NCBI GenBank assembly: GCA_031254105.1
Contig: JAIRVB010000015.1
Span: forward strand, 1-57,859
From: Chitinispirillales bacterium
GTDB taxonomy: Bacteria > Fibrobacterota > Chitinivibrionia > Chitinivibrionales > Chitinispirillaceae
Direction of reading: 5' to 3'
DNA: 57,859 nt
The notes under the pieces are model-generated. The model did no database searches, was not told the origin of the DNA, and saw only the letters and a list, made by a program, of their open reading frames with translations. Below, piece after piece: positions 1 through 57,859 of this stretch; position 1 is the first letter of the stretch, and each line of letters starts with the position of its first letter. A program made the translations under genes and the position numbers.

Positions 1-71
1 AATTAAAGATTGCACAGGACTCATAAAACTCTTAACCTCTATCATAAATTCCAGCAAAAAGGAAAAAGATT

Positions 72-101
72 CACAATTATGAATTGTGAATTATGAATTA
101 A
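72..101. repeat. AT-rich GAATTATGAATT-type palindromic repeat
   Basis: CACAATT-AT-GAATTGTG forms a near-perfect palindrome at 72-88, followed by GAATTATGAATTAA directly in front of the start codon of the restriction gene. The same wording recurs twice inside that gene (1330-1364 and 1470-1503) and around 30183-30212 and 30468-30485. Confidence 0.7.
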
Positions 102-3100
102 ATGAAACTAAAATTCAAATATCAACAGTTCCAAAGCGACGCGGTAAACGCCGTAGTTGATCTTTTCAAAGGTCAACCCAAGCGCCGGGACACGTTTACT
201 ATAACTAACGAGAAACAGCTTAACATAGACGAAGGACTTGGTTTTGCTAATGCGCTTACTATTACAAACGAGCGTATTACGACAAACATGCAAGCGGTTC
301 AAAGACGGTTTTCTTTACCAGTCACAGAGGAAGATTCGCGTCACTTCTGCGTAGAGATGGAAACGGGGACGGGCAAGACATATGTCTATACAAAAACGAT
401 ATTTGAACTTAATAAACAATATGGATTTACAAAGTTTATAATAGTTGTACCGTCCGTGGCGATACGCGAGGGTGTGTATAAATCTTTCCAAATCACCGCC
501 GACCATTTCGCGCGTGATTATGATGAAGTTCCTGTGCGCTGCTTCATTTACAATTCAAAAGACCTCTCAAACGTGCGGCTTTTCGCTACGTCAAGCGAGA
601 TTGAGGTAATGATAATTAACATTGACGCTTTCAAAAAGGGTGAGAATATATTTAACAACCCGCATGAAAAGTTGTCCGGCGCCGCCGCGATTGAGATGAT
701 TCAGAATACCAATCCGATAGTCATTATTGACGAACCGCAAAGCGTGGACAACACGCCAAAGGCTAAAGACGCTATAACGTCTCTTAATCCATTGTGCGTT
801 ATGCGTTACAGCGCAACGCATAGAGAGAGAATCAATCTGCTCTACCGTTTGACTCCTGTTGACGCTTATCAAAAAGGATTAGTAAAGCAGATTTGCGTAT
901 CAAGCAACGAAATTGACAGCGATTTCAACCGACCTTATGTCAAGCTTGTTTCTGTATCGTATGAGAATGGTTTTTCCGCAAAAATAGAAATTGACAAGGT
1001 TGATAAAGCGGGTAAAGCCGTGCGTAAAATCATTACCATTAAACCGGACGCGTGTTTGTTTGAGCTTTCGGGTAACAGGGATTTATATAAAGATTATAAG
1101 GTTATTGGTATCGACTGTACGGAAGGCTTTGAGGGGATAGAGTTTTCGGACGGTTTTATTTTAGCTCTTGGCAAGTCGATGGGCAATACAGATGAAAATC
1201 TGATAAAACGCGCGCAAATCCGCCGTACTATTGAGGCGCATTTTGAAAAGGAATTGCGGTATACCGAAAAGGGAGTCAAAGTTTTATCGCTTTTTTTCAT
1301 AGATGAAGTGGCAAAATACCGCACTGCTGATAATTCACAATGCATAATTCATAATTCACAATTGGGAAAAGATAATCGTGGAATTTACGCAAAGATGTTT
1401 GAAGAATGTTATATGGAGCTTATAAACTTACCCAGGTTTGAACGTATTCGCAAGTATTGGCACGAAACTAATTCTGAATTATGCATTATAAATTATGAAT
1501 TAAACAAAGTCCATGATGGTTATTTCTCACAGGATAAAAAAGGTATTCTCAAAAATACACGCGGCGATACTGTTGATGATTATGATACTTACAACACCAT
1601 CATGCGTGATAAGGAGCGGCTTTTGGGGTTTGATTGTCCGCTGCGGTTTATCTTCTCTCATTCGGCGCTGAAAGAGGGGTGGGACAATCCTAATGTATTT
1701 CAGGTTTGTACATTGATAGAACAGAAATCAACTTTCACCTGCCGTCAAAAGGTAGGGCGCGGGCTTCGTCTATGTGTCAATCAGGACGGCGAACGGATTG
1801 AGGATAGAAATATCAATATCCTGCACGTTATGGCAAATGAGAGTTTCGCGGAGTTTGCGGATACGCTTCAGCGTGAAATTGAGCAGGAAACAGGGGTAAA
1901 ATTCGGAGCGCTTTCGCTTGGCATGTTCAGCGGGATTACATACAGCGGGACTGTGACAGAAGAGAAAACTGTCACTCAGGAAGAAGCGCGGATCATATCT
2001 GAGTATGTGCGGAATATTGTGACTACCGTTAATGAAGTATCAGAGCCATCCTCACCAAAATATTACTCACCCGCGCTTGCGCCTGTTATCGAAAAAGTTG
2101 TTGCCGCCGCGCGTATGGGAGCTGTCGTTACGCCTGAAAAAGTAGCGGAGATGACCTATACAGAAACTAAAGAGATCGAAATGACTGTAAGCCATGATGA
2201 GGCGCAGGAAATAATCGCACATTTTGAACAAAAAGGTTACATTTCAAAATCAGGCGTTATTAAGGATACCATGAGACGTGAGCTTATTGCCGGAACGCTT
2301 GCTATTCCAGAAAAATTTGAGGCGGCAAGGGAGAAATTTGAAACGGTTATCAGCGAGGCGAATAGTAAAATACCCATTCATAATAAAGGTAAGGAAGTAA
2401 TCGTCCGCTTGAAAAAACAAGTAATAATCTCGCCTGAATTTTTGGCTTTATGGGATAGAATCAAAGGCCGCACAGCGTACCGTGTCGCTATTGACGAAGA
2501 GATGTTAAAGACACGATGTGTTGCGGAGCTTACCAAAATGGAACGAGTTCCCAAAGCAAGAGTTATAACCCGTACCGCCCGTGTAAACGTAGAGCATTCC
2601 GGTGTAACGCATGCCGAAACAAGTGTAAGTTCCACCGAGATAAAAGAGGAAGCGCACTATTTACCGGATTTTTTACGTACAGTTGACAATGAATGCTTTC
2701 TGTCTCAAAGCGCTGTAGTGGATATTTTTGTAAACAGCGGCAGACTTCAGGACTTTCTGAACAACCCGCAAAAGTTCACTGAGATGTTTATTGAAACAGT
2801 TAAAACTGTCCAAAACAGTATGGAGATAGATGGTATCCGGTATATGCGTCTTGAGGGTGAGGAATACTATCTGCAGGAGATATTCGACAGTGAAGAGCTT
2901 ATCGCTTATTTAGATAAAAACGCGATTGCCGTTGACCGAAGCGTTTATGACCATATTATCTATGACAGCGACACGGTTGAATTGCCTTTTGCCAAAGCGT
3001 TGGATGATGACCCTGATGTAAAGATGTTTTTCAAAATACCATCTAAATTTAAGATTGAAACGCCAATCGGCACATACAACCCGGATTGGGCTGTATACAT

Positions 3101-3290
3101 GGATAAAAACGGCGTGGAAAAATTGTACTTTGTAATTGAAACAAAAGGCTCCACGCAGTTAGGCGGCTTGCGCGGCGATGAGAGAGACAAAATCAGATGC
3201 GGTGTACGGCATTTCGCCGCTCTTGACAGCGGGGTGCAGTTCAACGAGAAGCCGGTGAAAGATTGGCGGGAATTTAAGTTGAGGGTGTAA
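102..3290 (+). CDS. res: Type III restriction enzyme, Res (helicase/endonuclease) subunit
   Basis: Restriction subunit of a type III restriction-modification system: an ATP-dependent SF2 translocase joined to a PD-(D/E)XK nuclease, acting in the cytoplasm on unmodified DNA. Visible motifs are Walker A (METGTGKTY, about residues 86-94), a DEPQ box in IVIIDEPQS (about 207-215), the late helicase motifs HSALKEGWDNPNVFQV (about 520-535) and RQKVGRGLRL (about 548-557), and a C-terminal nuclease core YNPDWAV...FVIETKGS (about 991-1017). The length (1062 aa) is in the usual range. Two stretches rich in N, I and S (about residues 410-421 and 457-468) are encoded by copies of an intergenic AT-rich repeat and look like in-frame insertions. 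No methyltransferase (mod) gene follows; it could lie left of the window edge. No convincing ribosome-binding site is visible, because the repeat abuts the ATG. Confidence 0.93.
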   Translation: MKLKFKYQQFQSDAVNAVVDLFKGQPKRRDTFTITNEKQLNIDEGLGFANALTITNERITTNMQAVQRRFSLPVTEEDSRHFCVEMETGTGKTYVYTKTIFELNKQYGFTKFIIVVPSVAIREGVYKSFQITADHFARDYDEVPVRCFIYNSKDLSNVRLFATSSEIEVMIINIDAFKKGENIFNNPHEKLSGAAAIEMIQNTNPIVIIDEPQSVDNTPKAKDAITSLNPLCVMRYSATHRERINLLYRLTPVDAYQKGLVKQICVSSNEIDSDFNRPYVKLVSVSYENGFSAKIEIDKVDKAGKAVRKIITIKPDACLFELSGNRDLYKDYKVIGIDCTEGFEGIEFSDGFILALGKSMGNTDENLIKRAQIRRTIEAHFEKELRYTEKGVKVLSLFFIDEVAKYRTADNSQCIIHNSQLGKDNRGIYAKMFEECYMELINLPRFERIRKYWHETNSELCIINYELNKVHDGYFSQDKKGILKNTRGDTVDDYDTYNTIMRDKERLLGFDCPLRFIFSHSALKEGWDNPNVFQVCTLIEQKSTFTCRQKVGRGLRLCVNQDGERIEDRNINILHVMANESFAEFADTLQREIEQETGVKFGALSLGMFSGITYSGTVTEEKTVTQEEARIISEYVRNIVTTVNEVSEPSSPKYYSPALAPVIEKVVAAARMGAVVTPEKVAEMTYTETKEIEMTVSHDEAQEIIAHFEQKGYISKSGVIKDTMRRELIAGTLAIPEKFEAAREKFETVISEANSKIPIHNKGKEVIVRLKKQVIISPEFLALWDRIKGRTAYRVAIDEEMLKTRCVAELTKMERVPKARVITRTARVNVEHSGVTHAETSVSSTEIKEEAHYLPDFLRTVDNECFLSQSAVVDIFVNSGRLQDFLNNPQKFTEMFIETVKTVQNSMEIDGIRYMRLEGEEYYLQEIFDSEELIAYLDKNAIAVDRSVYDHIIYDSDTVELPFAKALDDDPDVKMFFKIPSKFKIETPIGTYNPDWAVYMDKNGVEKLYFVIETKGSTQLGGLRGDERDKIRCGVRHFAALDSGVQFNEKPVKDWREFKLRV
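1330..1364. repeat. In-frame copy of the AT-rich repeat inside res
   Basis: The DNA (ATAATTCACAATGCATAATT and onward) is the reverse complement of the GAATTATGAATTGTG repeat found at 72-101. It encodes NSQCIIHNSQL without breaking the frame. Confidence 0.65.
1470..1503. repeat. Second in-frame copy of the AT-rich repeat inside res
   Basis: AATTCTGAATTATGCATTAT and the next 14 bases match the same repeat in the opposite orientation to the copy at 1330. It encodes NSELCIINYELN just before the conserved VHDGYFSQDKKG segment of Res proteins. Confidence 0.65.
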
Positions 3291-3502
3291 AGGCGTGTAG
3301 TGTCAATATTTTTGCGCAAATTCTAAAGCGGGTAAAAAAACAGTTAGTGCGGCAAACGAAACGTATCCGGCTGATATTAAGATATATAATCGCAGGAATG
3401 GGCCAAGCTGTCAACAGTAACGCGAGGCGGATTACAAAGTACACATCACAAATTACAAATAAAATTGTGAAAACCGAAAGTAAGTACAGGCGGCGGTATT
3501 GA

Positions 3503-3534
3503 CAGCCTGCTTACTCCGAAAGGAAAGCAGGCTG
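3503..3534. repeat. Hairpin in the res/LiaF-like convergent gap
   Basis: CAGCCTGCTT (3503-3512) pairs perfectly with AAGCAGGCTG (3525-3534). It lies between two convergent genes and may be a transcription-end structure, but there is no T-run directly after either arm. The rest of 3291-3575 shows only AT-rich filler. Confidence 0.5.
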
Positions 3535-3575
3535 CTTGTCCGGTGTTTAACTACAGGGCTCTTATTGTCATAAAC

Positions 3576-4298
3576 TTATAGATGCCGTGCCTCAACGCCG
3601 CCCAACGAAACGCTTCCGGTAAGCGTAAGCGTTGGCGCCCCCTCTTGCGCGGCGGAAGCGAAGCGTTTGCTTATATCTATACCGCCCAGCGTACAATTCA
3701 TTTTGTCAACAATACGCCAGTGTTTGGGTATGAATAATTCTATAGCTCCAAAGCTGCAATTAAGAATAGCCTGGCAGCCGTTTGGACTGAGTTCCACCTG
3801 GTCAAAGTAGACCTGCAGCGAACCGAAATTGCAGTCCAGGCGCACAGTTTCGAGATTGTTGGCGCGTAAAGAGCGGCTGATGCTGCCGAAATTTACACCG
3901 ATATATGGATTGTTATCATTACCGCCGCTTTCAGGCCGTGTATTGTTTTTCGGTTTGCCGCCGCATTTAAATTCATGGTAAACGCGTTTGGATCTTCGCG
4001 GAATCAGAACAGCCAGTCCGAGCGAAGCAAGTACGGAAGCTAAAATCAGCGGCCACGTTTTTATATCAGGCAGACCTAAAGGCGTTCTGAAAATAATATA
4101 CAATATCGCCAAGGGGATAGGTAACGGCGCAAAACGCAGATGCGATATACACTCCACAATAACCGCAAGCGACAGTATCGCGGCTACTATGCTGCCAATA
4201 CCGATATTTGTGAAACCGTCAAGCTGATTGACTAACACAAACACCGCCGCAAGTAACAAAAAAGTACCCCAGATAACGTTTGAAAATCTCAGTATCAC
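3576..4298 (-). CDS. LiaF-like (cell-wall-active antibiotic response) membrane protein
   Basis: Predicted inner-membrane protein of 240 aa. The N-terminal half holds four hydrophobic segments (for example ILRFSNVIWGTFLLLAAVFV, SIVAAILSLAVIVECI and WPLILASVLASLGLAVLI, within about residues 2-100). The C-terminal half is a soluble beta-rich domain with repeating turns NFGSISRS, NFGSLQVYF, SFGAIELFI and TLGGIDIS. This pattern is typical of the LiaF / DUF2154-DUF5668 group, which modulates envelope-stress two-component systems in Firmicutes and is widespread without that partner elsewhere. No LiaRS-like kinase or regulator is next to it here, so the role is unknown. Monocistronic by position; the start follows CAGGAGTTCAG on the minus strand. 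Confidence 0.8.
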   Translation of the reverse strand: MILRFSNVIWGTFLLLAAVFVLVNQLDGFTNIGIGSIVAAILSLAVIVECISHLRFAPLPIPLAILYIIFRTPLGLPDIKTWPLILASVLASLGLAVLIPRRSKRVYHEFKCGGKPKNNTRPESGGNDNNPYIGVNFGSISRSLRANNLETVRLDCNFGSLQVYFDQVELSPNGCQAILNCSFGAIELFIPKHWRIVDKMNCTLGGIDISKRFASAAQEGAPTLTLTGSVSLGGVEARHL

Positions 4299-4318
4299 TC
4301 TGAACTCCTGTTATAGTT

Positions 4319-4443
4319 TATTGAGTCTGTAAATTTATCAAAAACAAACGCGGAAATAAAATGGTTAAACGCGGAAATAAAAAATTAAGAGATGATAGAA
4401 TTTTTGTTGTATTGTTAAAAGTTTTCTATTTCTCGATTAAACC
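4319..4443 (-). repeat. MITE-like element, family B copy 1
   Basis: Read on the minus strand it runs GAAATAGAAAAC...CAATACAACAAAAA...TCTATC...TATTTCCGCGTTT...GATAAATTTACAG. The same order of blocks occurs at 14068-14200 on the plus strand. The GCGGAAATA motif is present twice (4352 and 4371). Confidence 0.7.
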
Positions 4444-4445
4444 AT

Positions 4446-5384
4446 TTACCCGCTCTGTTTATTCTTAATTTTATTTGCCCGCTTGCGCGCTTTCGCAAGC
4501 AGCCCTCCCATATTTTCCCGCTCCCACTCAATCCACTGATCATAAAACGGGTATTTTTTTTCCGCGAGCTTAAAATCTTTCCCATGAACTACGCGCCTTC
4601 CGTTCACAAGGCGCGGCGGAATGGCGATATGCAGCATCTCATGATAAACAAGACCGTAAATTACATGTTCAGGTACAAGCGGGGAGTCGTAAACCCCGGA
4701 GATTGTAATAAGGTTAAAAGGGTTGCCGTCTTTATCAATTCGTATGGTTTGATAAGAGGTTCTGGAGGCGTTTTGTCCCCATCGGATATAGGATCTTATC
4801 TCTCCCTTAAAATAGGCGCGGTTTACGGTGTCAAAAATTTTTTGCAGATTATAGTTGAATCCCTTAGTCTGGTGCTCGAATATAAGCGGATTGATTCTTG
4901 AAACCCGCTCTTTTTTCACCCCGCAGCTTTCCATGTAAGCGCGGATCATGTTCTCCAGCTCTCTTTTTGCTCTGACGAAACCGGGGCTGCGGCGCGCTTT
5001 AGAGCTTACCGGCAGCATAGCCCAGTTTAAAAGACAGCTTTTTATCTCCTGCGGCGGGTTTTCGAGAACAGACGGCAATGTAAGTACACGATCTCCTGTT
5101 CTAAAACACACTTTGACGCGCCAGCTTTTTTTAAGCCTTTTACTTATAACAATTTTCAGATTACCGGACGCGTCCGCAAAGCCGTTAGCCGCGCTTATAT
5201 GAGGGTTATTATGAGAATGAATTTTGCTGGAGACAGTAGAAAACCACATTTTTTGGTAAGCTCCCCGATATGAAAACTGGTCAGCGCGGCATAATCTGTT
5301 CAAAATAAGATGACAGAATTCATAACGCTGAAATAAAACATCAAAAATATTCGCATTTTGTCTAACTAATCTCACCCACTGCAA
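4446..5384 (-). CDS. SprT-like zinc metalloprotein
   Basis: 312-aa protein with a C-terminal SprT-like core: HEMLH (about residues 248-252) gives the HExxH zinc motif, and the histidine of VVHGKDF (about 267) is the expected third ligand followed by the conserved phenylalanine. The region before it (FNLITISGVYDSPLVPEHVIYGLVYHEM) also fits the family, whose best-known member SPRTN cleaves DNA-protein crosslinks; bacterial SprT homologues are poorly characterised. The N-terminal ~150 residues are basic and unassigned. The start at 5384 is uncertain because no clear ribosome-binding site is visible, and internal Met codons could serve. It is divergent from the gene at 5419 across only 34 bp, which must hold both promoters. 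Confidence 0.75.
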   Translation of the reverse strand: MQWVRLVRQNANIFDVLFQRYEFCHLILNRLCRADQFSYRGAYQKMWFSTVSSKIHSHNNPHISAANGFADASGNLKIVISKRLKKSWRVKVCFRTGDRVLTLPSVLENPPQEIKSCLLNWAMLPVSSKARRSPGFVRAKRELENMIRAYMESCGVKKERVSRINPLIFEHQTKGFNYNLQKIFDTVNRAYFKGEIRSYIRWGQNASRTSYQTIRIDKDGNPFNLITISGVYDSPLVPEHVIYGLVYHEMLHIAIPPRLVNGRRVVHGKDFKLAEKKYPFYDQWIEWERENMGGLLAKARKRANKIKNKQSG

Positions 5385-5418
5385 TATAATATACGGCTTA
5401 AACTATATTACAAAATAT

Positions 5419-5865
5419 ATGACACCGCAACTTCGCAACCATCTTTTTGACCGCTATGAGATCCGGCGCGGCAAGCTTGCCCATCGCGGCAGTTTACGAA
5501 ATACGCCCATACAAATAGATGATCAGGACGATAATGATTCTTTCACCAACTTTTGCAACATTTTCTGCATAGTTGAGCCCTCAAAAAACATACGGCTTGA
5601 GCTTACGGGAAATTTCCCTATTAACAAAGCTATGGCCGATCTTGCGGAGATATACAAAGGGTTTACCGATATCACACGCGGGAAGCTTGTTATAAACATA
5701 ACCCCGGATCAAATCGCGGTGGTAACAGACCTTGCCCGGCTTATCCGAAATACCGCAAATATGGGCAGCCTTGTAAATAACCCTCACTGGTTCAGAATCG
5801 CCGCCCGAACATCCAGCTCACTGATGCGCTTTTATAGAATTGTGCGGGAATTTCTTGAGGGATAG
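5419..5865 (+). CDS. Conserved-looking protein of unknown function
   Basis: 148 aa, soluble, no signal peptide or membrane segment. I do not recognise the family. It begins with a basic stretch (RNHLFDRYEIRRGKLAHRG), then an acidic patch (DDQDDND), then predicted mixed alpha/beta segments such as SKNIRLELTGNFPINKAMADL and KLVINITPDQIAVVTDLARL. Regular codon use and an uninterrupted frame make it likely to be real. It is divergently transcribed from the SprT-like gene. Its stop codon is followed at once by a GAATTC...GAATTC palindromic phrase repeat. Confidence 0.6.
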   Translation: MTPQLRNHLFDRYEIRRGKLAHRGSLRNTPIQIDDQDDNDSFTNFCNIFCIVEPSKNIRLELTGNFPINKAMADLAEIYKGFTDITRGKLVINITPDQIAVVTDLARLIRNTANMGSLVNNPHWFRIAARTSSSLMRFYRIVREFLEG

Positions 5866-5890
5866 AATTCGAACTCAGAGCTCAGAATTC
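5865..5890. repeat. GAACTCAGAATTC phrase repeat
   Basis: GAATTCGAACTCAGAGCTCA followed by GAATTC makes a palindrome-rich block beginning at the last base of the upstream stop codon. Related wording (CTGAATTCTGAGTTCT) occurs at 39761-39776 ahead of motA. Confidence 0.55.
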
Positions 5891-5957
5891 AGACAAAACA
5901 TGAAAAAACGGAAATCCATTTTGAATGGGTTTAAGTTATACTCTTAAAATCTGAGTT

Positions 5958-7367
5958 TTAAATATTAATACTACCCGTCAGCCTCGAGCCGTCCGGTATA
6001 AAAGCCGCGGTATCTTTCGTGTTATTAATGACGGTTTGTCCGGTTATTGAGATATCTTTACCAAAGCGTACATCCCCTGTAATTTTCAGAGACTCACATT
6101 CGGCCAACCCGGGAGCGCCCCAGGGAAAGCGTTCTTTCAGCTGGTCTAAATTACCGTAAAATCGTTGGTCGAGGCTGATATTTACCTGCGGGGCTTTTCG
6201 TCTCGGATTTATGGTTATGTGGTAATTGGCGCATAGTTCGTAGTAATCTGACCATAACAGAAGCAGTTCTTCACAGTTTTTTACAGGCGCGAATCTGGTT
6301 CGCGGCACTCTGAGAGCGCCAGTTTTTTCAAAAACCGATATCGCTGAACCCATTGCGCTCTCAAGCTGAATCACATCGGGCGACTGGCTGTCGCGTACAT
6401 CGAGCTTTTTTATGTTGCGTATCATGGGGAGGTTAAACAACCCTTTTTTCCAGATATCACTAAGCGCCTCAAGGCGGATCCAAAGATTGTTTGTGTTGAA
6501 ATAACGGTGGCGCTTAATATCGCTAAAACTTGCGGCGGCCTCAGGAGGACATTGGGCTATCTCTCTTAAAACGAGTTTGCCGTTTTTGAAACGGGCTAAA
6601 TGTCCGCCTTTACGATCCATAAACGTTCTGTCTGTAACCTCCATGAGAAATGAGAGAGGTTTTTCGGCAAAGTAGCCAAGTATGCCGCTGTCAAGGGTAG
6701 CGCCGAGGTTGTCGATGTTAGAGATAAAGGCGTAACGGTAACCCCTGTTTAAAAGCGAATCAAGAATTTTGCTGCTGTATATGGCGGCGTAAAGATCTCC
6801 GTGCCCCGGGGGATTCCATTCAAGCTGGGCGTTTTTCGGGTTTGAGACAGGCTTGAGGTTTGAGGCAAGGATCTTTGGAAATTTATGCTGAATGAAAGAG
6901 AACGGCATTTCGGTTTTTATCTCCTGATATTTTTCAAGAGCGGTAAGTGAGTCCCGCTCCGTATTAAAGCTGTTCATCAGGATAAGAGGAATAGAGATTC
7001 CAAATTTTTCGTTAAGCTTTTTGATCTGAAGGGCGGTAATATCAAGGAAAGAGAGCCCGTCCTTTACAGGTATCAAAGACTTGGCCGCGGAGAGACCCAT
7101 AGTAGTGCCAAGGCCGCCGTTAAGCTTTATTATTACAGTTTTAGAAAGCGCGTCCGCGCCTGCCGAACGTAAAGTTTCGGTTACAGAGAAATCATCGATC
7201 TCCTCGGGCGTTACAGGTATTATCTCATCTTCGGAGATGTATCCGGTAGATCCGTGAGACAGAAGATCATAATAGTGCAGGAAGGTATTAATAGCTACCT
7301 TAGGCTGACCTTCCCGTTCCATTTTATCTATTAAAATTTTTGTTATTTCGTTAGTTATGTTGCTCAA
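5958..7367 (-). CDS. UTP-glucose-1-phosphate uridylyltransferase, eukaryotic-type (UDPGP family)
   Basis: Makes UDP-glucose from UTP and glucose-1-phosphate in the cytosol, feeding glycan, glycogen or envelope sugar synthesis. The protein is 469 aa, the size of the eukaryote-like UDPGP family rather than the ~290-aa bacterial GalU. The nucleotide-binding loop KLNGGLGTTMG is at residues 81-91, followed by the family stretch SAAKSLIPVKDGLSFLDI. PPGHGDLYAAIYSS, SNIDNLGATLD and the FNTNNLWI segment match substrate-binding parts of the family. The C-terminus has beta-solenoid-like repeats (ITGDVRFGKDISITGQTVI). It is monocistronic on the minus strand. Confidence 0.92.
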   Translation of the reverse strand: MSNITNEITKILIDKMEREGQPKVAINTFLHYYDLLSHGSTGYISEDEIIPVTPEEIDDFSVTETLRSAGADALSKTVIIKLNGGLGTTMGLSAAKSLIPVKDGLSFLDITALQIKKLNEKFGISIPLILMNSFNTERDSLTALEKYQEIKTEMPFSFIQHKFPKILASNLKPVSNPKNAQLEWNPPGHGDLYAAIYSSKILDSLLNRGYRYAFISNIDNLGATLDSGILGYFAEKPLSFLMEVTDRTFMDRKGGHLARFKNGKLVLREIAQCPPEAAASFSDIKRHRYFNTNNLWIRLEALSDIWKKGLFNLPMIRNIKKLDVRDSQSPDVIQLESAMGSAISVFEKTGALRVPRTRFAPVKNCEELLLLWSDYYELCANYHITINPRRKAPQVNISLDQRFYGNLDQLKERFPWGAPGLAECESLKITGDVRFGKDISITGQTVINNTKDTAAFIPDGSRLTGSINI

Positions 7368-7432
7368 AATATCCTCTGCAGAGCGAAATGTGGTGTAAAA
7401 TACACCCTACAGCATAAATCAAACCAAATATT

Positions 7433-7592
7433 AGGGCATCTCCAAAAACCTGGCGGGGGTTAGACGCGGCTTTTTTCGTCAGCCAAGGCGGAGTGGGGCA
7501 AATACTTGAAAAGTATCAGCAAAAAATCCAACGCGGGGATGGCGGAAAAAGGGCCGGTACTGCCAGCCTTGTCAGGTTTTTAAAGATACTCT
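7433..7592. repeat. MITE-like element with 22-bp terminal inverted repeats (family C)
   Basis: AGGGCATCTCCAAAAACCTG at 7433 is matched by the reverse complement of GTCAGGTTTTTAAAGATACT at 7571 (about 17 of 22 positions). The 160-bp body is GC-rich. A lone right end (GTCAGGTTTTTAGAGGTGTC) recurs at 23959-23978. It occupies most of the 456-bp gap 7368-7823; the remainder shows no gene. Confidence 0.6.
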
Positions 7593-7823
7593 TAACATAA
7601 TATAGATTAAGCCCATGGTTCTGAGAATAGTTTTGATTGCGAAGATTGAAAACTAAAACTCATTTTTCAATACATTACGGTTACTGCGATTATGAGGAAA
7701 AAATATAAAATCACACAAACTTTAGGTTACATCTTTATTTGACGCAACGCGGAGTACGGGCTGGAATTTTTCGGCCAGCAGCCGCGGGGCAAAAATGGTT
7801 TTGTACTGTCTGTCTTCGTAAAC

Positions 7824-8915
7824 TCAATCTCCCATAAACTCCGGCCCGCCCTCAGGTCCGATTGTATTGCGTTTACCATCGCTATTGTTAAACCGTTTCG
7901 CGGGATCGCCCGCGTTGAAGCATGGAGAATATTTGGATAGTTTGTAGTGATTTTTAACGCCTTTTATGGTTTGTGGTTCATCTTCGCCGGAGCTGGCTGT
8001 TTGCGGATTAACAATATTTAAAATTTTCAAGAGCGCGGGATTCTTGACTTTAGATGAATCGGTCGGTGTGTTTACATCAAGCGCTATCGCTCTGGCTTGC
8101 GCCGCGGAGCCGATAAAGACCGGATCCTTTATTATATTGTCGGCGGCATCGGTGGAGTCGTTATTTTTATTAACTTTTGACAATCTGCCTGTTTCTGGAT
8201 CGCAATCTAAAAAATTACCGTCTATATTTCCGAAGACGCAGTTGTATCTGAAGCGGACTTTTGAGGTGTTGTCGCACCACAAACCGGTATTTTTGTTAAA
8301 GGCGATAATGTTGTTTAAGATCTGCGGGTTGCTTCTCTCAATTTTTATTGCTGAAGTGAAGCAGCTTGTAATCAGGTTGTTGTATATGTTGGATGTCCCG
8401 CCAAAAAAGCAGTGTATCCCGATGTTGCAGTTTTCGATAATATTATTCCGCAGCAACGCGTTGGTTTTTTTGACTGTTATGCCGGTTGTCGCTCCCGATA
8501 TTTCGGCAAACGCGATTTCAACATATCCGTTTTTCGCTTCATCAATAATAATTCCTCTCCATCCATAGCTTGCGAGTCCGGCCGTTTGAGGCTTGAATGT
8601 GACAGGCTTGTCTCTTTTGCCAACCACAGTCAGGGCGCCCTGCACTCTTATGGAGATAAGCGCTGAATCTGCTTTGTCAAACGGTTTCGCCGGAGATTCG
8701 TTTTTTTCACTATCCGCGATAATTATCTCTGTACCTGGGGCGATAACTAAATTAGCCCTGCGTGTGACTAATATGTCGCCCTCAATAATAAAGGGGCCGT
8801 TTTCGGCGTTCCAGCGTGTGTCGCGGTCAATAATTCCGCTGACTGTGGTCTGGCTGTATGCCGCTGAGAACAGAGCGGGCAGGAGTGTGAGAAGCAAGTT
8901 TATTTTTATGCGCAT
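7824..8915 (-). CDS. Secreted right-handed beta-helix repeat protein
   Basis: 363 aa with an N-terminal signal peptide (MRIKINLLLTLLPALFSAAY, cleavage probably after AYS or AYSQ). The body has the repeating pattern of a parallel beta-helix (NosD/DUF1565/PbH1 type): ALLRNNIIENCNIGIHCFF, SNIYNNLITSCFTSAIKIE, PQILNNIIAFNKNTGLWCD, VRFRYNCVFGNIDGN. Such proteins are often polysaccharide lyases or surface adhesins; no catalytic residues can be assigned here. The C-terminus (YSPCFNAGDPAKRFNNSDG...TIGPEGGPEFMGD) resembles the end of many Fibrobacterota and Bacteroidota beta-helix proteins. Expected location is the periplasm or outer surface. Confidence 0.8.
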   Translation of the reverse strand: MRIKINLLLTLLPALFSAAYSQTTVSGIIDRDTRWNAENGPFIIEGDILVTRRANLVIAPGTEIIIADSEKNESPAKPFDKADSALISIRVQGALTVVGKRDKPVTFKPQTAGLASYGWRGIIIDEAKNGYVEIAFAEISGATTGITVKKTNALLRNNIIENCNIGIHCFFGGTSNIYNNLITSCFTSAIKIERSNPQILNNIIAFNKNTGLWCDNTSKVRFRYNCVFGNIDGNFLDCDPETGRLSKVNKNNDSTDAADNIIKDPVFIGSAAQARAIALDVNTPTDSSKVKNPALLKILNIVNPQTASSGEDEPQTIKGVKNHYKLSKYSPCFNAGDPAKRFNNSDGKRNTIGPEGGPEFMGD

Positions 8916-8987
8916 ATTTCCTTCTATTTCATTGCTTTGATTATTTATATTCTATATTGATGGCAATCCCTTATCAAGGAGAAGCTT

Positions 8988-9806
8988 TTGTTTCCCTATA
9001 TTTTCAGGTTTTTCAAGTTAGGCATTCCGCTTTCTCTCCTTGTTCTTTTTTGGGGTGGATGCGGTTCAAAGGAAAAAGTGCTTTTGGAGATCGATTATTC
9101 CGGCGCTGCGGACTGGCAGTATCTCCTTGGCGCGGATATCTACGGAACAGCTGTTGTTTCGCAGGATTCGGCGCCGCAGGCCTTCAGCGGTTCGCTTCGG
9201 ACATATCTGCACGGCTTAAAGGATGGATCCGATTCATCTGTAATTCGTTTCGGTTTGAAGGATGTTACATTTATAGCGCCGTTTCTTTCTGATGATGAGA
9301 AAGAGGATATCTATAACCGCCTTACCGTTATGCAGGTGCTCTTGTCGCAGGATGGTATCTCGCTCAGTGATACTACCGGCATGCCCGGCGTCCTCTCAGG
9401 AGGCTGGGATATAATGCGTTGTGTCGCGAGAGTGGTTCCGGTGCTGCCAAACGCGGAGATGGCTGTGAATTCCTCTTGGGAGAGAGAGCAGCGTTTTTCT
9501 CTCTCTCTTCCGGAAGGCAGGGGCGATGTTCATCTCTACCAGTTTTTTACGCTTGATAGTTTGTATAATAATCGAGGTGTTTTGTCGGCTGCGTTGAGTT
9601 GGGCGTTTAACTATCGCGTCTCACTTATCGATGATGACGCTCCATCTTTGCGCAAATACCCGCTTTCCGGTTCCGGCCGGGGCAATGCGGTTTTAGATAT
9701 CAAAAAGAAAAGGCTTTTTAAATCTAAAGCGAATTTTCAGGTGGCGCATTCGCAGAATCCGGGGTATGAGCTTAATGAAGTTGTTCATCTTGAGGCTGTG
9801 GAGTGA
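8988..9806 (+). CDS. Putative lipoprotein of unknown function
   Basis: 272 aa, starting at a TTG codon chosen because AAGGAG (8977-8982) sits a few bases upstream. The N-terminus is a signal sequence ending LLVLFWGGCGSKEK, which looks like a lipobox with a non-canonical Trp at -3, so membrane anchoring is likely but not certain. The mature part is a soluble mixed alpha/beta region (FSGSLRTYLHG, SVIRFGLKDVTFIAPFLSD, VNSSWEREQRFSL) and may be a periplasmic assembly or stress protein. I do not recognise a family. It is divergent from the beta-helix gene (72-bp gap) and convergent with the transglycosylase operon. Confidence 0.7.
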   Translation: MFPYIFRFFKLGIPLSLLVLFWGGCGSKEKVLLEIDYSGAADWQYLLGADIYGTAVVSQDSAPQAFSGSLRTYLHGLKDGSDSSVIRFGLKDVTFIAPFLSDDEKEDIYNRLTVMQVLLSQDGISLSDTTGMPGVLSGGWDIMRCVARVVPVLPNAEMAVNSSWEREQRFSLSLPEGRGDVHLYQFFTLDSLYNNRGVLSAALSWAFNYRVSLIDDDAPSLRKYPLSGSGRGNAVLDIKKKRLFKSKANFQVAHSQNPGYELNEVVHLEAVE

Positions 9807-9904
9807 GTACTCTGACAAAATGGATGCTCAAAGGGGGAACAATGAGCGGCAGTTGTGCAGTGTGATTGAGATGGGGGATATATGGTGTGCGGTAAATGGC
9901 TCCC

Positions 9905-10672
9905 TTATTGTAATTCCTCCTCCGCTTTCCCCATCTCCCTAAGCTTATAGTACTGAGCAAGCACTTTCTCATAATAGCGCGTGGGGAGCTGTTCTTTGCG
10001 GGACAGGGTGCTTCTGACAGTTCCCGGCCCAAGATTATAAGCTAAAATCCCAAGTTTAAAACTTTTGAATCGCGTGATGAGCTGCGTAAGGTACGCGGTT
10101 CCCAGCACAAGGTTGATTTCCGGGTCAAAGAGGTCTTCCGGTTTGAGATTTTTAATGCCCAATGGTTTCGCTACATCAAGAGCGGTTTCATATTTGACTT
10201 GCATAAGCCCAAGAGCGCCGCTGAGGTTGCCGCTTCTGTATCTGCCTAAAGCTCTTGGGTCAAACCTGCTCTCTACATGGATCACGGCAAGAAGCAGCTC
10301 CGGGTTATAGCCGTACTGGAGGCTGTTTTGGTAAACTAAATCGGTTAGCTGACGTACAATGGGTTCGGAGACTTTTTTGCCTGCTGCCGCGCTCATGAGT
10401 TTGAAAAGACGGTTTTTTTCACGAAGTCCTTTAATGTAATGGTCGCTGTTTACTTTTTCCGTTTTTAAAACGGCTATCTCCTTGTCAAGATTGTGTATGG
10501 CGATAGCGTTACGGGAAATTATAAATGAGATCGAAAGGAGAATTATCAACAAGAAACAGATGAAAACTATGCTGAAAAGTTCTGAAATCCAGACTTTGTT
10601 GCCGACAAACATTATGCCGGGTTTGTAGGCGCGGCCGCCTTTAGCGTTAGCGCCGTTTTGGTTTGGCCGCAT
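9905..10672 (-). CDS. Membrane-anchored lytic transglycosylase (SLT domain)
   Basis: 255 aa. One membrane helix (about residues 31-53, SIVFICFLLIILLSISFII) anchors it with the catalytic part in the periplasm, followed by a short coiled coil (55-95). The SLT domain has the catalytic glutamate E134 in IHVESRFDP, then the family motifs GALGLMQVKYETA, LFDPEINLVLGTAYL and ILAYNLGPGTV. These enzymes cleave the MurNAc-GlcNAc bond of peptidoglycan to form 1,6-anhydro ends. Its start overlaps the end of the STAS gene by 26 bases, so both are co-translated in a three-gene minus-strand operon with the GH57-like gene. Confidence 0.88.
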   Translation of the reverse strand: MRPNQNGANAKGGRAYKPGIMFVGNKVWISELFSIVFICFLLIILLSISFIISRNAIAIHNLDKEIAVLKTEKVNSDHYIKGLREKNRLFKLMSAAAGKKVSEPIVRQLTDLVYQNSLQYGYNPELLLAVIHVESRFDPRALGRYRSGNLSGALGLMQVKYETALDVAKPLGIKNLKPEDLFDPEINLVLGTAYLTQLITRFKSFKLGILAYNLGPGTVRSTLSRKEQLPTRYYEKVLAQYYKLREMGKAEEELQ

Positions 10673-11279
10673 CCTGTATTATCCCAAGCTGCTCTAAAGG
10701 CTGCAGCCGCTCTTTGAGCTGTTCTGTCTCAAGAACGCTTTGCTGCTTCCACAGGTTTAGCTCCAAAAGCTCGCTTTGCTGTTCATGTATACGGCCGCTT
10801 TGTACCTGAATAATAGAAAGCAGGGTTAAAAACCAGCCGCACAGCACTATAAGTGTAAAAATCGCCACTGAACGCGATATGCGAAATCCGGTTTTACGGT
10901 TGAGTTTTTTGCCTCTCTTTTTTAACAGGCTTAGAAGTGAGCCTCTATATAAAGATTCCTCATCAGGGAAAATTGCAAACAGGTTAATGTACGGCTGAAA
11001 CGCGCGGCATAAAGAATCGTTTTTGAATATGAGCTTGAGTTCACCGCCCTTTCCCTTTATAGTGTTAAAGAGAGTTAAAAACATGGGTACTACAGTGTCG
11101 TCTACCCCTGTGATTTTCTCCATATCAACAACAAAGGAGCGGTTTCCGTCTTTTAGAAGGCTTAAAAATTTTTCACGTATGTTAGGCACCTGCTCATTAT
11201 AAAAATTTCCCGCAAGGCGAAACCATATTACGTTTCCCCGGCTTTCAAGAGTTATGTCAAGAGCCTCAGAGCGAATCAT
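10647..11279 (-). CDS. STAS-domain protein with a membrane helix and coiled coil
   Basis: 210 aa. Residues about 1-115 form a STAS fold (LDITLESRGNVIWFRLAGNF, SFVVDMEKITGVDDTVVPMF, KLIFKNDSLCRAF). The position normally holding the phosphorylatable Ser of anti-sigma-factor antagonists (D-S-S-G) reads GVDDTVVP, so regulation by phosphorylation may be lost or moved to Thr. A basic linker is followed by a membrane helix (SVAIFTLIVLCGWFLTLLSI, about 139-158) and a C-terminal coiled coil rich in E, Q and L. STAS plus transmembrane helix plus coiled coil is unusual. It overlaps the GH57-like gene by 14 bases upstream and the transglycosylase by 26 bases downstream, which argues for a shared envelope-related task. 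Confidence 0.75.
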   Translation of the reverse strand: MIRSEALDITLESRGNVIWFRLAGNFYNEQVPNIREKFLSLLKDGNRSFVVDMEKITGVDDTVVPMFLTLFNTIKGKGGELKLIFKNDSLCRAFQPYINLFAIFPDEESLYRGSLLSLLKKRGKKLNRKTGFRISRSVAIFTLIVLCGWFLTLLSIIQVQSGRIHEQQSELLELNLWKQQSVLETEQLKERLQPLEQLGIIQDAAKPKRR

Positions 11280-13182
11280 TATTAAGACCCTTTGTTCTCA
11301 GTTTACGGAAATCAATTTTGCCTGTGAATAAAAATGTACCGTTCGGATCAAGATCTACCGGGCAGCTTATCATAAGAATTATGCCGTTTGAGTCTTTTAT
11401 CTGACCAGCCTCAGGAGAAAACGCCCAGACATTCACGTTTTTCTGAGTTACAAATTGCGTCTTGACGCCAACTGCCCAATCCTCAATATCCCATGCAGCT
11501 GCGTTTTCAATGATAACCGGTGTTTCACCGTTAATTGTGTATTCTTTTTTGTTACAAATGAGAGCGCACTTTTTTAAAAGCGCGCCCGCGAGCGCAAGAG
11601 GCAGTTCTATTCCAAAAGTAAATGAGTAATTTGTAAGCGAACTGTTGCTGAGCTTGTAGCTGTAGGAGAGACTGGCATTGTCTTTTTCCAGACCGAACAC
11701 TTTTTCCATGCTCAGGGGGCAGCTGCGTCCATCTTTAATAAACCCGCCGTGGCAGTTCATGAGTACCTTTACCCCAGCGGGTGTATTCTTAAAAGTATAT
11801 TCAAACGGAGAGTCGCTGAAATTAGAGCTGTCTTTGACTGACCCGGATATATAATTATCACAAGTAAGGGGTTCTGTGAAAATTTTATCACAAAAAGCAA
11901 GCCGGCTCTCACGCGGAATAATAACATTCGGCTTTGAGCGCACTCTTGGATTATAGGCTGCGCATGCGTTAAAGCTGCGGCCGCTGTAGTCAAGTTCGTA
12001 GATTTGACTTCCGTTTTTATGGTCAAGATAAATCTTAAGATGGCGGTTTGACATTATGATACTTTTGTAACCGTTGCGCAGAAAATCGGTCAATCGTAAG
12101 CAGCCGTTTTGAGTATTTTTTAATTCGTAAAGCTCACTCTCTATATCTATAAGTTTGCCATAAGTCCACAAACGGTCTGTAATGGAACTGAAGCCCGCCC
12201 TCTGTGACGGCAGAAAACGGTTTATGTCCTGACTGAAAAAGAGCCGCCGCTTCAGTTTGCCGGCCAGCTTGGTTTCCTTAAGGCCGCGGACGTTGTCGCA
12301 GGCCTCCATAAGCTTGCGCTGCAGAATACCGATTTGGTCATAGCAGTGCAGATGATTAAGAAAATAGGGCGAAGCGGGTTCGTTGTGCGAAGGCACAAGG
12401 CTTGACGGAAAGTAGTGCAGGCCAAGGGGAGGGGTGTTGCCTAACACATCCTTAAATCTTAACGAATGCAGCTCAAGAATGTGTTTGTCGGTCTCTGCGG
12501 CGATTTTTTCTATCCACTCCTGCTGCTCTTTGCCGTTATCCTGCTGCTCAAGCGAGTACAGGTACCGCAAAACAAGCATCCGAGGCTCTGATTTTCCTTC
12601 CGTGTATTTCTCTTTTATCCATCCGGCAAGGTTTTGCGGCGCGTTATGTTTATGATATGACCAGACAGGAAAAACCGCGATTGAACTCCCCGTGTACTCG
12701 GTTATCCAGTACCCGTCATTGCTTCCGGCTTCGTTTTTGGCAAGGAGAGCGTTTGAGATCACCGCGTATTTTAAGCCGGCGCCGCTGAATGAGTCTATGT
12801 GCGGCGGCTCCCAGTTAGAAAAGGGAGGAACATACCCATGCGGAGCTTCTCCCGTAAGTTCTGTAAAGACTTTCATTCCCAAGGCGATATTTTCATTAGT
12901 AAGCCACTGGGGTGAGAAACTCAGAAACGGTTCCGTGTATCCCATGCATTGCCACTCGATTTGTCCGCGTTTTAGCATATCTCTAAGCGAGGAGATGGTG
13001 AGCGGGTCTATACATTCGAGAATATATCCCGGCAGAGCGGCATTAAAGCGCAGGCGGGGGAAGCGCTCGCAGAGGTTGAGCAGCTTATCGGCGAAGCGGT
13101 TTATGGAACTGCTGAGTTCCGTTTTCGGCATCAAGCTGTTTTTGTACGGCTGGAGCAGAAGTATAAGCTGGTCGCGTTTCAT
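11266..13182 (-). CDS. GH57-like protein, probably catalytically degenerate
   Basis: 638 aa with the outline of a family 57 glycoside hydrolase / 4-alpha-glucanotransferase: an N-terminal (beta/alpha)7-type domain, then all-beta domains resembling DUF1925/DUF1926 (about 290-630, for example RHLKIYLDHKNGSQIYELDY). Family landmarks can be placed: MLKRGQIEWQCMGYTEPFLS and SNWEPPHIDSFSGAGLKYAV. Key residues are absent. The N-terminal HNHQP is replaced by LLLQPYKN. The segment before WEPP reads YVPPFSN where active enzymes have a W-L-T-E-R-V type sequence carrying the nucleophile. The acid/base region is also unrecognisable. It may bind alpha-glucan rather than cleave it. First gene of an overlapping operon with the STAS and SLT genes. 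Confidence 0.7.
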   Translation of the reverse strand: MKRDQLILLLQPYKNSLMPKTELSSSINRFADKLLNLCERFPRLRFNAALPGYILECIDPLTISSLRDMLKRGQIEWQCMGYTEPFLSFSPQWLTNENIALGMKVFTELTGEAPHGYVPPFSNWEPPHIDSFSGAGLKYAVISNALLAKNEAGSNDGYWITEYTGSSIAVFPVWSYHKHNAPQNLAGWIKEKYTEGKSEPRMLVLRYLYSLEQQDNGKEQQEWIEKIAAETDKHILELHSLRFKDVLGNTPPLGLHYFPSSLVPSHNEPASPYFLNHLHCYDQIGILQRKLMEACDNVRGLKETKLAGKLKRRLFFSQDINRFLPSQRAGFSSITDRLWTYGKLIDIESELYELKNTQNGCLRLTDFLRNGYKSIIMSNRHLKIYLDHKNGSQIYELDYSGRSFNACAAYNPRVRSKPNVIIPRESRLAFCDKIFTEPLTCDNYISGSVKDSSNFSDSPFEYTFKNTPAGVKVLMNCHGGFIKDGRSCPLSMEKVFGLEKDNASLSYSYKLSNSSLTNYSFTFGIELPLALAGALLKKCALICNKKEYTINGETPVIIENAAAWDIEDWAVGVKTQFVTQKNVNVWAFSPEAGQIKDSNGIILMISCPVDLDPNGTFLFTGKIDFRKLRTKGLNNDSL

Positions 13183-13308
13183 AGTTTCAAAATACGGTTT
13201 TTACGTTATTGATGTCAAACCATTTTTGTGTTGTCTATAATATTTATTATATTTAGAGACGCTTTTTAGTAATATTATCCGGCGCAAATTTTTAGAAAGG
13301 ATACAACC

Positions 13309-14028
13309 ATGATCCAGTTTGATTTGCATGTGCATTCGATTTTCAGTCTATGCGGAATCCATACCGTACTTGAGCTTCTTGAGCGGGCCAAAGCTATAGG
13401 CATGAAAGGTTTTGCTGTGACTGATCACGGACTTACCATGGGCGGAAGGCTTAACAATCCGTTTTTTGAACGTTTTAAATCGCCTTGTCCTGAAGTAAAA
13501 ATTTTAAAAGGCGTTGAATGCAATCTTATTGATGAAACCGGAAAAATTGATATTCCTTACATCTTTATGCCGTTTCTTGATGTAGTGCTGCTCGGCGCTC
13601 ACCCTAATACCGCAAAAAATTTAGGGCGCGAAAAATATACGGATATGCTTGTCGCGGCGATAGATAAAAATCCTTGCGTTGACATTATTACTCATCCTAA
13701 CGATCCGCACTATCCCGTAGATTACCGCAGACTCGCCCGCGAAGCGAAAGCAAGGGGAGTGGCTCTTGAGCTTAACAATTCAAAAATCCTTTATAGCAGA
13801 AGCGAGATTAAAGAGGCTGAAGTATTGGTTGACGCGTGTCTTGAAGAGGGCTGCGGCATCGCGGTATGCAGCGACACCCACGCGATACACGAGCTTGGAA
13901 CCGATGAGTCTGTAAGACCGATACTTAAAGCGGCCGGTTTTCCTGAAGAGCTTATTGTCAACCGTGACGAGGAATCGGCGATTGCGTTTATCGAAGGCAG
14001 AAGGAAGAATAAAGCGTTCAGCGGTTAG
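13309..14028 (+). CDS. PHP-domain metal-dependent phosphatase/hydrolase (YcdX-like)
   Basis: 239-aa PHP-family enzyme. Metal ligands are visible in order: FDLHVHS (His pair near residues 6-8), VTDHG (about 38-42), GVECNL (Glu, about 65), ITHPNDPHYP (about 127-136) and the C-terminal CSDTHAIHELG (about 193-203). Such enzymes carry a trinuclear metal site and act as phosphatases on small phosphorylated molecules; the YcdX group is also tied to motility in enterobacteria, but the substrate here is unknown. AAAGGATACAACC precedes the ATG and gives a good ribosome-binding site. It is followed by a family-B repeat. Confidence 0.87.
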   Translation: MIQFDLHVHSIFSLCGIHTVLELLERAKAIGMKGFAVTDHGLTMGGRLNNPFFERFKSPCPEVKILKGVECNLIDETGKIDIPYIFMPFLDVVLLGAHPNTAKNLGREKYTDMLVAAIDKNPCVDIITHPNDPHYPVDYRRLAREAKARGVALELNNSKILYSRSEIKEAEVLVDACLEEGCGIAVCSDTHAIHELGTDESVRPILKAAGFPEELIVNRDEESAIAFIEGRRKNKAFSG

Positions 14029-14067
14029 TATATGCGGATAGGCCGTGGCAATGGTTTTCTGCAGCTT

Positions 14068-14200
14068 TGCCAGTCAACGCGGAAATAGAAAACACCTGGT
14101 AATGACAATACAACAAAAACTCTATCGTATCTTTATTTTATTTCCGCGTTTGCTTAGGTTGATTGAGGGATAAATTTACAGGAAAAATTTTACAGGCTCT
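14068..14200 (+). repeat. MITE-like element, family B copy 2
   Basis: CAACGCGGAAATAGAAAACA at the left is mirrored by TTATTTCCGCGTTTG at 14139-14153, enclosing CAATACAACAAAAACTCTATC. It continues with TTGATTGAGGGATAAATTTA and a second ACAG block. The copy at 4319-4443 has the same blocks in reverse orientation. A diverged copy lies at 56458-56580. Confidence 0.7.
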
Positions 14201-14261
14201 ATCGGTTACACAATTCACTATATTTAGTATATATGTGATCTCTGAAGGAGCCCGAACCGCC

Positions 14262-15497
14262 ATGAAAAATCCGTTTACTGTTAAGACTTCATTTTTTAGA
14301 ATGGTTTTATTTATCATCTCAATTGCGTCTATGTGTTTTGCCGCTGAAACAGCGCCAGGGCAGCGCATTGAGCGGGAGTTCAGGCTGCTTGAAAGCAGCT
14401 TGAACCGCTTTATGCATTCTAATGTGCTTTCCGCGCCTGATTTGGATTCTATGAACCGGGCGCTTTATGGGTTTATACGTGAGAATCCTGGGGTAAAAAG
14501 AATCTTTCGTACCAATGCGGGCGGGTTTATTGTAAACGATGTAAGCTCCGGTCAGACGCGCCCCGCTCCTTCGCGCGATATATCCGCTCAAAGATGGCTT
14601 CAGGCTCTTACGCTGTCAAAATCACCATATTACAGCTTTGATACGGACTCTACCGGTGCGCTGTCTCTCTTTTACGCCTGGCCTGTTATGAGCGGGCCTG
14701 ATAAATCACACTTCTCCGGAGCGTTTGCCGCTAAAATTGATATTACAACACATATAGCTTTAATTGAAGATATCGCGCCGTTTCAGGTTGCGTTCATGGG
14801 AACGGCTTTTTTCCAGCATGAATGGGATGAGATTGATTACAGTGAAGAACCTCTTAAGATAAAGGGCGTGTCTGATGTCACAATTCGTACGGTGAGAGAA
14901 CTTGTTACAAGGAAGACCCCAATACCCGCGCCCGCGCCTTCAACCGCTGTTTCAGATTCCGCGGCTTATACCGCTTCTTTATCCGCGGACTCCGCCTTAA
15001 TGTCTCCGGCCGCCGGCGAGGCAGTCAAAAATAATACTGCCGTACTTTTAAAATCGATGGTTCAGTTAATTACTATTATCGTTGTTATGATTGTGGTGAT
15101 AATGCTTATTGTTTTGGTTTTCAGAGTTAAAAGGCGTGCTGAGAGTACGACAGGACGTTTCTTTATGGGAGATGCGTTTAAAGAAAGCAAGCCAGACGGC
15201 TCAGATGTTCAAAACTCCTGGGATGACGCTCAGGAACGGGAACCATCTACCGGCATAAGATTGGAACTTGTCGACATTGATGCCCTGCCGCCCCAGCCTG
15301 TAGTGACAAACGAAGCTGAAGAGAAAAAAAAAACTTCCCATAGAAACGGCTCTGCCGAAGGCAGGGGAAAAACCGTAGACCCCCGCGACGCGGCGCTTGC
15401 GCAGTTTCTCAAGGGTGAATTTGGCAAAATGGAAAAAAATATGCGTGCGCTCTCCGAGAGGATAAGCAGGCTTGAGAGGGAGAAAAGTAAAAAATAA
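14262..15497 (+). CDS. Membrane protein with sensor-like periplasmic domain and C-terminal coiled coil
   Basis: 411 aa from the ATG at 14262, preferred because GAAGGAG lies upstream and a clean signal-anchor follows (MKNPFTVKTSFFRMVLFIIS...FAAET); the open frame extends 33 codons further upstream into a repeat. Residues about 30-190 resemble a PDC/Cache-type fold (SLNRFMHSNV, NPGVKRIFRTNAGGFIVNDV, LSLFYAWPVMSG, GAFAAKIDITTHIALI). A Pro/Ala/Ser linker leads to a strong membrane helix (LITIIVVMIVVIMLIVLVF, about 268-288). The cytoplasmic tail is charged and ends in a short coiled coil (MEKNMRALSERISRLEREKS). No kinase, HAMP, GGDEF or methyl-accepting domain is present, so an output partner would have to act in trans. 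Confidence 0.65.
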   Translation: MKNPFTVKTSFFRMVLFIISIASMCFAAETAPGQRIEREFRLLESSLNRFMHSNVLSAPDLDSMNRALYGFIRENPGVKRIFRTNAGGFIVNDVSSGQTRPAPSRDISAQRWLQALTLSKSPYYSFDTDSTGALSLFYAWPVMSGPDKSHFSGAFAAKIDITTHIALIEDIAPFQVAFMGTAFFQHEWDEIDYSEEPLKIKGVSDVTIRTVRELVTRKTPIPAPAPSTAVSDSAAYTASLSADSALMSPAAGEAVKNNTAVLLKSMVQLITIIVVMIVVIMLIVLVFRVKRRAESTTGRFFMGDAFKESKPDGSDVQNSWDDAQEREPSTGIRLELVDIDALPPQPVVTNEAEEKKKTSHRNGSAEGRGKTVDPRDAALAQFLKGEFGKMEKNMRALSERISRLEREKSKK

Positions 15498-15514
15498 TAT
15501 TTTTTTAAAAAAAG

Positions 15515-15543
15515 TTGCGTAGAGTCAGAACATTAATTATATT
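15515..15543 (+). promoter_or_regulatory. Sigma-70-type promoter for a candidate small RNA
   Basis: TTGCGT (15515-15520) and TATATT (15538-15543) are separated by exactly 17 bases. The same pair with the same spacing recurs at 57736-57764. No open reading frame begins downstream before the terminator at 15619. Confidence 0.5.
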
Positions 15544-15549
15544 ATTAAC

Positions 15550-15645
15550 AGGTGTAATGCCATGCAAATGGTAAACGTGTGTGATGATGAAGTGACTCAG
15601 GTGCAATGCCTGGGGGAAGGGGAGCTCTTCGGGGCTCCCTTTTTT
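15550..15645 (+). ncRNA. Candidate ~96-nt small RNA
   Basis: A promoter-like sequence at 15515 and an intrinsic terminator at 15619-15645 bracket a region with no credible ORF. It holds a 13-nt direct repeat, CAGGTGTAATGCC (15550-15562) and CAGGTGCAATGCC (15599-15611), and a CCAT-GCAA-ATGG hairpin with a GNRA-like loop (15560-15571). I could not match it to a riboswitch class I know. It might instead be only the 3' trailer of the gene ending at 15497. Confidence 0.4.
15619..15645 (+). terminator. Intrinsic terminator
   Basis: GGGAGC (15620-15625) pairs with GCTCCC (15634-15639) around an 8-nt loop and is followed by six T residues. It serves the candidate small RNA or the upstream membrane-protein gene. 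Confidence 0.8.
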
Positions 15646-15705
15646 GATGCGTTGAGCCCGCGCCCTTACCTGGATGAGATACAGCAAATTGCGTTGATGT
15701 TGTCC

Positions 15706-15741
15706 GCGTTAGTAAAGCTATTTTTAAGTTGAATGACTATA
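15706..15741 (-). repeat. Partial MITE, family A (one end only)
   Basis: On the minus strand this reads TATAGTCATTCAACTTAAAA and onward for 36 bases. It matches the left end of the element at 39158 with a single mismatch. The other end is missing, so it is a truncated copy. The rest of 15742-15965 shows nothing recognisable. Confidence 0.75.
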
Positions 15742-15965
15742 ACTGACAAAGTCAGATACCTGTTTTTTATCGACATTGAGATATAAATTTCTTGCGATTC
15801 CATCAATGATAGAAAAAGGGGCTAAGAAAATTGTAATAGAAATGGCTCTGTTGATGAGATGACGGCTATGGATACAAAGACTATAGAACTGTTCTTTGGG
15901 GGTGGGGGTACGTAACATAAATACGGTATAATGGACAATTTGGGTTTATTACACATACTCCCCAA

Positions 15966-15990
15966 ATAAAAAAGGGAGCTGAGGCTCCCT
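15966..15990 (-). terminator. Intrinsic terminator of the GH9 gene
   Basis: On the minus strand AGGGAGC-CTCA-GCTCCCT is followed by a T-rich tract (complement of AATAAAAAA, 15965-15973). It lies just past the cellulase stop codon. The stem is the same GGGAGC/GCTCCC as in the terminator at 15619. Confidence 0.85.
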
Positions 15991-16017
15991 GATAAAAAAT
16001 TATTAACCGTTCCCGCT

Positions 16018-18216
16018 TTACCTCAGCAAAATATTTCTCTGAACAACCGCCCCATCATTCTGAGTAATTCTGGCAAGGTACATACCGCGCGGCGAGGCGG
16101 CGGTTTTCCATCTTATTTGTGAGGTTGGGCCTGAAGCTTTTTGTCCAAATACTTTTTTTCCGGCTATATTGTAGATACTGATATCTTTTATAGATTTACT
16201 TTCCGCCGCGGTAAAAACCACAGCGCCGCGCCTGATGTTCATTGCGAAACCCTGTTTTGCCGGCGCGGTTTTGTGCGATACCGATGTTGTGTAAATAACA
16301 GGTATCAACGTGTTTATATATTTTTGCTGGCTTGCGAGCGAATATGAGATAGAAATGTTTTCTATCTTCGGAGTAATTGCGGCGATTGGTTCTATTGGAG
16401 CTGAACATCCTCTGCCGGGCTGTATGCTTATGTTTACATCCGCGTTTATCGTCCACGTTATATCATCGCAGATAATGCCGGATGATATATGCGCGCCGGA
16501 ATCGCTGAATATGTGCGCGTAAAGCGTTCCTGTATTTTCGTCCACAGTATTTATGAACAAAGTGTCAATATATGAGGTCGTATCAGCCGGATTATTTGAG
16601 CGGCTTACGCGAATACTTGCGGGGATCTGCGGCGGAGGAATATTGCCTGTAAACTTGCTTGTGTCGGCGGCCGCGGAACTTTTGGAAACTATGTAAGCGA
16701 GAGCTCCGAGGAAACCTGCTTGATAGTCTATGCCCCCTTCGGTGGCGGTGAAATCGTCATCATTATCGTTGAATGAATTTGAATTTCTCCTGCCGCCCGC
16801 CATGTATCCAAAATAGCGGTTTCTCTCGGGTATCTGCAGCTGTCCTTTCTGGCTGTTGTAATCGTTCCAGTTATCAAAATCCCTTAGAAATACATTTCTG
16901 TGATGAGGCCGGGAGACTCCACGCATGGTTCCGGTGAACCCCGCGGGGTTTTCCGTGAACCCTGCGAGAAACGACCGCTTCGCGTTGTTGTCGCCGAGGA
17001 TAAAGTCTATTTGCCTGTATATGAATTCATCGTATTGATTCGTACCGGCTGCCGAAGAGTAAAGCGCCGCGATAAACGCGACATTGGCTAAGTAGCGCAT
17101 TTCGCCCCAGCCGCCGCCAAGATTCGATATCCCGGTTTCTGCGCTGCCGCCCACGTTTTGGAGGTATTTGGTTATGAACTCATTGAGCATGATGCTGAGA
17201 TAATGTGTTCTGTCTGCAGTGTTTCCGGCTTTTCCCGATGCTCTAACCGCCGCGTAAGCCGCGAGGTCGTGGGAGTTTGAGTAGTCAAAAACGTGATTAT
17301 GAGTTTTTACTTCGTTTTTTGCGATAGCGTTCCAGTATGTATTGTCTCCGGTTGTCAAATACATTTCCGAAGCGGCTGTGACAAATACTGTCGCGGGGTC
17401 TTTGTGCGCCTGGTATTGACTGCCGCCGGATGAACCAACGGAACCGCTTCTTCCGTTCGCGTAATCGTAGGCGTACTTTGCGTGTACGAGGCAAATGTCT
17501 GCGTAATCAGCGTCATACTTGCGGTATATTCTCGACATGACGGCAAGCGCCGCGGCTGCGAAAGAGGGCATGACCTTGTCGTTGGGGTTCTTGTAAACGG
17601 GACGCGGCGAACCGCCGTTCCAGTTAGCTCCGGTCTGATAATTGGCTGATTGATACCCGGCTGTGGCCCACGGAACATCGTGAGATCTGCGGTCTCCCAC
17701 CTGAAAGATGAACGTATTGGCGTCGGGTACAGCTTTCATTATCCAGTCGGTAGCGTACTTCAGCTCCTCCAAAAGATCTGGTATGCCGTTTGGCTCGCCA
17801 TCGTTAATTGTCCACTTACCGGGCGTGGTTGACATGTAGTCGCTGTAGTTTCCGCGGTAAAGGTCATGAAAACCGGTTGGAAAAGATTCATACACCAAGG
17901 CTAACATATAAGCGGAAAAAAAGAATGTCTGCCCGTAAAGGATATGGTCTCCGCAGTCAAACCACCCGCCTGAAATGTCGCGGGAGCCATCGACATCGTT
18001 AGTGTAACTGGTTCTGTATGCCGGATTAGTATGCTCCATGATAAGCCAGTTCGGTCCTTCTCCCGATCTCTGACCGCCGTAGAACCGTGTGGCCATCCAC
18101 AGAGCCTTTTTGTACTGGTCACCGGTGAACTTCCCCTGCGCCTGCGCGAAAACAGGCAATTGCCCCATAGCGCACATGAATGCGGCTGCAAGTATCGCTT
18201 TGCGTAAAATCATCAT
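16018..18216 (-). CDS. Secreted GH9 endoglucanase (cellulase) with C-terminal sorting-type domain
   Basis: 732-aa glycoside hydrolase family 9 enzyme that hydrolyses beta-1,4-glucan outside the cell by inversion. A signal peptide (MMILRKAILAAAFMCAMGQL...FAQA) is followed by the catalytic domain (about 30-520). It has the catalytic aspartates in SGGWFDCGDH (D87 and D90), the substrate-binding histidines in SRPHHRN, and the acid Glu in EGGIDYQAGFLGAL (about 494). A beta-rich linker domain follows. The last ~70 residues (KDISIYNIAGKKVFGQKA...SPRGMYLARI...NILLR) have the pattern of type IX secretion type-A sorting domains, common on Fibrobacter cellulases. This suggests export through the outer membrane and possibly surface attachment. 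It is monocistronic with a strong terminator. Confidence 0.93.
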   Translation of the reverse strand: MMILRKAILAAAFMCAMGQLPVFAQAQGKFTGDQYKKALWMATRFYGGQRSGEGPNWLIMEHTNPAYRTSYTNDVDGSRDISGGWFDCGDHILYGQTFFFSAYMLALVYESFPTGFHDLYRGNYSDYMSTTPGKWTINDGEPNGIPDLLEELKYATDWIMKAVPDANTFIFQVGDRRSHDVPWATAGYQSANYQTGANWNGGSPRPVYKNPNDKVMPSFAAAALAVMSRIYRKYDADYADICLVHAKYAYDYANGRSGSVGSSGGSQYQAHKDPATVFVTAASEMYLTTGDNTYWNAIAKNEVKTHNHVFDYSNSHDLAAYAAVRASGKAGNTADRTHYLSIMLNEFITKYLQNVGGSAETGISNLGGGWGEMRYLANVAFIAALYSSAAGTNQYDEFIYRQIDFILGDNNAKRSFLAGFTENPAGFTGTMRGVSRPHHRNVFLRDFDNWNDYNSQKGQLQIPERNRYFGYMAGGRRNSNSFNDNDDDFTATEGGIDYQAGFLGALAYIVSKSSAAADTSKFTGNIPPPQIPASIRVSRSNNPADTTSYIDTLFINTVDENTGTLYAHIFSDSGAHISSGIICDDITWTINADVNISIQPGRGCSAPIEPIAAITPKIENISISYSLASQQKYINTLIPVIYTTSVSHKTAPAKQGFAMNIRRGAVVFTAAESKSIKDISIYNIAGKKVFGQKASGPTSQIRWKTAASPRGMYLARITQNDGAVVQRNILLR

Positions 18217-18656
18217 CCAAGCTCCTTATTAAGCCACAGAATAATAATATTTTATTATGATTGTTTAAACTATATTAAGATTTAAGATAATAAATGATCT
18301 GCGCAATAACAAAGGTAAAATTACTTTCATCCGGCATTATGATCAGGAAGTTAAGGATTCTTTTGTATTTTTATCATTTTTCTGTTTCTCCCACCCTTTA
18401 ATATTTTGGGCGTTTACAATACATTTATTCATAATACAATATAAATATTGCAGCAAAATTTAAGCAAATAAGATTTTTGCTTGCAGGGTGACGGGTTTCA
18501 GTTTCCGTGCGTCTATCGGTATGGAGTGTATCTGCTATCGTTCGTCAGTCAATTTTGCGCGATCTTAATTTTTATGTTGCGTGTGTATATGGGGTATCGG
18601 CACCCCTGTTAAAAACGATTTTATCAACGCTTCCGGCGCTGTGTTGGGGCAAAGGG
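18217..18656. other. 440-bp gap: AT-rich leader of the GH9 gene, otherwise empty
   Basis: The half next to the cellulase (18217-18480) is AT-rich and is expected to hold its minus-strand promoter and leader; no clear -35/-10 pair stands out. The half next to the kinase is less AT-rich, without a credible ORF or hairpin terminator. Confidence 0.5.
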
Positions 18657-19508
18657 CTATGTAGGCCGCCGGACATCCCAAAGGCATTCTAACGCGCTTT
18701 GGTAGCGTTTGGCGGGGTCATGTTGCATACACTTCTCAATTATGAGAGCCGCGCGGCGGTCTGTCTCAACAGGCGCGTAAGTGCTTGCTGATTTGGCCGC
18801 GAGTAAAGAAGTAAGGTCGGTTTGGCCGAAAGCGGGCAGCCCGCGGACGCATTCGTAAAGCAATAATCCGATTTGGTAGATGTCTGAGCGCATATCGCAA
18901 TCTCCGCCCGCGCAAGCCTCCGGCGGCATGTATCTGACGGAGCCGGGTACGGTGTCGGCTACTGTGTGTATTGATACTTCTACGGGGCGGGCAATGCCAA
19001 AATCCATTAGACGGGCGAAACCAGTATCAATTGAAAGGATTACATTTGCGGGTTTTATGTCGCGGTGCATTACGCTTGTGTGCGCTACCCCGTAAAGCGT
19101 GTAGTTTACCGTGTGCGCATAGTGTAAGCCCTCAAGAGTGCCTAAAACGACAGCAAGGGCAATAGGGAGCGGCAACGCCCCGCGCTTGGCTATGAGGGCG
19201 GCAAGTGTATGGCCGGAAACAAAATCCATTTCTAAAAAAGGGAGTCCGGCGGCGGTCTCGCCGTAGTGGTATACATGCACAATATTTGGGTGAACAAGTT
19301 TGGAAGAGATACGCGCTTCTGTTTTTATGCGGTCGCGTATGTCTTCGGTCGCGTCGGGGTGCATGACCTTAACAGCGCGGTGGAGTTCTAAAGCCTCGAC
19401 CCATGTTTTGTACACGGCGGCGCTGCCGCCTGTGCTGATGAGACTCAGGACGATGCCGGAACCAATTTTGTCACCCTCGCGGGGTAGTTGTAAAGTTTGT
19501 TCGTTCAT
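18657..19508 (-). CDS. Hanks-type serine/threonine protein kinase
   Basis: 283 aa from the ATG at 19508. A GTG at 19529 is possible but lies inside a repeat palindrome, so I prefer the ATG, although no ribosome-binding site is obvious. It is essentially a bare kinase domain: glycine loop ISTGGSAAVYK, the invariant Lys in HRAVKVMHPD, catalytic loop MHRDIKPANVILS (about 145-157), DFGIARP (about 165), APE-equivalent MPPEAC, and a C-lobe ending with KRYQSALECLWD. There is no membrane helix, PASTA or sensor domain, so it is cytoplasmic and probably acts on a partner encoded elsewhere. It is separated from the RHH gene downstream of its start by a TTAGCTAAT repeat array. Confidence 0.88.
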   Translation of the reverse strand: MNEQTLQLPREGDKIGSGIVLSLISTGGSAAVYKTWVEALELHRAVKVMHPDATEDIRDRIKTEARISSKLVHPNIVHVYHYGETAAGLPFLEMDFVSGHTLAALIAKRGALPLPIALAVVLGTLEGLHYAHTVNYTLYGVAHTSVMHRDIKPANVILSIDTGFARLMDFGIARPVEVSIHTVADTVPGSVRYMPPEACAGGDCDMRSDIYQIGLLLYECVRGLPAFGQTDLTSLLAAKSASTYAPVETDRRAALIIEKCMQHDPAKRYQSALECLWDVRRPT

Positions 19509-19551
19509 TTTTGTTTGACGGGCGGCCACACAGGGAACGCCCCTACAGGGT

Positions 19552-19595
19552 GCTAATGTTAGCTAACATTAGCTAATGGTAGCCGCTGTTAGCGT
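19552..19595. repeat. TTAGCTAAT array 1 with a 22-bp perfect palindrome
   Basis: 19552-19573 (GCTAATGTTAGCTAACAT followed by TAGC) is a perfect palindrome, and further TAGCTAATGG/TAGC units follow. It lies between the kinase gene and the end of the RHH gene. Candidate binding site for the RHH protein. Confidence 0.65.
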
Positions 19596-19614
19596 GTGCG
19601 TTGTGTAAGATGGG

Positions 19615-20034
19615 CTACGCTACAATACCCAAATCCTTTTTAACAAGTTCCCCTAAATAATGGGAAACTGACCTTCCGTTCTGCTCAATAGCCGTTTTTA
19701 ACGTCTCATATACTTTTATATCAAAATAGACAGTTTTGGGTTTTCTGTCTTTTAAACGTAGTGCCTTTTCGGATGCGGTTTTTGTTACGGTGGTTGGTTG
19801 TGTTTTTGATTGCTTGCGGCTGGATGCGGCAGCAGCAGCGGGTAGCAGCTGTTGTACGCCCCTGCCCTGATTGCGGGTGCGGGGCGGGTTAGAGGGGGAA
19901 ATGTTATTCGCCCCTACAGCGGCGGCGGATGATTTGGTTAATACTGCGCTTTGGGCGTTCTTGGTTGCCTGTGCTATGATTTTGTCTGTTGTTGAAGAGA
20001 TTTTTACTTTCTGTCCTACATTCGGGTTGGTCAT
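19615..20034 (-). CDS. Ribbon-helix-helix DNA-binding protein paired with ParA
   Basis: 139 aa. The C-terminal ~45 residues (KPKTVYFDIKVYETLKTAIE...SVSHYLGELVKKDLG) form a classic ribbon-helix-helix: a strand KTVYFDI, then two helices. RHH proteins bind operator repeats as dimers, and in type Ib partition systems (ParG, Omega) they are the centromere-binding partner of a ParA ATPase. The N-terminal ~90 residues are low-complexity (S, N, A, T, Q and K) and probably disordered, as in ParG-type proteins where this tail stimulates the ATPase. The stretch RNQGRGVQQLLPAAAAASS is encoded by DNA resembling the local palindromic repeats. It overlaps the parA gene by 4 bases (ATGA). Confidence 0.78.
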   Translation of the reverse strand: MTNPNVGQKVKISSTTDKIIAQATKNAQSAVLTKSSAAAVGANNISPSNPPRTRNQGRGVQQLLPAAAAASSRKQSKTQPTTVTKTASEKALRLKDRKPKTVYFDIKVYETLKTAIEQNGRSVSHYLGELVKKDLGIVA

Positions 20035-20876
20035 TGGCTGCTCCTTGATTGTACTCTGTTACGTGCGTTTTCTGCTAAGTGTTTGTTGCGCTCTACTAAT
20101 AAATCACCGCTCAATTTTTTCTCTTTGAACGTGAAAATCTCGGTCATCATTTTTATGATATATGGTACTGCTTTACTGGACATATAGCGGTCGAGCAGTA
20201 AAATTTTTTCCTCTGTTACAATAATATCAAGAATACTGTCAACTGGTATGGCCGTTGTAACGGACTTTGGAAACATTTTCTTTAACGCTGTTAGAAATGC
20301 TTCCTGTCTTTGTACATTACGGTATTTATTTGGTATGATTTTTATATTCTCACGGTTGAAAGAAAAGTTTTCGGTAAGTAAGCGGTACATGACGGATAAA
20401 CCGTTTACGGCCAACTGTTGAAGTTCGGTAGGGACAAAGACATATTCAGCAGCGTGTAAAGATGCTCTCTGTAATGCTGAAATACCCGGATGGTTGTCGA
20501 TTATGATGTAATCGTAATGGGTTGCCGCATAAGATTTTTGTATAACCTCTGCAAGTATACGCTCGTTTGTTACATCTGCGTCACACAGTGAGTCCGGCGC
20601 TGTGATGCAGTGAACGTTTGTGAGCGTTGTTTGCAAAGTCATGTCTTCCAAAATGGCATCAATCTTTGGCATCTGCGAGGCTTTTAATGAGTAAAGATTT
20701 CCTATGTTTGGTTCCGATGGAGTAAGCCCAAGCATAGTGGAAAGATTGTGCTGGCCATCGTTATCTATGGCCAAAACTTTGTGGCCTATGATTCCAAGGG
20801 CTTGTGCTATGATGCAGGCCAAGGTGGTTTTGCCTACACCGCCCTTGTTGTTGACAAATGATATTACGGTTGCCAT
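20031..20876 (-). CDS. ParA/MinD-type partition ATPase
   Basis: 281 aa. Deviant Walker A motif NNKGGVGKTT (residues 9-18), the AIDNDGQHNLS segment (Walker A' region) and IIIDNHPG (Walker B) identify a ParA/Soj-family ATPase, which moves DNA or protein cargo by ATP-dependent nucleoid binding. There is no N-terminal helix-turn-helix, as in type Ib ParA proteins, which agrees with the downstream RHH partner overlapping it by 4 bases. A small ParA next to a RHH gene is typical of plasmids and integrated elements rather than of the chromosomal parABS locus. TTAGCTAAT repeats lie upstream of its start (20972-21003) and beyond its partner gene (19552-19595). Confidence 0.9.
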   Translation of the reverse strand: MATVISFVNNKGGVGKTTLACIIAQALGIIGHKVLAIDNDGQHNLSTMLGLTPSEPNIGNLYSLKASQMPKIDAILEDMTLQTTLTNVHCITAPDSLCDADVTNERILAEVIQKSYAATHYDYIIIDNHPGISALQRASLHAAEYVFVPTELQQLAVNGLSVMYRLLTENFSFNRENIKIIPNKYRNVQRQEAFLTALKKMFPKSVTTAIPVDSILDIIVTEEKILLLDRYMSSKAVPYIIKMMTEIFTFKEKKLSGDLLVERNKHLAENARNRVQSRSSQ

Positions 20877-20893
20877 TTGCTTTCCTTTTAAAC

Positions 20894-20963
20894 GGGCGGC
20901 AGGCTGCCGCCCCTACAGGGTGATACGTTGTTTGCATGAACGGCGGGCGGCTACTGGCCGCCC
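20894..20963. repeat. Two GGGCGGC palindromes ahead of parA
   Basis: GGGCGGCAGGCTGCCGCCC (20894-20912) and GGGCGGCTACTGGCCGCCC (20945-20963) are REP-like palindromes. Each is followed by CTACAGGGTG, the same phrase that precedes the repeat array at 19552. Confidence 0.75.
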
Positions 20964-20971
20964 TACAGGGT

Positions 20972-21003
20972 GCTAATGTTAGCTAATGGCAGCTAATATT
21001 AGC
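20972..21003. repeat. TTAGCTAAT array 2, upstream of parA
   Basis: GCTAATGTTAGCTAATGGCA continuing with GCTAATATTAGC gives three to four units of (T)TAGCTAAT. It lies between the Rpn gene stop and the parA start, where an autoregulatory operator or centromere would be expected. Confidence 0.65.
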
Positions 21004-21006
21004 GGA

Positions 21007-21924
21007 TTACAGGCGTTTTATTTGTTCGATGCTTAGTCCGGTATCTTCCGATATTTCTGCCAATGATTTGCCGCGTTCTTTCATTTTTTTTGCGACCTGT
21101 AGTATTCCCTCTTCTTTGCCTTTTCTTTTAGCCGTGTATATTGCGCTGTCTACGCTTGATTTGTCGGCCTGATATTTTTCGTATGCTTTGCGCTCTGCTG
21201 TGGACATTTTTAAAAGGTCTAATTTTAGAGCGGCTTCTTTTATACCCGCTGCTTTAAAGTCGCTTCTTACTGCGGAATTTTTCAATAAATAAATCCATTC
21301 ATCAAACTTGGTGCGCATATGTTCATCAAACATTTCAGGTAGAATCAAATAATATTCGGGGTGAATGTCGCTTTTTTCATTAAGCCCAGAGGTAAGACCG
21401 CGAGTTTGCGCAAAGGGGATAGTTTCGTTTTTAAAGTTAACGCCCTTGAAGCCGTCAAACTTTCCGTTAAACAGATACTCGTGTTTTGCGCCTAAGTTAT
21501 AGTAGGCGATATTTATTGAGTAAACTTTTTTAATGTCGTAATTTTCAGAACCTGACGGCACCTGTTCTGTTATGGCCTTGCTGACGCCATACAACACTCT
21601 GCTTAAAAAGTCTACCTGTTCAAGGAACTGAATCTCAAAAACCGCAAACTCGCCATTGTCGATTTGCGCTTTCAGGTCTACCCTGTTTGTTTTGCCGTCT
21701 GAGTTTGCCTTGTTGCTCTCGGACTCTAAAATGGCTTTGACGGAAACGTTTCTTTTAAGAAGCTCGCTTAAAAACCCGCTGAGGATGCCAAAACTCTTTT
21801 TGTCTCGAAAGAGATACTTAACAGCGTAATCAAAAGAGACGATTGTACGCTCTTTTTTTGATGCGGCTTTTTTTACAGACGGCTTTCTTACCGCCGCTTT
21901 TTTGGGTGCTGTTTTCTTTTGCAT
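21007..21924 (-). CDS. Rpn-family recombination-promoting nuclease / PD-(D/E)XK transposase-like protein
   Basis: 305 aa. After a Lys/Ala-rich N-terminal tail (KKTAPKKAAVRKPSVKKAAS), the family signature FDYAVKYLFRDKKSFGILSG appears at about residues 31-50, and the nuclease core is VDLKAQIDNGEFAVFEIQF (about 82-100), giving the D and E-x-Q of a PD-(D/E)XK site. The C-terminus (GKEEGILQVAKKMKERGKSL, SEDTGLSIEQIKRL) is the usual small helical repeat of this group. Rpn proteins in E. coli are magnesium- or calcium-dependent DNA endonucleases that raise RecA-independent recombination. The gene is flanked on both sides by TTAGCTAAT arrays, and its lysine-rich tail is longer than usual. Confidence 0.85.
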   Translation of the reverse strand: MQKKTAPKKAAVRKPSVKKAASKKERTIVSFDYAVKYLFRDKKSFGILSGFLSELLKRNVSVKAILESESNKANSDGKTNRVDLKAQIDNGEFAVFEIQFLEQVDFLSRVLYGVSKAITEQVPSGSENYDIKKVYSINIAYYNLGAKHEYLFNGKFDGFKGVNFKNETIPFAQTRGLTSGLNEKSDIHPEYYLILPEMFDEHMRTKFDEWIYLLKNSAVRSDFKAAGIKEAALKLDLLKMSTAERKAYEKYQADKSSVDSAIYTAKRKGKEEGILQVAKKMKERGKSLAEISEDTGLSIEQIKRL

Positions 21925-21947
21925 GGGCGTTCCTTTCTATTTTGGGA

Positions 21948-22148
21948 GGGTACTTGCGAAGGGTACCCCTACGGTTACGGTTTATGGTGCGGGGATGTTG
22001 CCCCACGCTATTAATATATATTGTGCGGGTACGCTAATGTTAGCTAATTATAGCTAATATTAGCTAATGTTAGCTTTATATAATGGATGCACTGATAATG
22101 CCGGAAATAAATGTGTTTGCGTAATGAGGGTACCCGCGAGGGGTACCC
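21948..22148. repeat. Two GGGTACC...GGTACCC palindromes
   Basis: GGGTACTTGCGAAGGGTACCC (split as GGGTAC...GGGTACCC, 21948-21968) and GGGTACCC-GCGA-GGGGTACCC (22128-22148) lie on either side of the repeat array at 22033. They belong to the same REP-like palindrome class seen across the window. Confidence 0.65.
22033..22074. repeat. TTAGCTAAT array 3, upstream of the Rpn gene
   Basis: Five units of GCTAAT/TAGCTAAT run from 22033 to 22074, the longest of the three arrays. The gap 21925-22259 otherwise contains only palindromes. Confidence 0.7.
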
Positions 22149-22259
22149 CTGCTGCTATGATGCTCCCGCAAGACCTTTTTATAAATACACAAGAAGTTAC
22201 ATTCTTTCCTGTTTTTACAAATTGCGCTCCTTGAATGGTAAAAAGTTTGCAAAAAAGAG

Positions 22260-22408
22260 TTTTTCAACAACCTGCTATTCGAGCTCTTATGCTCAAGATA
22301 TTATTCGGTAAAAAGGGACAACAGTGTCTACAATCTACGGAACGTGGCATTTTAAAACCACAAGGGGCAACCACGTAGTACACTGGATTCCCGAACTCTG
22401 TTGAAAAA
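22260..22408 (-). ncRNA. Structured non-coding end of the IS110 element; candidate bridge/seek RNA
   Basis: TTTTTCAACA (22260-22269) and TGTTGAAAAA (22399-22408) form a perfect 10-bp stem that encloses about 130 nt. Inside, ACGTGG (22342) pairs with CCACGT (22371). The region lies just beyond the 3' end of the transposase gene. IS1111-group members of this family encode their guide RNA at that end. The RNA identity is an inference. Confidence 0.4.
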
Positions 22409-22469
22409 TTCTATTTTTATCTCTTTTTCCATATTCCTTTTGTTTGAAATACTTGTACTATCTGTTAAT

Positions 22470-23555
22470 CTACTCTATTACACCAAACGAATATTTGACA
22501 TCTTGTATGATACAACTTCGCAGCCGCGTTATCAATTTCCTTGCAACTGCAACTATCGCTTTCTTGCAATTACCACTATTGTGCTTTATTCGACAATAAA
22601 ACTCCTGGAGCGCAGGGTCACGACTTTTGGCTATCCAAGCGCTCTCAATGAGCCATGACCGTATCAGCGCATTACCTTGTTTGCTTATTTCACCCTTTCT
22701 TATACTCTCGCCGCTGGAATATTCCGTTCCTCCCAGTCCAACAAAGGAAGCTAACTGTGCGCCTGTTGTGAAACGGTGAAAATCTTCTCCAAGTTCCAAA
22801 ATCAAACGAATCGCTGTAAGTTCCCCTATACCGGGCAATGATACTGCAATTCCAAAAGCCTTAGCGTAACGTTCTTTTTTAGACAAGCTCTTCAACTCTG
22901 CTTTTAGCTTTTTCTGCTGCTTCCAAAAAAGCTCAAGCTTTTCAAAGTATGGCTCCAATGCCAATTGAAGCGTAGGATCCAAGCTGACAAGAAGTTCTCT
23001 AAGATACTTATAATGGCCGTCATTCCAATCATGTACTGTAATACCGGTCTCTATACCATGACAATCAAACAACTTACGTATCTGATTCTTAGTTCGGGTA
23101 GTATCACGTATTACGGAACCAAGTGTACGAGCTACTTGACGGTCAATACGCCTCTGTTTATCTGGAACATGACAAGCTTTACAGTTGCCATCTTCAAGAT
23201 TCTTGGCTAAAAGTTTAGCGTCAATACGATCGTTTTTAACTCTGGCGCATTTAGCCTGATGCACGGTATGCGGAGGCACAACTGTACACTTATAACCATC
23301 CGCAATTAAAGCATCGTAAAGATTAAATCCTCTAAACCCTGCCTCATAAACAATGTGTATATTGCAATCTACAAAGTTTTGAAGATAACCATGAAGAGCG
23401 TCATAACGCGCTGCCATACTGGAAACATTGATAATATTCTTATCACTACGAGCGCAAACCACCCACGTCCTCTTGGAATCTTCAAGTCCTATAAAAATTT
23501 CTTTGCCTTTGGCGATGTAATCTTGCATTTTTCTTTCTCTAGATTTACTAACCAT
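22470..23555 (-). CDS. IS110/IS1111-family (DEDD) transposase
   Basis: 361-aa recombinase of the IS110 family, which moves circular IS intermediates using an RNA guide. The N-terminal RuvC-like domain shows the acidic residues in IGLEDSKRTWV, IVYEAGFRG and KNDRIDAKLLAKN (D, E, D, D). The C-terminal Tnp_20 domain carries LPGIGELTAIRLILELG and LASFVGLGGTEYSSGES, containing the serine-rich active region of the family. The frame is intact, so the element may be active. A ribosome-binding site (AAGGAAGG) sits just upstream of the ATG inside a long hairpin (23556-23633). The element interrupts an island of RHH/ParA and RAYT genes. I cannot fix its exact ends by eye. Confidence 0.93.
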   Translation of the reverse strand: MVSKSRERKMQDYIAKGKEIFIGLEDSKRTWVVCARSDKNIINVSSMAARYDALHGYLQNFVDCNIHIVYEAGFRGFNLYDALIADGYKCTVVPPHTVHQAKCARVKNDRIDAKLLAKNLEDGNCKACHVPDKQRRIDRQVARTLGSVIRDTTRTKNQIRKLFDCHGIETGITVHDWNDGHYKYLRELLVSLDPTLQLALEPYFEKLELFWKQQKKLKAELKSLSKKERYAKAFGIAVSLPGIGELTAIRLILELGEDFHRFTTGAQLASFVGLGGTEYSSGESIRKGEISKQGNALIRSWLIESAWIAKSRDPALQEFYCRIKHNSGNCKKAIVAVARKLITRLRSCIIQDVKYSFGVIE

Positions 23556-23633
23556 AAGCTACCTTCCTTTCTATTGTGGACCTCGATCAAAGGTACCACG
23601 TTTATAATGGGTTATATAGAAAGAAGGTAGCTT
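23556..23633 (-). promoter_or_regulatory. Hairpin covering the transposase ribosome-binding site
   Basis: AAGCTACCTTCCTTTCTAT (23556-23574) is complementary to ATAGAAAGAAGGTAGCTT (23616-23633) apart from one bulged base, with a 41-nt loop. The 3' arm on the mRNA contains AAGGAAGG directly before the ATG at 23555, so the folded leader would hide the start signal. Confidence 0.7.
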
Positions 23634-23708
23634 TTTTATTATATAAACGCAAGTCTTTACGATAAGTTATAGCATAACATAATATCTACGACGGAAACGA
23701 CGGGGACG

Positions 23709-23930
23709 GTGGAAATGTTGGGGATGGTTGGTGCGGTTATTGGCGCGTATAAATCATTGGCTGCGAATAAATGTATTGAAATTTGCAAATTACGAAATCA
23801 ATATATGGGAAAATTATGGCAGCGTAATTATTACGAACACATTATCCGCGATAAACAATCGTATCAACGCATTGTCAATTACATTATCAATAATCCCATG
23901 ACTTGGGAAAATGATAAACTGTACCATTAG
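23709..23930 (+). pseudogene. C-terminal fragment of a RAYT/Y1 (IS200-like) REP-associated transposase
   Basis: 73 residues, MVGAVIGAYKSLAANKC, then MGKLWQRNYYEHIIRDKQSY and IINNPMTWENDKLYH, match the C-terminal end of REP-associated tyrosine transposases. The N-terminal half with the HUH motif and catalytic tyrosine is missing; the open frame only reaches back to 23673. The IS110 element lies immediately to the left and may have removed it. The fragment has no convincing ribosome-binding site. RAYT proteins mobilise paired REP hairpins (REPINs), such as the structure at 26187-26445. Confidence 0.8.
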
Positions 23931-23958
23931 GAAAAATTTTTAAATACTATCGCGCCGC

Positions 23959-23978
23959 GTCAGGTTTTTAGAGGTGTC
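23959..23978. repeat. Lone right end of a family-C element
   Basis: GTCAGGTTTTTAGAGGTGTC resembles the right terminal repeat at 7571-7592. No left partner is visible. The rest of 23931-24291 has no credible gene; a promoter-like TATAAT occurs at 24212. Confidence 0.45.
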
Positions 23979-24291
23979 GTTGGACAAGTTTTTTGGAAAA
24001 TATGTTTGGGGTGACGCATTGCCGAAGTCTGGAAAGGGTGCCTCATCCCACCCGCGGCGAAAAAGTAATTCATTTTCCTCTTGATTTTCACCAAGAATTG
24101 CTTTATTTTTCACTGGTTTATATTTTGTATCTTTTTTGGCGGTTAAGCAAAAATTTGAAAATAAAAACAGTCTTGATACGCAAATAATGGTTTATATGAT
24201 ATATTATTGTGTATAATGGGCTGTCACAGATCGTCCTTACGATGGTTTATCAGAGCGGTACTTTTCATACAAACTCACGAAAGAGAGAACA

Positions 24292-26172
24292 ATGAGCACA
24301 TTCAATCTGACCAAAGAATGGCAGAACCTCGACTTACCCGGCCAGGTTAAGGATATCCTTAAGAACGCCCCCAGTCTGACGTTTCCCGCCACCAGGCCTG
24401 AGCTTTTTGACCTGGCGCTGGGCGGCAAGGAAAATGAATCCTTTGATGTTTGTTATGATGTTAAGGGTAAGGGATTGGTTAAGGAAGCTCAGGTTGTGCG
24501 CTGTAAGAACGGATTGGCTGTTAACTATGCAGAAACATACATGCGCCGCCGCGACCCTGATTGTATGGTTGTTGGTGATAAAAATCCATCTGATAAAACC
24601 CGTTTTGACGAAAGATTCGGATACGGCTTTGAAACATTGCGCGGCGATACATTTGAGTGGCTTAAGGGTCAGGATCTTGCCGTACTCGCTTTTATGCTTG
24701 GCGACAGCGATTACGGAGCGGTAATGCTTGCCCCTAAAAACGCGGGGTTCTTTGTAGGGGGCCTTGCTGATCTTCAGGGAATGGTCGATCCTTATAATAT
24801 GCCAAAAAATTTTAAAGTGCATTGCGTGCTTTATATCGCGCCCCCTTACCGGCACACACACTTTGACGGTAAACAGATCGTTGTGCATAACCGCCTTGAA
24901 GGTCTTCATGAGATCTTCTCGTATAATCTCTACCCTGGCCCAAGCGCTAAAAAAGGTGTATATGGCGCGCTCCTTACAATCGGTGAACGTGATAAGGAGA
25001 AATGGCTTACACTTCACGCCGCCACAGTGCAGGTTGTAACCCCTTACGACAATACAACCACAATTATGCACGAAGGAGCCAGCGGAAGCGGCAAGAGCGA
25101 GATGCTCGAACTTGTCCACAGGCAGGAGGACGGCCGTTTATTATTAGGCAAGCATGTACTGACAGGTGAGAAACGTCACATATCCATTAACCAGACCTGT
25201 TCTCTGCGCCCTGTTACGGATGATATGGCGATGTGCCTTAATGAAGATCAGGATAAAAGCGGTTTTGTGCAGGCGCGCGACGCTGAAAACGCGTGGTTTG
25301 TACGGTTGAACCATATTACTCATTACGGAACAGATCCGATGCTTGAGAAGATCACCATTCATTCTCCCGAACCGCTTATTTATCTCAACATGCAAGGTGT
25401 TCCCCAATCATCGATTCTGATCTGGGAACATACGGAGGATGAACCGGGCAAACCATGTCCGAACCCGCGCGTTATTCTGCCCAGAAGAGTGATGCCGGGC
25501 AGCGTTGATGGTGTGGTAGAGGTGCATATCCGTAATTTTGGAATCCGTACGCCGCCATGTACAAAAGAGAACCCAAGCTACGGAATCGTAGGATTGCTGC
25601 ATGTACTGCCTCCCGCTCTTGGATGGCTCTGGAGGCTGATCTCTCCGCGCGGTCACGATAACCCAAGCATTACCGAGAATGACGCTATGACAAGTGAGGG
25701 CGTAGGTTCATACTGGCCGTTTGCTACCGGTTTAAGGGTTGTACAGGCCAATATGCTTCTCAAGCAGATTCAAAATACCCCTTCCGTACGCTATACACTC
25801 ACGCCGAACCAGCACATTGGGGCATACAAGGTCAGTTTCATGCCCCAGTGGATCGCCCGTGAGTATCTGGCGCGCCGCGGAGCGGCCAAGTTCAAGCCCG
25901 AACAGCTTATCACCGCAAGATGTCCGGTTCTCGGCTACACGCTTGCGTCAATGCAGGTGGAAGGAACGCCGATTCAGCACAGTTTCCTACGCGTTGATGA
26001 ACAGCCGGATGTAGGTAAAAAAGGATACGACGCGGGTGCGAAGATTCTTATGGATTTTTTCCACAGTGAACTCCAGAAGTTTATGAAGCCGGATCTTGAT
26101 CCGCTGGGACGCAAGATTATTGAGTGTTGTTTGAATAACGGAAGTGTTGAGGATTACGAGAAATTGCTGTAA
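24292..26172 (+). CDS. DUF4914 family protein (PEPCK-like P-loop)
   Basis: 626-aa protein matching the DUF4914 family, found in Fibrobacter, spirochaetes and Bacteroidota. A PEP-carboxykinase-type P-loop, GASGSGKSEM (about residues 262-271), lies in the middle. It is preceded by a segment WLTLHAATVQVVTPYDNTTT and followed by HISINQTCSLRPVTDDMA, in the arrangement seen in PEPCK-type kinases. The function has not been shown to my knowledge; a nucleotide-dependent kinase or carboxykinase-like activity is an inference from the fold. The length agrees with the family. The start follows GAGAGAACA, and a promoter-like TATAAT stands about 80 bp upstream. It is monocistronic. Confidence 0.85.
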   Translation: MSTFNLTKEWQNLDLPGQVKDILKNAPSLTFPATRPELFDLALGGKENESFDVCYDVKGKGLVKEAQVVRCKNGLAVNYAETYMRRRDPDCMVVGDKNPSDKTRFDERFGYGFETLRGDTFEWLKGQDLAVLAFMLGDSDYGAVMLAPKNAGFFVGGLADLQGMVDPYNMPKNFKVHCVLYIAPPYRHTHFDGKQIVVHNRLEGLHEIFSYNLYPGPSAKKGVYGALLTIGERDKEKWLTLHAATVQVVTPYDNTTTIMHEGASGSGKSEMLELVHRQEDGRLLLGKHVLTGEKRHISINQTCSLRPVTDDMAMCLNEDQDKSGFVQARDAENAWFVRLNHITHYGTDPMLEKITIHSPEPLIYLNMQGVPQSSILIWEHTEDEPGKPCPNPRVILPRRVMPGSVDGVVEVHIRNFGIRTPPCTKENPSYGIVGLLHVLPPALGWLWRLISPRGHDNPSITENDAMTSEGVGSYWPFATGLRVVQANMLLKQIQNTPSVRYTLTPNQHIGAYKVSFMPQWIAREYLARRGAAKFKPEQLITARCPVLGYTLASMQVEGTPIQHSFLRVDEQPDVGKKGYDAGAKILMDFFHSELQKFMKPDLDPLGRKIIECCLNNGSVEDYEKLL

Positions 26173-26186
26173 ATAACCTCCGGCAT

Positions 26187-26445
26187 CCGCGCCCTGTGAA
26201 TGGGCGCACTGCCGTAGGCAGTTTCTATAGCCTCACGTTTTAACGTGGGGTGGGGTGTGTGATATATAGCGGATGCGTGTGATGTACGTTAAATGACCCG
26301 CGGGTTTGTTGGTGCGGACGCACGCGGTACGCAGGGTGTTTTGTCAGATCAAACGGTTTTGGTACGCAGATTATGCCTTCCCCCCGCGTTGAAACGTGGG
26401 GTTATAAAGACAGCCGAAGCGGCTGTGCGCCCATTCAGGGTGCGG
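26187..26445. repeat. REPIN-like pair of inverted three-hairpin units
   Basis: Arm 1 (26187-26255) holds GCGCCC-TGTGAAT-GGGCGC, TGCCGTAGGCA and CACGTTTTAACGTG. Arm 2 (26380-26445) holds the same three hairpins in inverted order: CGCGTTGAAACGTG, ACAGCCGAAGCGGCTGT, CGCCCATTCAGGGTGCG. A spacer of about 125 bp separates them. It fills the 327-bp gap between DUF4914 and ettA. Confidence 0.75.
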
Positions 26446-26499
26446 AAAACTTCAAAAATATAAACAATACCCAATCCAAGCAAGGAAACCTTACTGAAA

Positions 26500-28146
26500 A
26501 TGGCTGAAAAATTTATCTATTATATGGATCGGATGACAAAGATTCATCCTCCAAAAAAAGAGGTGCTCAAGGATGTTTCCATATCGTTTTACTATGGGGC
26601 TAAAATTGGGATTATCGGGACAAACGGTTCCGGTAAGAGTACGCTTCTAAAGATTATGGCGGGGATTGATACTGAGATCCAGGGAGAGGCGTGGCTTGAG
26701 AAGGGGCGCACCGTGGGTTATTTGCCGCAGGAGCCGGCTCTTGATGAAAGCCTTGATGTGAAAGGCAACGTTGAGCTTGCCGTTGGTCACATCCGTAAAT
26801 TGATTGAGGAGTATGAAGAGATTTGCGCAACTGGCGAGGATATGGACAAGTTAGCTGATTTACAGGATAAAATTGACGCGGCGGACGCCTGGGAGCTTGA
26901 CAGACACCTTGAGATAGCTATGGACGCGCTGAGACTGCCGCCGGGGGACGCGAAGGTGAGTACGCTTTCCGGAGGGGAGCGCAGGCGCGTAGCGCTTTGT
27001 AAATTGCTTCTTGAGAAGCCGGACCTCCTTCTTCTTGACGAACCGACAAACCACCTTGACGCCGAATCCGTAGCGTGGCTTGAACGGCATCTTAAAGAAT
27101 ATGCTGGTTCCGTTATTCTTGTCACTCACGACCGCTATTTTCTTGATAATGTAGTAGAGTGGATTTTGGAGCTTGACCGTTCAAGAGGAATACCGTGGAA
27201 GGGTAACTACGCCTCCTGGCTTGCTCAGAGAACGGAGAGAATGGCCTCTGAGGAAAAAGAGGTGAGTGTAAGGCAGAGACGGCTCAGGCAGGAACTTGAG
27301 TGGGTTAACATGTCTCAAAAGGCGCGTCAGTCAAAAGGAAAGGCGCGTCTTAACGCCTACGAAGAGCTGCGGGCGCTTGAAACTCCGGACAAAGTTACTA
27401 CAGCAAGCATTATCATACCGCAAGGCCCAAGGCTTGGTACTGTGGTGATTAACGCTGAAAACATGTCTAAGGCTTACGGGGATAAATTATTATTTGAAAA
27501 TTTAAATTTTACCCTTCCGCGCTCCGGAATCGTTGGTGTTATCGGGCCTAACGGAGCGGGTAAAAGTACGCTCATGCGCATAATTACCGGGCAGGAAAAG
27601 CCTGACAGCGGTACAATGACAATAGGCGATACCGTCAGCCTTAGCTATGTTGATCAATCCCGCGATGCTCTTGACGGTGAAAAAACTGTTTTTGAGGAGA
27701 TTACAGGCGGCAGGGATATTATCACTCTGGGTAAGCTTGAGGTCAACTCAAGAGCTTACGTCGGTAAATTTAATTTTTCAGGCAGCGATCAGCAGAAATT
27801 TGTGAAAGATTTATCGGGCGGCGAGAGAAACCGTGTACACATGGCAAAGCTTCTTCAGTCCGGCGGCAATGTGCTCCTGCTTGACGAACCTACAAACGAT
27901 CTTGACGTTGAGACTTTGCAGGCCCTTGAACAGGCGATGAGTGATTTTAGCGGCTGCGCGGTTATCGTATCTCACGATAGGTGGTTTTTAGACAGGGTAG
28001 CGACTCATATCTTAGCCTTTGAAGGGGATAGCGCGGTTTACTTCCACGAGGGGAACTACGCCGACTACGAAGAGAAGAAGCACGCAAGGCTTGGGACGGA
28101 TGCGGATCAGCCGCATCGGATAAAATATAAGCCGCTGCAGAGATAA
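26500..28146 (+). CDS. ettA: Energy-dependent translational throttle protein EttA (ABC-F)
   Basis: 548-aa ABC-F ATPase with two nucleotide-binding domains in one chain and no membrane part. It binds the ribosomal E site and gates entry into elongation according to ATP/ADP. The first cassette has GTNGSGKSTLL (about 40-50), LSGGERRRVALC (about 153-164) and LLLDEPTNHLD; the second has GPNGAGKSTLM (about 348-358), LSGGERNRVHMA (about 438-449) and LLLDEPTNDLD. The arm insert between the Walker A and signature motifs of domain 1 (NVELAVGHIRKLIEEYEEIC) and the linker RQELEWVNMSQKARQSKGKA are the EttA hallmarks. The length is normal (about 555). Confidence 0.96.
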   Translation: MAEKFIYYMDRMTKIHPPKKEVLKDVSISFYYGAKIGIIGTNGSGKSTLLKIMAGIDTEIQGEAWLEKGRTVGYLPQEPALDESLDVKGNVELAVGHIRKLIEEYEEICATGEDMDKLADLQDKIDAADAWELDRHLEIAMDALRLPPGDAKVSTLSGGERRRVALCKLLLEKPDLLLLDEPTNHLDAESVAWLERHLKEYAGSVILVTHDRYFLDNVVEWILELDRSRGIPWKGNYASWLAQRTERMASEEKEVSVRQRRLRQELEWVNMSQKARQSKGKARLNAYEELRALETPDKVTTASIIIPQGPRLGTVVINAENMSKAYGDKLLFENLNFTLPRSGIVGVIGPNGAGKSTLMRIITGQEKPDSGTMTIGDTVSLSYVDQSRDALDGEKTVFEEITGGRDIITLGKLEVNSRAYVGKFNFSGSDQQKFVKDLSGGERNRVHMAKLLQSGGNVLLLDEPTNDLDVETLQALEQAMSDFSGCAVIVSHDRWFLDRVATHILAFEGDSAVYFHEGNYADYEEKKHARLGTDADQPHRIKYKPLQR

Positions 28147-28160
28147 TCTATGGTAAGCAA

Positions 28161-28233
28161 GGGCACCCGCCAGGGGTGCCCGTACAATCCGTATGCGCAC
28201 AGGAGCATGTAAGGGCAGCCCTCGCGGCTGCCC
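28161..28233. repeat. Two REP-like palindromes after ettA
   Basis: GGGCACCC-GCCAG-GGGTGCCC (28161-28181) and GGGCAGCC-CTCGC-GGCTGCCC (28213-28233). They sit between the convergent ettA and csp genes and could stop transcripts arriving from ettA. Confidence 0.75.
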
Positions 28234-28235
28234 CA

Positions 28236-28263
28236 ATAAAAAAGGCCAAAATCACTCTTGGCC
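28236..28263 (-). terminator. Intrinsic terminator of the cold-shock gene
   Basis: On the minus strand GGCCAA (complement of 28258-28263) pairs with TTGGCC (complement of 28244-28249) around an 8-nt loop and is followed by TTTTTTATT. Confidence 0.85.
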
Positions 28264-28293
28264 TCTCCATCCCTATGTAATGTACCGCTTAAA

Positions 28294-28497
28294 TTACATT
28301 GGCTGAACGTTTTGAGCGTTGGGGCCTTTCGCGCCGTCAACAACCTCAAACTGAACTTTTTGACCCTCTTCCAGCTTTCTGAAACCAGTGGTCTGGATAG
28401 CTGAAAAATGCACAAACACGTCACGGGAACCGTCATCGGGTGAAATGAAACCAAAACCTTTGGCCTCATTAAACCATTTTACAACACCTGTAGGCAT
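28294..28497 (-). CDS. Cold-shock protein (CspA family)
   Basis: 67-aa single OB-fold RNA chaperone. It has the RNP1 motif [10 protein letters not shown] (about residues 13-22), RNP2 DVFVHFSAI and the closing [21 protein letters not shown]. These proteins melt RNA secondary structure, in the cold or constitutively. The ATG is preceded by AAGAGGTTTTGCAGT. The leader between this gene and the next divergent gene (28498-28744) is long (247 bp), as is common for csp genes with a regulatory 5' UTR, but I can draw no specific fold. It ends in a clean terminator. Confidence 0.95.
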
Positions 28498-28744
28498 ACT
28501 GCAAAACCTCTTTTGAATAAATGAAACATACCGGATTTTCAGGTTACTTCCAGAAATGTCCGGATAACAACAGATACAAGATATTAATTGCCACCGGTGA
28601 AATAAAGAGAAATTTAATAAAAACTAAAAAAAGTTTAAAACGTTAAAACCGGCATTACCGAAAATTTTGTGAGGAAAACAGAAATGCGGACACGGCAATA
28701 ACTATATTTATATATTGTTGATAATTTCAGTAAGGAGCGAAAAG

Positions 28745-30187
28745 ATGGTTAAATTCGTAGTATTTGGGTTGATTCTGGCGGTTGGAGCAAACGCTTCCGG
28801 AGTGACAAAAAGTACATCGGACGATCTGCAGTCTGTTGAGGTTACTGTTTACAATAGTAACATGGGACTTATTAAGGAACAGCGTAAGATCAAGGTTCCC
28901 GGCGGGGATGGGGAGCTGCAGTACGTAGATGTGGCTGCGCAGATAAACCCTGTTACGGTAAACGTAAAGCCGCTTGCAAACGCCGCCGATTTTGTTATCC
29001 TGGAGCAGAACTATGAATATGATCTTATCAGTCACGCCAAGCTTCTTGATAAATATATCGGGAAGAAAATAAAGATTGTTGACTGGAACGAATACAAGGA
29101 TCGTAAAACTACAGTTGAGGCTGAGCTTTTAAGCTCCGGATTCGGTATGGCGGGAGGTGAAGTTTACAAAATAGGAAATGAGATTTATCTGGGACACCCG
29201 GGTACAAAAGTTTTGCCTTCTCTGCCCGGTAATCTTATAAGCCGTCCGACGCTTTCATGGCTTTACCGAAACAAGACCGCGCGGGAATACCAGCTTGAGG
29301 TATCATATATTACTGATGGCTTGAACTGGAACGCCGACTATATATTTGTTGTTTCCGATACAAAGCCTGTCGCGGATTTGTCAGGATGGGTAACGGTTAA
29401 TAACCATAGCGGCGGCGAATACAAAAACGCAAAGCTTAAACTTATTGCGGGGGATGTTAACCGTGTGCAGCCTGTTGTGATGGAGCGCCGTGTGGGCTCG
29501 GCCAAGTTTGCGATGAATGATATGGCAATGGGCGCCGCTCCCGAATTTAGTCAGTCTGGCGTGTTTGAATATCACCTCTACGACCTTCAGCGGCCTACGA
29601 CTATAAAAGATAACCAGACAAAGCAGATAAATCTGCTGGAAGCGCGCGGGCTTACTGTGGTAAAAGAGTATATCACCCGCTCAGATTTTGCGGTATCCAG
29701 GGGCGCCAGAATTAATAATAATCCAGACGGCGCTGTCAAGCAGTCCGTGAGCGCGTTTCTCTCCTTTAAGAATACTAAAGAGAACCGTCTGGGTAATCCT
29801 TTACCAGGCGGAATCATCCGTTTATACACCGCCGACGCTCAGGGCAGACAGCAGTTTATCGGCGAAGACCGTATCGTCCATACTCCTAAAGATGAAGAGA
29901 TACGTATAAAGGCCGGAGATGTGTTCGACTTGGTCGCTGAGCGCAAGCAATTGGATTTTCAACAGAGAACTTCACATATGAGCGAATCGGAGTGGTCTGT
30001 CACTATTCGCAACCGCAAAGAGGAAAATGTCACGGTTGGGATTATTGAAAACGCGCATGGCAACTGGGAGATAATCGAATCCTCTCACAGACATACTAAA
30101 GTAAACGCAACAACTTTTCGCTTTGATGTGCCTGTAGCTAAGGGCAAGGAAGTGACAGTGAAGTATAAAATCAGAGTAGGAATTTAA
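28745..30187 (+). CDS. DUF4139 domain protein, secreted
   Basis: 480 aa from the ATG at 28745, chosen because AAGGAGC (28733-28739) precedes it and a short signal peptide follows (MVKFVVFGLILAVGANASG). The N-terminal part (VTVYNSNMGLIKEQRKIKVP) and the body (LEVSYITDGLNWNADYIFVV, GWVTVNNHSGGEYKNAKLKLIAGDVN, PLPGGIIRLYTADAQG) fit the DUF4139 family of beta-rich periplasmic or surface proteins of unknown function. It ends KEVTVKYKIRVGI. It is monocistronic, and its stop codon runs straight into an AT-rich GAATTATGAATT repeat. Alternative starts upstream have no ribosome-binding site. Confidence 0.82.
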   Translation: MVKFVVFGLILAVGANASGVTKSTSDDLQSVEVTVYNSNMGLIKEQRKIKVPGGDGELQYVDVAAQINPVTVNVKPLANAADFVILEQNYEYDLISHAKLLDKYIGKKIKIVDWNEYKDRKTTVEAELLSSGFGMAGGEVYKIGNEIYLGHPGTKVLPSLPGNLISRPTLSWLYRNKTAREYQLEVSYITDGLNWNADYIFVVSDTKPVADLSGWVTVNNHSGGEYKNAKLKLIAGDVNRVQPVVMERRVGSAKFAMNDMAMGAAPEFSQSGVFEYHLYDLQRPTTIKDNQTKQINLLEARGLTVVKEYITRSDFAVSRGARINNNPDGAVKQSVSAFLSFKNTKENRLGNPLPGGIIRLYTADAQGRQQFIGEDRIVHTPKDEEIRIKAGDVFDLVAERKQLDFQQRTSHMSESEWSVTIRNRKEENVTVGIIENAHGNWEIIESSHRHTKVNATTFRFDVPVAKGKEVTVKYKIRVGI

Positions 30188-30485
30188 TTATGAATTTTGA
30201 ATTATGAATTGAAGTTACGCATCTCACATCCACTCGGGAGTGTATTGTTCCTGGTTGTTATAGCGGAACGATCATTGATCGTTCCCTGTTGTATCTCCAA
30301 CACCGTCATCCCCGCGAAGACGGGAATCCATTGTTCTTACGTAGGGAACGACCAGCGGTCGTTCCGTCATATCATTGCGGTCGTTCCGTCATATCATTTA
30401 AGAACAATAGACTCCCGCTTTCGCGGGAATGACGGCTCTGGAGATACAGTCCCGTGCGTAACATCAGTTATGAATTGAAATTCAA
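30187..30485. repeat. Nested inverted-repeat mosaic
   Basis: Outer arms TATGAATTGAAGTTACGCA (30205) and TGCGTAACATCAGTTATGAA (30455) enclose a ~50-bp inverted repeat (30290-30339 against 30399-30447). That repeat contains the widely known CCCGCGAAGACGGGA / TCCCGCTTTCGCGGGA palindrome. The middle holds GGAACGACC-type hairpins at 30264, 30345 and 30378. No gene is credible here. Confidence 0.75.
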
Positions 30486-30617
30486 AGTTTATTAATATGT
30501 GTTTTTTTAATTTTCCGCTAAAAAAATCCATTTTCCTTCCGATAAAATAAACAGACAGCCCTTATCAGGCAACGCGGAAAATCTTACCCGCCCTCATGGA
30601 ACAAAATTCCTATGTAC

Positions 30618-30638
30618 GGGCAGCCCTCGTGGCTGCCC
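30618..30638. repeat. REP-like palindrome
   Basis: GGGCAGCC-CTCGT-GGCTGCCC, nearly identical to the copy at 28213. It lies in the long gap ahead of the flagellar operon. Confidence 0.7.
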
Positions 30639-30720
30639 TCCTGTATCCGCTCCATATCAATCCTCATAATCCATTGATTTTAAAAGCCTTACATCTCCAT
30701 CGAGATTCCCAAAACCAATA

Positions 30721-30736
30721 TGGCATGCCTATTGCA
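30721..30736 (+). promoter_or_regulatory. Sigma-54 (-24/-12) promoter of the flagellar operon
   Basis: TGGCATGCCTATTGCA matches the consensus TGGCACG-N4-TTGCA, with GG and GC exactly ten bases apart. It lies 48 bp ahead of the motE-like ATG at 30784. Sigma-54 control of hook-basal-body genes is well known in several phyla. Confidence 0.75.
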
Positions 30737-30783
30737 TATTTCTCTGCGGCGAGGGATGAACCGGAAAGATCAGAAGGATAAAC

Positions 30784-31350
30784 ATGCGTAAAAACGACTT
30801 CATCGCAATAATCTTAGTGACTCTGTTCACTTTCCCTGTTTTGTATGTGGCGATGCTTCTGTATACCGGAGCCCTGCGCTTTGAGTATGGGTTTGCGGAT
30901 AAAGATCTCGAGGAGGAACTCAGGGTAGAGGAGGTCAGGCACAGCAAACGCAGGGACTCTTTAGCCGCTGAGAACTCAAAAACATTTTTAGCTCTGCAGC
31001 AGGAACGCGCTGAGATTATACGTGAACGGGAGAGGCTTCTTGAGATTCAGGAGCGTCTTGAGATGCTGCAGGAAAATATCGATGGAAAGAGAGATGAACT
31101 TATAAATGAGAGAAAGCAGCTTGAGAGCAAGCTCAACACTAATCCCGAATCGGAAAATTCGCGCTACAAACAGCTTGCGCGGCTTTATGGAGCTATGAAA
31201 CCAGCGGAAGCCGCGGGGATTCTTGAAACGCTTCCTGACGGTCAGGTCACTTCAATATTAACAAATATTAATGATGACAGGCAGAGGGCCAGAATTATGA
31301 CCTCTTTGAGCAGGGAGAAGGCGGCAAGGATAAGCAAGCTGATGAGGTAA
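30784..31350 (+). CDS. MotE-like flagellar chaperone (MgtE-N-type domain)
   Basis: 188 aa. An N-terminal membrane helix (AIILVTLFTFPVLYVAMLLY, about residues 8-27) is followed by a long coiled coil (about 40-120, rich in E, R, L and Q) and a C-terminal helical module YKQLARLYGAMKPAEAAGIL...DRQRARIMTSLSREKAARIS. That is the MotE/FlbB (MgtE-N-like) domain found next to fliJ and fliK in many flagellar operons, where MotE stabilises the motor protein MotC in rhizobia. It is the first gene after the sigma-54 promoter; AGAAGGATAAAC precedes the ATG. Its stop codon TAA is the first base triplet of a repeat element. Confidence 0.8.
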   Translation: MRKNDFIAIILVTLFTFPVLYVAMLLYTGALRFEYGFADKDLEEELRVEEVRHSKRRDSLAAENSKTFLALQQERAEIIRERERLLEIQERLEMLQENIDGKRDELINERKQLESKLNTNPESENSRYKQLARLYGAMKPAEAAGILETLPDGQVTSILTNINDDRQRARIMTSLSREKAARISKLMR

Positions 31351-31543
31351 TGCGGAAATAATGCAGAAATAAAAAAATCCGTGTAGGGAACGACCATTGG
31401 TCTTTCCGCAATGCAGCGCGGAAATTAAGAAAACAATGCAGAAATAAGAATGAAAAAACAAAAATTAAAAAACAATGCGAGAATAAAAAATGCGGAACGC
31501 CAGAGATTTTATTTCTGTATTATGCATTATTATTTTTGCATTA
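31348..31543. repeat. GCGGAAATA-edged element between motE-like gene and fliK
   Basis: The left edge TAATGCGGAAATAATGCAGA overlaps the stop codon of the upstream gene, and the right edge ATTATTATTTTTGCATTA (31526-31543) is its imperfect inverted match. A GGAACGACC-ATT-GGTCTTTCC hairpin (31387-31407) lies inside. Total about 196 bp. Confidence 0.7.
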
Positions 31544-31567
31544 ATAATAGAGGAAGGAGGTGAGAAC

Positions 31568-33730
31568 ATGATGAAAGAGGTGCAAGTACCAGCAAAAGCA
31601 GGGGACTCTTCAGGGATTAATCGAAAAATGGACCACGCTAAGTCTGAAAATAAAAAACAGGGCAAAGCAACTGGGTTTGGAGATGAAGTCAAAAAATTCA
31701 GCGGGGCTGATGAAAGTAGTAAAACGGAAGCCGATGATAAAGACGCATCCAATAATAAAACTGCTAAAGCTGACAGCCAAAATGAAGTTGAGACAAACCG
31801 TAAGGCGGAAAGCCGGCGATCTTCCAAAGAAGAGCAATCCGCTGTTAAAACAGTTATGAATAAATATAACCGCGCAGACACAGACGCGCAAGCCTCAGGT
31901 ATTGAGACAGGCGAATCTAAGGCTGTCAACGGTGAAGCGTCAGTATCAGAGGGGCAGCTTGAATACGCTCATGCAGCTGTCAACAGCGAGAATCACGCTT
32001 CGTTTCAATTCGGTAAAGTGAATTCCGGCGGTATAACGCTTAATATTCAGGAGTTCTCTCCCGCTGTAGTTGATAAAGCGGAGAGCTTTAAAGCGATGCG
32101 CGATCAGGCAAGACAGTCTCATGTTCATCGACCGCAGCCGGAAGTTCCGGTGTTCTCCGCTGAGGATACAGGGAGCGTTGAAGCGGCGCCTGGTGCCAAC
32201 AGCGTTGAAGGTGTTAATGCTGACAGCGAAAACGGAGCGGTACGTGTTGACCGTGAAGCGCTTTACGCTCAGGCGCGTGAGTTTCTTGAACAGTCTAAGC
32301 TTCATGTGTTCGATATGGGACAGGCAGTTAATCTTTCGGATGTGGATGTTAATTTTCGCGTAGAACTCAATCCGCAGCTTAATCCTAAGACGCCGGAAGA
32401 GCTGCGGGCAGCTGTCTCTAAACCTGTCGCAGAGGTGCCGGGTGTTCTTGAGCATGTCGTAAAAATGCTTGAAACGATGGCTCTTAATGGTCAACCATTT
32501 GATGTTTTTCAGTTTGACGGTTCAGATCCCCTGCACACTCTTCTTAAAGGGTGGGAAGGATTGCAGCAAGGACAGGGACAAACCCTTTTCACTGGTATTG
32601 TTAATGCCGCAGATGTGACAGGCGAAACAGGTGAGAAGCAGGGCGCGTTTATTCCGCTGGCTACAGATCCGAGTCAGTTACCTGCGTCAAGTTCTGATGT
32701 CAAGTTGGCTGATGATAGGGAGCTGATGTCCGCGATTGAGCGCATAAGCGTACTTTCCGGTGATCAGGGAAAAGCAGCGCATCAGCAAAAAGAGGTTATA
32801 AATTTAACTCCTGTTGATTCTCAGGCGATGAGAGCGATGTTTGGGAAGAGCGGCCAAAACTGTGTAACAGATGAAAAGGCTGTTTCAGATTCTCAGAAAG
32901 CAGTATCTTCTGAAAACCTTAAGACTTCCGGTAATGCAGTCTTTGATTCAGGCCCTAAGATTCCCGTAAGTTACACTGAGTTAGCTGCTGCTAACACGGC
33001 GCAAAATACAGTATCTGATACGGTACAATCTCCGCATAGTAATTTGCCGTCTGACAACAGCGCGGCTCAATCGTCTTCAAATCCGCTGTTAAACGCTAAT
33101 GTCAACACAAACATGGCGGTAAGCGGCGGCGATGGAAGTGTGAATCTTACCATACAGACTATGGAAGCAGCGCAAGCGGACGCGGCTTCCGGCGATCCTC
33201 AGGAGATTATGTCTGGAAATCAGCCGAACGCGGCAAAAGCTCTTGAAGCGGCCGAAAAGGCGGCTTCATCTCTCTCCCGTGTTGACCAGCAGGCGATTAT
33301 CAATCAGCTTAACGAAAAAATGCAGATCGCCATTCGTCAAGGCGTACAGGAGATGCGTATTACATTACGCCCTCAGGAACTTGGCGAAGTGCGCATGAGC
33401 ATAAAGGTTGAGGGTGATCAGGTCACCGCCCGCATGATTGTCGAAAGCGATCAGGTCAAGGCGGTTGTAGAGAAGCATTTTCAGCAGCTCAGAGACGCGC
33501 TCGAACAGCAAAACCTTCACGCCGCCAAACTCAGCGTGGATGTAGGAACCGGCAATGAACGCCAGCAGATGTGGCGTGAAATGGCCGAATCAGCCAATCA
33601 CAGACGTTCAAAACAGGGAAGTGACTCAGGCCAGGACGGCAATGAACAGCGGGACGATACTTTAGCAGGCGTTTCCGGAAACGATACCGGACGGCGGTTC
33701 GGCAACAACACTTTTGAACTCTTTGTTTAA
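31568..33730 (+). CDS. fliK: Flagellar hook-length control protein FliK
   Basis: 720 aa. FliK is exported through the flagellar type III apparatus, measures hook length and switches substrate specificity through FlhB. The ATG at 31568 follows AGGAAGGAGGTGAGAAC, a strong ribosome-binding site; the upstream extension lies in a repeat. The N-terminal ~600 residues are low-complexity and hydrophilic (S, N, A, E, Q and K), as expected for the ruler. The C-terminal Flg_hook domain is recognisable: QAIINQLNEKMQIAI, EMRITLRPQELGEVRMSIK, VTARMIVESDQVKAVVEKHF, LRDALEQQNLHAAKLSVDVG. It is longer than enterobacterial FliK (about 405), consistent with an extended ruler. The stop TAA forms the start of the next repeat element. 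Confidence 0.9.
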   Translation: MMKEVQVPAKAGDSSGINRKMDHAKSENKKQGKATGFGDEVKKFSGADESSKTEADDKDASNNKTAKADSQNEVETNRKAESRRSSKEEQSAVKTVMNKYNRADTDAQASGIETGESKAVNGEASVSEGQLEYAHAAVNSENHASFQFGKVNSGGITLNIQEFSPAVVDKAESFKAMRDQARQSHVHRPQPEVPVFSAEDTGSVEAAPGANSVEGVNADSENGAVRVDREALYAQAREFLEQSKLHVFDMGQAVNLSDVDVNFRVELNPQLNPKTPEELRAAVSKPVAEVPGVLEHVVKMLETMALNGQPFDVFQFDGSDPLHTLLKGWEGLQQGQGQTLFTGIVNAADVTGETGEKQGAFIPLATDPSQLPASSSDVKLADDRELMSAIERISVLSGDQGKAAHQQKEVINLTPVDSQAMRAMFGKSGQNCVTDEKAVSDSQKAVSSENLKTSGNAVFDSGPKIPVSYTELAAANTAQNTVSDTVQSPHSNLPSDNSAAQSSSNPLLNANVNTNMAVSGGDGSVNLTIQTMEAAQADAASGDPQEIMSGNQPNAAKALEAAEKAASSLSRVDQQAIINQLNEKMQIAIRQGVQEMRITLRPQELGEVRMSIKVEGDQVTARMIVESDQVKAVVEKHFQQLRDALEQQNLHAAKLSVDVGTGNERQQMWREMAESANHRRSKQGSDSGQDGNEQRDDTLAGVSGNDTGRRFGNNTFELFV

Positions 33731-33930
33731 TGCAGAAATAATAATGCAGAATGCAGAAATAAAAGATCGTGTAGGGAACGACCACCGGTCGTTCCGCGTT
33801 ACAACGCGAGAATGGAAACACGGAAAAACATTTTGCATAGTTGTTTCTAAGACATATAAAATTGAAGAGTTCATGGAATTAATTCACATTAACCGACAGA
33901 AATAATTTCTGCATTATTATTTCTGCATTA
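33728..33930. mobile_element. 203-bp non-coding element with perfect 24-bp terminal inverted repeats
   Basis: TAATGCAGAAATAATAATGC plus AGAA (33728-33751) is the exact reverse complement of 33907-33930. It begins on the fliK stop codon and ends just before the flgD ribosome-binding site. A GGAACGACC-ACC-GGTCGTTCC hairpin lies at 33775-33795. No transposase is encoded, so it is MITE-like. Confidence 0.8.
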
Positions 33931-33952
33931 GAAAAAGAAAGGAGGTGGGTAA

Positions 33953-35164
33953 ATGAGCACTATCAGCGCAAATGTGAACAGTCTTTTGGCTTCCAACTCA
34001 CCGTATTCCGTGAGCGCAAAGATGGGGGAAGGCGGCGTCGTCGACAATGAGACGATAAAGTATACAGGTAATATGAGCGGTCCGCTTTGGAACGCTGACA
34101 CTTCGATGGGCAAGGAGGATTTTTTACGGCTGCTTGTAACACAGCTTCAGTATCAGGATCCTATGAGTCCGCTTGAGAACCATGAGTTCGTCGCTCAGCT
34201 TGCCCAGTTCAGCGCCCTTGAGGTAGGGCAGAACACCGGAGACGCGATCACGGAGCTTCAGAAAGCTTTTAATGAGAATATGCACTATCAGATGATGGCG
34301 TCTCAGTCAATTGCCAACTCTTCAGCCATGTCGCTTATCGGTAAAGAGGTTCGTATGCTTCAGCCGGTAACGGACTGGTCGGGCAAAGCCGGTGATAAGG
34401 TACCTATTAACGTGCATCTGGGGAATAACAAAGAAGCTGTTGTGGAGATTAAAGACGCTGAGGGTGAAGTAGTAAGAACACTCAAAGTTTCGGAAAAAGA
34501 TGCCGAAAACTCCGCGACCATACACTGGGACGGCAAGGATAACGGCGGTCAGTATGTAAAGTCGGGAAAATACCGTGTCGAAGTGCAGGGATCGGACAAA
34601 GACGCTTCTCTCTACTGCTTCGTGCAAGATGCGGTGGAAGGTGTGCGCTTTACATCTGATGGCGTTCTTGTCAAGATCGGCGGAAGCGAGATCTCTCTGA
34701 GTGAGGTTCTTGATGTTTCTACCGGTAATAGCGGAAGCTACATATCCCAGCAAAACGCGCTGTCTCTTATGGGTAAGAATGTGCGGGCCTATCACAGCAG
34801 TCTTGTGTATGGAGCCAAAAACGGTGAACAACACAAAATAGAGGTGAACGCTGCTCCTAACCAGTGGGTAACAGTTGAGATTCGTGATAACAAGGATAAT
34901 GTTGTAGCGACCCTCAAAGAGCAGGCTGACGTTAACGGAAAAGCGGAACTTTACTGGGCTGGAGAGAACAGCGAAGGAGAAGATTCGCCCATCGGACAAT
35001 ATAAGATTAATGTTGTCGGCTCGGATAAAAATCCGAATTTGTACGCTTATGTAGAGGGAGTGGTCAACGGCCTTACAAGTCTGACCGGAGACTTCAAACT
35101 CAAAGTGGACGGCAGGGAGATCGCGCTGAATCAAGTCATTGACATCTCAACACCTAAATCTTAA
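33953..35164 (+). CDS. flgD: Flagellar hook-assembly scaffold FlgD, with duplicated C-terminal module
   Basis: 403 aa. FlgD caps the growing hook. The N-terminal FlgD signature is clear: MGKEDFLRLLVTQLQYQDPM (about residues 50-69) and LENHEFVAQLAQFSALEVGQ. The C-terminal part, normally one Ig-like plus Tudor-like unit, is present twice: SLIGKEVRML...IHWDGKDNGGQYVKSGKYRV...SLYCFVQDAVEGV...EVLDVST (about 124-260) and SLMGKNVRAY...LYWAGENSEGEDSPIGQYKI...NLYAYVEGVVNGL...QVIDIST (about 270-401). This explains a length almost twice that of E. coli FlgD (231). GGAGGTGGGTAA precedes the ATG. It is followed 9 bp later by the TIGR02530-type gene. Confidence 0.92.
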   Translation: MSTISANVNSLLASNSPYSVSAKMGEGGVVDNETIKYTGNMSGPLWNADTSMGKEDFLRLLVTQLQYQDPMSPLENHEFVAQLAQFSALEVGQNTGDAITELQKAFNENMHYQMMASQSIANSSAMSLIGKEVRMLQPVTDWSGKAGDKVPINVHLGNNKEAVVEIKDAEGEVVRTLKVSEKDAENSATIHWDGKDNGGQYVKSGKYRVEVQGSDKDASLYCFVQDAVEGVRFTSDGVLVKIGGSEISLSEVLDVSTGNSGSYISQQNALSLMGKNVRAYHSSLVYGAKNGEQHKIEVNAAPNQWVTVEIRDNKDNVVATLKEQADVNGKAELYWAGENSEGEDSPIGQYKINVVGSDKNPNLYAYVEGVVNGLTSLTGDFKLKVDGREIALNQVIDISTPKS

Positions 35165-35173
35165 GGGGAAAAG

Positions 35174-35602
35174 ATGAATACAATAGACAATAACTCAGCA
35201 GATCTTCAAAACAGGATACTCGCAAGCCGCGCGGGATTTGTCCAGCGAGGGAGCGCTCCTCAAGCGCCGGTTACAGCCGGACAGCAGGGAGCGGCGGTAC
35301 AGGGCGGCCAGTCGTTTGGCGAAATCTTTAAGTCAAAGATCTCGGAGGAGTTAAAATTTTCGGCTCACGCCTCATCAAGGTTAAAAAGCCGCAATATCGA
35401 AATGACGCCTGAGATCATGGGGAAACTTGAAAAAGCGGTGGAGGGAGCAAAAAGCAAGGGAGCGCGCGATTCGTTGGTGCTTGTAGACGATCTCGCCTTT
35501 ATTGTAAACATCCCGAACAAAACAGTAGTTACAGCCATGGATGGAGAAAGTATCAGGGATAACGTTTTCACAAACATAGACAGCACGGTTATAGCAGGCT
35601 AA
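35174..35602 (+). CDS. Flagellar operon protein, TIGR02530 type
   Basis: 142 aa, of the small conserved 'flagellar operon protein' family commonly found between flgD and flgE. The conserved part is FSAHASSRLKSRNIEMTPEI...LEKAVEGAKSKGARDSLVLV...DDLAFIVNIPNKTVVTAMDG...NVFTNIDSTVIAG. Its function is not established; position suggests a role in hook assembly. AAGGGGAAAAG precedes the ATG, and the gene is 9 bp after flgD. Confidence 0.85.
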   Translation: MNTIDNNSADLQNRILASRAGFVQRGSAPQAPVTAGQQGAAVQGGQSFGEIFKSKISEELKFSAHASSRLKSRNIEMTPEIMGKLEKAVEGAKSKGARDSLVLVDDLAFIVNIPNKTVVTAMDGESIRDNVFTNIDSTVIAG

Positions 35603-35744
35603 AACAACACGCAGGACCTTCTCCGGCAATTAATAGTTATTAATTGAGGAAGGATGCGCCGGACCGCCGACCTACTGAAGCGGTTCAATAGCTTGCTTAG
35701 TCCAGGGTGTGTGTCACTCAAATCAACCTAAGGAGATTAAGCAA

Positions 35745-38700
35745 ATGGTACGTTCACTTTATGCAGGTATAAGCGGACTTCGAAGTCATCAGGTAGCGCT
35801 TGATGTTACCGGTAACAACATCGCTAACGTAAACACAGTCGGATTTAAGGCTGGAAGAGCCACCTTCAAGGAAGCTATGGCCCAGACGCTTCAGGGCCCA
35901 AGCCGCCCCGCGGGAAACACCGGCGGTATGAACCCTTTACAGGTGGGCTTGGGAACGTCAATCGGCTCAATTGACACAATGCTGCGCCAGGGTAACCTCC
36001 AGACTACAGGACAGATTACAGATTTGGCGCTTGAAGGAAGAGCGTACTTCGCTTTCTCAAGCGGAAAAGGCACGTTCTACAGCCGTAACGGCGGTATGCA
36101 CCTTGATTCCGAAGGTTATCTTGTATCCCCTACAAACGGATGGAGATTGCAGGGCAAGATGGCTAACGCCGAAGGCAACTACCCGCCGGGAACCGGTATC
36201 GGCGATATCAGAATACCATGGGGTGAGAAAGCTCCGGCCAAAGCTACTGCTCAGATCGGGTTTAGCTGTAACCTTAATATGGATTCACAGGAACTGGGTA
36301 CGGTTACGCATACTAATAGCTTTTTAAGAAGCGCGGCGCTGGATATTAACAGCGTCCTGAATCAGACAATAAATACCAGTTCACTGCTGCTTGACAGACT
36401 CGCTTCTGTTCCGCTTGATACGGACATTAATCTTTCGGAAATGGCAGCGCAGCTGGAAAGTGAGATATCGGCTCGTTTAAATCTTATGGCAACCGCTCAG
36501 AGAAAGATAGAGCAGAATAACACTGACATGGCGAGATTTCTGGAGGAAATGGGTAAATTAATTGTTCAAATGACTGAACAGATAGAAAGCTCAGGCACTG
36601 TTACTCTTCCTTCCAATTTCGATTATTTTACTGATACCACTTATAGCAGACCTTATAATACTCCCGGTGATCCTACGAGCGGGGACAATCCTAATTATGA
36701 TAAAACCTTTGCGGATATGCAGGAAAAACTTGTTAGAGCGCGTGGCAATTATGTTAACAGGGCCGATGAAAATGCTGTTTTAAGTTATAATATCGGAGCG
36801 TATAGTAATGGCGGTGCTGTCGCAGACAGAATTGACGGGCGTACCTATACTTTTGGCGGTACTCCGCCGGCTCTCACTGTTACTGTTGCCTCTGGAGACT
36901 TTGGTACTTTTCACTCCGGTACCGCTGTAACCAGTACCTTGAATACTGCCGGTTTTGCACATGCTGGCGGTACCGGCGCCGCTGACGCCGCCGCTGCCGG
37001 CGCAATCTGGTATGAGTGGCCTATCGGCACAGCCGCTGATTTTGTAATTACTCCCCCAAGTATTCAAAGAGAGAGCCGCTCTTTGCAAAGAGATCTTGAG
37101 GTAATCCGCACCGCTTTGAATGAACAAATGGCTCCGCACATGGAGGCGATCGGAAACCGTACTGCGCTCACCTCTCTTTTTGATGCGAATGGAAACAGTC
37201 TCGGAATCAAAGCCGGCGATGTCCTAACAATAACAACCGGTAATAAAAACCTGCCTGATTTTCAATTTACTGTGCTTAAAGACGGCCAGGAGTCAAAAAA
37301 CGCGCAGGAGGGTAAAACACTTGAAGATTTGCGCAAGGCTTTGGAAGGGTATCTGAACGGTTTAAATGAACTCGATTTTTCCGGTTTGTCAAATAAAGAG
37401 AGAAATGACCTGATGAACAGTTACGTGAACAGATATGACCCGGATAATCCGACCAGACCTGAAGGGATGGGGGAGATAAGAGTGGGTTATAATGCGGACG
37501 GAAGCTTCACAATAAGCAATAACAGCACTGATCCTAATGGTTTGCACGGAGGTCCGATGGAGATCCCCCGTTTTGGCATCGATTCATCCCGTCCCGGTTC
37601 TCGCGGTTATGTCAGCACCGCTTTCGGTTTCACGCAGCCTATTTACAGCAGTTATGCTTTAAAATCAGATAATGCTGGTAATACTGTTAACCACACAGCT
37701 ACCGATGTAAACGGCGATCCCCTTGTCCCGCCTATCAGCGCTGCTGATCTGGCTAAACGTGAATTTAGTATCTCCAGAAGCGGCGCAATCTTTATTCCCG
37801 CGGTTGCTGAGGATTTGCTTGTAAACCTCAGAGACGCCAAGGGTAAGGAGCTTAATCTTCAAAACGGCGATGAGATCGACATTACCGGCAATGTAGGCGG
37901 CAGAGGCAAGAGCAATGACCGCGGTCTTGAATTTTCCGATGGTACAGATACAGCTTACGGCCCGGCGACCACAATGCAGGATCTCATGGACGCGCTGCAA
38001 AACACATTTAACCTTGGGCCTGCGGACGGCACCATCTATAACCGCCCCTCTGTTTCGATAAAACAGGCTGGCGACGGTACAGACGACACAATTCCCATAG
38101 GCTCCATAGTTTTAAGGGGTACTCCCGGGCTTGCGTTCGCACTCAAAGGCTTGTCGGTTCAGGCAAAGGATAATAACGTAAGCGATCCTCCTCCTCCAAC
38201 CGCTTTCAGTTCGAATATGTCGTTTGTAGAGTCTCAGGCGGCAAGAGAGGCGGGCATTCATACTACATCGGGCGAAGTGTACGACCAGTCCGGCGCCGCG
38301 CACATGGTTATGATGACTTTCATTCCCCTTCAGACTCCCGGAGAGTGGATGTGGGAACTTTCGATTGCGGGAGACGCTCAGATTTTAAGCGGCGGCAGCG
38401 GCAAGGTAACATTTGGTCAGGACGGTTCACCCGCGTCATTTACTTTTGATGACAACTCAAACGGATTCCGTTTTGATCCGATGAATGGCGCTGAAACAGT
38501 TGAGATCAAAATTGACCATGGCAGCCCCGGTTCTTTTATGGGTATTACCCAGTTCAAGAGCCCGACCACAACCGAGATGAGTTTTCAGGACGGTTACCCG
38601 ATGGGAAAACTTGAGGAGATCTTTATCAACGAAAAGGGCGAGATAGCTGGTAAATACACAAACGGTATTTCAAAGGCTATAGCGCAGATCTACCTTGCTG

Positions 38701-38960
38701 AGTTTAATAACCCGGCCGGTTTGCTTAAGACCGGGGACAGTATGTTTGCTGTCTCGTCAAACTCAGGCCAGGCTGTAATGTATCAGCCCGGAGCAGGCAC
38801 CCCGACCACTATCAGGGCGGGCGCTCTTGAGATGTCAAACGTAGAGCTTGAAACAGAGTTCACAAACATGATCACCATCCAGCGGGGCTACCAGGCCAAC
38901 TCAAGGGTGATCTCGACGAGTGATTCTCTGCTTCAGGAGCTGGTGCAGCTTGTGAGGTAG
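35745..38960 (+). CDS. flgE: Flagellar hook protein FlgE, unusually large
   Basis: 1071 aa from the ATG at 35745, preceded by AAGGAGATTAAGCAA. N-terminal rod/hook signature MVRSLYAGISGLRSHQVALD then VTGNNIANVNTVGFKAGRAT; C-terminal signature LEMSNVELETEFTNMITIQRG then YQANSRVISTSDSLLQELVQ. Between these the D1 domain is recognisable (GNLQTTGQITDLALEGRAYF...YSRNGGMHLDSEGYLV...GWRLQG). About 600 extra residues fill the outer D2/D3 domains, including a coiled-coil-like stretch (SEISARLNLMATAQRKIEQN) and Thr/Gly/Ala-rich beta segments. E. coli FlgE has 402 residues. The insertion would decorate the hook surface. A REP-like terminator follows at 38996. Confidence 0.93.
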   Translation: MVRSLYAGISGLRSHQVALDVTGNNIANVNTVGFKAGRATFKEAMAQTLQGPSRPAGNTGGMNPLQVGLGTSIGSIDTMLRQGNLQTTGQITDLALEGRAYFAFSSGKGTFYSRNGGMHLDSEGYLVSPTNGWRLQGKMANAEGNYPPGTGIGDIRIPWGEKAPAKATAQIGFSCNLNMDSQELGTVTHTNSFLRSAALDINSVLNQTINTSSLLLDRLASVPLDTDINLSEMAAQLESEISARLNLMATAQRKIEQNNTDMARFLEEMGKLIVQMTEQIESSGTVTLPSNFDYFTDTTYSRPYNTPGDPTSGDNPNYDKTFADMQEKLVRARGNYVNRADENAVLSYNIGAYSNGGAVADRIDGRTYTFGGTPPALTVTVASGDFGTFHSGTAVTSTLNTAGFAHAGGTGAADAAAAGAIWYEWPIGTAADFVITPPSIQRESRSLQRDLEVIRTALNEQMAPHMEAIGNRTALTSLFDANGNSLGIKAGDVLTITTGNKNLPDFQFTVLKDGQESKNAQEGKTLEDLRKALEGYLNGLNELDFSGLSNKERNDLMNSYVNRYDPDNPTRPEGMGEIRVGYNADGSFTISNNSTDPNGLHGGPMEIPRFGIDSSRPGSRGYVSTAFGFTQPIYSSYALKSDNAGNTVNHTATDVNGDPLVPPISAADLAKREFSISRSGAIFIPAVAEDLLVNLRDAKGKELNLQNGDEIDITGNVGGRGKSNDRGLEFSDGTDTAYGPATTMQDLMDALQNTFNLGPADGTIYNRPSVSIKQAGDGTDDTIPIGSIVLRGTPGLAFALKGLSVQAKDNNVSDPPPPTAFSSNMSFVESQAAREAGIHTTSGEVYDQSGAAHMVMMTFIPLQTPGEWMWELSIAGDAQILSGGSGKVTFGQDGSPASFTFDDNSNGFRFDPMNGAETVEIKIDHGSPGSFMGITQFKSPTTTEMSFQDGYPMGKLEEIFINEKGEIAGKYTNGISKAIAQIYLAEFNNPAGLLKTGDSMFAVSSNSGQAVMYQPGAGTPTTIRAGALEMSNVELETEFTNMITIQRGYQANSRVISTSDSLLQELVQLVR

Positions 38961-38995
38961 TTAGCAGTATAAGCAGTGAGAGTACATCTTTGTAA

Positions 38996-39021
38996 GGGCG
39001 GCAGTCTGCCGCCCGTTTTTG
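38996..39021 (+). terminator. REP-like palindrome acting as probable terminator after flgE
   Basis: GGGCGGCA-GTC-TGCCGCCC is followed by GTTTTTG. A related palindrome without T-run, GGGGCGACC-TTT-GGTCGCCC, follows at 39043-39062. Confidence 0.6.
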
Positions 39022-39157
39022 TATGTACCCGTAAAACGTGTAGGGGCGACCTTTGGTCGCCCGCTTCTTGTTGCGATTGCGATATCGGTTGCGATTGCGT
39101 AATACATGATGCGTAATACATGACATTTGGGAAAAACGTTTATATTCACGATGTGCG

Positions 39158-39280
39158 TATAGTCATTCAACTTAAAAATAACTTTACTAACGCAGAAAAC
39201 AGATGTTCGAATGCGGAAATAAAAGATCAGATCACCTCATTTCCGCATTAATAATATCTTTTTCAAGTCGAATGACTATA
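39158..39280 (+). mobile_element. MITE, family A copy 1
   Basis: The left end TATAGTCATTCAACTTAAAA is mirrored by the right end CAAGTCGAATGACTATA (39264-39280). Inner blocks are ATGTTCGAATGCGGAAATAA, AGATCAGATCACCTCATTTC and CGCATTAATAATA. Size 123 bp with TA at both edges, as expected for IS630/Tc1-type insertions. It fills the flgE-flbD gap. Confidence 0.8.
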
Positions 39281-39464
39281 TATGTGTGATCTTTGACAGC
39301 TAGTTTTGGTCATTGCGCGTGACAGCGGGCGCCCCCATGCGGGGATTGTTATTGTGTGTTGATTTGTCTTTGATTTCTCTTTTAAACTTGAATGTAAACC
39401 TACGTATAATGTATAATTATAATCTGATAATGCGCTTGCGGATGTTCGAGAGGGAGGTGTGCCT

Positions 39465-39680
39465 GTGATTGCGTTGCGAAGATTAAACAATGATGAGTTT
39501 GTGCTCAATTCCGATCTGATTGAGACTATGGAATCCACTCCCGATACGGTGCTTACTCTTACAACCGGGAAAAAAATTATCGTTCGTAATGGTGTTGAGG
39601 ATATTGTCCGCAAGACCATAAAATATAAACAGCTTTGCGGCCAGGCTCTGCAGGTAGTTAACAAGCAGCCGGATCCTTAG
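39465..39680 (+). CDS. flbD: FlbD family flagellar protein
   Basis: 71-aa protein of the small FlbD family (not the NtrC-type FlbD of Caulobacter). MIALRRLNNDEFVLNSDLIE, then TMESTPDTVLTLTTGKKIIV and VEDIVRKTIKYKQLC match the family throughout. I prefer the GTG at 39465 because GGGAGG (39452-39457) is 7 bases upstream and family members begin M-I-x-L-x-R-L-N; a GTG two codons earlier is too close to the ribosome-binding site. Its function is unknown; it is usually coupled to motA, as here. Confidence 0.88.
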   Translation: MIALRRLNNDEFVLNSDLIETMESTPDTVLTLTTGKKIIVRNGVEDIVRKTIKYKQLCGQALQVVNKQPDP

Positions 39681-39697
39681 CCGTAAGCTGCAGGCAG

Positions 39698-39776
39698 GTT
39701 TTGACTTTTCCGGACTCCGGGTTCTGAGCTCTAAAAATAATGTTTTGACTTTTCAGAACTCTGAATTCTGAGTTCT
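39698..39776. repeat. Tandem 35-bp phrase repeat ahead of motA
   Basis: GTTTTGACTTTTCCGGACTC (39698-39732) and GTTTTGACTTTTCAGAACTC (39742-39776) start two copies of a 35-bp unit. Each ends in a palindromic TTCTGAGCTCT or TTCTGAGTTCT. It ends about 20 bp before the motA start. Confidence 0.65.
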
Positions 39777-39795
39777 ATCATCAGGAGTCGTTCGT

Positions 39796-40572
39796 ATGGA
39801 TTTCGCTACCATTATCGGCATGTGTACAGCGGCGCTGCTCATGTTTTTCGCGATAGGGCCCTCAAACATCACCGCTTTTATCGATCTTCCTTCGATATAT
39901 ATCGTACTTGGAGGTTCTTCGGCGGCTACATTGGCGGCTTTTCCCGCTTCAAAGATGATCAACAGCTTGTCTGTTGCCAGAAACGTTTTTTTTGTCGCTT
40001 CCAAATCTCCGGTCGAAGTTATAAAACAGCTTGTGGAATTTGCGGAGCAGGCGCGCCGCGAGGGGATACTTGCGCTTGAGTCACGGGCAAATGAGATTAA
40101 GGATGAATTCCTGAAAAAAGGTATTCAGCTCGCTGTTGACGGAACAGAACCCGATCTGATTAAGGATATTTTGGAAACCGATATATCATTTACAGAGGAC
40201 AGGCATGCCGAGGGCGCTAAGTTATTTGACTTTATGGGATTCATGGCTCCCGCCTTTGGTATGATGGGAACATCCGTGGGGTTGGTGCTTATGCTTGGCA
40301 ACCTGAGTGATGTTGAATCTATCGGCCCTAACATGGCTGTTGCGCTTATTACAACTTTTTACGGATCGGTTATGGCCAACATGTTTTGTATACCGATTGT
40401 GGAGAAGCTTAAAAACTACTCCCGTAAGGAGATTTTAATAAGAGAGCTTATGCTTGAGGGGATAATGTCGCTTCAATCGGGTGATAACCCGCGCATTGTG
40501 GAGCAGAAACTGACCTCATTCCTTGAACCTTCGCTGCGGTTAGCCGCTATGAAGGATGGAGGAAAGAAATAG
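39796..40572 (+). CDS. motA: Flagellar motor stator protein MotA
   Basis: 258-aa inner-membrane stator subunit that couples ion flow to rotation. Four membrane segments are visible, including IIGMCTAALLMFFAIGPS, IYIVLGGSSAATLAAFPA, GMMGTSVGLVLMLGNL and MAVALITTFYGSVMANMFCI. Family motifs are ARREGILALESRANEI in the cytoplasmic loop, which carries the charged residues that touch FliG, and GFMAPAFGMMGTSVGL with the conserved prolines. It overlaps nothing; motB follows 8 bp later. CAGGAGTCGTTCGT precedes the ATG. Confidence 0.96.
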   Translation: MDFATIIGMCTAALLMFFAIGPSNITAFIDLPSIYIVLGGSSAATLAAFPASKMINSLSVARNVFFVASKSPVEVIKQLVEFAEQARREGILALESRANEIKDEFLKKGIQLAVDGTEPDLIKDILETDISFTEDRHAEGAKLFDFMGFMAPAFGMMGTSVGLVLMLGNLSDVESIGPNMAVALITTFYGSVMANMFCIPIVEKLKNYSRKEILIRELMLEGIMSLQSGDNPRIVEQKLTSFLEPSLRLAAMKDGGKK

Positions 40573-40580
40573 CTTAGTAT

Positions 40581-41333
40581 ATGGCCAAGAAAAAGAAGAA
40601 GCAGGAGAGCGGCGGCGGAGGCACACCCGCCTACATGATGACCTGGAGCGATATCTGTACGCTTCTGCTCTGCTTTTTTGTATTGCTTTTGTCAATGTCC
40701 ACCCTTGATCCCGCCAAGTTTAATTCCGCGGCGTCCTCTTTTCAGAACGCTTTCAGCGGAGTGCTTGAGTCTTTTCCCTCCGTGCTTATTACGAAAGATG
40801 TTTTTGTCCCGAAAATGGGCGGAGATCAGCAGAACAAGCGTATGGCGATAGAAGCCGCGAAAAAAATAAAAAAAAAGATAGAAGAGGAAAAATTAGAGGA
40901 AGCGATAAAGGTGCAGGTTACGGAGAGCGGCATAGCGATAAAAATAGCCGATCCTGTTGGGTTTGACGTAGGAAAAGCGGAAGTAAAGCCGGGGCTTCAT
41001 AAAACATTAAGCGACATTGCCAATGTTATTAACGCCGCGCCCACAAGCAATATAAGGGTAGAGGGGCATACGGATAACGTGCCCATTAACACAGCGCAGT
41101 TCCCGTCGAACTGGGAACTTTCGGCGGCGCGCGCGTTAAACGTAGTAAGATTTATGTCTCAGAGAGGCAACATTGATCCTGCCCGGCTGAGCGCAATAGG
41201 ATACGGAGAACACAGGCCAATGGTTTCAAACGCAACCCCGGAAGGCAGAAGAACAAACAGGCGTATTGAGATTTTTGTGGATTACGTGCAGAAAAAATCA
41301 GGCGATGGAGCGGATTTTACGGTGAATTATTAG
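40581..41333 (+). CDS. motB: Flagellar motor stator protein MotB
   Basis: 250 aa. A Lys-rich cytoplasmic tail (MAKKKKKQES) precedes one membrane helix containing the ion-binding aspartate D24 (MMTWSDICTLLLCFFVLLLS). A periplasmic linker and an OmpA-like peptidoglycan-binding domain follow (SNIRVEGHTDNVPI, SNWELSAARALNVVRFM, RLSAIGYGEHRPM, NRRIEIFV). It anchors the stator to the cell wall. The intergenic distance to motA is 8 bp, so they are co-transcribed. Confidence 0.96.
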   Translation: MAKKKKKQESGGGGTPAYMMTWSDICTLLLCFFVLLLSMSTLDPAKFNSAASSFQNAFSGVLESFPSVLITKDVFVPKMGGDQQNKRMAIEAAKKIKKKIEEEKLEEAIKVQVTESGIAIKIADPVGFDVGKAEVKPGLHKTLSDIANVINAAPTSNIRVEGHTDNVPINTAQFPSNWELSAARALNVVRFMSQRGNIDPARLSAIGYGEHRPMVSNATPEGRRTNRRIEIFVDYVQKKSGDGADFTVNY

Positions 41334-41440
41334 CGGTGGGGAGATAAATAAATCGCCCGTACGAAACGGAATTATCCCCGGCAGGGGCGGCAAACGTGAA
41401 TATTCTGATGACGCAGATAGAAATATATAACATTAAAAAG

Positions 41441-41465
41441 CAGGGGCGTTGCGAGCAGCGCCCCT
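41441..41465. repeat. REP-like palindrome between motB and fliL
   Basis: CAGGGGCG-TTGCGAGCA-GCGCCCCTG makes a stem of about 8 bp. It lies in a 228-bp gap (41334-41561) with no gene. Confidence 0.65.
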
Positions 41466-41561
41466 GTCATGGAATCAGCATAAGGCATGCGGCGCAAAGC
41501 AGGGGCGAATAAATGCCTATACAAATCATAAATCGTTAATTTGGTTATTTGGAGGGTTTTC

Positions 41562-42137
41562 ATGGCAGAGAAAGATAAAAAAGGTAAAAAAGGGGAGGCG
41601 GAAGCGGCACCCGGCGCCGAAGGCGCGGCTCCTGAAGGAGATGTCGCCGGTAAGAAAGATAAGGGCGGAAATAAACTTGCGCTTATTATTGTTCTTTTGT
41701 CTATTGTGGCGGTGCAGGCGGTAGTTGTATATTTTATAGTGCCCAGACCGGAAAATCCTGAGGCCAGGGCTGAAAAGCTAGCTCAGGATTCGATTAGAAT
41801 AGCGCAGGAAGCGGCGACCAAAATGGGAGCGGTTAGCGAGCCTATCGATGCAACTGTCAATATAGCCGGTACGGATGGGGAACGTTATCTCAAAGCGTCT
41901 ATTATCCTTGAGTATGATGAGAATAACAAGCTGATTGGGGCGGAGCTTATCCGCCGCGCTCCGAAGTATAAGAGTTTGCTTATAGACCATTTGGCAAGCC
42001 TTACACTTATGGAGGTTACCGATCCTAACGCCCGTGACAAGATACGCAAAGATCTTATACGTTTGATAAATGGTACTCTCCCTCCCAAGATGGGAGAGGT
42101 GATGGATGTGCACTTTAAGGATTATATTATTCAGTGA
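41562..42137 (+). CDS. fliL: Flagellar basal body-associated protein FliL
   Basis: 191 aa from the ATG at 41562, preceded by TTGGAGGGTTTTC. The N-terminus is charged and low-complexity (KDKKGKKGEAEAAPGAEGAA), followed by one membrane helix (LALIIVLLSIVAVQAVVVYF). The periplasmic FliL domain shows YLKASIILEYDENNKL, APKYKSLLIDHLASLTLMEV and RKDLIRLINGTLP...VMDVHFKDYIIQ. FliL rings surround the stator and stabilise it. The stop codon overlaps the first bases of a long hairpin (42136-42179). Confidence 0.92.
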   Translation: MAEKDKKGKKGEAEAAPGAEGAAPEGDVAGKKDKGGNKLALIIVLLSIVAVQAVVVYFIVPRPENPEARAEKLAQDSIRIAQEAATKMGAVSEPIDATVNIAGTDGERYLKASIILEYDENNKLIGAELIRRAPKYKSLLIDHLASLTLMEVTDPNARDKIRKDLIRLINGTLPPKMGEVMDVHFKDYIIQ

Positions 42138-42179
42138 TTTTAATTATTAATTAGTAAGTATTAATTAATAATTAAAATC
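42136..42179. repeat. 18-bp perfect hairpin overlapping the fliL stop codon
   Basis: GATTTTAATTATTAATTA (42136-42153) is the exact complement of TAATTAATAATTAAAATC (42162-42179) with an 8-nt loop. It contains the last two bases of the fliL stop and ends next to the fliM ribosome-binding site. Confidence 0.8.
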
Positions 42180-42193
42180 GGGAGCCTTGCGCT

Positions 42194-43243
42194 GTGAGCG
42201 ATATACTTTCACAAGAAGAGGTTGATGCTCTGCTTTCGGCAGTTTCTTCCGGTAGTTTTGGAGGGGAAGCAGCTGGCGATAGCGGTTTTTCATCCGTAAG
42301 CAGCGAGCCTGTTGAGGATTCGCCGTCATCCGGAGGGATGATGGATGATTCTGACCACTCGCGCTACGACTTCAGGCGGCCTGACCGTGTATCCAAAGAC
42401 CAAATGCGTACACTGCAGAACCTTCATGAAGGGTACGCCCGTCAGTTTTCCACTTCGCTCACAAATTTTCTGCGCACATTTGTTGAAACAGAACTTGTCA
42501 GTGTAGACCAGCTCACATATTCAGAATTTATAATGTCGATATCCAATCCAAGCTGTATCTATGTGTTTCGCATGGAACCTCTTGAGGGTTTGGCCATTTT
42601 TGAGATTAACCCGTCGCTTGTGTTTTTTATTATCGACCGCTTGTTCGGAGGATTGGGTCGTCCGGTCGAACTAAGCCGTGAGCTGACTTTGATTGAGCAG
42701 AATGTGATAAACCGTATTGTGCAGCGCGGCCTTATGGATTTGCGCACCGTATGGGAGCACATCGGAGCCTTTAACCCCAAAATCGAAACTTACGAAACTA
42801 ACCCGCAGTTCGTACAGATCGCACCCTCAAACGAAACTGTTATTTTAATCTCGCTTGAGGTACGCATGCAGAACGCCTCCGGGCTCATGAGTATCTGCTT
42901 TCCATACATGGTTTTGGAAAGCGTTATTAATAACTTGTCGGGTGAGAGCTGGATGTCCTCTCAGGGCACTACCACCTCCGAAACCCGCGAAATCATGGAG
43001 CAGGAACTCAGTGATGTTGATATCGGCCTCTCTACGGTAATAGGCAATACGAAGCTTACCATAAGGGACCTTTTACAGCTGCAGCGCGGCGATGTTATTT
43101 GCCTCGACAAACCATATGACAGCGATCTTATAGTGCAGCTGGGCGGCAAAACTAAAATGGCGGGCCGCGCCGGTCTTATAGGGCGCAAAAAGGCTGTAAA
43201 AATTACAAAAATAATTGAACAGGAGGTACCTGGCTGTGAGTGA
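42194..43243 (+). CDS. fliM: Flagellar motor switch protein FliM
   Basis: 349-aa C-ring protein that receives phosphorylated CheY and sets rotation direction. The N-terminal CheY-binding peptide is DILSQEEVDALLSAV (residues 3-17). A Ser/Gly linker is followed by the CheC-like middle domain (YDFRRPDRVSKDQMRTLQNL, FLRTFVETELVSVDQLTYSE, GGLGRP for FliG binding) and the C-terminal SpoA domain (LQRGDVICLDKPYDSDLIVQ). It starts at GTG 42194 with GGGAG upstream, and overlaps fliY by 8 bases. Confidence 0.95.
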   Translation: MSDILSQEEVDALLSAVSSGSFGGEAAGDSGFSSVSSEPVEDSPSSGGMMDDSDHSRYDFRRPDRVSKDQMRTLQNLHEGYARQFSTSLTNFLRTFVETELVSVDQLTYSEFIMSISNPSCIYVFRMEPLEGLAIFEINPSLVFFIIDRLFGGLGRPVELSRELTLIEQNVINRIVQRGLMDLRTVWEHIGAFNPKIETYETNPQFVQIAPSNETVILISLEVRMQNASGLMSICFPYMVLESVINNLSGESWMSSQGTTTSETREIMEQELSDVDIGLSTVIGNTKLTIRDLLQLQRGDVICLDKPYDSDLIVQLGGKTKMAGRAGLIGRKKAVKITKIIEQEVPGCE

Positions 43244-44375
43244 TCATTTGTCCCAGGATGAAATAGACAGTCTGCTCAGCGCGATGGCTGAAGGGGGTGA
43301 TATTTCCACCTCTTCCGCCGCTCCAGCCGCCTCTGCCGCAGACAGCGGCGCTTCTGACCGCCTTTCCGTACTGACTCCGTTTTTTGAGCTTTTCTGCACC
43401 CACGCGGGAGACGTGGTTACCTCTGTGGTAACAAAGAAAGTAGTATTCTCTCCCGACCTCTGCACAAAGGCGGATATGGGCGCTGTAGGGCAGAAGGTTA
43501 CAGGCGGTTCCCTGTTACTCAAGCTTTCGTTTACATCCGGTTTAATCGGCGACATGTTCCTTATAATGAATCAGAAATACTCGGCTATTCTTTCGGATTT
43601 AATGATGATGGGGGATGGAAGCGCGCCTTACAATGAAGAGCACAAAGACGCGATAGGCGAGCTGCTGAATAATGTGGTGGGATCTTTTAAAACCGCTTTT
43701 GGCGCTGAGATTAAAGAACAGCTATCCGCCGCAAACGTAGAGGTCACTGATTTTGACGCTAAAAGCCCCCCGATTGATACTAAATCAATGGATATGGGGC
43801 TGGCTAAATTATCTGTTGAGGGTATGGGCGATTCTTATGTGGCGCTTCTCATATCCAATGAACTCGCAAACGCGATTGCCGAAAAGAAATCGCCCGCGGC
43901 CGCGTTTACAGAGAGTACAAACGGCGGTTTTGGCATAAGCCAAGCTGAGATGGACGCGCTCACAAACCTTTCCACATCAAGTTTGGGTTCCGGCAGTGAC
44001 AGCGGCGGTTTTGGCGGCAGCGGCGGCGACTCATCCTACAGCAGCGGCAGCGAAACTTACGGCAGCGGCGCTTTTATGGCTCCGGGCGCGACAGCCGGAG
44101 GCTACAACGGCCCAAAAGAAAATATTGATCTGCTGCTTGATGTCGAGCTTGACATCAATATCGAACTGGGCAGATCAGATTTATCAATTAAAAAGATATT
44201 AGAACTTGCCCCCGGTTCCATTGTTGAACTTGATAAAATGGCCGGAGAGCCTGTCGACCTTCTTGTCAACAATAAAGTGGTTGCGAAGGGTGAAGTCGTA
44301 GTGATAGATGAAAACTTCGGCATACGCATAGTATCTTTGATTCCTGCGGAAGACAGGATTAAGAGTCTCAGGTAG
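43236..44375 (+). CDS. fliY: Flagellar motor switch protein FliY (FliN with CheC-like domain)
   Basis: 379 aa from GTG 43236, with AGGAGG (43221-43226) upstream; it overlaps fliM by 8 bases. The N-terminus repeats the FliM-like peptide LSQDEIDSLLSAM. Residues about 40-220 are CheC-like with one phosphatase-type motif, DAIGELLNN (D-x3-E-x2-N), so it may dephosphorylate CheY-P at the motor. A Gly/Ser-rich linker (SGSDSGGFGGSGGDSSYSSG) joins it to a C-terminal SpoA/FliN domain (VELDINIELGRSDLSIKKIL, LAPGSIVELDKMAGEPVDLL, VVAKGEVVVIDENFGIRI). Bacillus FliY usually has two such motifs; I see only one here. Confidence 0.92.
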   Translation: MSDHLSQDEIDSLLSAMAEGGDISTSSAAPAASAADSGASDRLSVLTPFFELFCTHAGDVVTSVVTKKVVFSPDLCTKADMGAVGQKVTGGSLLLKLSFTSGLIGDMFLIMNQKYSAILSDLMMMGDGSAPYNEEHKDAIGELLNNVVGSFKTAFGAEIKEQLSAANVEVTDFDAKSPPIDTKSMDMGLAKLSVEGMGDSYVALLISNELANAIAEKKSPAAAFTESTNGGFGISQAEMDALTNLSTSSLGSGSDSGGFGGSGGDSSYSSGSETYGSGAFMAPGATAGGYNGPKENIDLLLDVELDINIELGRSDLSIKKILELAPGSIVELDKMAGEPVDLLVNNKVVAKGEVVVIDENFGIRIVSLIPAEDRIKSLR

Positions 44376-44775
44376 GATAACGCTGAGATACAATGTTCGA
44401 ATGCGGAAATATTAAGAATATAGTTTTGATTGAGCGCGGATAAAGGGCGCGGTAAACCGCGCCAGTATAAATGAAAATGTTTGCGCCGCAGGGGTGAACC
44501 TGTATGTTCGCTTCCCAACGCGGGCAATTATACGGTGATTCTGCATAGATGCCAATGCGTCATTGATATATGTATATATGCGAATACGAATAGGGCATTG
44601 GCAGGGGCAGCACTCGCGGCCGCTCTCATCACGCATACGCATCATACATATGGCCCAAAAAAGGACGCCCGCAAGGGGCGCCGGTACAAAGAGGAAAAGG
44701 CCTGGCGTTGCCAGGCCCCCATATATAGATTTTTAATTTTGATTTTATTTTCGTTTTAAGGAGAATCAACCAATA
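44376..44775. other. 400-bp gap fliY-fliO with palindromes and GCGGAAATA remnant
   Basis: It holds a family-A fragment (ATGTTCGAATGCGGAAATAT, 44392-44411), GGCGCGG-TAAA-CCGCGCC (44446-44463, near-perfect), GACGCCC-GCAA-GGGGCGCC (44664-44682) and GGCCTGGC-GTT-GCCAGGCC (44699-44717), the last a possible terminator with weak T-runs after it. No gene is credible. Confidence 0.6.
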
Positions 44776-45330
44776 GTGAATTATTTTCGGATTCTAAATT
44801 TTTCGTTTATCTTGATATTTTTCACCGCGGTCTTGACATTTACATTTGCTCAATACCAGGATCTTGACAGTAAATTCAGCAATGTACTTGGCGGCAGCCA
44901 GAGTTACGATGATACCGCGTTTGCCATCTCTGCTGATCAGGGAACCGCTCCTCTTACACCCCCAAGCCAGCCTGAGAATTACGCGTTAGTTATACTGCGC
45001 ATGATCGGATACCTTGCCATTGTTACAATGGTTATTTTTGCCGTAGCCTGGGCGGTGCGCAAAGTGGGATTTGCCGGTACGTCAAAATTGGGCGGCGGCG
45101 GCAGCATGGATATTATCGAGGTGCTCTCATTTGGACAGAACAGGAACGCGGTTCTTATCCGTGTGGCGGATACTGTGTATCTTTTGGGTCAGACGCCTGA
45201 GAGCATGGTTCTGCTTGAAAAGATCGAGGGGCAGAAGGCGATTGACTTAATAGCCTCTTCCAAGGGCGGTTCTTCGGTTATGAATTTCAAAGAGGCGTTT
45301 AATAGTTTTATAGGAAAGATGAAGAAATAG
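44776..45330 (+). CDS. fliO: Flagellar biosynthesis protein FliO
   Basis: 184 aa from GTG 44776, preceded by AAGGAGAATCAACCAATA. An N-terminal signal-like helix (NFSFILIFFTAVLTFTFAQ) is followed by a periplasmic stretch, one membrane helix (ALVILRMIGYLAIVTMVIFA) and a cytoplasmic beta-rich FliO domain (MDIIEVLSFGQNRNAVLIRV, DTVYLLGQTPESMVLLEKIE). FliO helps assemble the FliP ring of the export gate. Its stop codon is followed 2 bp later by the fliP ATG. Confidence 0.88.
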   Translation: MNYFRILNFSFILIFFTAVLTFTFAQYQDLDSKFSNVLGGSQSYDDTAFAISADQGTAPLTPPSQPENYALVILRMIGYLAIVTMVIFAVAWAVRKVGFAGTSKLGGGGSMDIIEVLSFGQNRNAVLIRVADTVYLLGQTPESMVLLEKIEGQKAIDLIASSKGGSSVMNFKEAFNSFIGKMKK

Positions 45331-45332
45331 TA

Positions 45333-46265
45333 ATGTGTTTTTTTAGGTTAGGGGCTTCGCCTCATACTCGGCGGAGTTTATCTTCGTCAATATCGAATTC
45401 ACAGCCTCTTATGTCCGGGGCTTCGCCGTCTATTAATGATGAGCGAAGTTCTCCCTTATCTGTATCGGATTTACAGCCCTCAGACTTGAGGGCAAAAAAG
45501 CGTTTCTTTAGATATTTCTCCCCTTTACGGCTGGCAGCTTGCGTTCTTTCAATTCTGGTGGTTGGATTATTCACCGCCATCTGTGCCCAGGGTATTCCGG
45601 GTATCTCTCTGAGTGTGGGAAGCAGCAGTAATCCCAGCGATGTTGGGTTGACGCTTCAGATTATTTTTCTTATTACAATTCTGGCTCTTGCGCCTTCCAT
45701 ACTTATAATGACAACTTCATTTGTGCGCATTATTATTGTATTCTCTTTTTTGCGCCGTGCTATTGGCACCCAGACACTGCCTCCTGACCAGCTTTTGGTT
45801 GGACTTGCGCTTTTTCTCACTTTTTTTGTAATGATGCCGGTTTACACTGAGATTAACAGGGATGCGCTCCAGCCTTATCTTGCGCAGGATATACAGTTTC
45901 GGGAAGCGCTTGATATAGCGGGTAAACCGGTTCGTAATTTTATGCTGCGTCAGGTGAGTGAAAAGGACATAGCGCTCTTTGTACGCATAAGCCGCATGCC
46001 GCCGCCGCGTACAATAGACGATCTGCCTTTTGAGGTTATTATTCCGGCGTTTATTATCAGTGAACTTAAAACCGGGTTTATAATCGGCTTCATTTTGTTT
46101 ATTCCGTTTTTGGTGCTTGATATGATCGTAGCCAGCGTACTTCTGTCAATGGGTATGATGATGCTGCCGCCGGCCATGATTTCGATGCCGTTTAAGATAA
46201 TTCTTTTTGTAATGGTTGACGGATGGCATTTAATTGTCCGTCAGCTTGTAATAGGGTTCAGGTAG
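45333..46265 (+). CDS. fliP: Flagellar export gate protein FliP, with unusual N-terminal extension
   Basis: 310 aa if translation starts at ATG 45333, 2 bp after fliO. The FliP core is clear: a signal sequence (LAACVLSILVVGLFTAICAQ, about residues 68-87), LTLQIIFLITILALAPSILI, MTTSFVRIIIVFSFLRRAIG, TQTLPPDQLLVGLALFLTFF and the C-terminal SMGMMMLPPAMISMPFKIIL. FliP builds the pore of the export gate with FliQ and FliR. The first ~60 residues (RLGASPHTRRSLSSSISNSQ and on) are not FliP-like. They are encoded by two imperfect direct repeats (GGGGCTTCGCC at 45351 and 45417). No ATG lies just before the signal sequence; a TTG at 45486 is a possible alternative start. Confidence 0.9.
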   Translation: MCFFRLGASPHTRRSLSSSISNSQPLMSGASPSINDERSSPLSVSDLQPSDLRAKKRFFRYFSPLRLAACVLSILVVGLFTAICAQGIPGISLSVGSSSNPSDVGLTLQIIFLITILALAPSILIMTTSFVRIIIVFSFLRRAIGTQTLPPDQLLVGLALFLTFFVMMPVYTEINRDALQPYLAQDIQFREALDIAGKPVRNFMLRQVSEKDIALFVRISRMPPPRTIDDLPFEVIIPAFIISELKTGFIIGFILFIPFLVLDMIVASVLLSMGMMMLPPAMISMPFKIILFVMVDGWHLIVRQLVIGFR

Positions 46266-46279
46266 GGGAGCGTACTGTA

Positions 46280-46555
46280 ATGGAAAGTGCTTTAGTGATG
46301 GATATTGGCCGCCAGGCGCTTATTATAACGCTCCTTGTTTCGGGGCCGATGCTTATTGTGGGACTGTTTGTCGGTCTCGCGATAGGTATTTTTCAGGCTA
46401 CTACTCAGATTAACGAAGCGACGCTCACCTTTATTCCCAAATTTGTTGGTATAGCGCTGGTGCTTATGGTGCTTATGCCCTGGATGATGCTTAAGCTCAT
46501 AGAGTATACAAATTGGTTGTTTGATTTGATTGGTCAAATAGGTACAATGCGATGA
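46280..46555 (+). CDS. fliQ: Flagellar export gate protein FliQ
   Basis: 91 aa from ATG 46280 (MESALVMDIGRQALIITLLV). Two membrane helices (ALIITLLVSGPMLIVGLFVG and IPKFVGIALVLMVLMPWMML) flank the conserved loop FQATTQINEATLTFIPK. The length is typical. It overlaps fliR by 4 bases (ATGA). Confidence 0.95.
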   Translation: MESALVMDIGRQALIITLLVSGPMLIVGLFVGLAIGIFQATTQINEATLTFIPKFVGIALVLMVLMPWMMLKLIEYTNWLFDLIGQIGTMR

Positions 46556-47346
46556 CCGATCTTCTGATCTCGTTTGATCAGGTGCAGTACTTTATGCTCA
46601 TGTTTGTCAGAGTAATGAGCATGATGATGCTTATGCCGGTTTTTGGCGCTACTTACGTACCCGCTCAGGTTAAGGTTGCGCTCTCTCTTCTTTTGACAAG
46701 CGCCCTTTTTTCCGTTCAGCGTGTGTCCGGCCTGTCTTCTATTGACATAAGTGAATTTTCAATAGGTTTGTTTTTTCTACTTGTGTTTAAGGAGGCGATT
46801 GTTGGTTTTATTATAGGATTTGCCTCCACGTTTTTGTTTACGGCAGTAAATTTTGCTGGACGCATGGTGGATACCATGATGGGTTTTGGGTTTGTCGAGC
46901 TTACAGATCCGCTTTCTCAGGAATCAGTTACAGTGCTTGGTCAGCTGAAGCTGATTCTTTTTACAATTCTTTTTCTTTTGTTTAACGGGCATTACTTTTT
47001 GCTTATTACCGTTCAAAAAAGTTTTGAGCTTGTACCGATGTTTGAAGCTGTGTTCCCCGCGGACCCTATGCTTGCGCACTTTACCTATTTGGTTGCCAAT
47101 ATTTTTATTTTAGGATTTAAGCTCGCGGCGCCGGTTTTTGTGGTATTATTTTTAACGATGGTCGCCCTTGGGATTGTAGCCCGTACAGTGCCCCAGATGA
47201 ATATCTTTTTTGTAGGCCTGCCGCTCAAAATCGCGCTTGGACTGGCCACTACTGTTGTCGTGCTGCCCATGCTGACAGCGCTTTTCAGGCGTATGGCGGA
47301 GGGGCTGATTCAGGATATATGGAAACTGTTGTATATGTTGGCGTGA
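46552..47346 (+). CDS. fliR: Flagellar export gate protein FliR
   Basis: 264-aa polytopic membrane protein. Family segments are MLMFVRVMSMMMLMPVFGAT, VGFIIGFASTFLFTAVNFAG, MMGFGFVELTDPLSQESVTV and VPQMNIFFVGLPLKIALGLA. It completes the FliP5Q4R1 gate. Its start overlaps fliQ. The gap to flhB (47347-47488) contains a diverged REP-like sequence. Confidence 0.95.
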   Translation: MTDLLISFDQVQYFMLMFVRVMSMMMLMPVFGATYVPAQVKVALSLLLTSALFSVQRVSGLSSIDISEFSIGLFFLLVFKEAIVGFIIGFASTFLFTAVNFAGRMVDTMMGFGFVELTDPLSQESVTVLGQLKLILFTILFLLFNGHYFLLITVQKSFELVPMFEAVFPADPMLAHFTYLVANIFILGFKLAAPVFVVLFLTMVALGIVARTVPQMNIFFVGLPLKIALGLATTVVVLPMLTALFRRMAEGLIQDIWKLLYMLA

Positions 47347-47488
47347 GAGGATGGGGCGGCCGTAAGGATCGACCCATCTACACGCGGATCTATTGTAAGG
47401 GCGGCAATCTGCTGTCCGCATATTATGAAAACAACCAAAAACCCAGGGACACGGCCATAACCCCGCGCCCCAATAATCACTACTAAAA

Positions 47489-48559
47489 ATGGCTGAAGAT
47501 TCAGGGCAGGAAAAGACAGAGTCCCCGACCGCTAAGAAGCGCAGTGACGCCCGTAAGGATGGGAGCGTTGCGAAGACCGTTGAGGTGAACTCTGTATTTG
47601 TACTTTTGACCGCGATATTTCTGCTGCGTGTTATGGGCGCGGGGATGTTAAGGGATATTAATGATTTTATCAAGCATTGCTTTGAACTTACAGCCATTAC
47701 CGATATGAGTGATCTGCGTCTGATGGAGATCGCGGGTGAATCAATTGCTTTTTTGATTAAAATTATTCTGCCGTTTGCGGCTGCGATAATGGTTGCCGGC
47801 ATTGTGGCGAATATAATTCAGGTAGGATTCATGTTTACCACTAAACCATTAATGCCTAAATTTTCGAAGATTAATCCTTTAAAAGGTCTTAAACAGAAGT
47901 TTTCGCTGACTACCGTTGTAGAGGCAGTGAAAAGTATCCTTAAGGTTATTATCATAGGTTATGTAGCGTATGTAAGTGTAAAGGGTGAGTATGAGCTGCT
48001 TGTCATGCTCGCCGATACCTCTGTGATGGCGATATGGAATTTTATAACTGAGGCGACGTTTAATATTTTTGTGCGTATAGCTTTAGTGCTGCTTGCGATC
48101 GCGCTGCTTGACTTTAGTTATAAGCGTTACGAGCATGAAAAGAAGCTCAAGATGACCAAGCAGGAGATCAAGGATGAGAGTAAGCAGATGGAGGGAAGTC
48201 CTGAGGTAAAGGGACGTATCCGCTCTCTTCAGAGAGAGATGGCGAGGCGCCGCATGATGGGTGAGGTTCCCAAAGCTACTGTTGTGGTGACAAACCCTAC
48301 GCATATAGCTATCGCTCTGCTTTACGAATCTGAAAAAAATGACGCTCCTGTGGTGGTTGCGAAAGGCAAGCAGCTGATCGCACAGCAGATAAAAAAAATA
48401 GCCGCGGAACACGGTGTACCAATGGTAGAGGACAAACCTTTGGCGCGCGCGATGTATGATAAAATTGAGGTAGGGTTTCCGATACCAGCTGAATTTTTTA
48501 CGGCTGTGGCGGAGATAATGGCTTATGTCTTTAAGCTGAAGAATAAAAGTGCGGCGTAG
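47489..48559 (+). CDS. flhB: Flagellar export switch protein FlhB
   Basis: 356 aa. Residues about 1-215 form the membrane domain with four helices (for example VFVLLTAIFLLRVMGAGMLR, ILPFAAAIMVAGIVANIIQV). The C-terminal cytoplasmic domain contains the autocleavage site NPTH (about 269-272, in VVVTNPTHIAIALLYE), then KGKQLIAQQIKKIAAEHGVP and EDKPLARAMYDKIEVGFPIP. Cleavage between N and P lets FliK switch export from hook to filament substrates. The N-terminus AEDSGQEKTESPTAKKRSDA is typical. flhA, flhF and fleN, often next, are not in the window. Confidence 0.96.
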   Translation: MAEDSGQEKTESPTAKKRSDARKDGSVAKTVEVNSVFVLLTAIFLLRVMGAGMLRDINDFIKHCFELTAITDMSDLRLMEIAGESIAFLIKIILPFAAAIMVAGIVANIIQVGFMFTTKPLMPKFSKINPLKGLKQKFSLTTVVEAVKSILKVIIIGYVAYVSVKGEYELLVMLADTSVMAIWNFITEATFNIFVRIALVLLAIALLDFSYKRYEHEKKLKMTKQEIKDESKQMEGSPEVKGRIRSLQREMARRRMMGEVPKATVVVTNPTHIAIALLYESEKNDAPVVVAKGKQLIAQQIKKIAAEHGVPMVEDKPLARAMYDKIEVGFPIPAEFFTAVAEIMAYVFKLKNKSAA

Positions 48560-48744
48560 GCGCTGCTATAGCAACTTAATCTTTTTTAGTCAGCAAACCA
48601 TAATAAAGAGGCATATTTTCAAAATAAAAGCAGATTATGTTTTGTGTTTTATGGACTACAAAAAGTGAAATTACCGCATCACATTTACGGCCCCGATATC
48701 AAGTCAGCAAAATAAGGATCTTCTCTCCATATGAGCTACGAGTT

Positions 48745-51429
48745 CTAAATCTTCCCCAAAGAACTCCCCAAAACCCACCCGCTCGCCCCATTGGGCAGAC
48801 TCACAAGACACCACTCTCCATCGTTCTTACGGATTTGAAGCTTCGTTCCCTCGTGCGCTGTAAAGAGTGTTTGGGTGCCCATCGGTTGATTTTTAGCGTC
48901 AAGGCTTGGACTGAGGATTATCGCGTATTGACGGCTTTCAAGAGCGTAGATTTTGTAGCCCGCTGAGATGCCTGTTGCAAGTATGAGAATTGTACAGAGC
49001 GTTGCGCCATAGGCAAACCACAGACGGTTTAAACCTGATTTAAACAGTATTCCTGCGCCAAACAGGGCAAGTATCAGCGTCAGTAAGAATAGTAAAACAA
49101 GCTGGCTTTGGAGAGGCAGAAGCGTATGAATATTATAGAATACGGCGGTGAGAAAATCGGATTCGGCACGCTCCTCCGAACGGTCAACGATGATTGTTTT
49201 TATGAAGCGGATATTGGCTTGTATGTCTGCGTCTTTGGGGGAGAGGAGCGCGGCTTTTTCATAGTAAAGACGGCTGAGGCCGGGCTTTCTGAGTCTGTGA
49301 AAGGTGTTTCCCAGATTATAAAACACGACACTGCTGCTTATTCCCGCGTCAACAATTTTTGAGTAATAAGTTTGCGCGCTGTCATAAGAGCCGGCAGCGT
49401 AAAATTCGTTTGCTTTTTCAAACCAGGCTTGAGGGTTTTGCGGTGATAATAAAGATGCTGTTTCTTCCGTATTTTCCGCGTTGTTAAGCTCGCTTTTTAT
49501 TTCAAAAGCGCTGTCTGTTTCTGTGTTCGCAAAAGATGGAATAACAAGCGCGGAGACAATTAACAATACGGAGGCTGCTGCGGTTGCCGGCGATGATCTC
49601 TCTTTTTGCACACTTTTCTCCATGCTTGTGAGGAACGCGGCTGTTTTAGCGGTAAGCTCGCTTTTACCCTGAGTGTTAAAGGTTTTGCCGCCGAACCTGT
49701 ATTCATCAATGTTTTCTATCAGTGAAGCGAGTCCGGTTGCGGTATGTTCATCAATGTTACGGGAGAGAAGTTCCGCTTTGAGTTCTTCAAGAGTCCGGCC
49801 CGTGGCTGGAAACGCGAACTTGTGAGATATATATTTCTCAATTGTAAGCGCCACCTTGCCTAAGAATTCGCTGTCAGGCTTAACAACGGTTTCTTTGTTG
49901 ATTTTGTTAAGTTCCCGCAGAGCGGTGGAGAGCGCTTTCTGACGCATATTTTTAAACTGGTTTTTGCCGCTTTGCTTTGAGTGTAATTTGTAAATCACCA
50001 CGAACAAAAATAACAAAAACGGCAGAGGGAAGAGCAGATACCAGTATGGGTCGCGGTAGGGCCGTACAGACTGGTTACAAATTTTTGGCGTTGATTTTAT
50101 ATAGCGGATATCATGCCCTACCATTTGAATCTCATCTTGCGTCAGGTATCTGGTTTGCTCTCTTGAACCGCCTTTACCGGGGGTAACATTTACAGTTAAC
50201 TGATTTGAGCGCGCGGTTTTGTAAGTACCGCTTTCCGGGTCAAGATATGGGTAGGTAATTGGCCCAATGTTTAAAGCCCCTTCAGTTTTAGGTATTATCA
50301 GATAGCGGTAAGTTTTTCTGGTTGAAAACCCATCCGCCGCCGTATCTGTGACAGATTGACGTTCGGGAGTAAAGATGTCGCAATCCTTAAGATCAGGTAG
50401 AACTGGATCGCCGATGTTTGAGGGGCGTGTATTGCCCCGCAGAGTGATTCTTAAGGTTAGCGCTTCTCCCGCGGCAACGTTCTGCGGCTCTACAGACGCG
50501 TTGAGTGAAAATTTTCCCACAGATCCGTTAAAATTAGCAGGCGTATTTTGCGGAAGCGGTTTTACAGTTACATTGAATGGAGCGGTATGAGTTGTCTGAC
50601 GCACAGCCTGATGCTGGGAGCCGCCAAAGAAATCATCAAAAAAATCATTAAAAAACGGATTAACCCGGCGCTGCCCGGTCTGGCGTATCTCATCATATTC
50701 AAAAGCGATTGATGGTATGGAGTAAGTTCCGGCGGTGAGCGCAAAGATCGAAAATTTTAAAGTAAATGTGTTGTATATCTCGCCGTTTATTCGTTCCTGA
50801 CCCTGCGTGATGCTATTTGTAAATAAACGGTTGAGAGAAAACTCCTTGCCGAAAGATTTTTCAATCTGCTCTATGGCGCTCATGTATCCGCGCTGAGTTT
50901 GAATGGGAGTATTATTTTTTTGAGCGATTTTTAATGTAAGCAGCGCCTGCTCACCGGGAAAAAGTGAGCGTTTTGAGAGGTGAAGCGAAGCGGTTATATC
51001 GGCGTTTTTCACAGGTTCGCTGCTCACTCTGAAGTCAACCGGCTGCGTGCTGTAGTCGGTTCCGTCAATATTAACGCTCAAAGCGGGGAAGGTAAAACGG
51101 CCTTCAGCTTTTGGACGTATCGTATAGTTAAACCGGTAAGTTATTACACGGGTTTGCGTAATAGCGCCGTTTATATTTTGAATTTGATGTGACTGTGACT
51201 GTGAGCTGTTTACATTTAAAAGATCAAACATCTCGTTTTGCGGCGGCGCAGGTACGGCGGAGGCGTTTATCGGTTTTGGCGTTGTGAGCGTAGCGACAAG
51301 AACAGCCTGTTCGCCGTTTGTAATAACAGTTCTTTCTGTATTAATGGCAAAACTGACCTGTGACGCGGATGCGGGCGTCAACGCGGCTGATAAAAAAAGC
51401 AGAAAAATACAAATGGTAATATGTTTCAC
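48745..51429 (-). CDS. BatD-BatE fusion protein (oxygen-tolerance type, TPR and SH3)
   Basis: 894 aa, last gene of the Bat operon. Residues 1-~430 are a secreted BatD-type protein: signal peptide (ITICIFLLFLSAALTPASAS) and repeated Ig-like domains (VLVATLTTPKPINASAVPAP, AGEALTLRITLRGN). A membrane helix follows (YWYLLFPLPFLLFLFVVIYK, about 450). At about residue 605 an internal MEKSVQKERSSPATAA leads into a second signal-like helix (ASVLLIVSALVIPSFANTET). After it come TPRs (ANEFYAAGSYDSAQTYYSKI, VFYNLGNTFHRLRKPGLSRL), two membrane helices and an SH3 domain (AHEGTKLQIRKNDGEWCLVS, GASGWVLGSSLG), the layout of BatE. So batD and batE appear joined in one frame. Bat proteins affect aerotolerance or cell fitness in Bacteroides and Leptospira, with unsettled biochemistry. 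Confidence 0.82.
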   Translation of the reverse strand: MKHITICIFLLFLSAALTPASASQVSFAINTERTVITNGEQAVLVATLTTPKPINASAVPAPPQNEMFDLLNVNSSQSQSHQIQNINGAITQTRVITYRFNYTIRPKAEGRFTFPALSVNIDGTDYSTQPVDFRVSSEPVKNADITASLHLSKRSLFPGEQALLTLKIAQKNNTPIQTQRGYMSAIEQIEKSFGKEFSLNRLFTNSITQGQERINGEIYNTFTLKFSIFALTAGTYSIPSIAFEYDEIRQTGQRRVNPFFNDFFDDFFGGSQHQAVRQTTHTAPFNVTVKPLPQNTPANFNGSVGKFSLNASVEPQNVAAGEALTLRITLRGNTRPSNIGDPVLPDLKDCDIFTPERQSVTDTAADGFSTRKTYRYLIIPKTEGALNIGPITYPYLDPESGTYKTARSNQLTVNVTPGKGGSREQTRYLTQDEIQMVGHDIRYIKSTPKICNQSVRPYRDPYWYLLFPLPFLLFLFVVIYKLHSKQSGKNQFKNMRQKALSTALRELNKINKETVVKPDSEFLGKVALTIEKYISHKFAFPATGRTLEELKAELLSRNIDEHTATGLASLIENIDEYRFGGKTFNTQGKSELTAKTAAFLTSMEKSVQKERSSPATAAASVLLIVSALVIPSFANTETDSAFEIKSELNNAENTEETASLLSPQNPQAWFEKANEFYAAGSYDSAQTYYSKIVDAGISSSVVFYNLGNTFHRLRKPGLSRLYYEKAALLSPKDADIQANIRFIKTIIVDRSEERAESDFLTAVFYNIHTLLPLQSQLVLLFLLTLILALFGAGILFKSGLNRLWFAYGATLCTILILATGISAGYKIYALESRQYAIILSPSLDAKNQPMGTQTLFTAHEGTKLQIRKNDGEWCLVSLPNGASGWVLGSSLGKI

Positions 51430-51453
51430 GTTTGTTTCTCCTTACCCATATAT

Positions 51454-52278
51454 CTACCAGTCTTTCTCCGGCTGCCGTACTTTGCCTCTTTTAAATTGGG
51501 GTTTGCTGAGCGTGTCGGCGTCATCGGCGTAAAGCTCAATCAGCCTCTCAGCCTCCTCTTTTTTCATATCCTGCTCAGTCTGCTCCTGCCCATTTTGTTC
51601 CTGCTGATTTTGTTCCTGCTGATTTTCTTTATCCTGATTTTCTTTATCCTGATTTTGCTGCTCTTTGTCATCTTTATTTTGTTGATCATTATTTTTTTCA
51701 TCCCGATTATCGTTCTTATCACCCTGCTTATTATCTTGATTCTTATCCTGCTCATCCTTTTTATCGTTTTTTTCATCCTGATCCTGGTTTTCAAGCAGAT
51801 CAACCTTTTGATGAGCAAGCTGCAGGTTCCATTTCGCGTCAGCGTCATTTGGCCTGAGCTTAAGGGTTTGGATATAGTTTTCGACGGCTTGCGAATATTT
51901 CTCCCGTGCGCCGGGATCACCGGAAGTTTCAAACTGCTGTCCCTGGCCGTAGAGAATGTTGCCCAAATTATAGTGCGCGTCCGCGAGTGTATTTTTATCT
52001 GTTTGTGAAAGAGAGCCAAGATAAGAGTTTTCAGCTTCTTCCATATTTTTTAGCCTGTAAAGCGTTGACCCTCTGTTCATTTTTAACTTATTATCTGATG
52101 GATCGAGCAGAAGCGCGTCTTCGTATAATTTGAGCGCCTCTTCATATTTACCCTGACCATATAATCTGTTTGCTTTTTTATTCAGTTTTCTCACTTCATC
52201 CGCGCATATAGGCGCAAAGAGCGCAAGTACGGTAATAAGGCAAAGGGCTTTCCTTAACAAAAGAACAGCTGTTGTCAT
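51454..52278 (-). CDS. BatC-like TPR protein with acidic/amide-rich tail
   Basis: 274 aa. Signal peptide (LLRKALCLITVLALFAPICA) then TPR repeats: KLNKKANRLYGQGKYEEALK, LYEDALLLDPSDNKLKMNRG, and a third around LADAHYNLGNILYGQGQQFE, with a TPR-like AVENYIQTLKLRPNDADAKW. From about residue 178 to 255 the chain is an almost pure mix of D, E, K, N and Q (for example NQDNKQGDKNDNRDEKNN), probably disordered and encoded by imperfect repeats. BatC proteins of this type occur after VWA proteins. Its ATG overlaps the stop of the upstream batB-like gene (TAATG). Confidence 0.82.
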   Translation of the reverse strand: MTTAVLLLRKALCLITVLALFAPICADEVRKLNKKANRLYGQGKYEEALKLYEDALLLDPSDNKLKMNRGSTLYRLKNMEEAENSYLGSLSQTDKNTLADAHYNLGNILYGQGQQFETSGDPGAREKYSQAVENYIQTLKLRPNDADAKWNLQLAHQKVDLLENQDQDEKNDKKDEQDKNQDNKQGDKNDNRDEKNNDQQNKDDKEQQNQDKENQDKENQQEQNQQEQNGQEQTEQDMKKEEAERLIELYADDADTLSKPQFKRGKVRQPEKDW

Positions 52279-53303
52279 TATTCAAACCTGCCTTTCCAAA
52301 CCTCTTTTTTTCGTGCCCGCTCTGAGATAAAAAATTCGATAAGGATAAAAATAAGCGCGATTAGCAGAAAAATCTGATATTGCTCTTCATGGACAACAGC
52401 TTTTGTCATCCCAAACTCAGTTTTTTCCATGCGTGAAATCTCATTGTAGATTCTTGTGAGGTCAAGGTTTGTACCTGCGTGAAAATATTTACCGTTTGTT
52501 TCAAGGGCGATTTTTTCAAGCGTAACCGGGTTGAGCCGCGTCATCACTAAATTTCCGGCTTTATCCTTTTTGTACACCACATTATTTGTACCCCGGTTCA
52601 TCGGTATAGGTACGCCCGTTTCCGATCCGATTCCTATAGTGTAGATGATGATCCCCTCTTTAGCCGCTTGCTTAGCCGCGTCTGTCACATTGCCTTCGTG
52701 ATCTTCTCCGTCAGAGAGGATAATAAGTACTTTGCGCTTACGGCTTGTGCCGCCGTCAAGAGCCTTTGCCGCCTGCTTTATAACATCGCCCAGCGCGGTT
52801 CCCTGCGTTTGAACCCAATCGGTGCTTACAGATTGAAGCATAAGCTGCGCGGCCGCGTGGTCGAGAGTCAGCGGACACTGCACAAAACTCTCTCCCGCAA
52901 ATATAATAAGTCCGATACGATCGCCTTTTAACAGATTTATAAATTTGCGTATCTCAAGTTTCGCGCGTTCTATTCTGTTTGGGGCCAGGTCCTGAGCAAG
53001 CATACTGTGAGAAATGTCAAGAGCTATCATAATATCAACGCCTTTACGCTCAACCATCTCCATCTTTACGCCAAATTTAGGCCGCGCCAACGCGAAAACG
53101 ATAAACAGAAAAAACAGGCAGAAAAAAGTACTTTTAAGTATATAGCGGGACGGGCCCGCTGACGCGCTCAGTTTTTTAATTAACGAATCAGAAGCAAAAA
53201 GAGCAAGCGCGGCAAGCTTTCTTCTATACGCAATGAGAAAAAACACCGCCAAGAGAGGAAGCAGTAAAAGTAAGCTAAAAAATTCAGGGTTGCCAAATCT
53301 CAT
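52278..53303 (-). CDS. BatB-like VWA protein
   Basis: 341 aa. Two N-terminal hydrophobic segments (FFSLLLLLPLLAVFFLIAYR, STFFCLFFLFIVFALARPKF) anchor a periplasmic or cytoplasmic-face von Willebrand A domain. The metal-ion-dependent adhesion site DISHSM is followed by the loop GIELIIFAGES-like (RIGLIIFAGESFVQCPLTLD) and LIILSDGEDHEGN. The C-terminus has another helix (IFLLIALIFILIEFFISERA). VWA MIDAS motifs bind Mg and mediate protein contacts. It lies 17 bp downstream of batA and overlaps batC by one base. Confidence 0.88.
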   Translation of the reverse strand: MRFGNPEFFSLLLLLPLLAVFFLIAYRRKLAALALFASDSLIKKLSASAGPSRYILKSTFFCLFFLFIVFALARPKFGVKMEMVERKGVDIMIALDISHSMLAQDLAPNRIERAKLEIRKFINLLKGDRIGLIIFAGESFVQCPLTLDHAAAQLMLQSVSTDWVQTQGTALGDVIKQAAKALDGGTSRKRKVLIILSDGEDHEGNVTDAAKQAAKEGIIIYTIGIGSETGVPIPMNRGTNNVVYKKDKAGNLVMTRLNPVTLEKIALETNGKYFHAGTNLDLTRIYNEISRMEKTEFGMTKAVVHEEQYQIFLLIALIFILIEFFISERARKKEVWKGRFE

Positions 53304-53320
53304 CGGTTATGGCCTTATCC

Positions 53321-54325
53321 TCAAGGTATTCGTCTGAAGACGGTTTTTTGGAGCAGCGTCTCTGCCATTAATATAAAAAAACCTACCCACAGCCACATGT
53401 AAAAATACTCCGACCAGGAGACATGGCTTATGGACTTTATTTCGGTTTTTTCTAATTTGTTTATCTCATCGTAAATCTCTTTGAGCGCTTCCGAGTTTTG
53501 CGCCCTGAAAAAAGTTCCGCCTGTAAGCGTAGCAATTGCCTTAAGCTCTTTTTCATCAAGATCAGAATCCATCATCTGCGTTCTCTGTTGTTTTTGTCCG
53601 GTGAGCGGATTGACCACTTCTACCGGAAACGGCACTTTACCCTCTTTACCTACTCCGATTGTATAGATGCGCATGTCAAGCTCAGCCGCCGCTTTTGCCG
53701 CGCTTAACGGAGGAATGTCGCCCGCGTTATTCGCTCCGTCAGTAAGAAGAACGATAACTTTGCTTTTGGCAGGAGAATCTTTCAGACGGTTTGCCGCGGT
53801 GGCGATCGCGGTCCCAATGGCAGTCCGGTTTGAAAAATCTGTGAAGTCTGCATCGTCTATCATTTGCAGAAGAACGCCATAATCGTTTGTTAGCGGACAA
53901 CGGGTATAGGCGCGGGCGGCAAACAGCACAAGACCGATCCGGTCGTGTTCGCGTTTTTGTACAAAATCTTTCATACTCCGCTTGGCGACCGCGAGACGGT
54001 TATCAGGCTTAAAGTCAAGAGCTTTCATACTTTCAGATATATCAAGAATAAGCATAATGTCCACACCTTCGGTGGTTACCTCAACTTCGGTATGCTGTTT
54101 TTGAGGACGGGCCAGCGCGACAACAAGAAAACCAAATCCAACGATACGCATGACAGGCAAAATGTGACGAAGTTTAAGCCAGGGTGATACTGGGAGTTTT
54201 TTTAGTATAGACAAATCAGAAAAACGCACGGTTACCTTAGTTTTGCGTTCCCTCAATATGTAAAGCCAGATCATAGGGATGCAAAACAAAAGTAATAGAA
54301 AAAAGTGCGGATTTTTGAAAGTCAT
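53321..54325 (-). CDS. BatA-like VWA protein
   Basis: 334 aa. Same architecture as its neighbour: N-terminal helices (FFLLLLFCIPMIWLYILRER, HILPVMRIVGFGFLVVALAR), VWA domain with MIDAS DISESM, RIGLVLFAARAYTRCPLTND, VIVLLTDGANNAGDIPPLSA, and a C-terminal helix (YFYMWLWVGFFILMAETLLQ). The pair BatA/BatB probably arose by duplication. It precedes batB by 17 bp, and the DUF4381-like gene lies 67 bp upstream. Confidence 0.88.
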   Translation of the reverse strand: MTFKNPHFFLLLLFCIPMIWLYILRERKTKVTVRFSDLSILKKLPVSPWLKLRHILPVMRIVGFGFLVVALARPQKQHTEVEVTTEGVDIMLILDISESMKALDFKPDNRLAVAKRSMKDFVQKREHDRIGLVLFAARAYTRCPLTNDYGVLLQMIDDADFTDFSNRTAIGTAIATAANRLKDSPAKSKVIVLLTDGANNAGDIPPLSAAKAAAELDMRIYTIGVGKEGKVPFPVEVVNPLTGQKQQRTQMMDSDLDEKELKAIATLTGGTFFRAQNSEALKEIYDEINKLEKTEIKSISHVSWSEYFYMWLWVGFFILMAETLLQKTVFRRIP

Positions 54326-54392
54326 TAAGTACTCTCCGTTTTTGTTTCTATTGCGGATATTTCAGACAGAGGTTTGATCATTTCTAAAAAAA

Positions 54393-55379
54393 TCATGAAA
54401 CGCGCTCCGTTTTTTCCGAAGATTCAGCTTTTACCTGTTGTGTTTCAGTGACTTCCGGCATCGGTCTGGTCGCTTCTAAAAACTTTCTGACCTCTTTGGC
54501 GAATCTCTCAAGAGTCTGCGAATCCGGAAGCCAGCGGGCGAATTTGACAGGATCGCTTGTTCGGAAAAACCATTCAGCGTTAAGGCGCAGCTCTTTACTG
54601 ACAGTTGACGATTCAAGCCATGAAACAATCTCATCTGTCGTAAGTTCAGGCGCGTTTGTGTCAAACCTGCGTCCAATATATCTTTTAAAAATTTCCGAAA
54701 GCTCAAATACATACTCTTTTATAAAACCCTGCTGCAAAAGCTTTTTCTCTTCAAGTATCGTGATAGCTTCAATCGCCTCTTCATATGGCGGTTTTTGAGG
54801 GATCACAGGAACAGCGGCAGTTTTGCTTTTTACGAACTTCTTATAAATGTAGAAAACCGCCGCGGCTATCAACGTAATAATAATCAGCCAGAGCCACCAC
54901 GCGCTTGCGCGTCCTGTAGTTTGCTGATTTTTCAGGTCGCGTATTGCCAGCTCTTCGCCATCTTCAATTTGCGGAAGAACGGATATTATGTTGATTGGTA
55001 TCGCCTGTGAAGCGAGAGTATCAACTAACGAATCTTTGCTTATTAAGAATGATACGGGGGGAATTGTGCAGTTCTGTGGTTTGTAAATAGCAAGAGTGTA
55101 GCGGTAGAGTGTTGTATCGTAATCTTTGCCAACTTTAGTTTCAGCGTGATAATCCCGAACAGCAAAGTTTCCAAATCCGCCGTCTGTCTGCGGAGCGGTC
55201 ACCTGAACATCCTTTGGTGTCTGCACCGTAATATTGAGAGTTATCTCATCCCCAACAGTAACGCTGTCCGGAACAGCGGAGGCGGATATCACCTGAGCCT
55301 GAGCATAGGAAGTAAAATTCACCGCAAACAGCGCAAGCGCGGCACAGTGGATTATTTGATAGACAGTTTTATATTTCAT
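54393..55379 (-). CDS. DUF4381-like membrane protein of the Bat operon
   Basis: 328 aa. Signal peptide (IIHCAALALFAVNFTSYAQA), an Ig-like BatD-type domain (SASAVPDSVTVGDEITLNIT, TLYRYTLAIYKPQNCTIPPV, SFLISKD), a membrane helix (AWWLWLIIITLIAAAVFYIY, about 160-179) and a cytoplasmic helical part (PYEEAIEAITILEEKKLLQQ, YVFELSEIFKRYIGRRFDTN, LTTDEIVSWLESS) of the DUF4381 type. First gene of the Bat operon in view. The usual MoxR ATPase and DUF58 genes do not precede it: the next 147 bp hold only phrase repeats. Confidence 0.8.
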   Translation of the reverse strand: MKYKTVYQIIHCAALALFAVNFTSYAQAQVISASAVPDSVTVGDEITLNITVQTPKDVQVTAPQTDGGFGNFAVRDYHAETKVGKDYDTTLYRYTLAIYKPQNCTIPPVSFLISKDSLVDTLASQAIPINIISVLPQIEDGEELAIRDLKNQQTTGRASAWWLWLIIITLIAAAVFYIYKKFVKSKTAAVPVIPQKPPYEEAIEAITILEEKKLLQQGFIKEYVFELSEIFKRYIGRRFDTNAPELTTDEIVSWLESSTVSKELRLNAEWFFRTSDPVKFARWLPDSQTLERFAKEVRKFLEATRPMPEVTETQQVKAESSEKTERVS

Positions 55380-55386
55380 AGTTAAG

Positions 55387-55500
55387 TTCAGTTTCCAGTT
55401 TCCAGTTAAAACAAACGGCCGCCCTAAAGATCACCCTTTGGCAGGAAAGAGACGAAATAAAGACCAGTCCTAAAAAATTGGTAACTGATAACTGGAAACT
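55387..55500. repeat. Inverted TTTCCAGTT phrase repeats
   Basis: TTCAGTTTCCAGTTTCCAGT (55387-55406) and GTAACTGATAACTGGAAACT (55481-55500) face each other across ~75 bp of filler. This stretch occupies the gap between the DUF4381-like and DUF554 genes. Confidence 0.55.
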
Positions 55501-55526
55501 AAATTACGTCCATACCCCAAAATTAT

Positions 55527-56255
55527 TTACAACCACCCAAACCGCACATTCAAAAGCGTCAGGAGCGCGATAACAAAAACTGACGGCAGCAGATTTACGG
55601 CGTTTATGTTTTTTATTTTAAGCATGTTTATACCTATTGCGGCAATCAGCACCCCTCCAACGGAGCTTACTTCTGTAATGACTGCGTTAAGTTCCGCGGC
55701 GTTGAGAAACGATGTGATAAACTTAGCGCAAAGCGCAATTGTTCCCTGATAAGTCAGCAGCGGCAGCGATGAAAATATAACCCCCAGACCAAGCGTAGAC
55801 GCAAACACAACCGATGATATTCCGTCAAGCATCGATTTTGTGTAAAGTATAGTATGGTCATTACGCAGACCGCTTTCAATTGCTCCAAGGATCGCCATCG
55901 CGCCTACGCAAAAAACCAAAGTTGCGGTAGCAAACCCTTCCGCTATAGAATCTTTGCTCTGCTTTTGAGGTGAGATTCTTTTTACCGCTCTCTCAAGACG
56001 CTCTCCGGCTGCTTGAAGCAGCATATCAATTTTGAGTATCTCTCCAATAAAACCGCCGGTTACAAGACTAATGATAATTAAAAGATGATTATCCGCTTTG
56101 AGCCCCATTGAGAACCCCAAAAACACAACAGCCAATCCAAGCCCCTGCATAATGACAGTCCGCATACTTCCGGACATGCGGGGTAAAACCATTCCCAAAA
56201 AACTTCCAAGTACAATTGCCAAGGCGTTAACGATTGTTCCCCAAAGCGGTTCCAT
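55527..56255 (-). CDS. DUF554 family membrane protein
   Basis: 242-aa polytopic inner-membrane protein. Segments include GTIVNALAIVLGSFLGMVLP, GLGLAVVFLGFSMGLKADNH, LLIIISLVTGGFIGEILKID, FATATLVFCVGAMAILGAIE and GGVLIAAIGINMLKIKNINA. These match the DUF554 family (YdfK/YqgA-like), thought to be transporters but uncharacterised. Two halves of similar pattern suggest an internal duplication. It is monocistronic; no clear promoter is seen. Confidence 0.9.
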   Translation of the reverse strand: MEPLWGTIVNALAIVLGSFLGMVLPRMSGSMRTVIMQGLGLAVVFLGFSMGLKADNHLLIIISLVTGGFIGEILKIDMLLQAAGERLERAVKRISPQKQSKDSIAEGFATATLVFCVGAMAILGAIESGLRNDHTILYTKSMLDGISSVVFASTLGLGVIFSSLPLLTYQGTIALCAKFITSFLNAAELNAVITEVSSVGGVLIAAIGINMLKIKNINAVNLLPSVFVIALLTLLNVRFGWL

Positions 56256-56457
56256 AAATAAAATGCCGTTCTATTCAAAAGCTTACGTGTTCTTTTCGCA
56301 TCTGCGAAAAATAATATCTGCCATTTTGAGATTTTGAAAATTATTATGTCAATAATCGTAATTTTATGCAAGGTAACTCTAATTAAAAACAGGATAAGCG
56401 AGCACGTAAATAATCTCTGCTTTTGCTGATCAATCCGGAAAGAAATTAAATGTCCGA

Positions 56458-56580
56458 GTACAGAAATAAAAATTAAGACATGTTAGATCTTTTGTATTAT
56501 TAAGTATTTTCTATTTTTGCAGTTGTTTGTTTTTAGTTGATTGAAAGATATATTTACAGAAAAAATTTACAGGCTCAGAT
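56458..56580. repeat. MITE-like element, family B copy 3 (diverged)
   Basis: CAGAAATAAAAATTAAGACA...CTATTTTTGCAG followed by GTTGATTGAAAGATATATTT and ACAGGCTC. The flank matches 14155-14200 while the inner part is inverted relative to it. The gap 56256-56909 (654 bp) holds this copy and the family-A copy at 56638 and no gene. Confidence 0.55.
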
Positions 56581-56637
56581 AAGCCATGCGCGGTAAAAAT
56601 GTTGACCTCCCTCGGAACTTTTGAGGATGTGAAAGAA

Positions 56638-56758
56638 TATAGTCATTTAACTTGAAAAAGTTTTATTAATGCAGAAATAGATGTTCAAATCCAGAAATGA
56701 GGTGATCAGATCTTTTATTTTTGCATTCGGACATCTATTTTAAAGTTGAATTATTATA
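56638..56758 (+). mobile_element. MITE, family A copy 2
   Basis: TATAGTCATTTAACTTGAAA at the left and AAAGTTGAATTATTATA at the right are inverted matches. Internal blocks ATGTTCAAATCCAGAAATGA and GGTGATCAGATCTTTTATTT correspond to blocks of the copy at 39158, partly rearranged. Size 121 bp. Confidence 0.75.
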
Positions 56759-56909
56759 TATCTCAAACAAAAAGAGTGAACCATAAGTATTGGAATTAAA
56801 CAAAATAAAAAACAACTTGCATGCTGTTCATTCGCGCAGTATATTTGATATATAGTTTGCATAATATATTGAAACCCAAGAATAGTGTAAAATTTTACTG
56901 GAGGTACAA

Positions 56910-57548
56910 ATGGCAAATGTAAAAGATTATAAAAAAGAATATAAGAATATATATTTACCCAAGACCGAACCAGCCATTATAGATGTTCCGGAAATACAAT
57001 TCGTTGCCGTGGAAGGCAGGGGCAACCCCAATGACAAGGATGGGGAGTATCAAAACGCTTTAGAAGTGTTGTATGGAATTCAATACACAATAAAAATGAG
57101 TAAAAAGGGAAATTGTATACCTGCGGGCTATTTTGATTACGTTGTCCCCCCTTTAGAGGGTTTATGGTGGCTTGATAATAATGAGGAATTTTCTCTGCAG
57201 GACAAATCAGAGTATTCTTGGATTTCGCTGATACGGCTGCCGGAATTTGTCGATGAACAATTGTTCATCTGGGCTTGTAACGAAGTTTCAAGAAAGAAAA
57301 GCATTGAAACAAAAAACGCAAAATACATAAAATTCAATGAAGGACTATGTGTACAGTGCATGCATATCGGCCCATATGATGATGAACCTAAAACACTAAA
57401 AAAAATGGATGATTTTATCAGTGAAAATAATTTAGAAAAAGATATAAATGAGACAAGAAGACATCATGAAATATATTTACTGAATCCTCAAAAAACGGAA
57501 AGCGCAAAACTTAAGACAGTATTAAGAATACCGGTAAGAAAGAAATAA
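56910..57548 (+). CDS. GyrI-like small-molecule-binding protein
   Basis: 212-aa single-domain protein of the GyrI-like (SOUL/SRPBCC-like BTR) superfamily. MANVKDYKKEYKNIYLPKTE, VPEIQFVAVEGRGNPNDKDG, EYQNALEVLYGIQYTIKMSK, VVPPLEGLWW and CVQCMHIGPYDDEPKTLKKM are the family landmarks. Such proteins bind hydrophobic or toxic small molecules, and some hydrolyse cyclopropanoids; no DNA-binding part is attached. ACTGGAGGTACAA gives a strong ribosome-binding site. It is monocistronic behind a family-A element. Confidence 0.9.
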   Translation: MANVKDYKKEYKNIYLPKTEPAIIDVPEIQFVAVEGRGNPNDKDGEYQNALEVLYGIQYTIKMSKKGNCIPAGYFDYVVPPLEGLWWLDNNEEFSLQDKSEYSWISLIRLPEFVDEQLFIWACNEVSRKKSIETKNAKYIKFNEGLCVQCMHIGPYDDEPKTLKKMDDFISENNLEKDINETRRHHEIYLLNPQKTESAKLKTVLRIPVRKK

Positions 57549-57584
57549 GTGCGCATCATCACATAAAAAAATCTCACCCTCCCC

Positions 57585-57613
57585 TTGACACTGGTGTTCC
57601 AATGTATTATCTT
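57585..57613 (+). promoter_or_regulatory. Sigma-70-like promoter with overlapping dyad
   Basis: TTGACA (57585) and TATCTT (57608) are 17 bases apart. The spacer begins a dyad TTGACAC-TG-GTGTTCCAA, a good operator candidate for a dimeric repressor. The regulated gene would lie to the right. Confidence 0.5.
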
Positions 57614-57735
57614 TAACACCGTCGCATGATTCTCCACATAAGACTCAACGTTGTTTGATAACGTTTCAGGTGGTTGGCTACGACACTTTTTTTGTTAAGA
57701 TTTAGTAATTTTTTTAAGATTTTCAAAAAGAGTAC

Positions 57736-57764
57736 TTGCGTTCTGATTAAAATTGTGTTATATT
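57736..57764 (+). promoter_or_regulatory. Second promoter, TTGCGT-N17-TATATT
   Basis: TTGCGT (57736-57741) and TATATT (57759-57764) with a 17-base spacer, the same boxes as ahead of the candidate small RNA at 15515. Two tandem TAACGGTTRA units (57781-57800) follow. The gene, if any, starts past the window edge. Confidence 0.5.
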
Positions 57765-57859
57765 TATCAGGCTCTTTTAATAACGGTTAATAACGGTTGA
57801 TATTTGCGGGGGTTGATGATGATTCCTCCTCCGATAAAATAGAAAGATATGGCCTTGTA

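Follow-up and report, generated by a model that had tools for sequence, protein, structure and literature searches.

A chromosomal locus of a Chitinispirillales bacterium, in which a ParA-family ATPase gene (parA) and the gene of a small ribbon-helix-helix (RHH) type protein (rhh) stand between a Ser/Thr protein kinase gene and an Rpn-family nuclease gene (rpn), is best explained, with moderate confidence, as a type Ib-like partition cassette captured by the chromosome. The RHH protein would repress par, kinase and rpn through arrays of short repeats that act as operators, the array having formerly been also the centromere. This model has five observed foundations, namely the gene order, the confinement of the arrays to the locus, an ortholog on a plasmid-type contig, a fold predicted to be of RHH type and a parallel cassette in another genome of the genus. 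The stretch of DNA that was analysed, hereafter the window, is 57,859 bp long.

The four genes and three repeat arrays listed in the initial annotation were all found again in the window, and the four genes lie on the minus strand. The kinase gene (18657-19529; Pfam Pkinase, 2.8e-34) is that of a bare kinase. It is followed at higher coordinates by rhh (19615-20034, 139 aa), by parA (20031-20876, 281 aa; Pfam AAA_31, 4.4e-31) and by rpn (21007-21924, 305 aa; TIGR01784, 3.7e-24, and PF12784), whose product belongs to the PD-(D/E)XK nucleases. The coordinates of the two central genes agree with the 4-bp overlap that had been noticed between rhh and a small ParA devoid of helix-turn-helix (HTH). 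The arrays were delimited with Tandem Repeats Finder and a genome pattern search. Array 1 (19552-19583, degenerate to about 19595) begins about 20 bp past the rhh stop codon and precedes the likely kinase start codon by 44-87 bp. Array 2 (20972-21003), a candidate operator or centromere, is separated by 3 bp from the rpn stop codon and precedes the ATG of parA by 96 bp. Array 3 (22033-22075), with 4.3 units the best preserved of the three, precedes the ATG of rpn by 109-151 bp. All three transcription units thus have an upstream array, and parA-rhh is flanked by arrays on both sides. On the relevant strand the arrays yielded no sigma-70-like promoter, which counts against the captured-cassette model; the promoters of this phylum may differ.

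The three arrays had been proposed to be built from a single unit of 9 bp. That the arrays have one unit in common is confirmed, since Tandem Repeats Finder returned the same consensus, GCTAATGTTA, for all of them, and it is the length that had to be corrected, the period being 10 in each. The unit is best written as ATTAGCTAAT, a sequence identical to its reverse complement, and the 22-bp perfect palindrome described in array 1 was located at 19552-19573. Pairwise alignment of the array regions gave scores of 44-56, whereas 500 shuffles did not exceed 30. The window contains no excess of single copies of TTAGCTAAT with at most one mismatch (15 observed, 20 expected). Tandem pairs (TAGCTAANNNTAGCTAAN, at most one mismatch) occur in the whole 3.68-Mb genome at arrays 1-3 only, the reversed pattern used as a control giving 0 matches, and the rest of the genome holds one single copy of ATTAGCTAAT. 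In addition, a 12-mer, CCCTACAGGGTG, adjoins array 1 (19541-19552, plus strand) and is also present at 20911 and 20961. These three occurrences, all within the cassette, are those found in the genome with a pattern that demanded a non-G 15 positions downstream and could overlook as many as roughly one site in four.

This distribution bears on the possibility, raised beforehand because two arrays follow the phrase CTACAGGGTG, that the arrays belong to a REP-like repeat dispersed between genes throughout the genome. Apart from this shared phrase, the prediction was of many genome copies, and the tandem units and the 12-mer were found at the cassette and not at dozens of unrelated loci; for the present assembly the idea is refuted and keeps almost no credence. 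Another explanation is that the arrays multiplied when an intergenic element was copied locally, their placement upstream of rpn and the kinase being then without regulatory meaning. Arrays 1 and 2 have 26 identical bases in common, CCCTACAGGGTG among them, and were therefore probably duplicated along with some flanking sequence; the occurrence of a related motif, GCCCCTACAG, at 19910, inside the rhh ORF, speaks in the same direction. Nevertheless, array 3 is devoid of the flank common to arrays 1 and 2, no copies were found elsewhere in the genome, and another genome of the genus has an unrelated repeat that is common to its par operon and its kinase promoter, as described below. Local copying as the whole explanation is thus regarded as unlikely. 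A further tandem repeat of the window, perfect and in two copies of 22 bp (GCGGTCGTTCCGTCATATCATT), is situated at 30355-30398.

The ParA protein has a deviant Walker A motif, KGGVGKTT, near its N-terminus and no HTH, and it matches ParA-type ATPase families only. Its 281 residues without N-terminal HTH correspond to the small ParA of type Ib systems. Its relatives in the PDB include Soj, ParF and delta', with the best scores against Soj-type proteins. In the searched plasmid records only distant ParA proteins (about 30%) and no RHH match were found, and the searched viral contigs contained no ParA relatives.

As for the RHH protein, no match to Pfam or NCBIfam reached the cut-off, the RHH-clan Pfam matches being sub-threshold. 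A long low-complexity linker precedes a C-terminal strand-helix-helix. AlphaFold2 gave a mean pLDDT of 73 for the C-terminal 46 residues and low confidence for the linker. The C-terminal model retrieved with Foldseek mostly RHH proteins (Arc, AvtR, MatP, CopASO, PutA, CopG), each with a weak E-value. Taken together, this weak but consistent evidence suggests that the 139-aa protein is of RHH type. A small RHH protein with a flexible N-terminus beside parA is another mark of type Ib systems, to which the 4-bp overlap and the RHH-like C-terminal fold correspond, and the protein is a candidate centromere-binding protein and repressor. RHH proteins of type Ib systems have an arginine finger in the N-terminus with which they stimulate ParA; the first 50 residues of the window protein contain no Arg, and its linker has a QGRG motif. 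The rhh ORF (window 19822-19930; 19910) bears a copy of the GCCCCTACAG motif, as seen in the flanking hairpin-type elements, and this copy seemingly codes in frame for part of the long linker. The RHH-profile matches examined in other genomes resembled common RHH proteins of antitoxin type, or fortuitous matches, and did not look like partners of ParA.

A separate ParA paralog is present across the order (G000:C17:54267-55082, which is L018:6265-7104; L023-L047), usually with a small protein gene just downstream. The encoded protein has a conserved N-terminus, approximately G-E-x-V-F-x-N-I-D-x-x-L-A-x-K-I-I, and a C-terminal hydrophobic segment, so that it is possibly a membrane-tethered ParA partner. 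By eye its N-terminus resembles that of the RHH protein, and a shared ParA-binding motif was considered. It was rejected as an HMM of 17 of these small membrane partners performed no better than on shuffles, the window RHH protein receiving an E-value of about 1 and its ortholog in G035, an order-level relative, no match at all.

Among 201 genomes searched, G035 alone holds a close relative of the ParA and a clear ortholog of the ParA-RHH pair. On its contig C92, a 62% identical ParA is followed by an RHH ortholog (40% identical in the alignment) in which the QGRG motif of the linker is conserved. Direct repeats of 10 bp, TTAATACGAA, begin 6 bp past the rhh stop codon and are confined to this place in the G035 genome. 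Beyond them come iterons of 22 bp and then genes for a replication initiator (weak PF10134), a TrwC relaxase and a TrwB coupling protein. The contig starts inside parA, and the region upstream of parA is outside it. This plasmid-type backbone leads to the view that the ParA-RHH family represents a partition cassette of plasmids, equipped with an array of 10-bp repeats, as the initial annotation had anticipated in calling the locus partition-like, and the cassette family would accordingly be one that lives on plasmids in the same bacterial order. Iterated repeats at the operon, a third feature of type Ib systems, are found in both cases, as arrays on both sides of parA-rhh in the window and as the 10-bp array beside the plasmid ortholog. 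When the region preceding rep on the G035 contig was searched for another RHH array, the similarity was no greater than in shuffles. The iterons themselves (TATCGGTATTTGGGGCA core) are located at L130:1416-1722 on this plasmid-like contig, upstream of the initiator. Clusters of 10-bp TTAGCTAAAA repeats were also seen on a viral contig (L173:6041-6170), between a small HTH-like gene and a sliding-clamp-like gene; no ParA-RHH was found on that contig.

Type Ib systems are carried on plasmids or similar replicons. The G035 contig is plasmid-like, whereas the window contig carries ordinary chromosomal genes, including flagellar-looking genes at 33-48 kb as read from the sequence. The window locus would then be a chromosomal copy of a plasmid-type partition cassette and not a plasmid partition system. 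A canonical gidA-gidB-parA-parB locus is present in the host on a different contig (C4), so the window ParA-RHH is an extra system; two further ParA paralogs are present besides the canonical parABS. The cassette is flanked by GH9 and DUF4914 genes that are adjacent, about 190 bp apart, in G010 and G015, two relatives from another genus of the same family. Therefore about 6 kb, including an IS110 copy, were probably inserted between GH9 and DUF4914 in the lineage of the window, to judge from this comparison of gene order, and a deletion in the relatives could instead account for the difference. The neighbours of DUF4914 are different ones in G001, a genome of the same genus. The IS110-family transposase gene is at 22470-23555, beside the cassette. 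It is the only mobility gene among the ORFs between GH9 and DUF4914; of the integrase and att repeats that characterise an integrative element, neither was seen.

The chromosomal setting also informs on whether the cassette still works in partition, the arrays, the RHH protein and ParA positioning or segregating the chromosomal region or an element that includes the cassette. The ParA motifs are intact and the frames open, and three separate arrays recall the several parS sites of pSM19035. Against this stand the canonical parABS of the genome, the chromosomal nature of the contig and the fact that no replication or transfer genes were seen near the locus in the window, and a working partition system is considered distinctly improbable. 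The captured cassette, which would now act in regulation, remains preferred.

In such a captured cassette, rpn looks like a resident gene brought under an array and not like a part of the plasmid backbone. The rpn family has 27 matching places in the host genome, the nearest paralog being 52% identical. The idea that 10-bp arrays are a general feature of rpn genes was ruled out, since no ATTAGCTAAT array was found at the other host copies and only the rpn of the cassette carries one. Rpn being a large native family and the kinase a genus-level family, both appear to have been recruited to the cassette and not brought in with it. Rpn proteins, among which the window protein is placed by TIGR01784, are described as toxin-antitoxin and anti-phage nucleases in the part of the literature account consulted (PMC10327210), and that part does not mention an operator of array type such as the one upstream of the window rpn.

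The kinase has a likely start at ATG 19508, giving 283 aa, and its invariant Lys, HRD and DFG motifs are intact. It does not have the C-terminal half present in a same-genus relative, and no remnant of this half was found downstream of it. Its closest relatives are two genes of G001 (64% and 63%). One has no adjoining ParA. The other, the closest (64%), belongs to a locus on contig C31 with the order ParA-RHH-AlbA_2-kinase. The ParA of this locus is 26% identical to that of the window; its RHH protein has Pfam matches to HicB, TacA and ParG types and gave no alignment with the window RHH protein. An AT-rich repeat of 36 nt, 83% identical between its copies, is common to the ParA-RHH gap and the kinase promoter. 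Its score was reached in 0 of 1000 dinucleotide shuffles, and among the 216 loci compared it was found at this one only. A weaker copy lies upstream of ParA (6/1000 shuffles). About 1 kb upstream of the same ParA, there is a gene for a YhcG-type PD-(D/E)XK nuclease (L215:2431-3492); a direct repeat of about 35 bp, in which TTTACGCAATGCGTAAACATTTAGTTTGTCAACTT occurs, stands on either side of it.

Two loci of the genus therefore combine a ParA-RHH pair, a kinase of the same subfamily and a shared repeat, the repeat sequences being unrelated. Because one repeat is found in G001 both at the ParA-RHH operon and in the promoter of the kinase most closely related to that of the window, the idea of a shared regulator is strengthened, and this parallel would be its strongest new support (n = 2 loci). 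That the coupling arose with unrelated repeats suggests that it is under selection (n = 2 loci). A broader and more speculative proposal, which is given only a small chance, is that partition-derived ParA-RHH pairs were repeatedly coupled in this genus to one Ser/Thr kinase subfamily, with a centromere-type repeat as kinase operator, ParA dynamics or array occupancy setting the expression of the kinase and also of the nuclease.

The mechanism may be pictured as follows. RHH dimers would bind the 10-bp palindromic units cooperatively, in a chain-like manner. On the plasmid, the array would be both centromere and par operator. In the chromosome, the three arrays upstream of parA-rhh, rpn and the kinase would define one small regulon, probably controlled by a single small RHH protein, presumably through repression. 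The flexible RHH N-terminus may stimulate the ParA ATPase, and some partition activity might remain. If true, the Omega-type design, where one RHH protein is centromere binder and multi-promoter regulator, would extend to a chromosomal locus of the Fibrobacterota, and the predicted targets of the regulator would be a signalling kinase and a member of a toxic nuclease family.

Among known systems, the delta/omega system of pSM19035 offers a close comparison and a precedent established by experiment. Its RHH protein Omega, repressor and centromere binder in one, binds arrays of 7-bp repeats overlapping the copS, delta and omega promoters, and at least 4 contiguous repeats are needed for full activity and full ParA stimulation (PMC9499535). 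Arrays 1 and 2 of the window contain only 3-4 good units each, which is at or below this known minimum and counts against the captured-cassette model. As in pSM19035, a small ParA and an RHH protein are associated with several repeat arrays upstream of several genes. However, the pSM19035 repeats are non-palindromic heptads, WATCACW, with 7-10 per site, and those of the window are not of this kind, being palindromic 10-bp units, ATTAGCTAAT, with 3-5 per array. In addition, delta and omega are plasmid-borne and do not form one operon, whereas parA-rhh is a chromosomal operon with a kinase and an Rpn nuclease as neighbours.

The other comparison is the type Ib ParF-ParG-parH system of TP228 (PMC5016525), with which the window shares the parA-rhh order, the array upstream of the operon and an RHH protein that, like ParG, has a long non-RHH N-terminus. 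Unlike ParG, the window RHH protein does not match Pfam ParG, and the window ParA, with its best scores against Soj-type proteins, is larger than ParF (281 aa versus 206 for the ParF chain). The locus would be a variation on the already known Omega/ParG-type systems.
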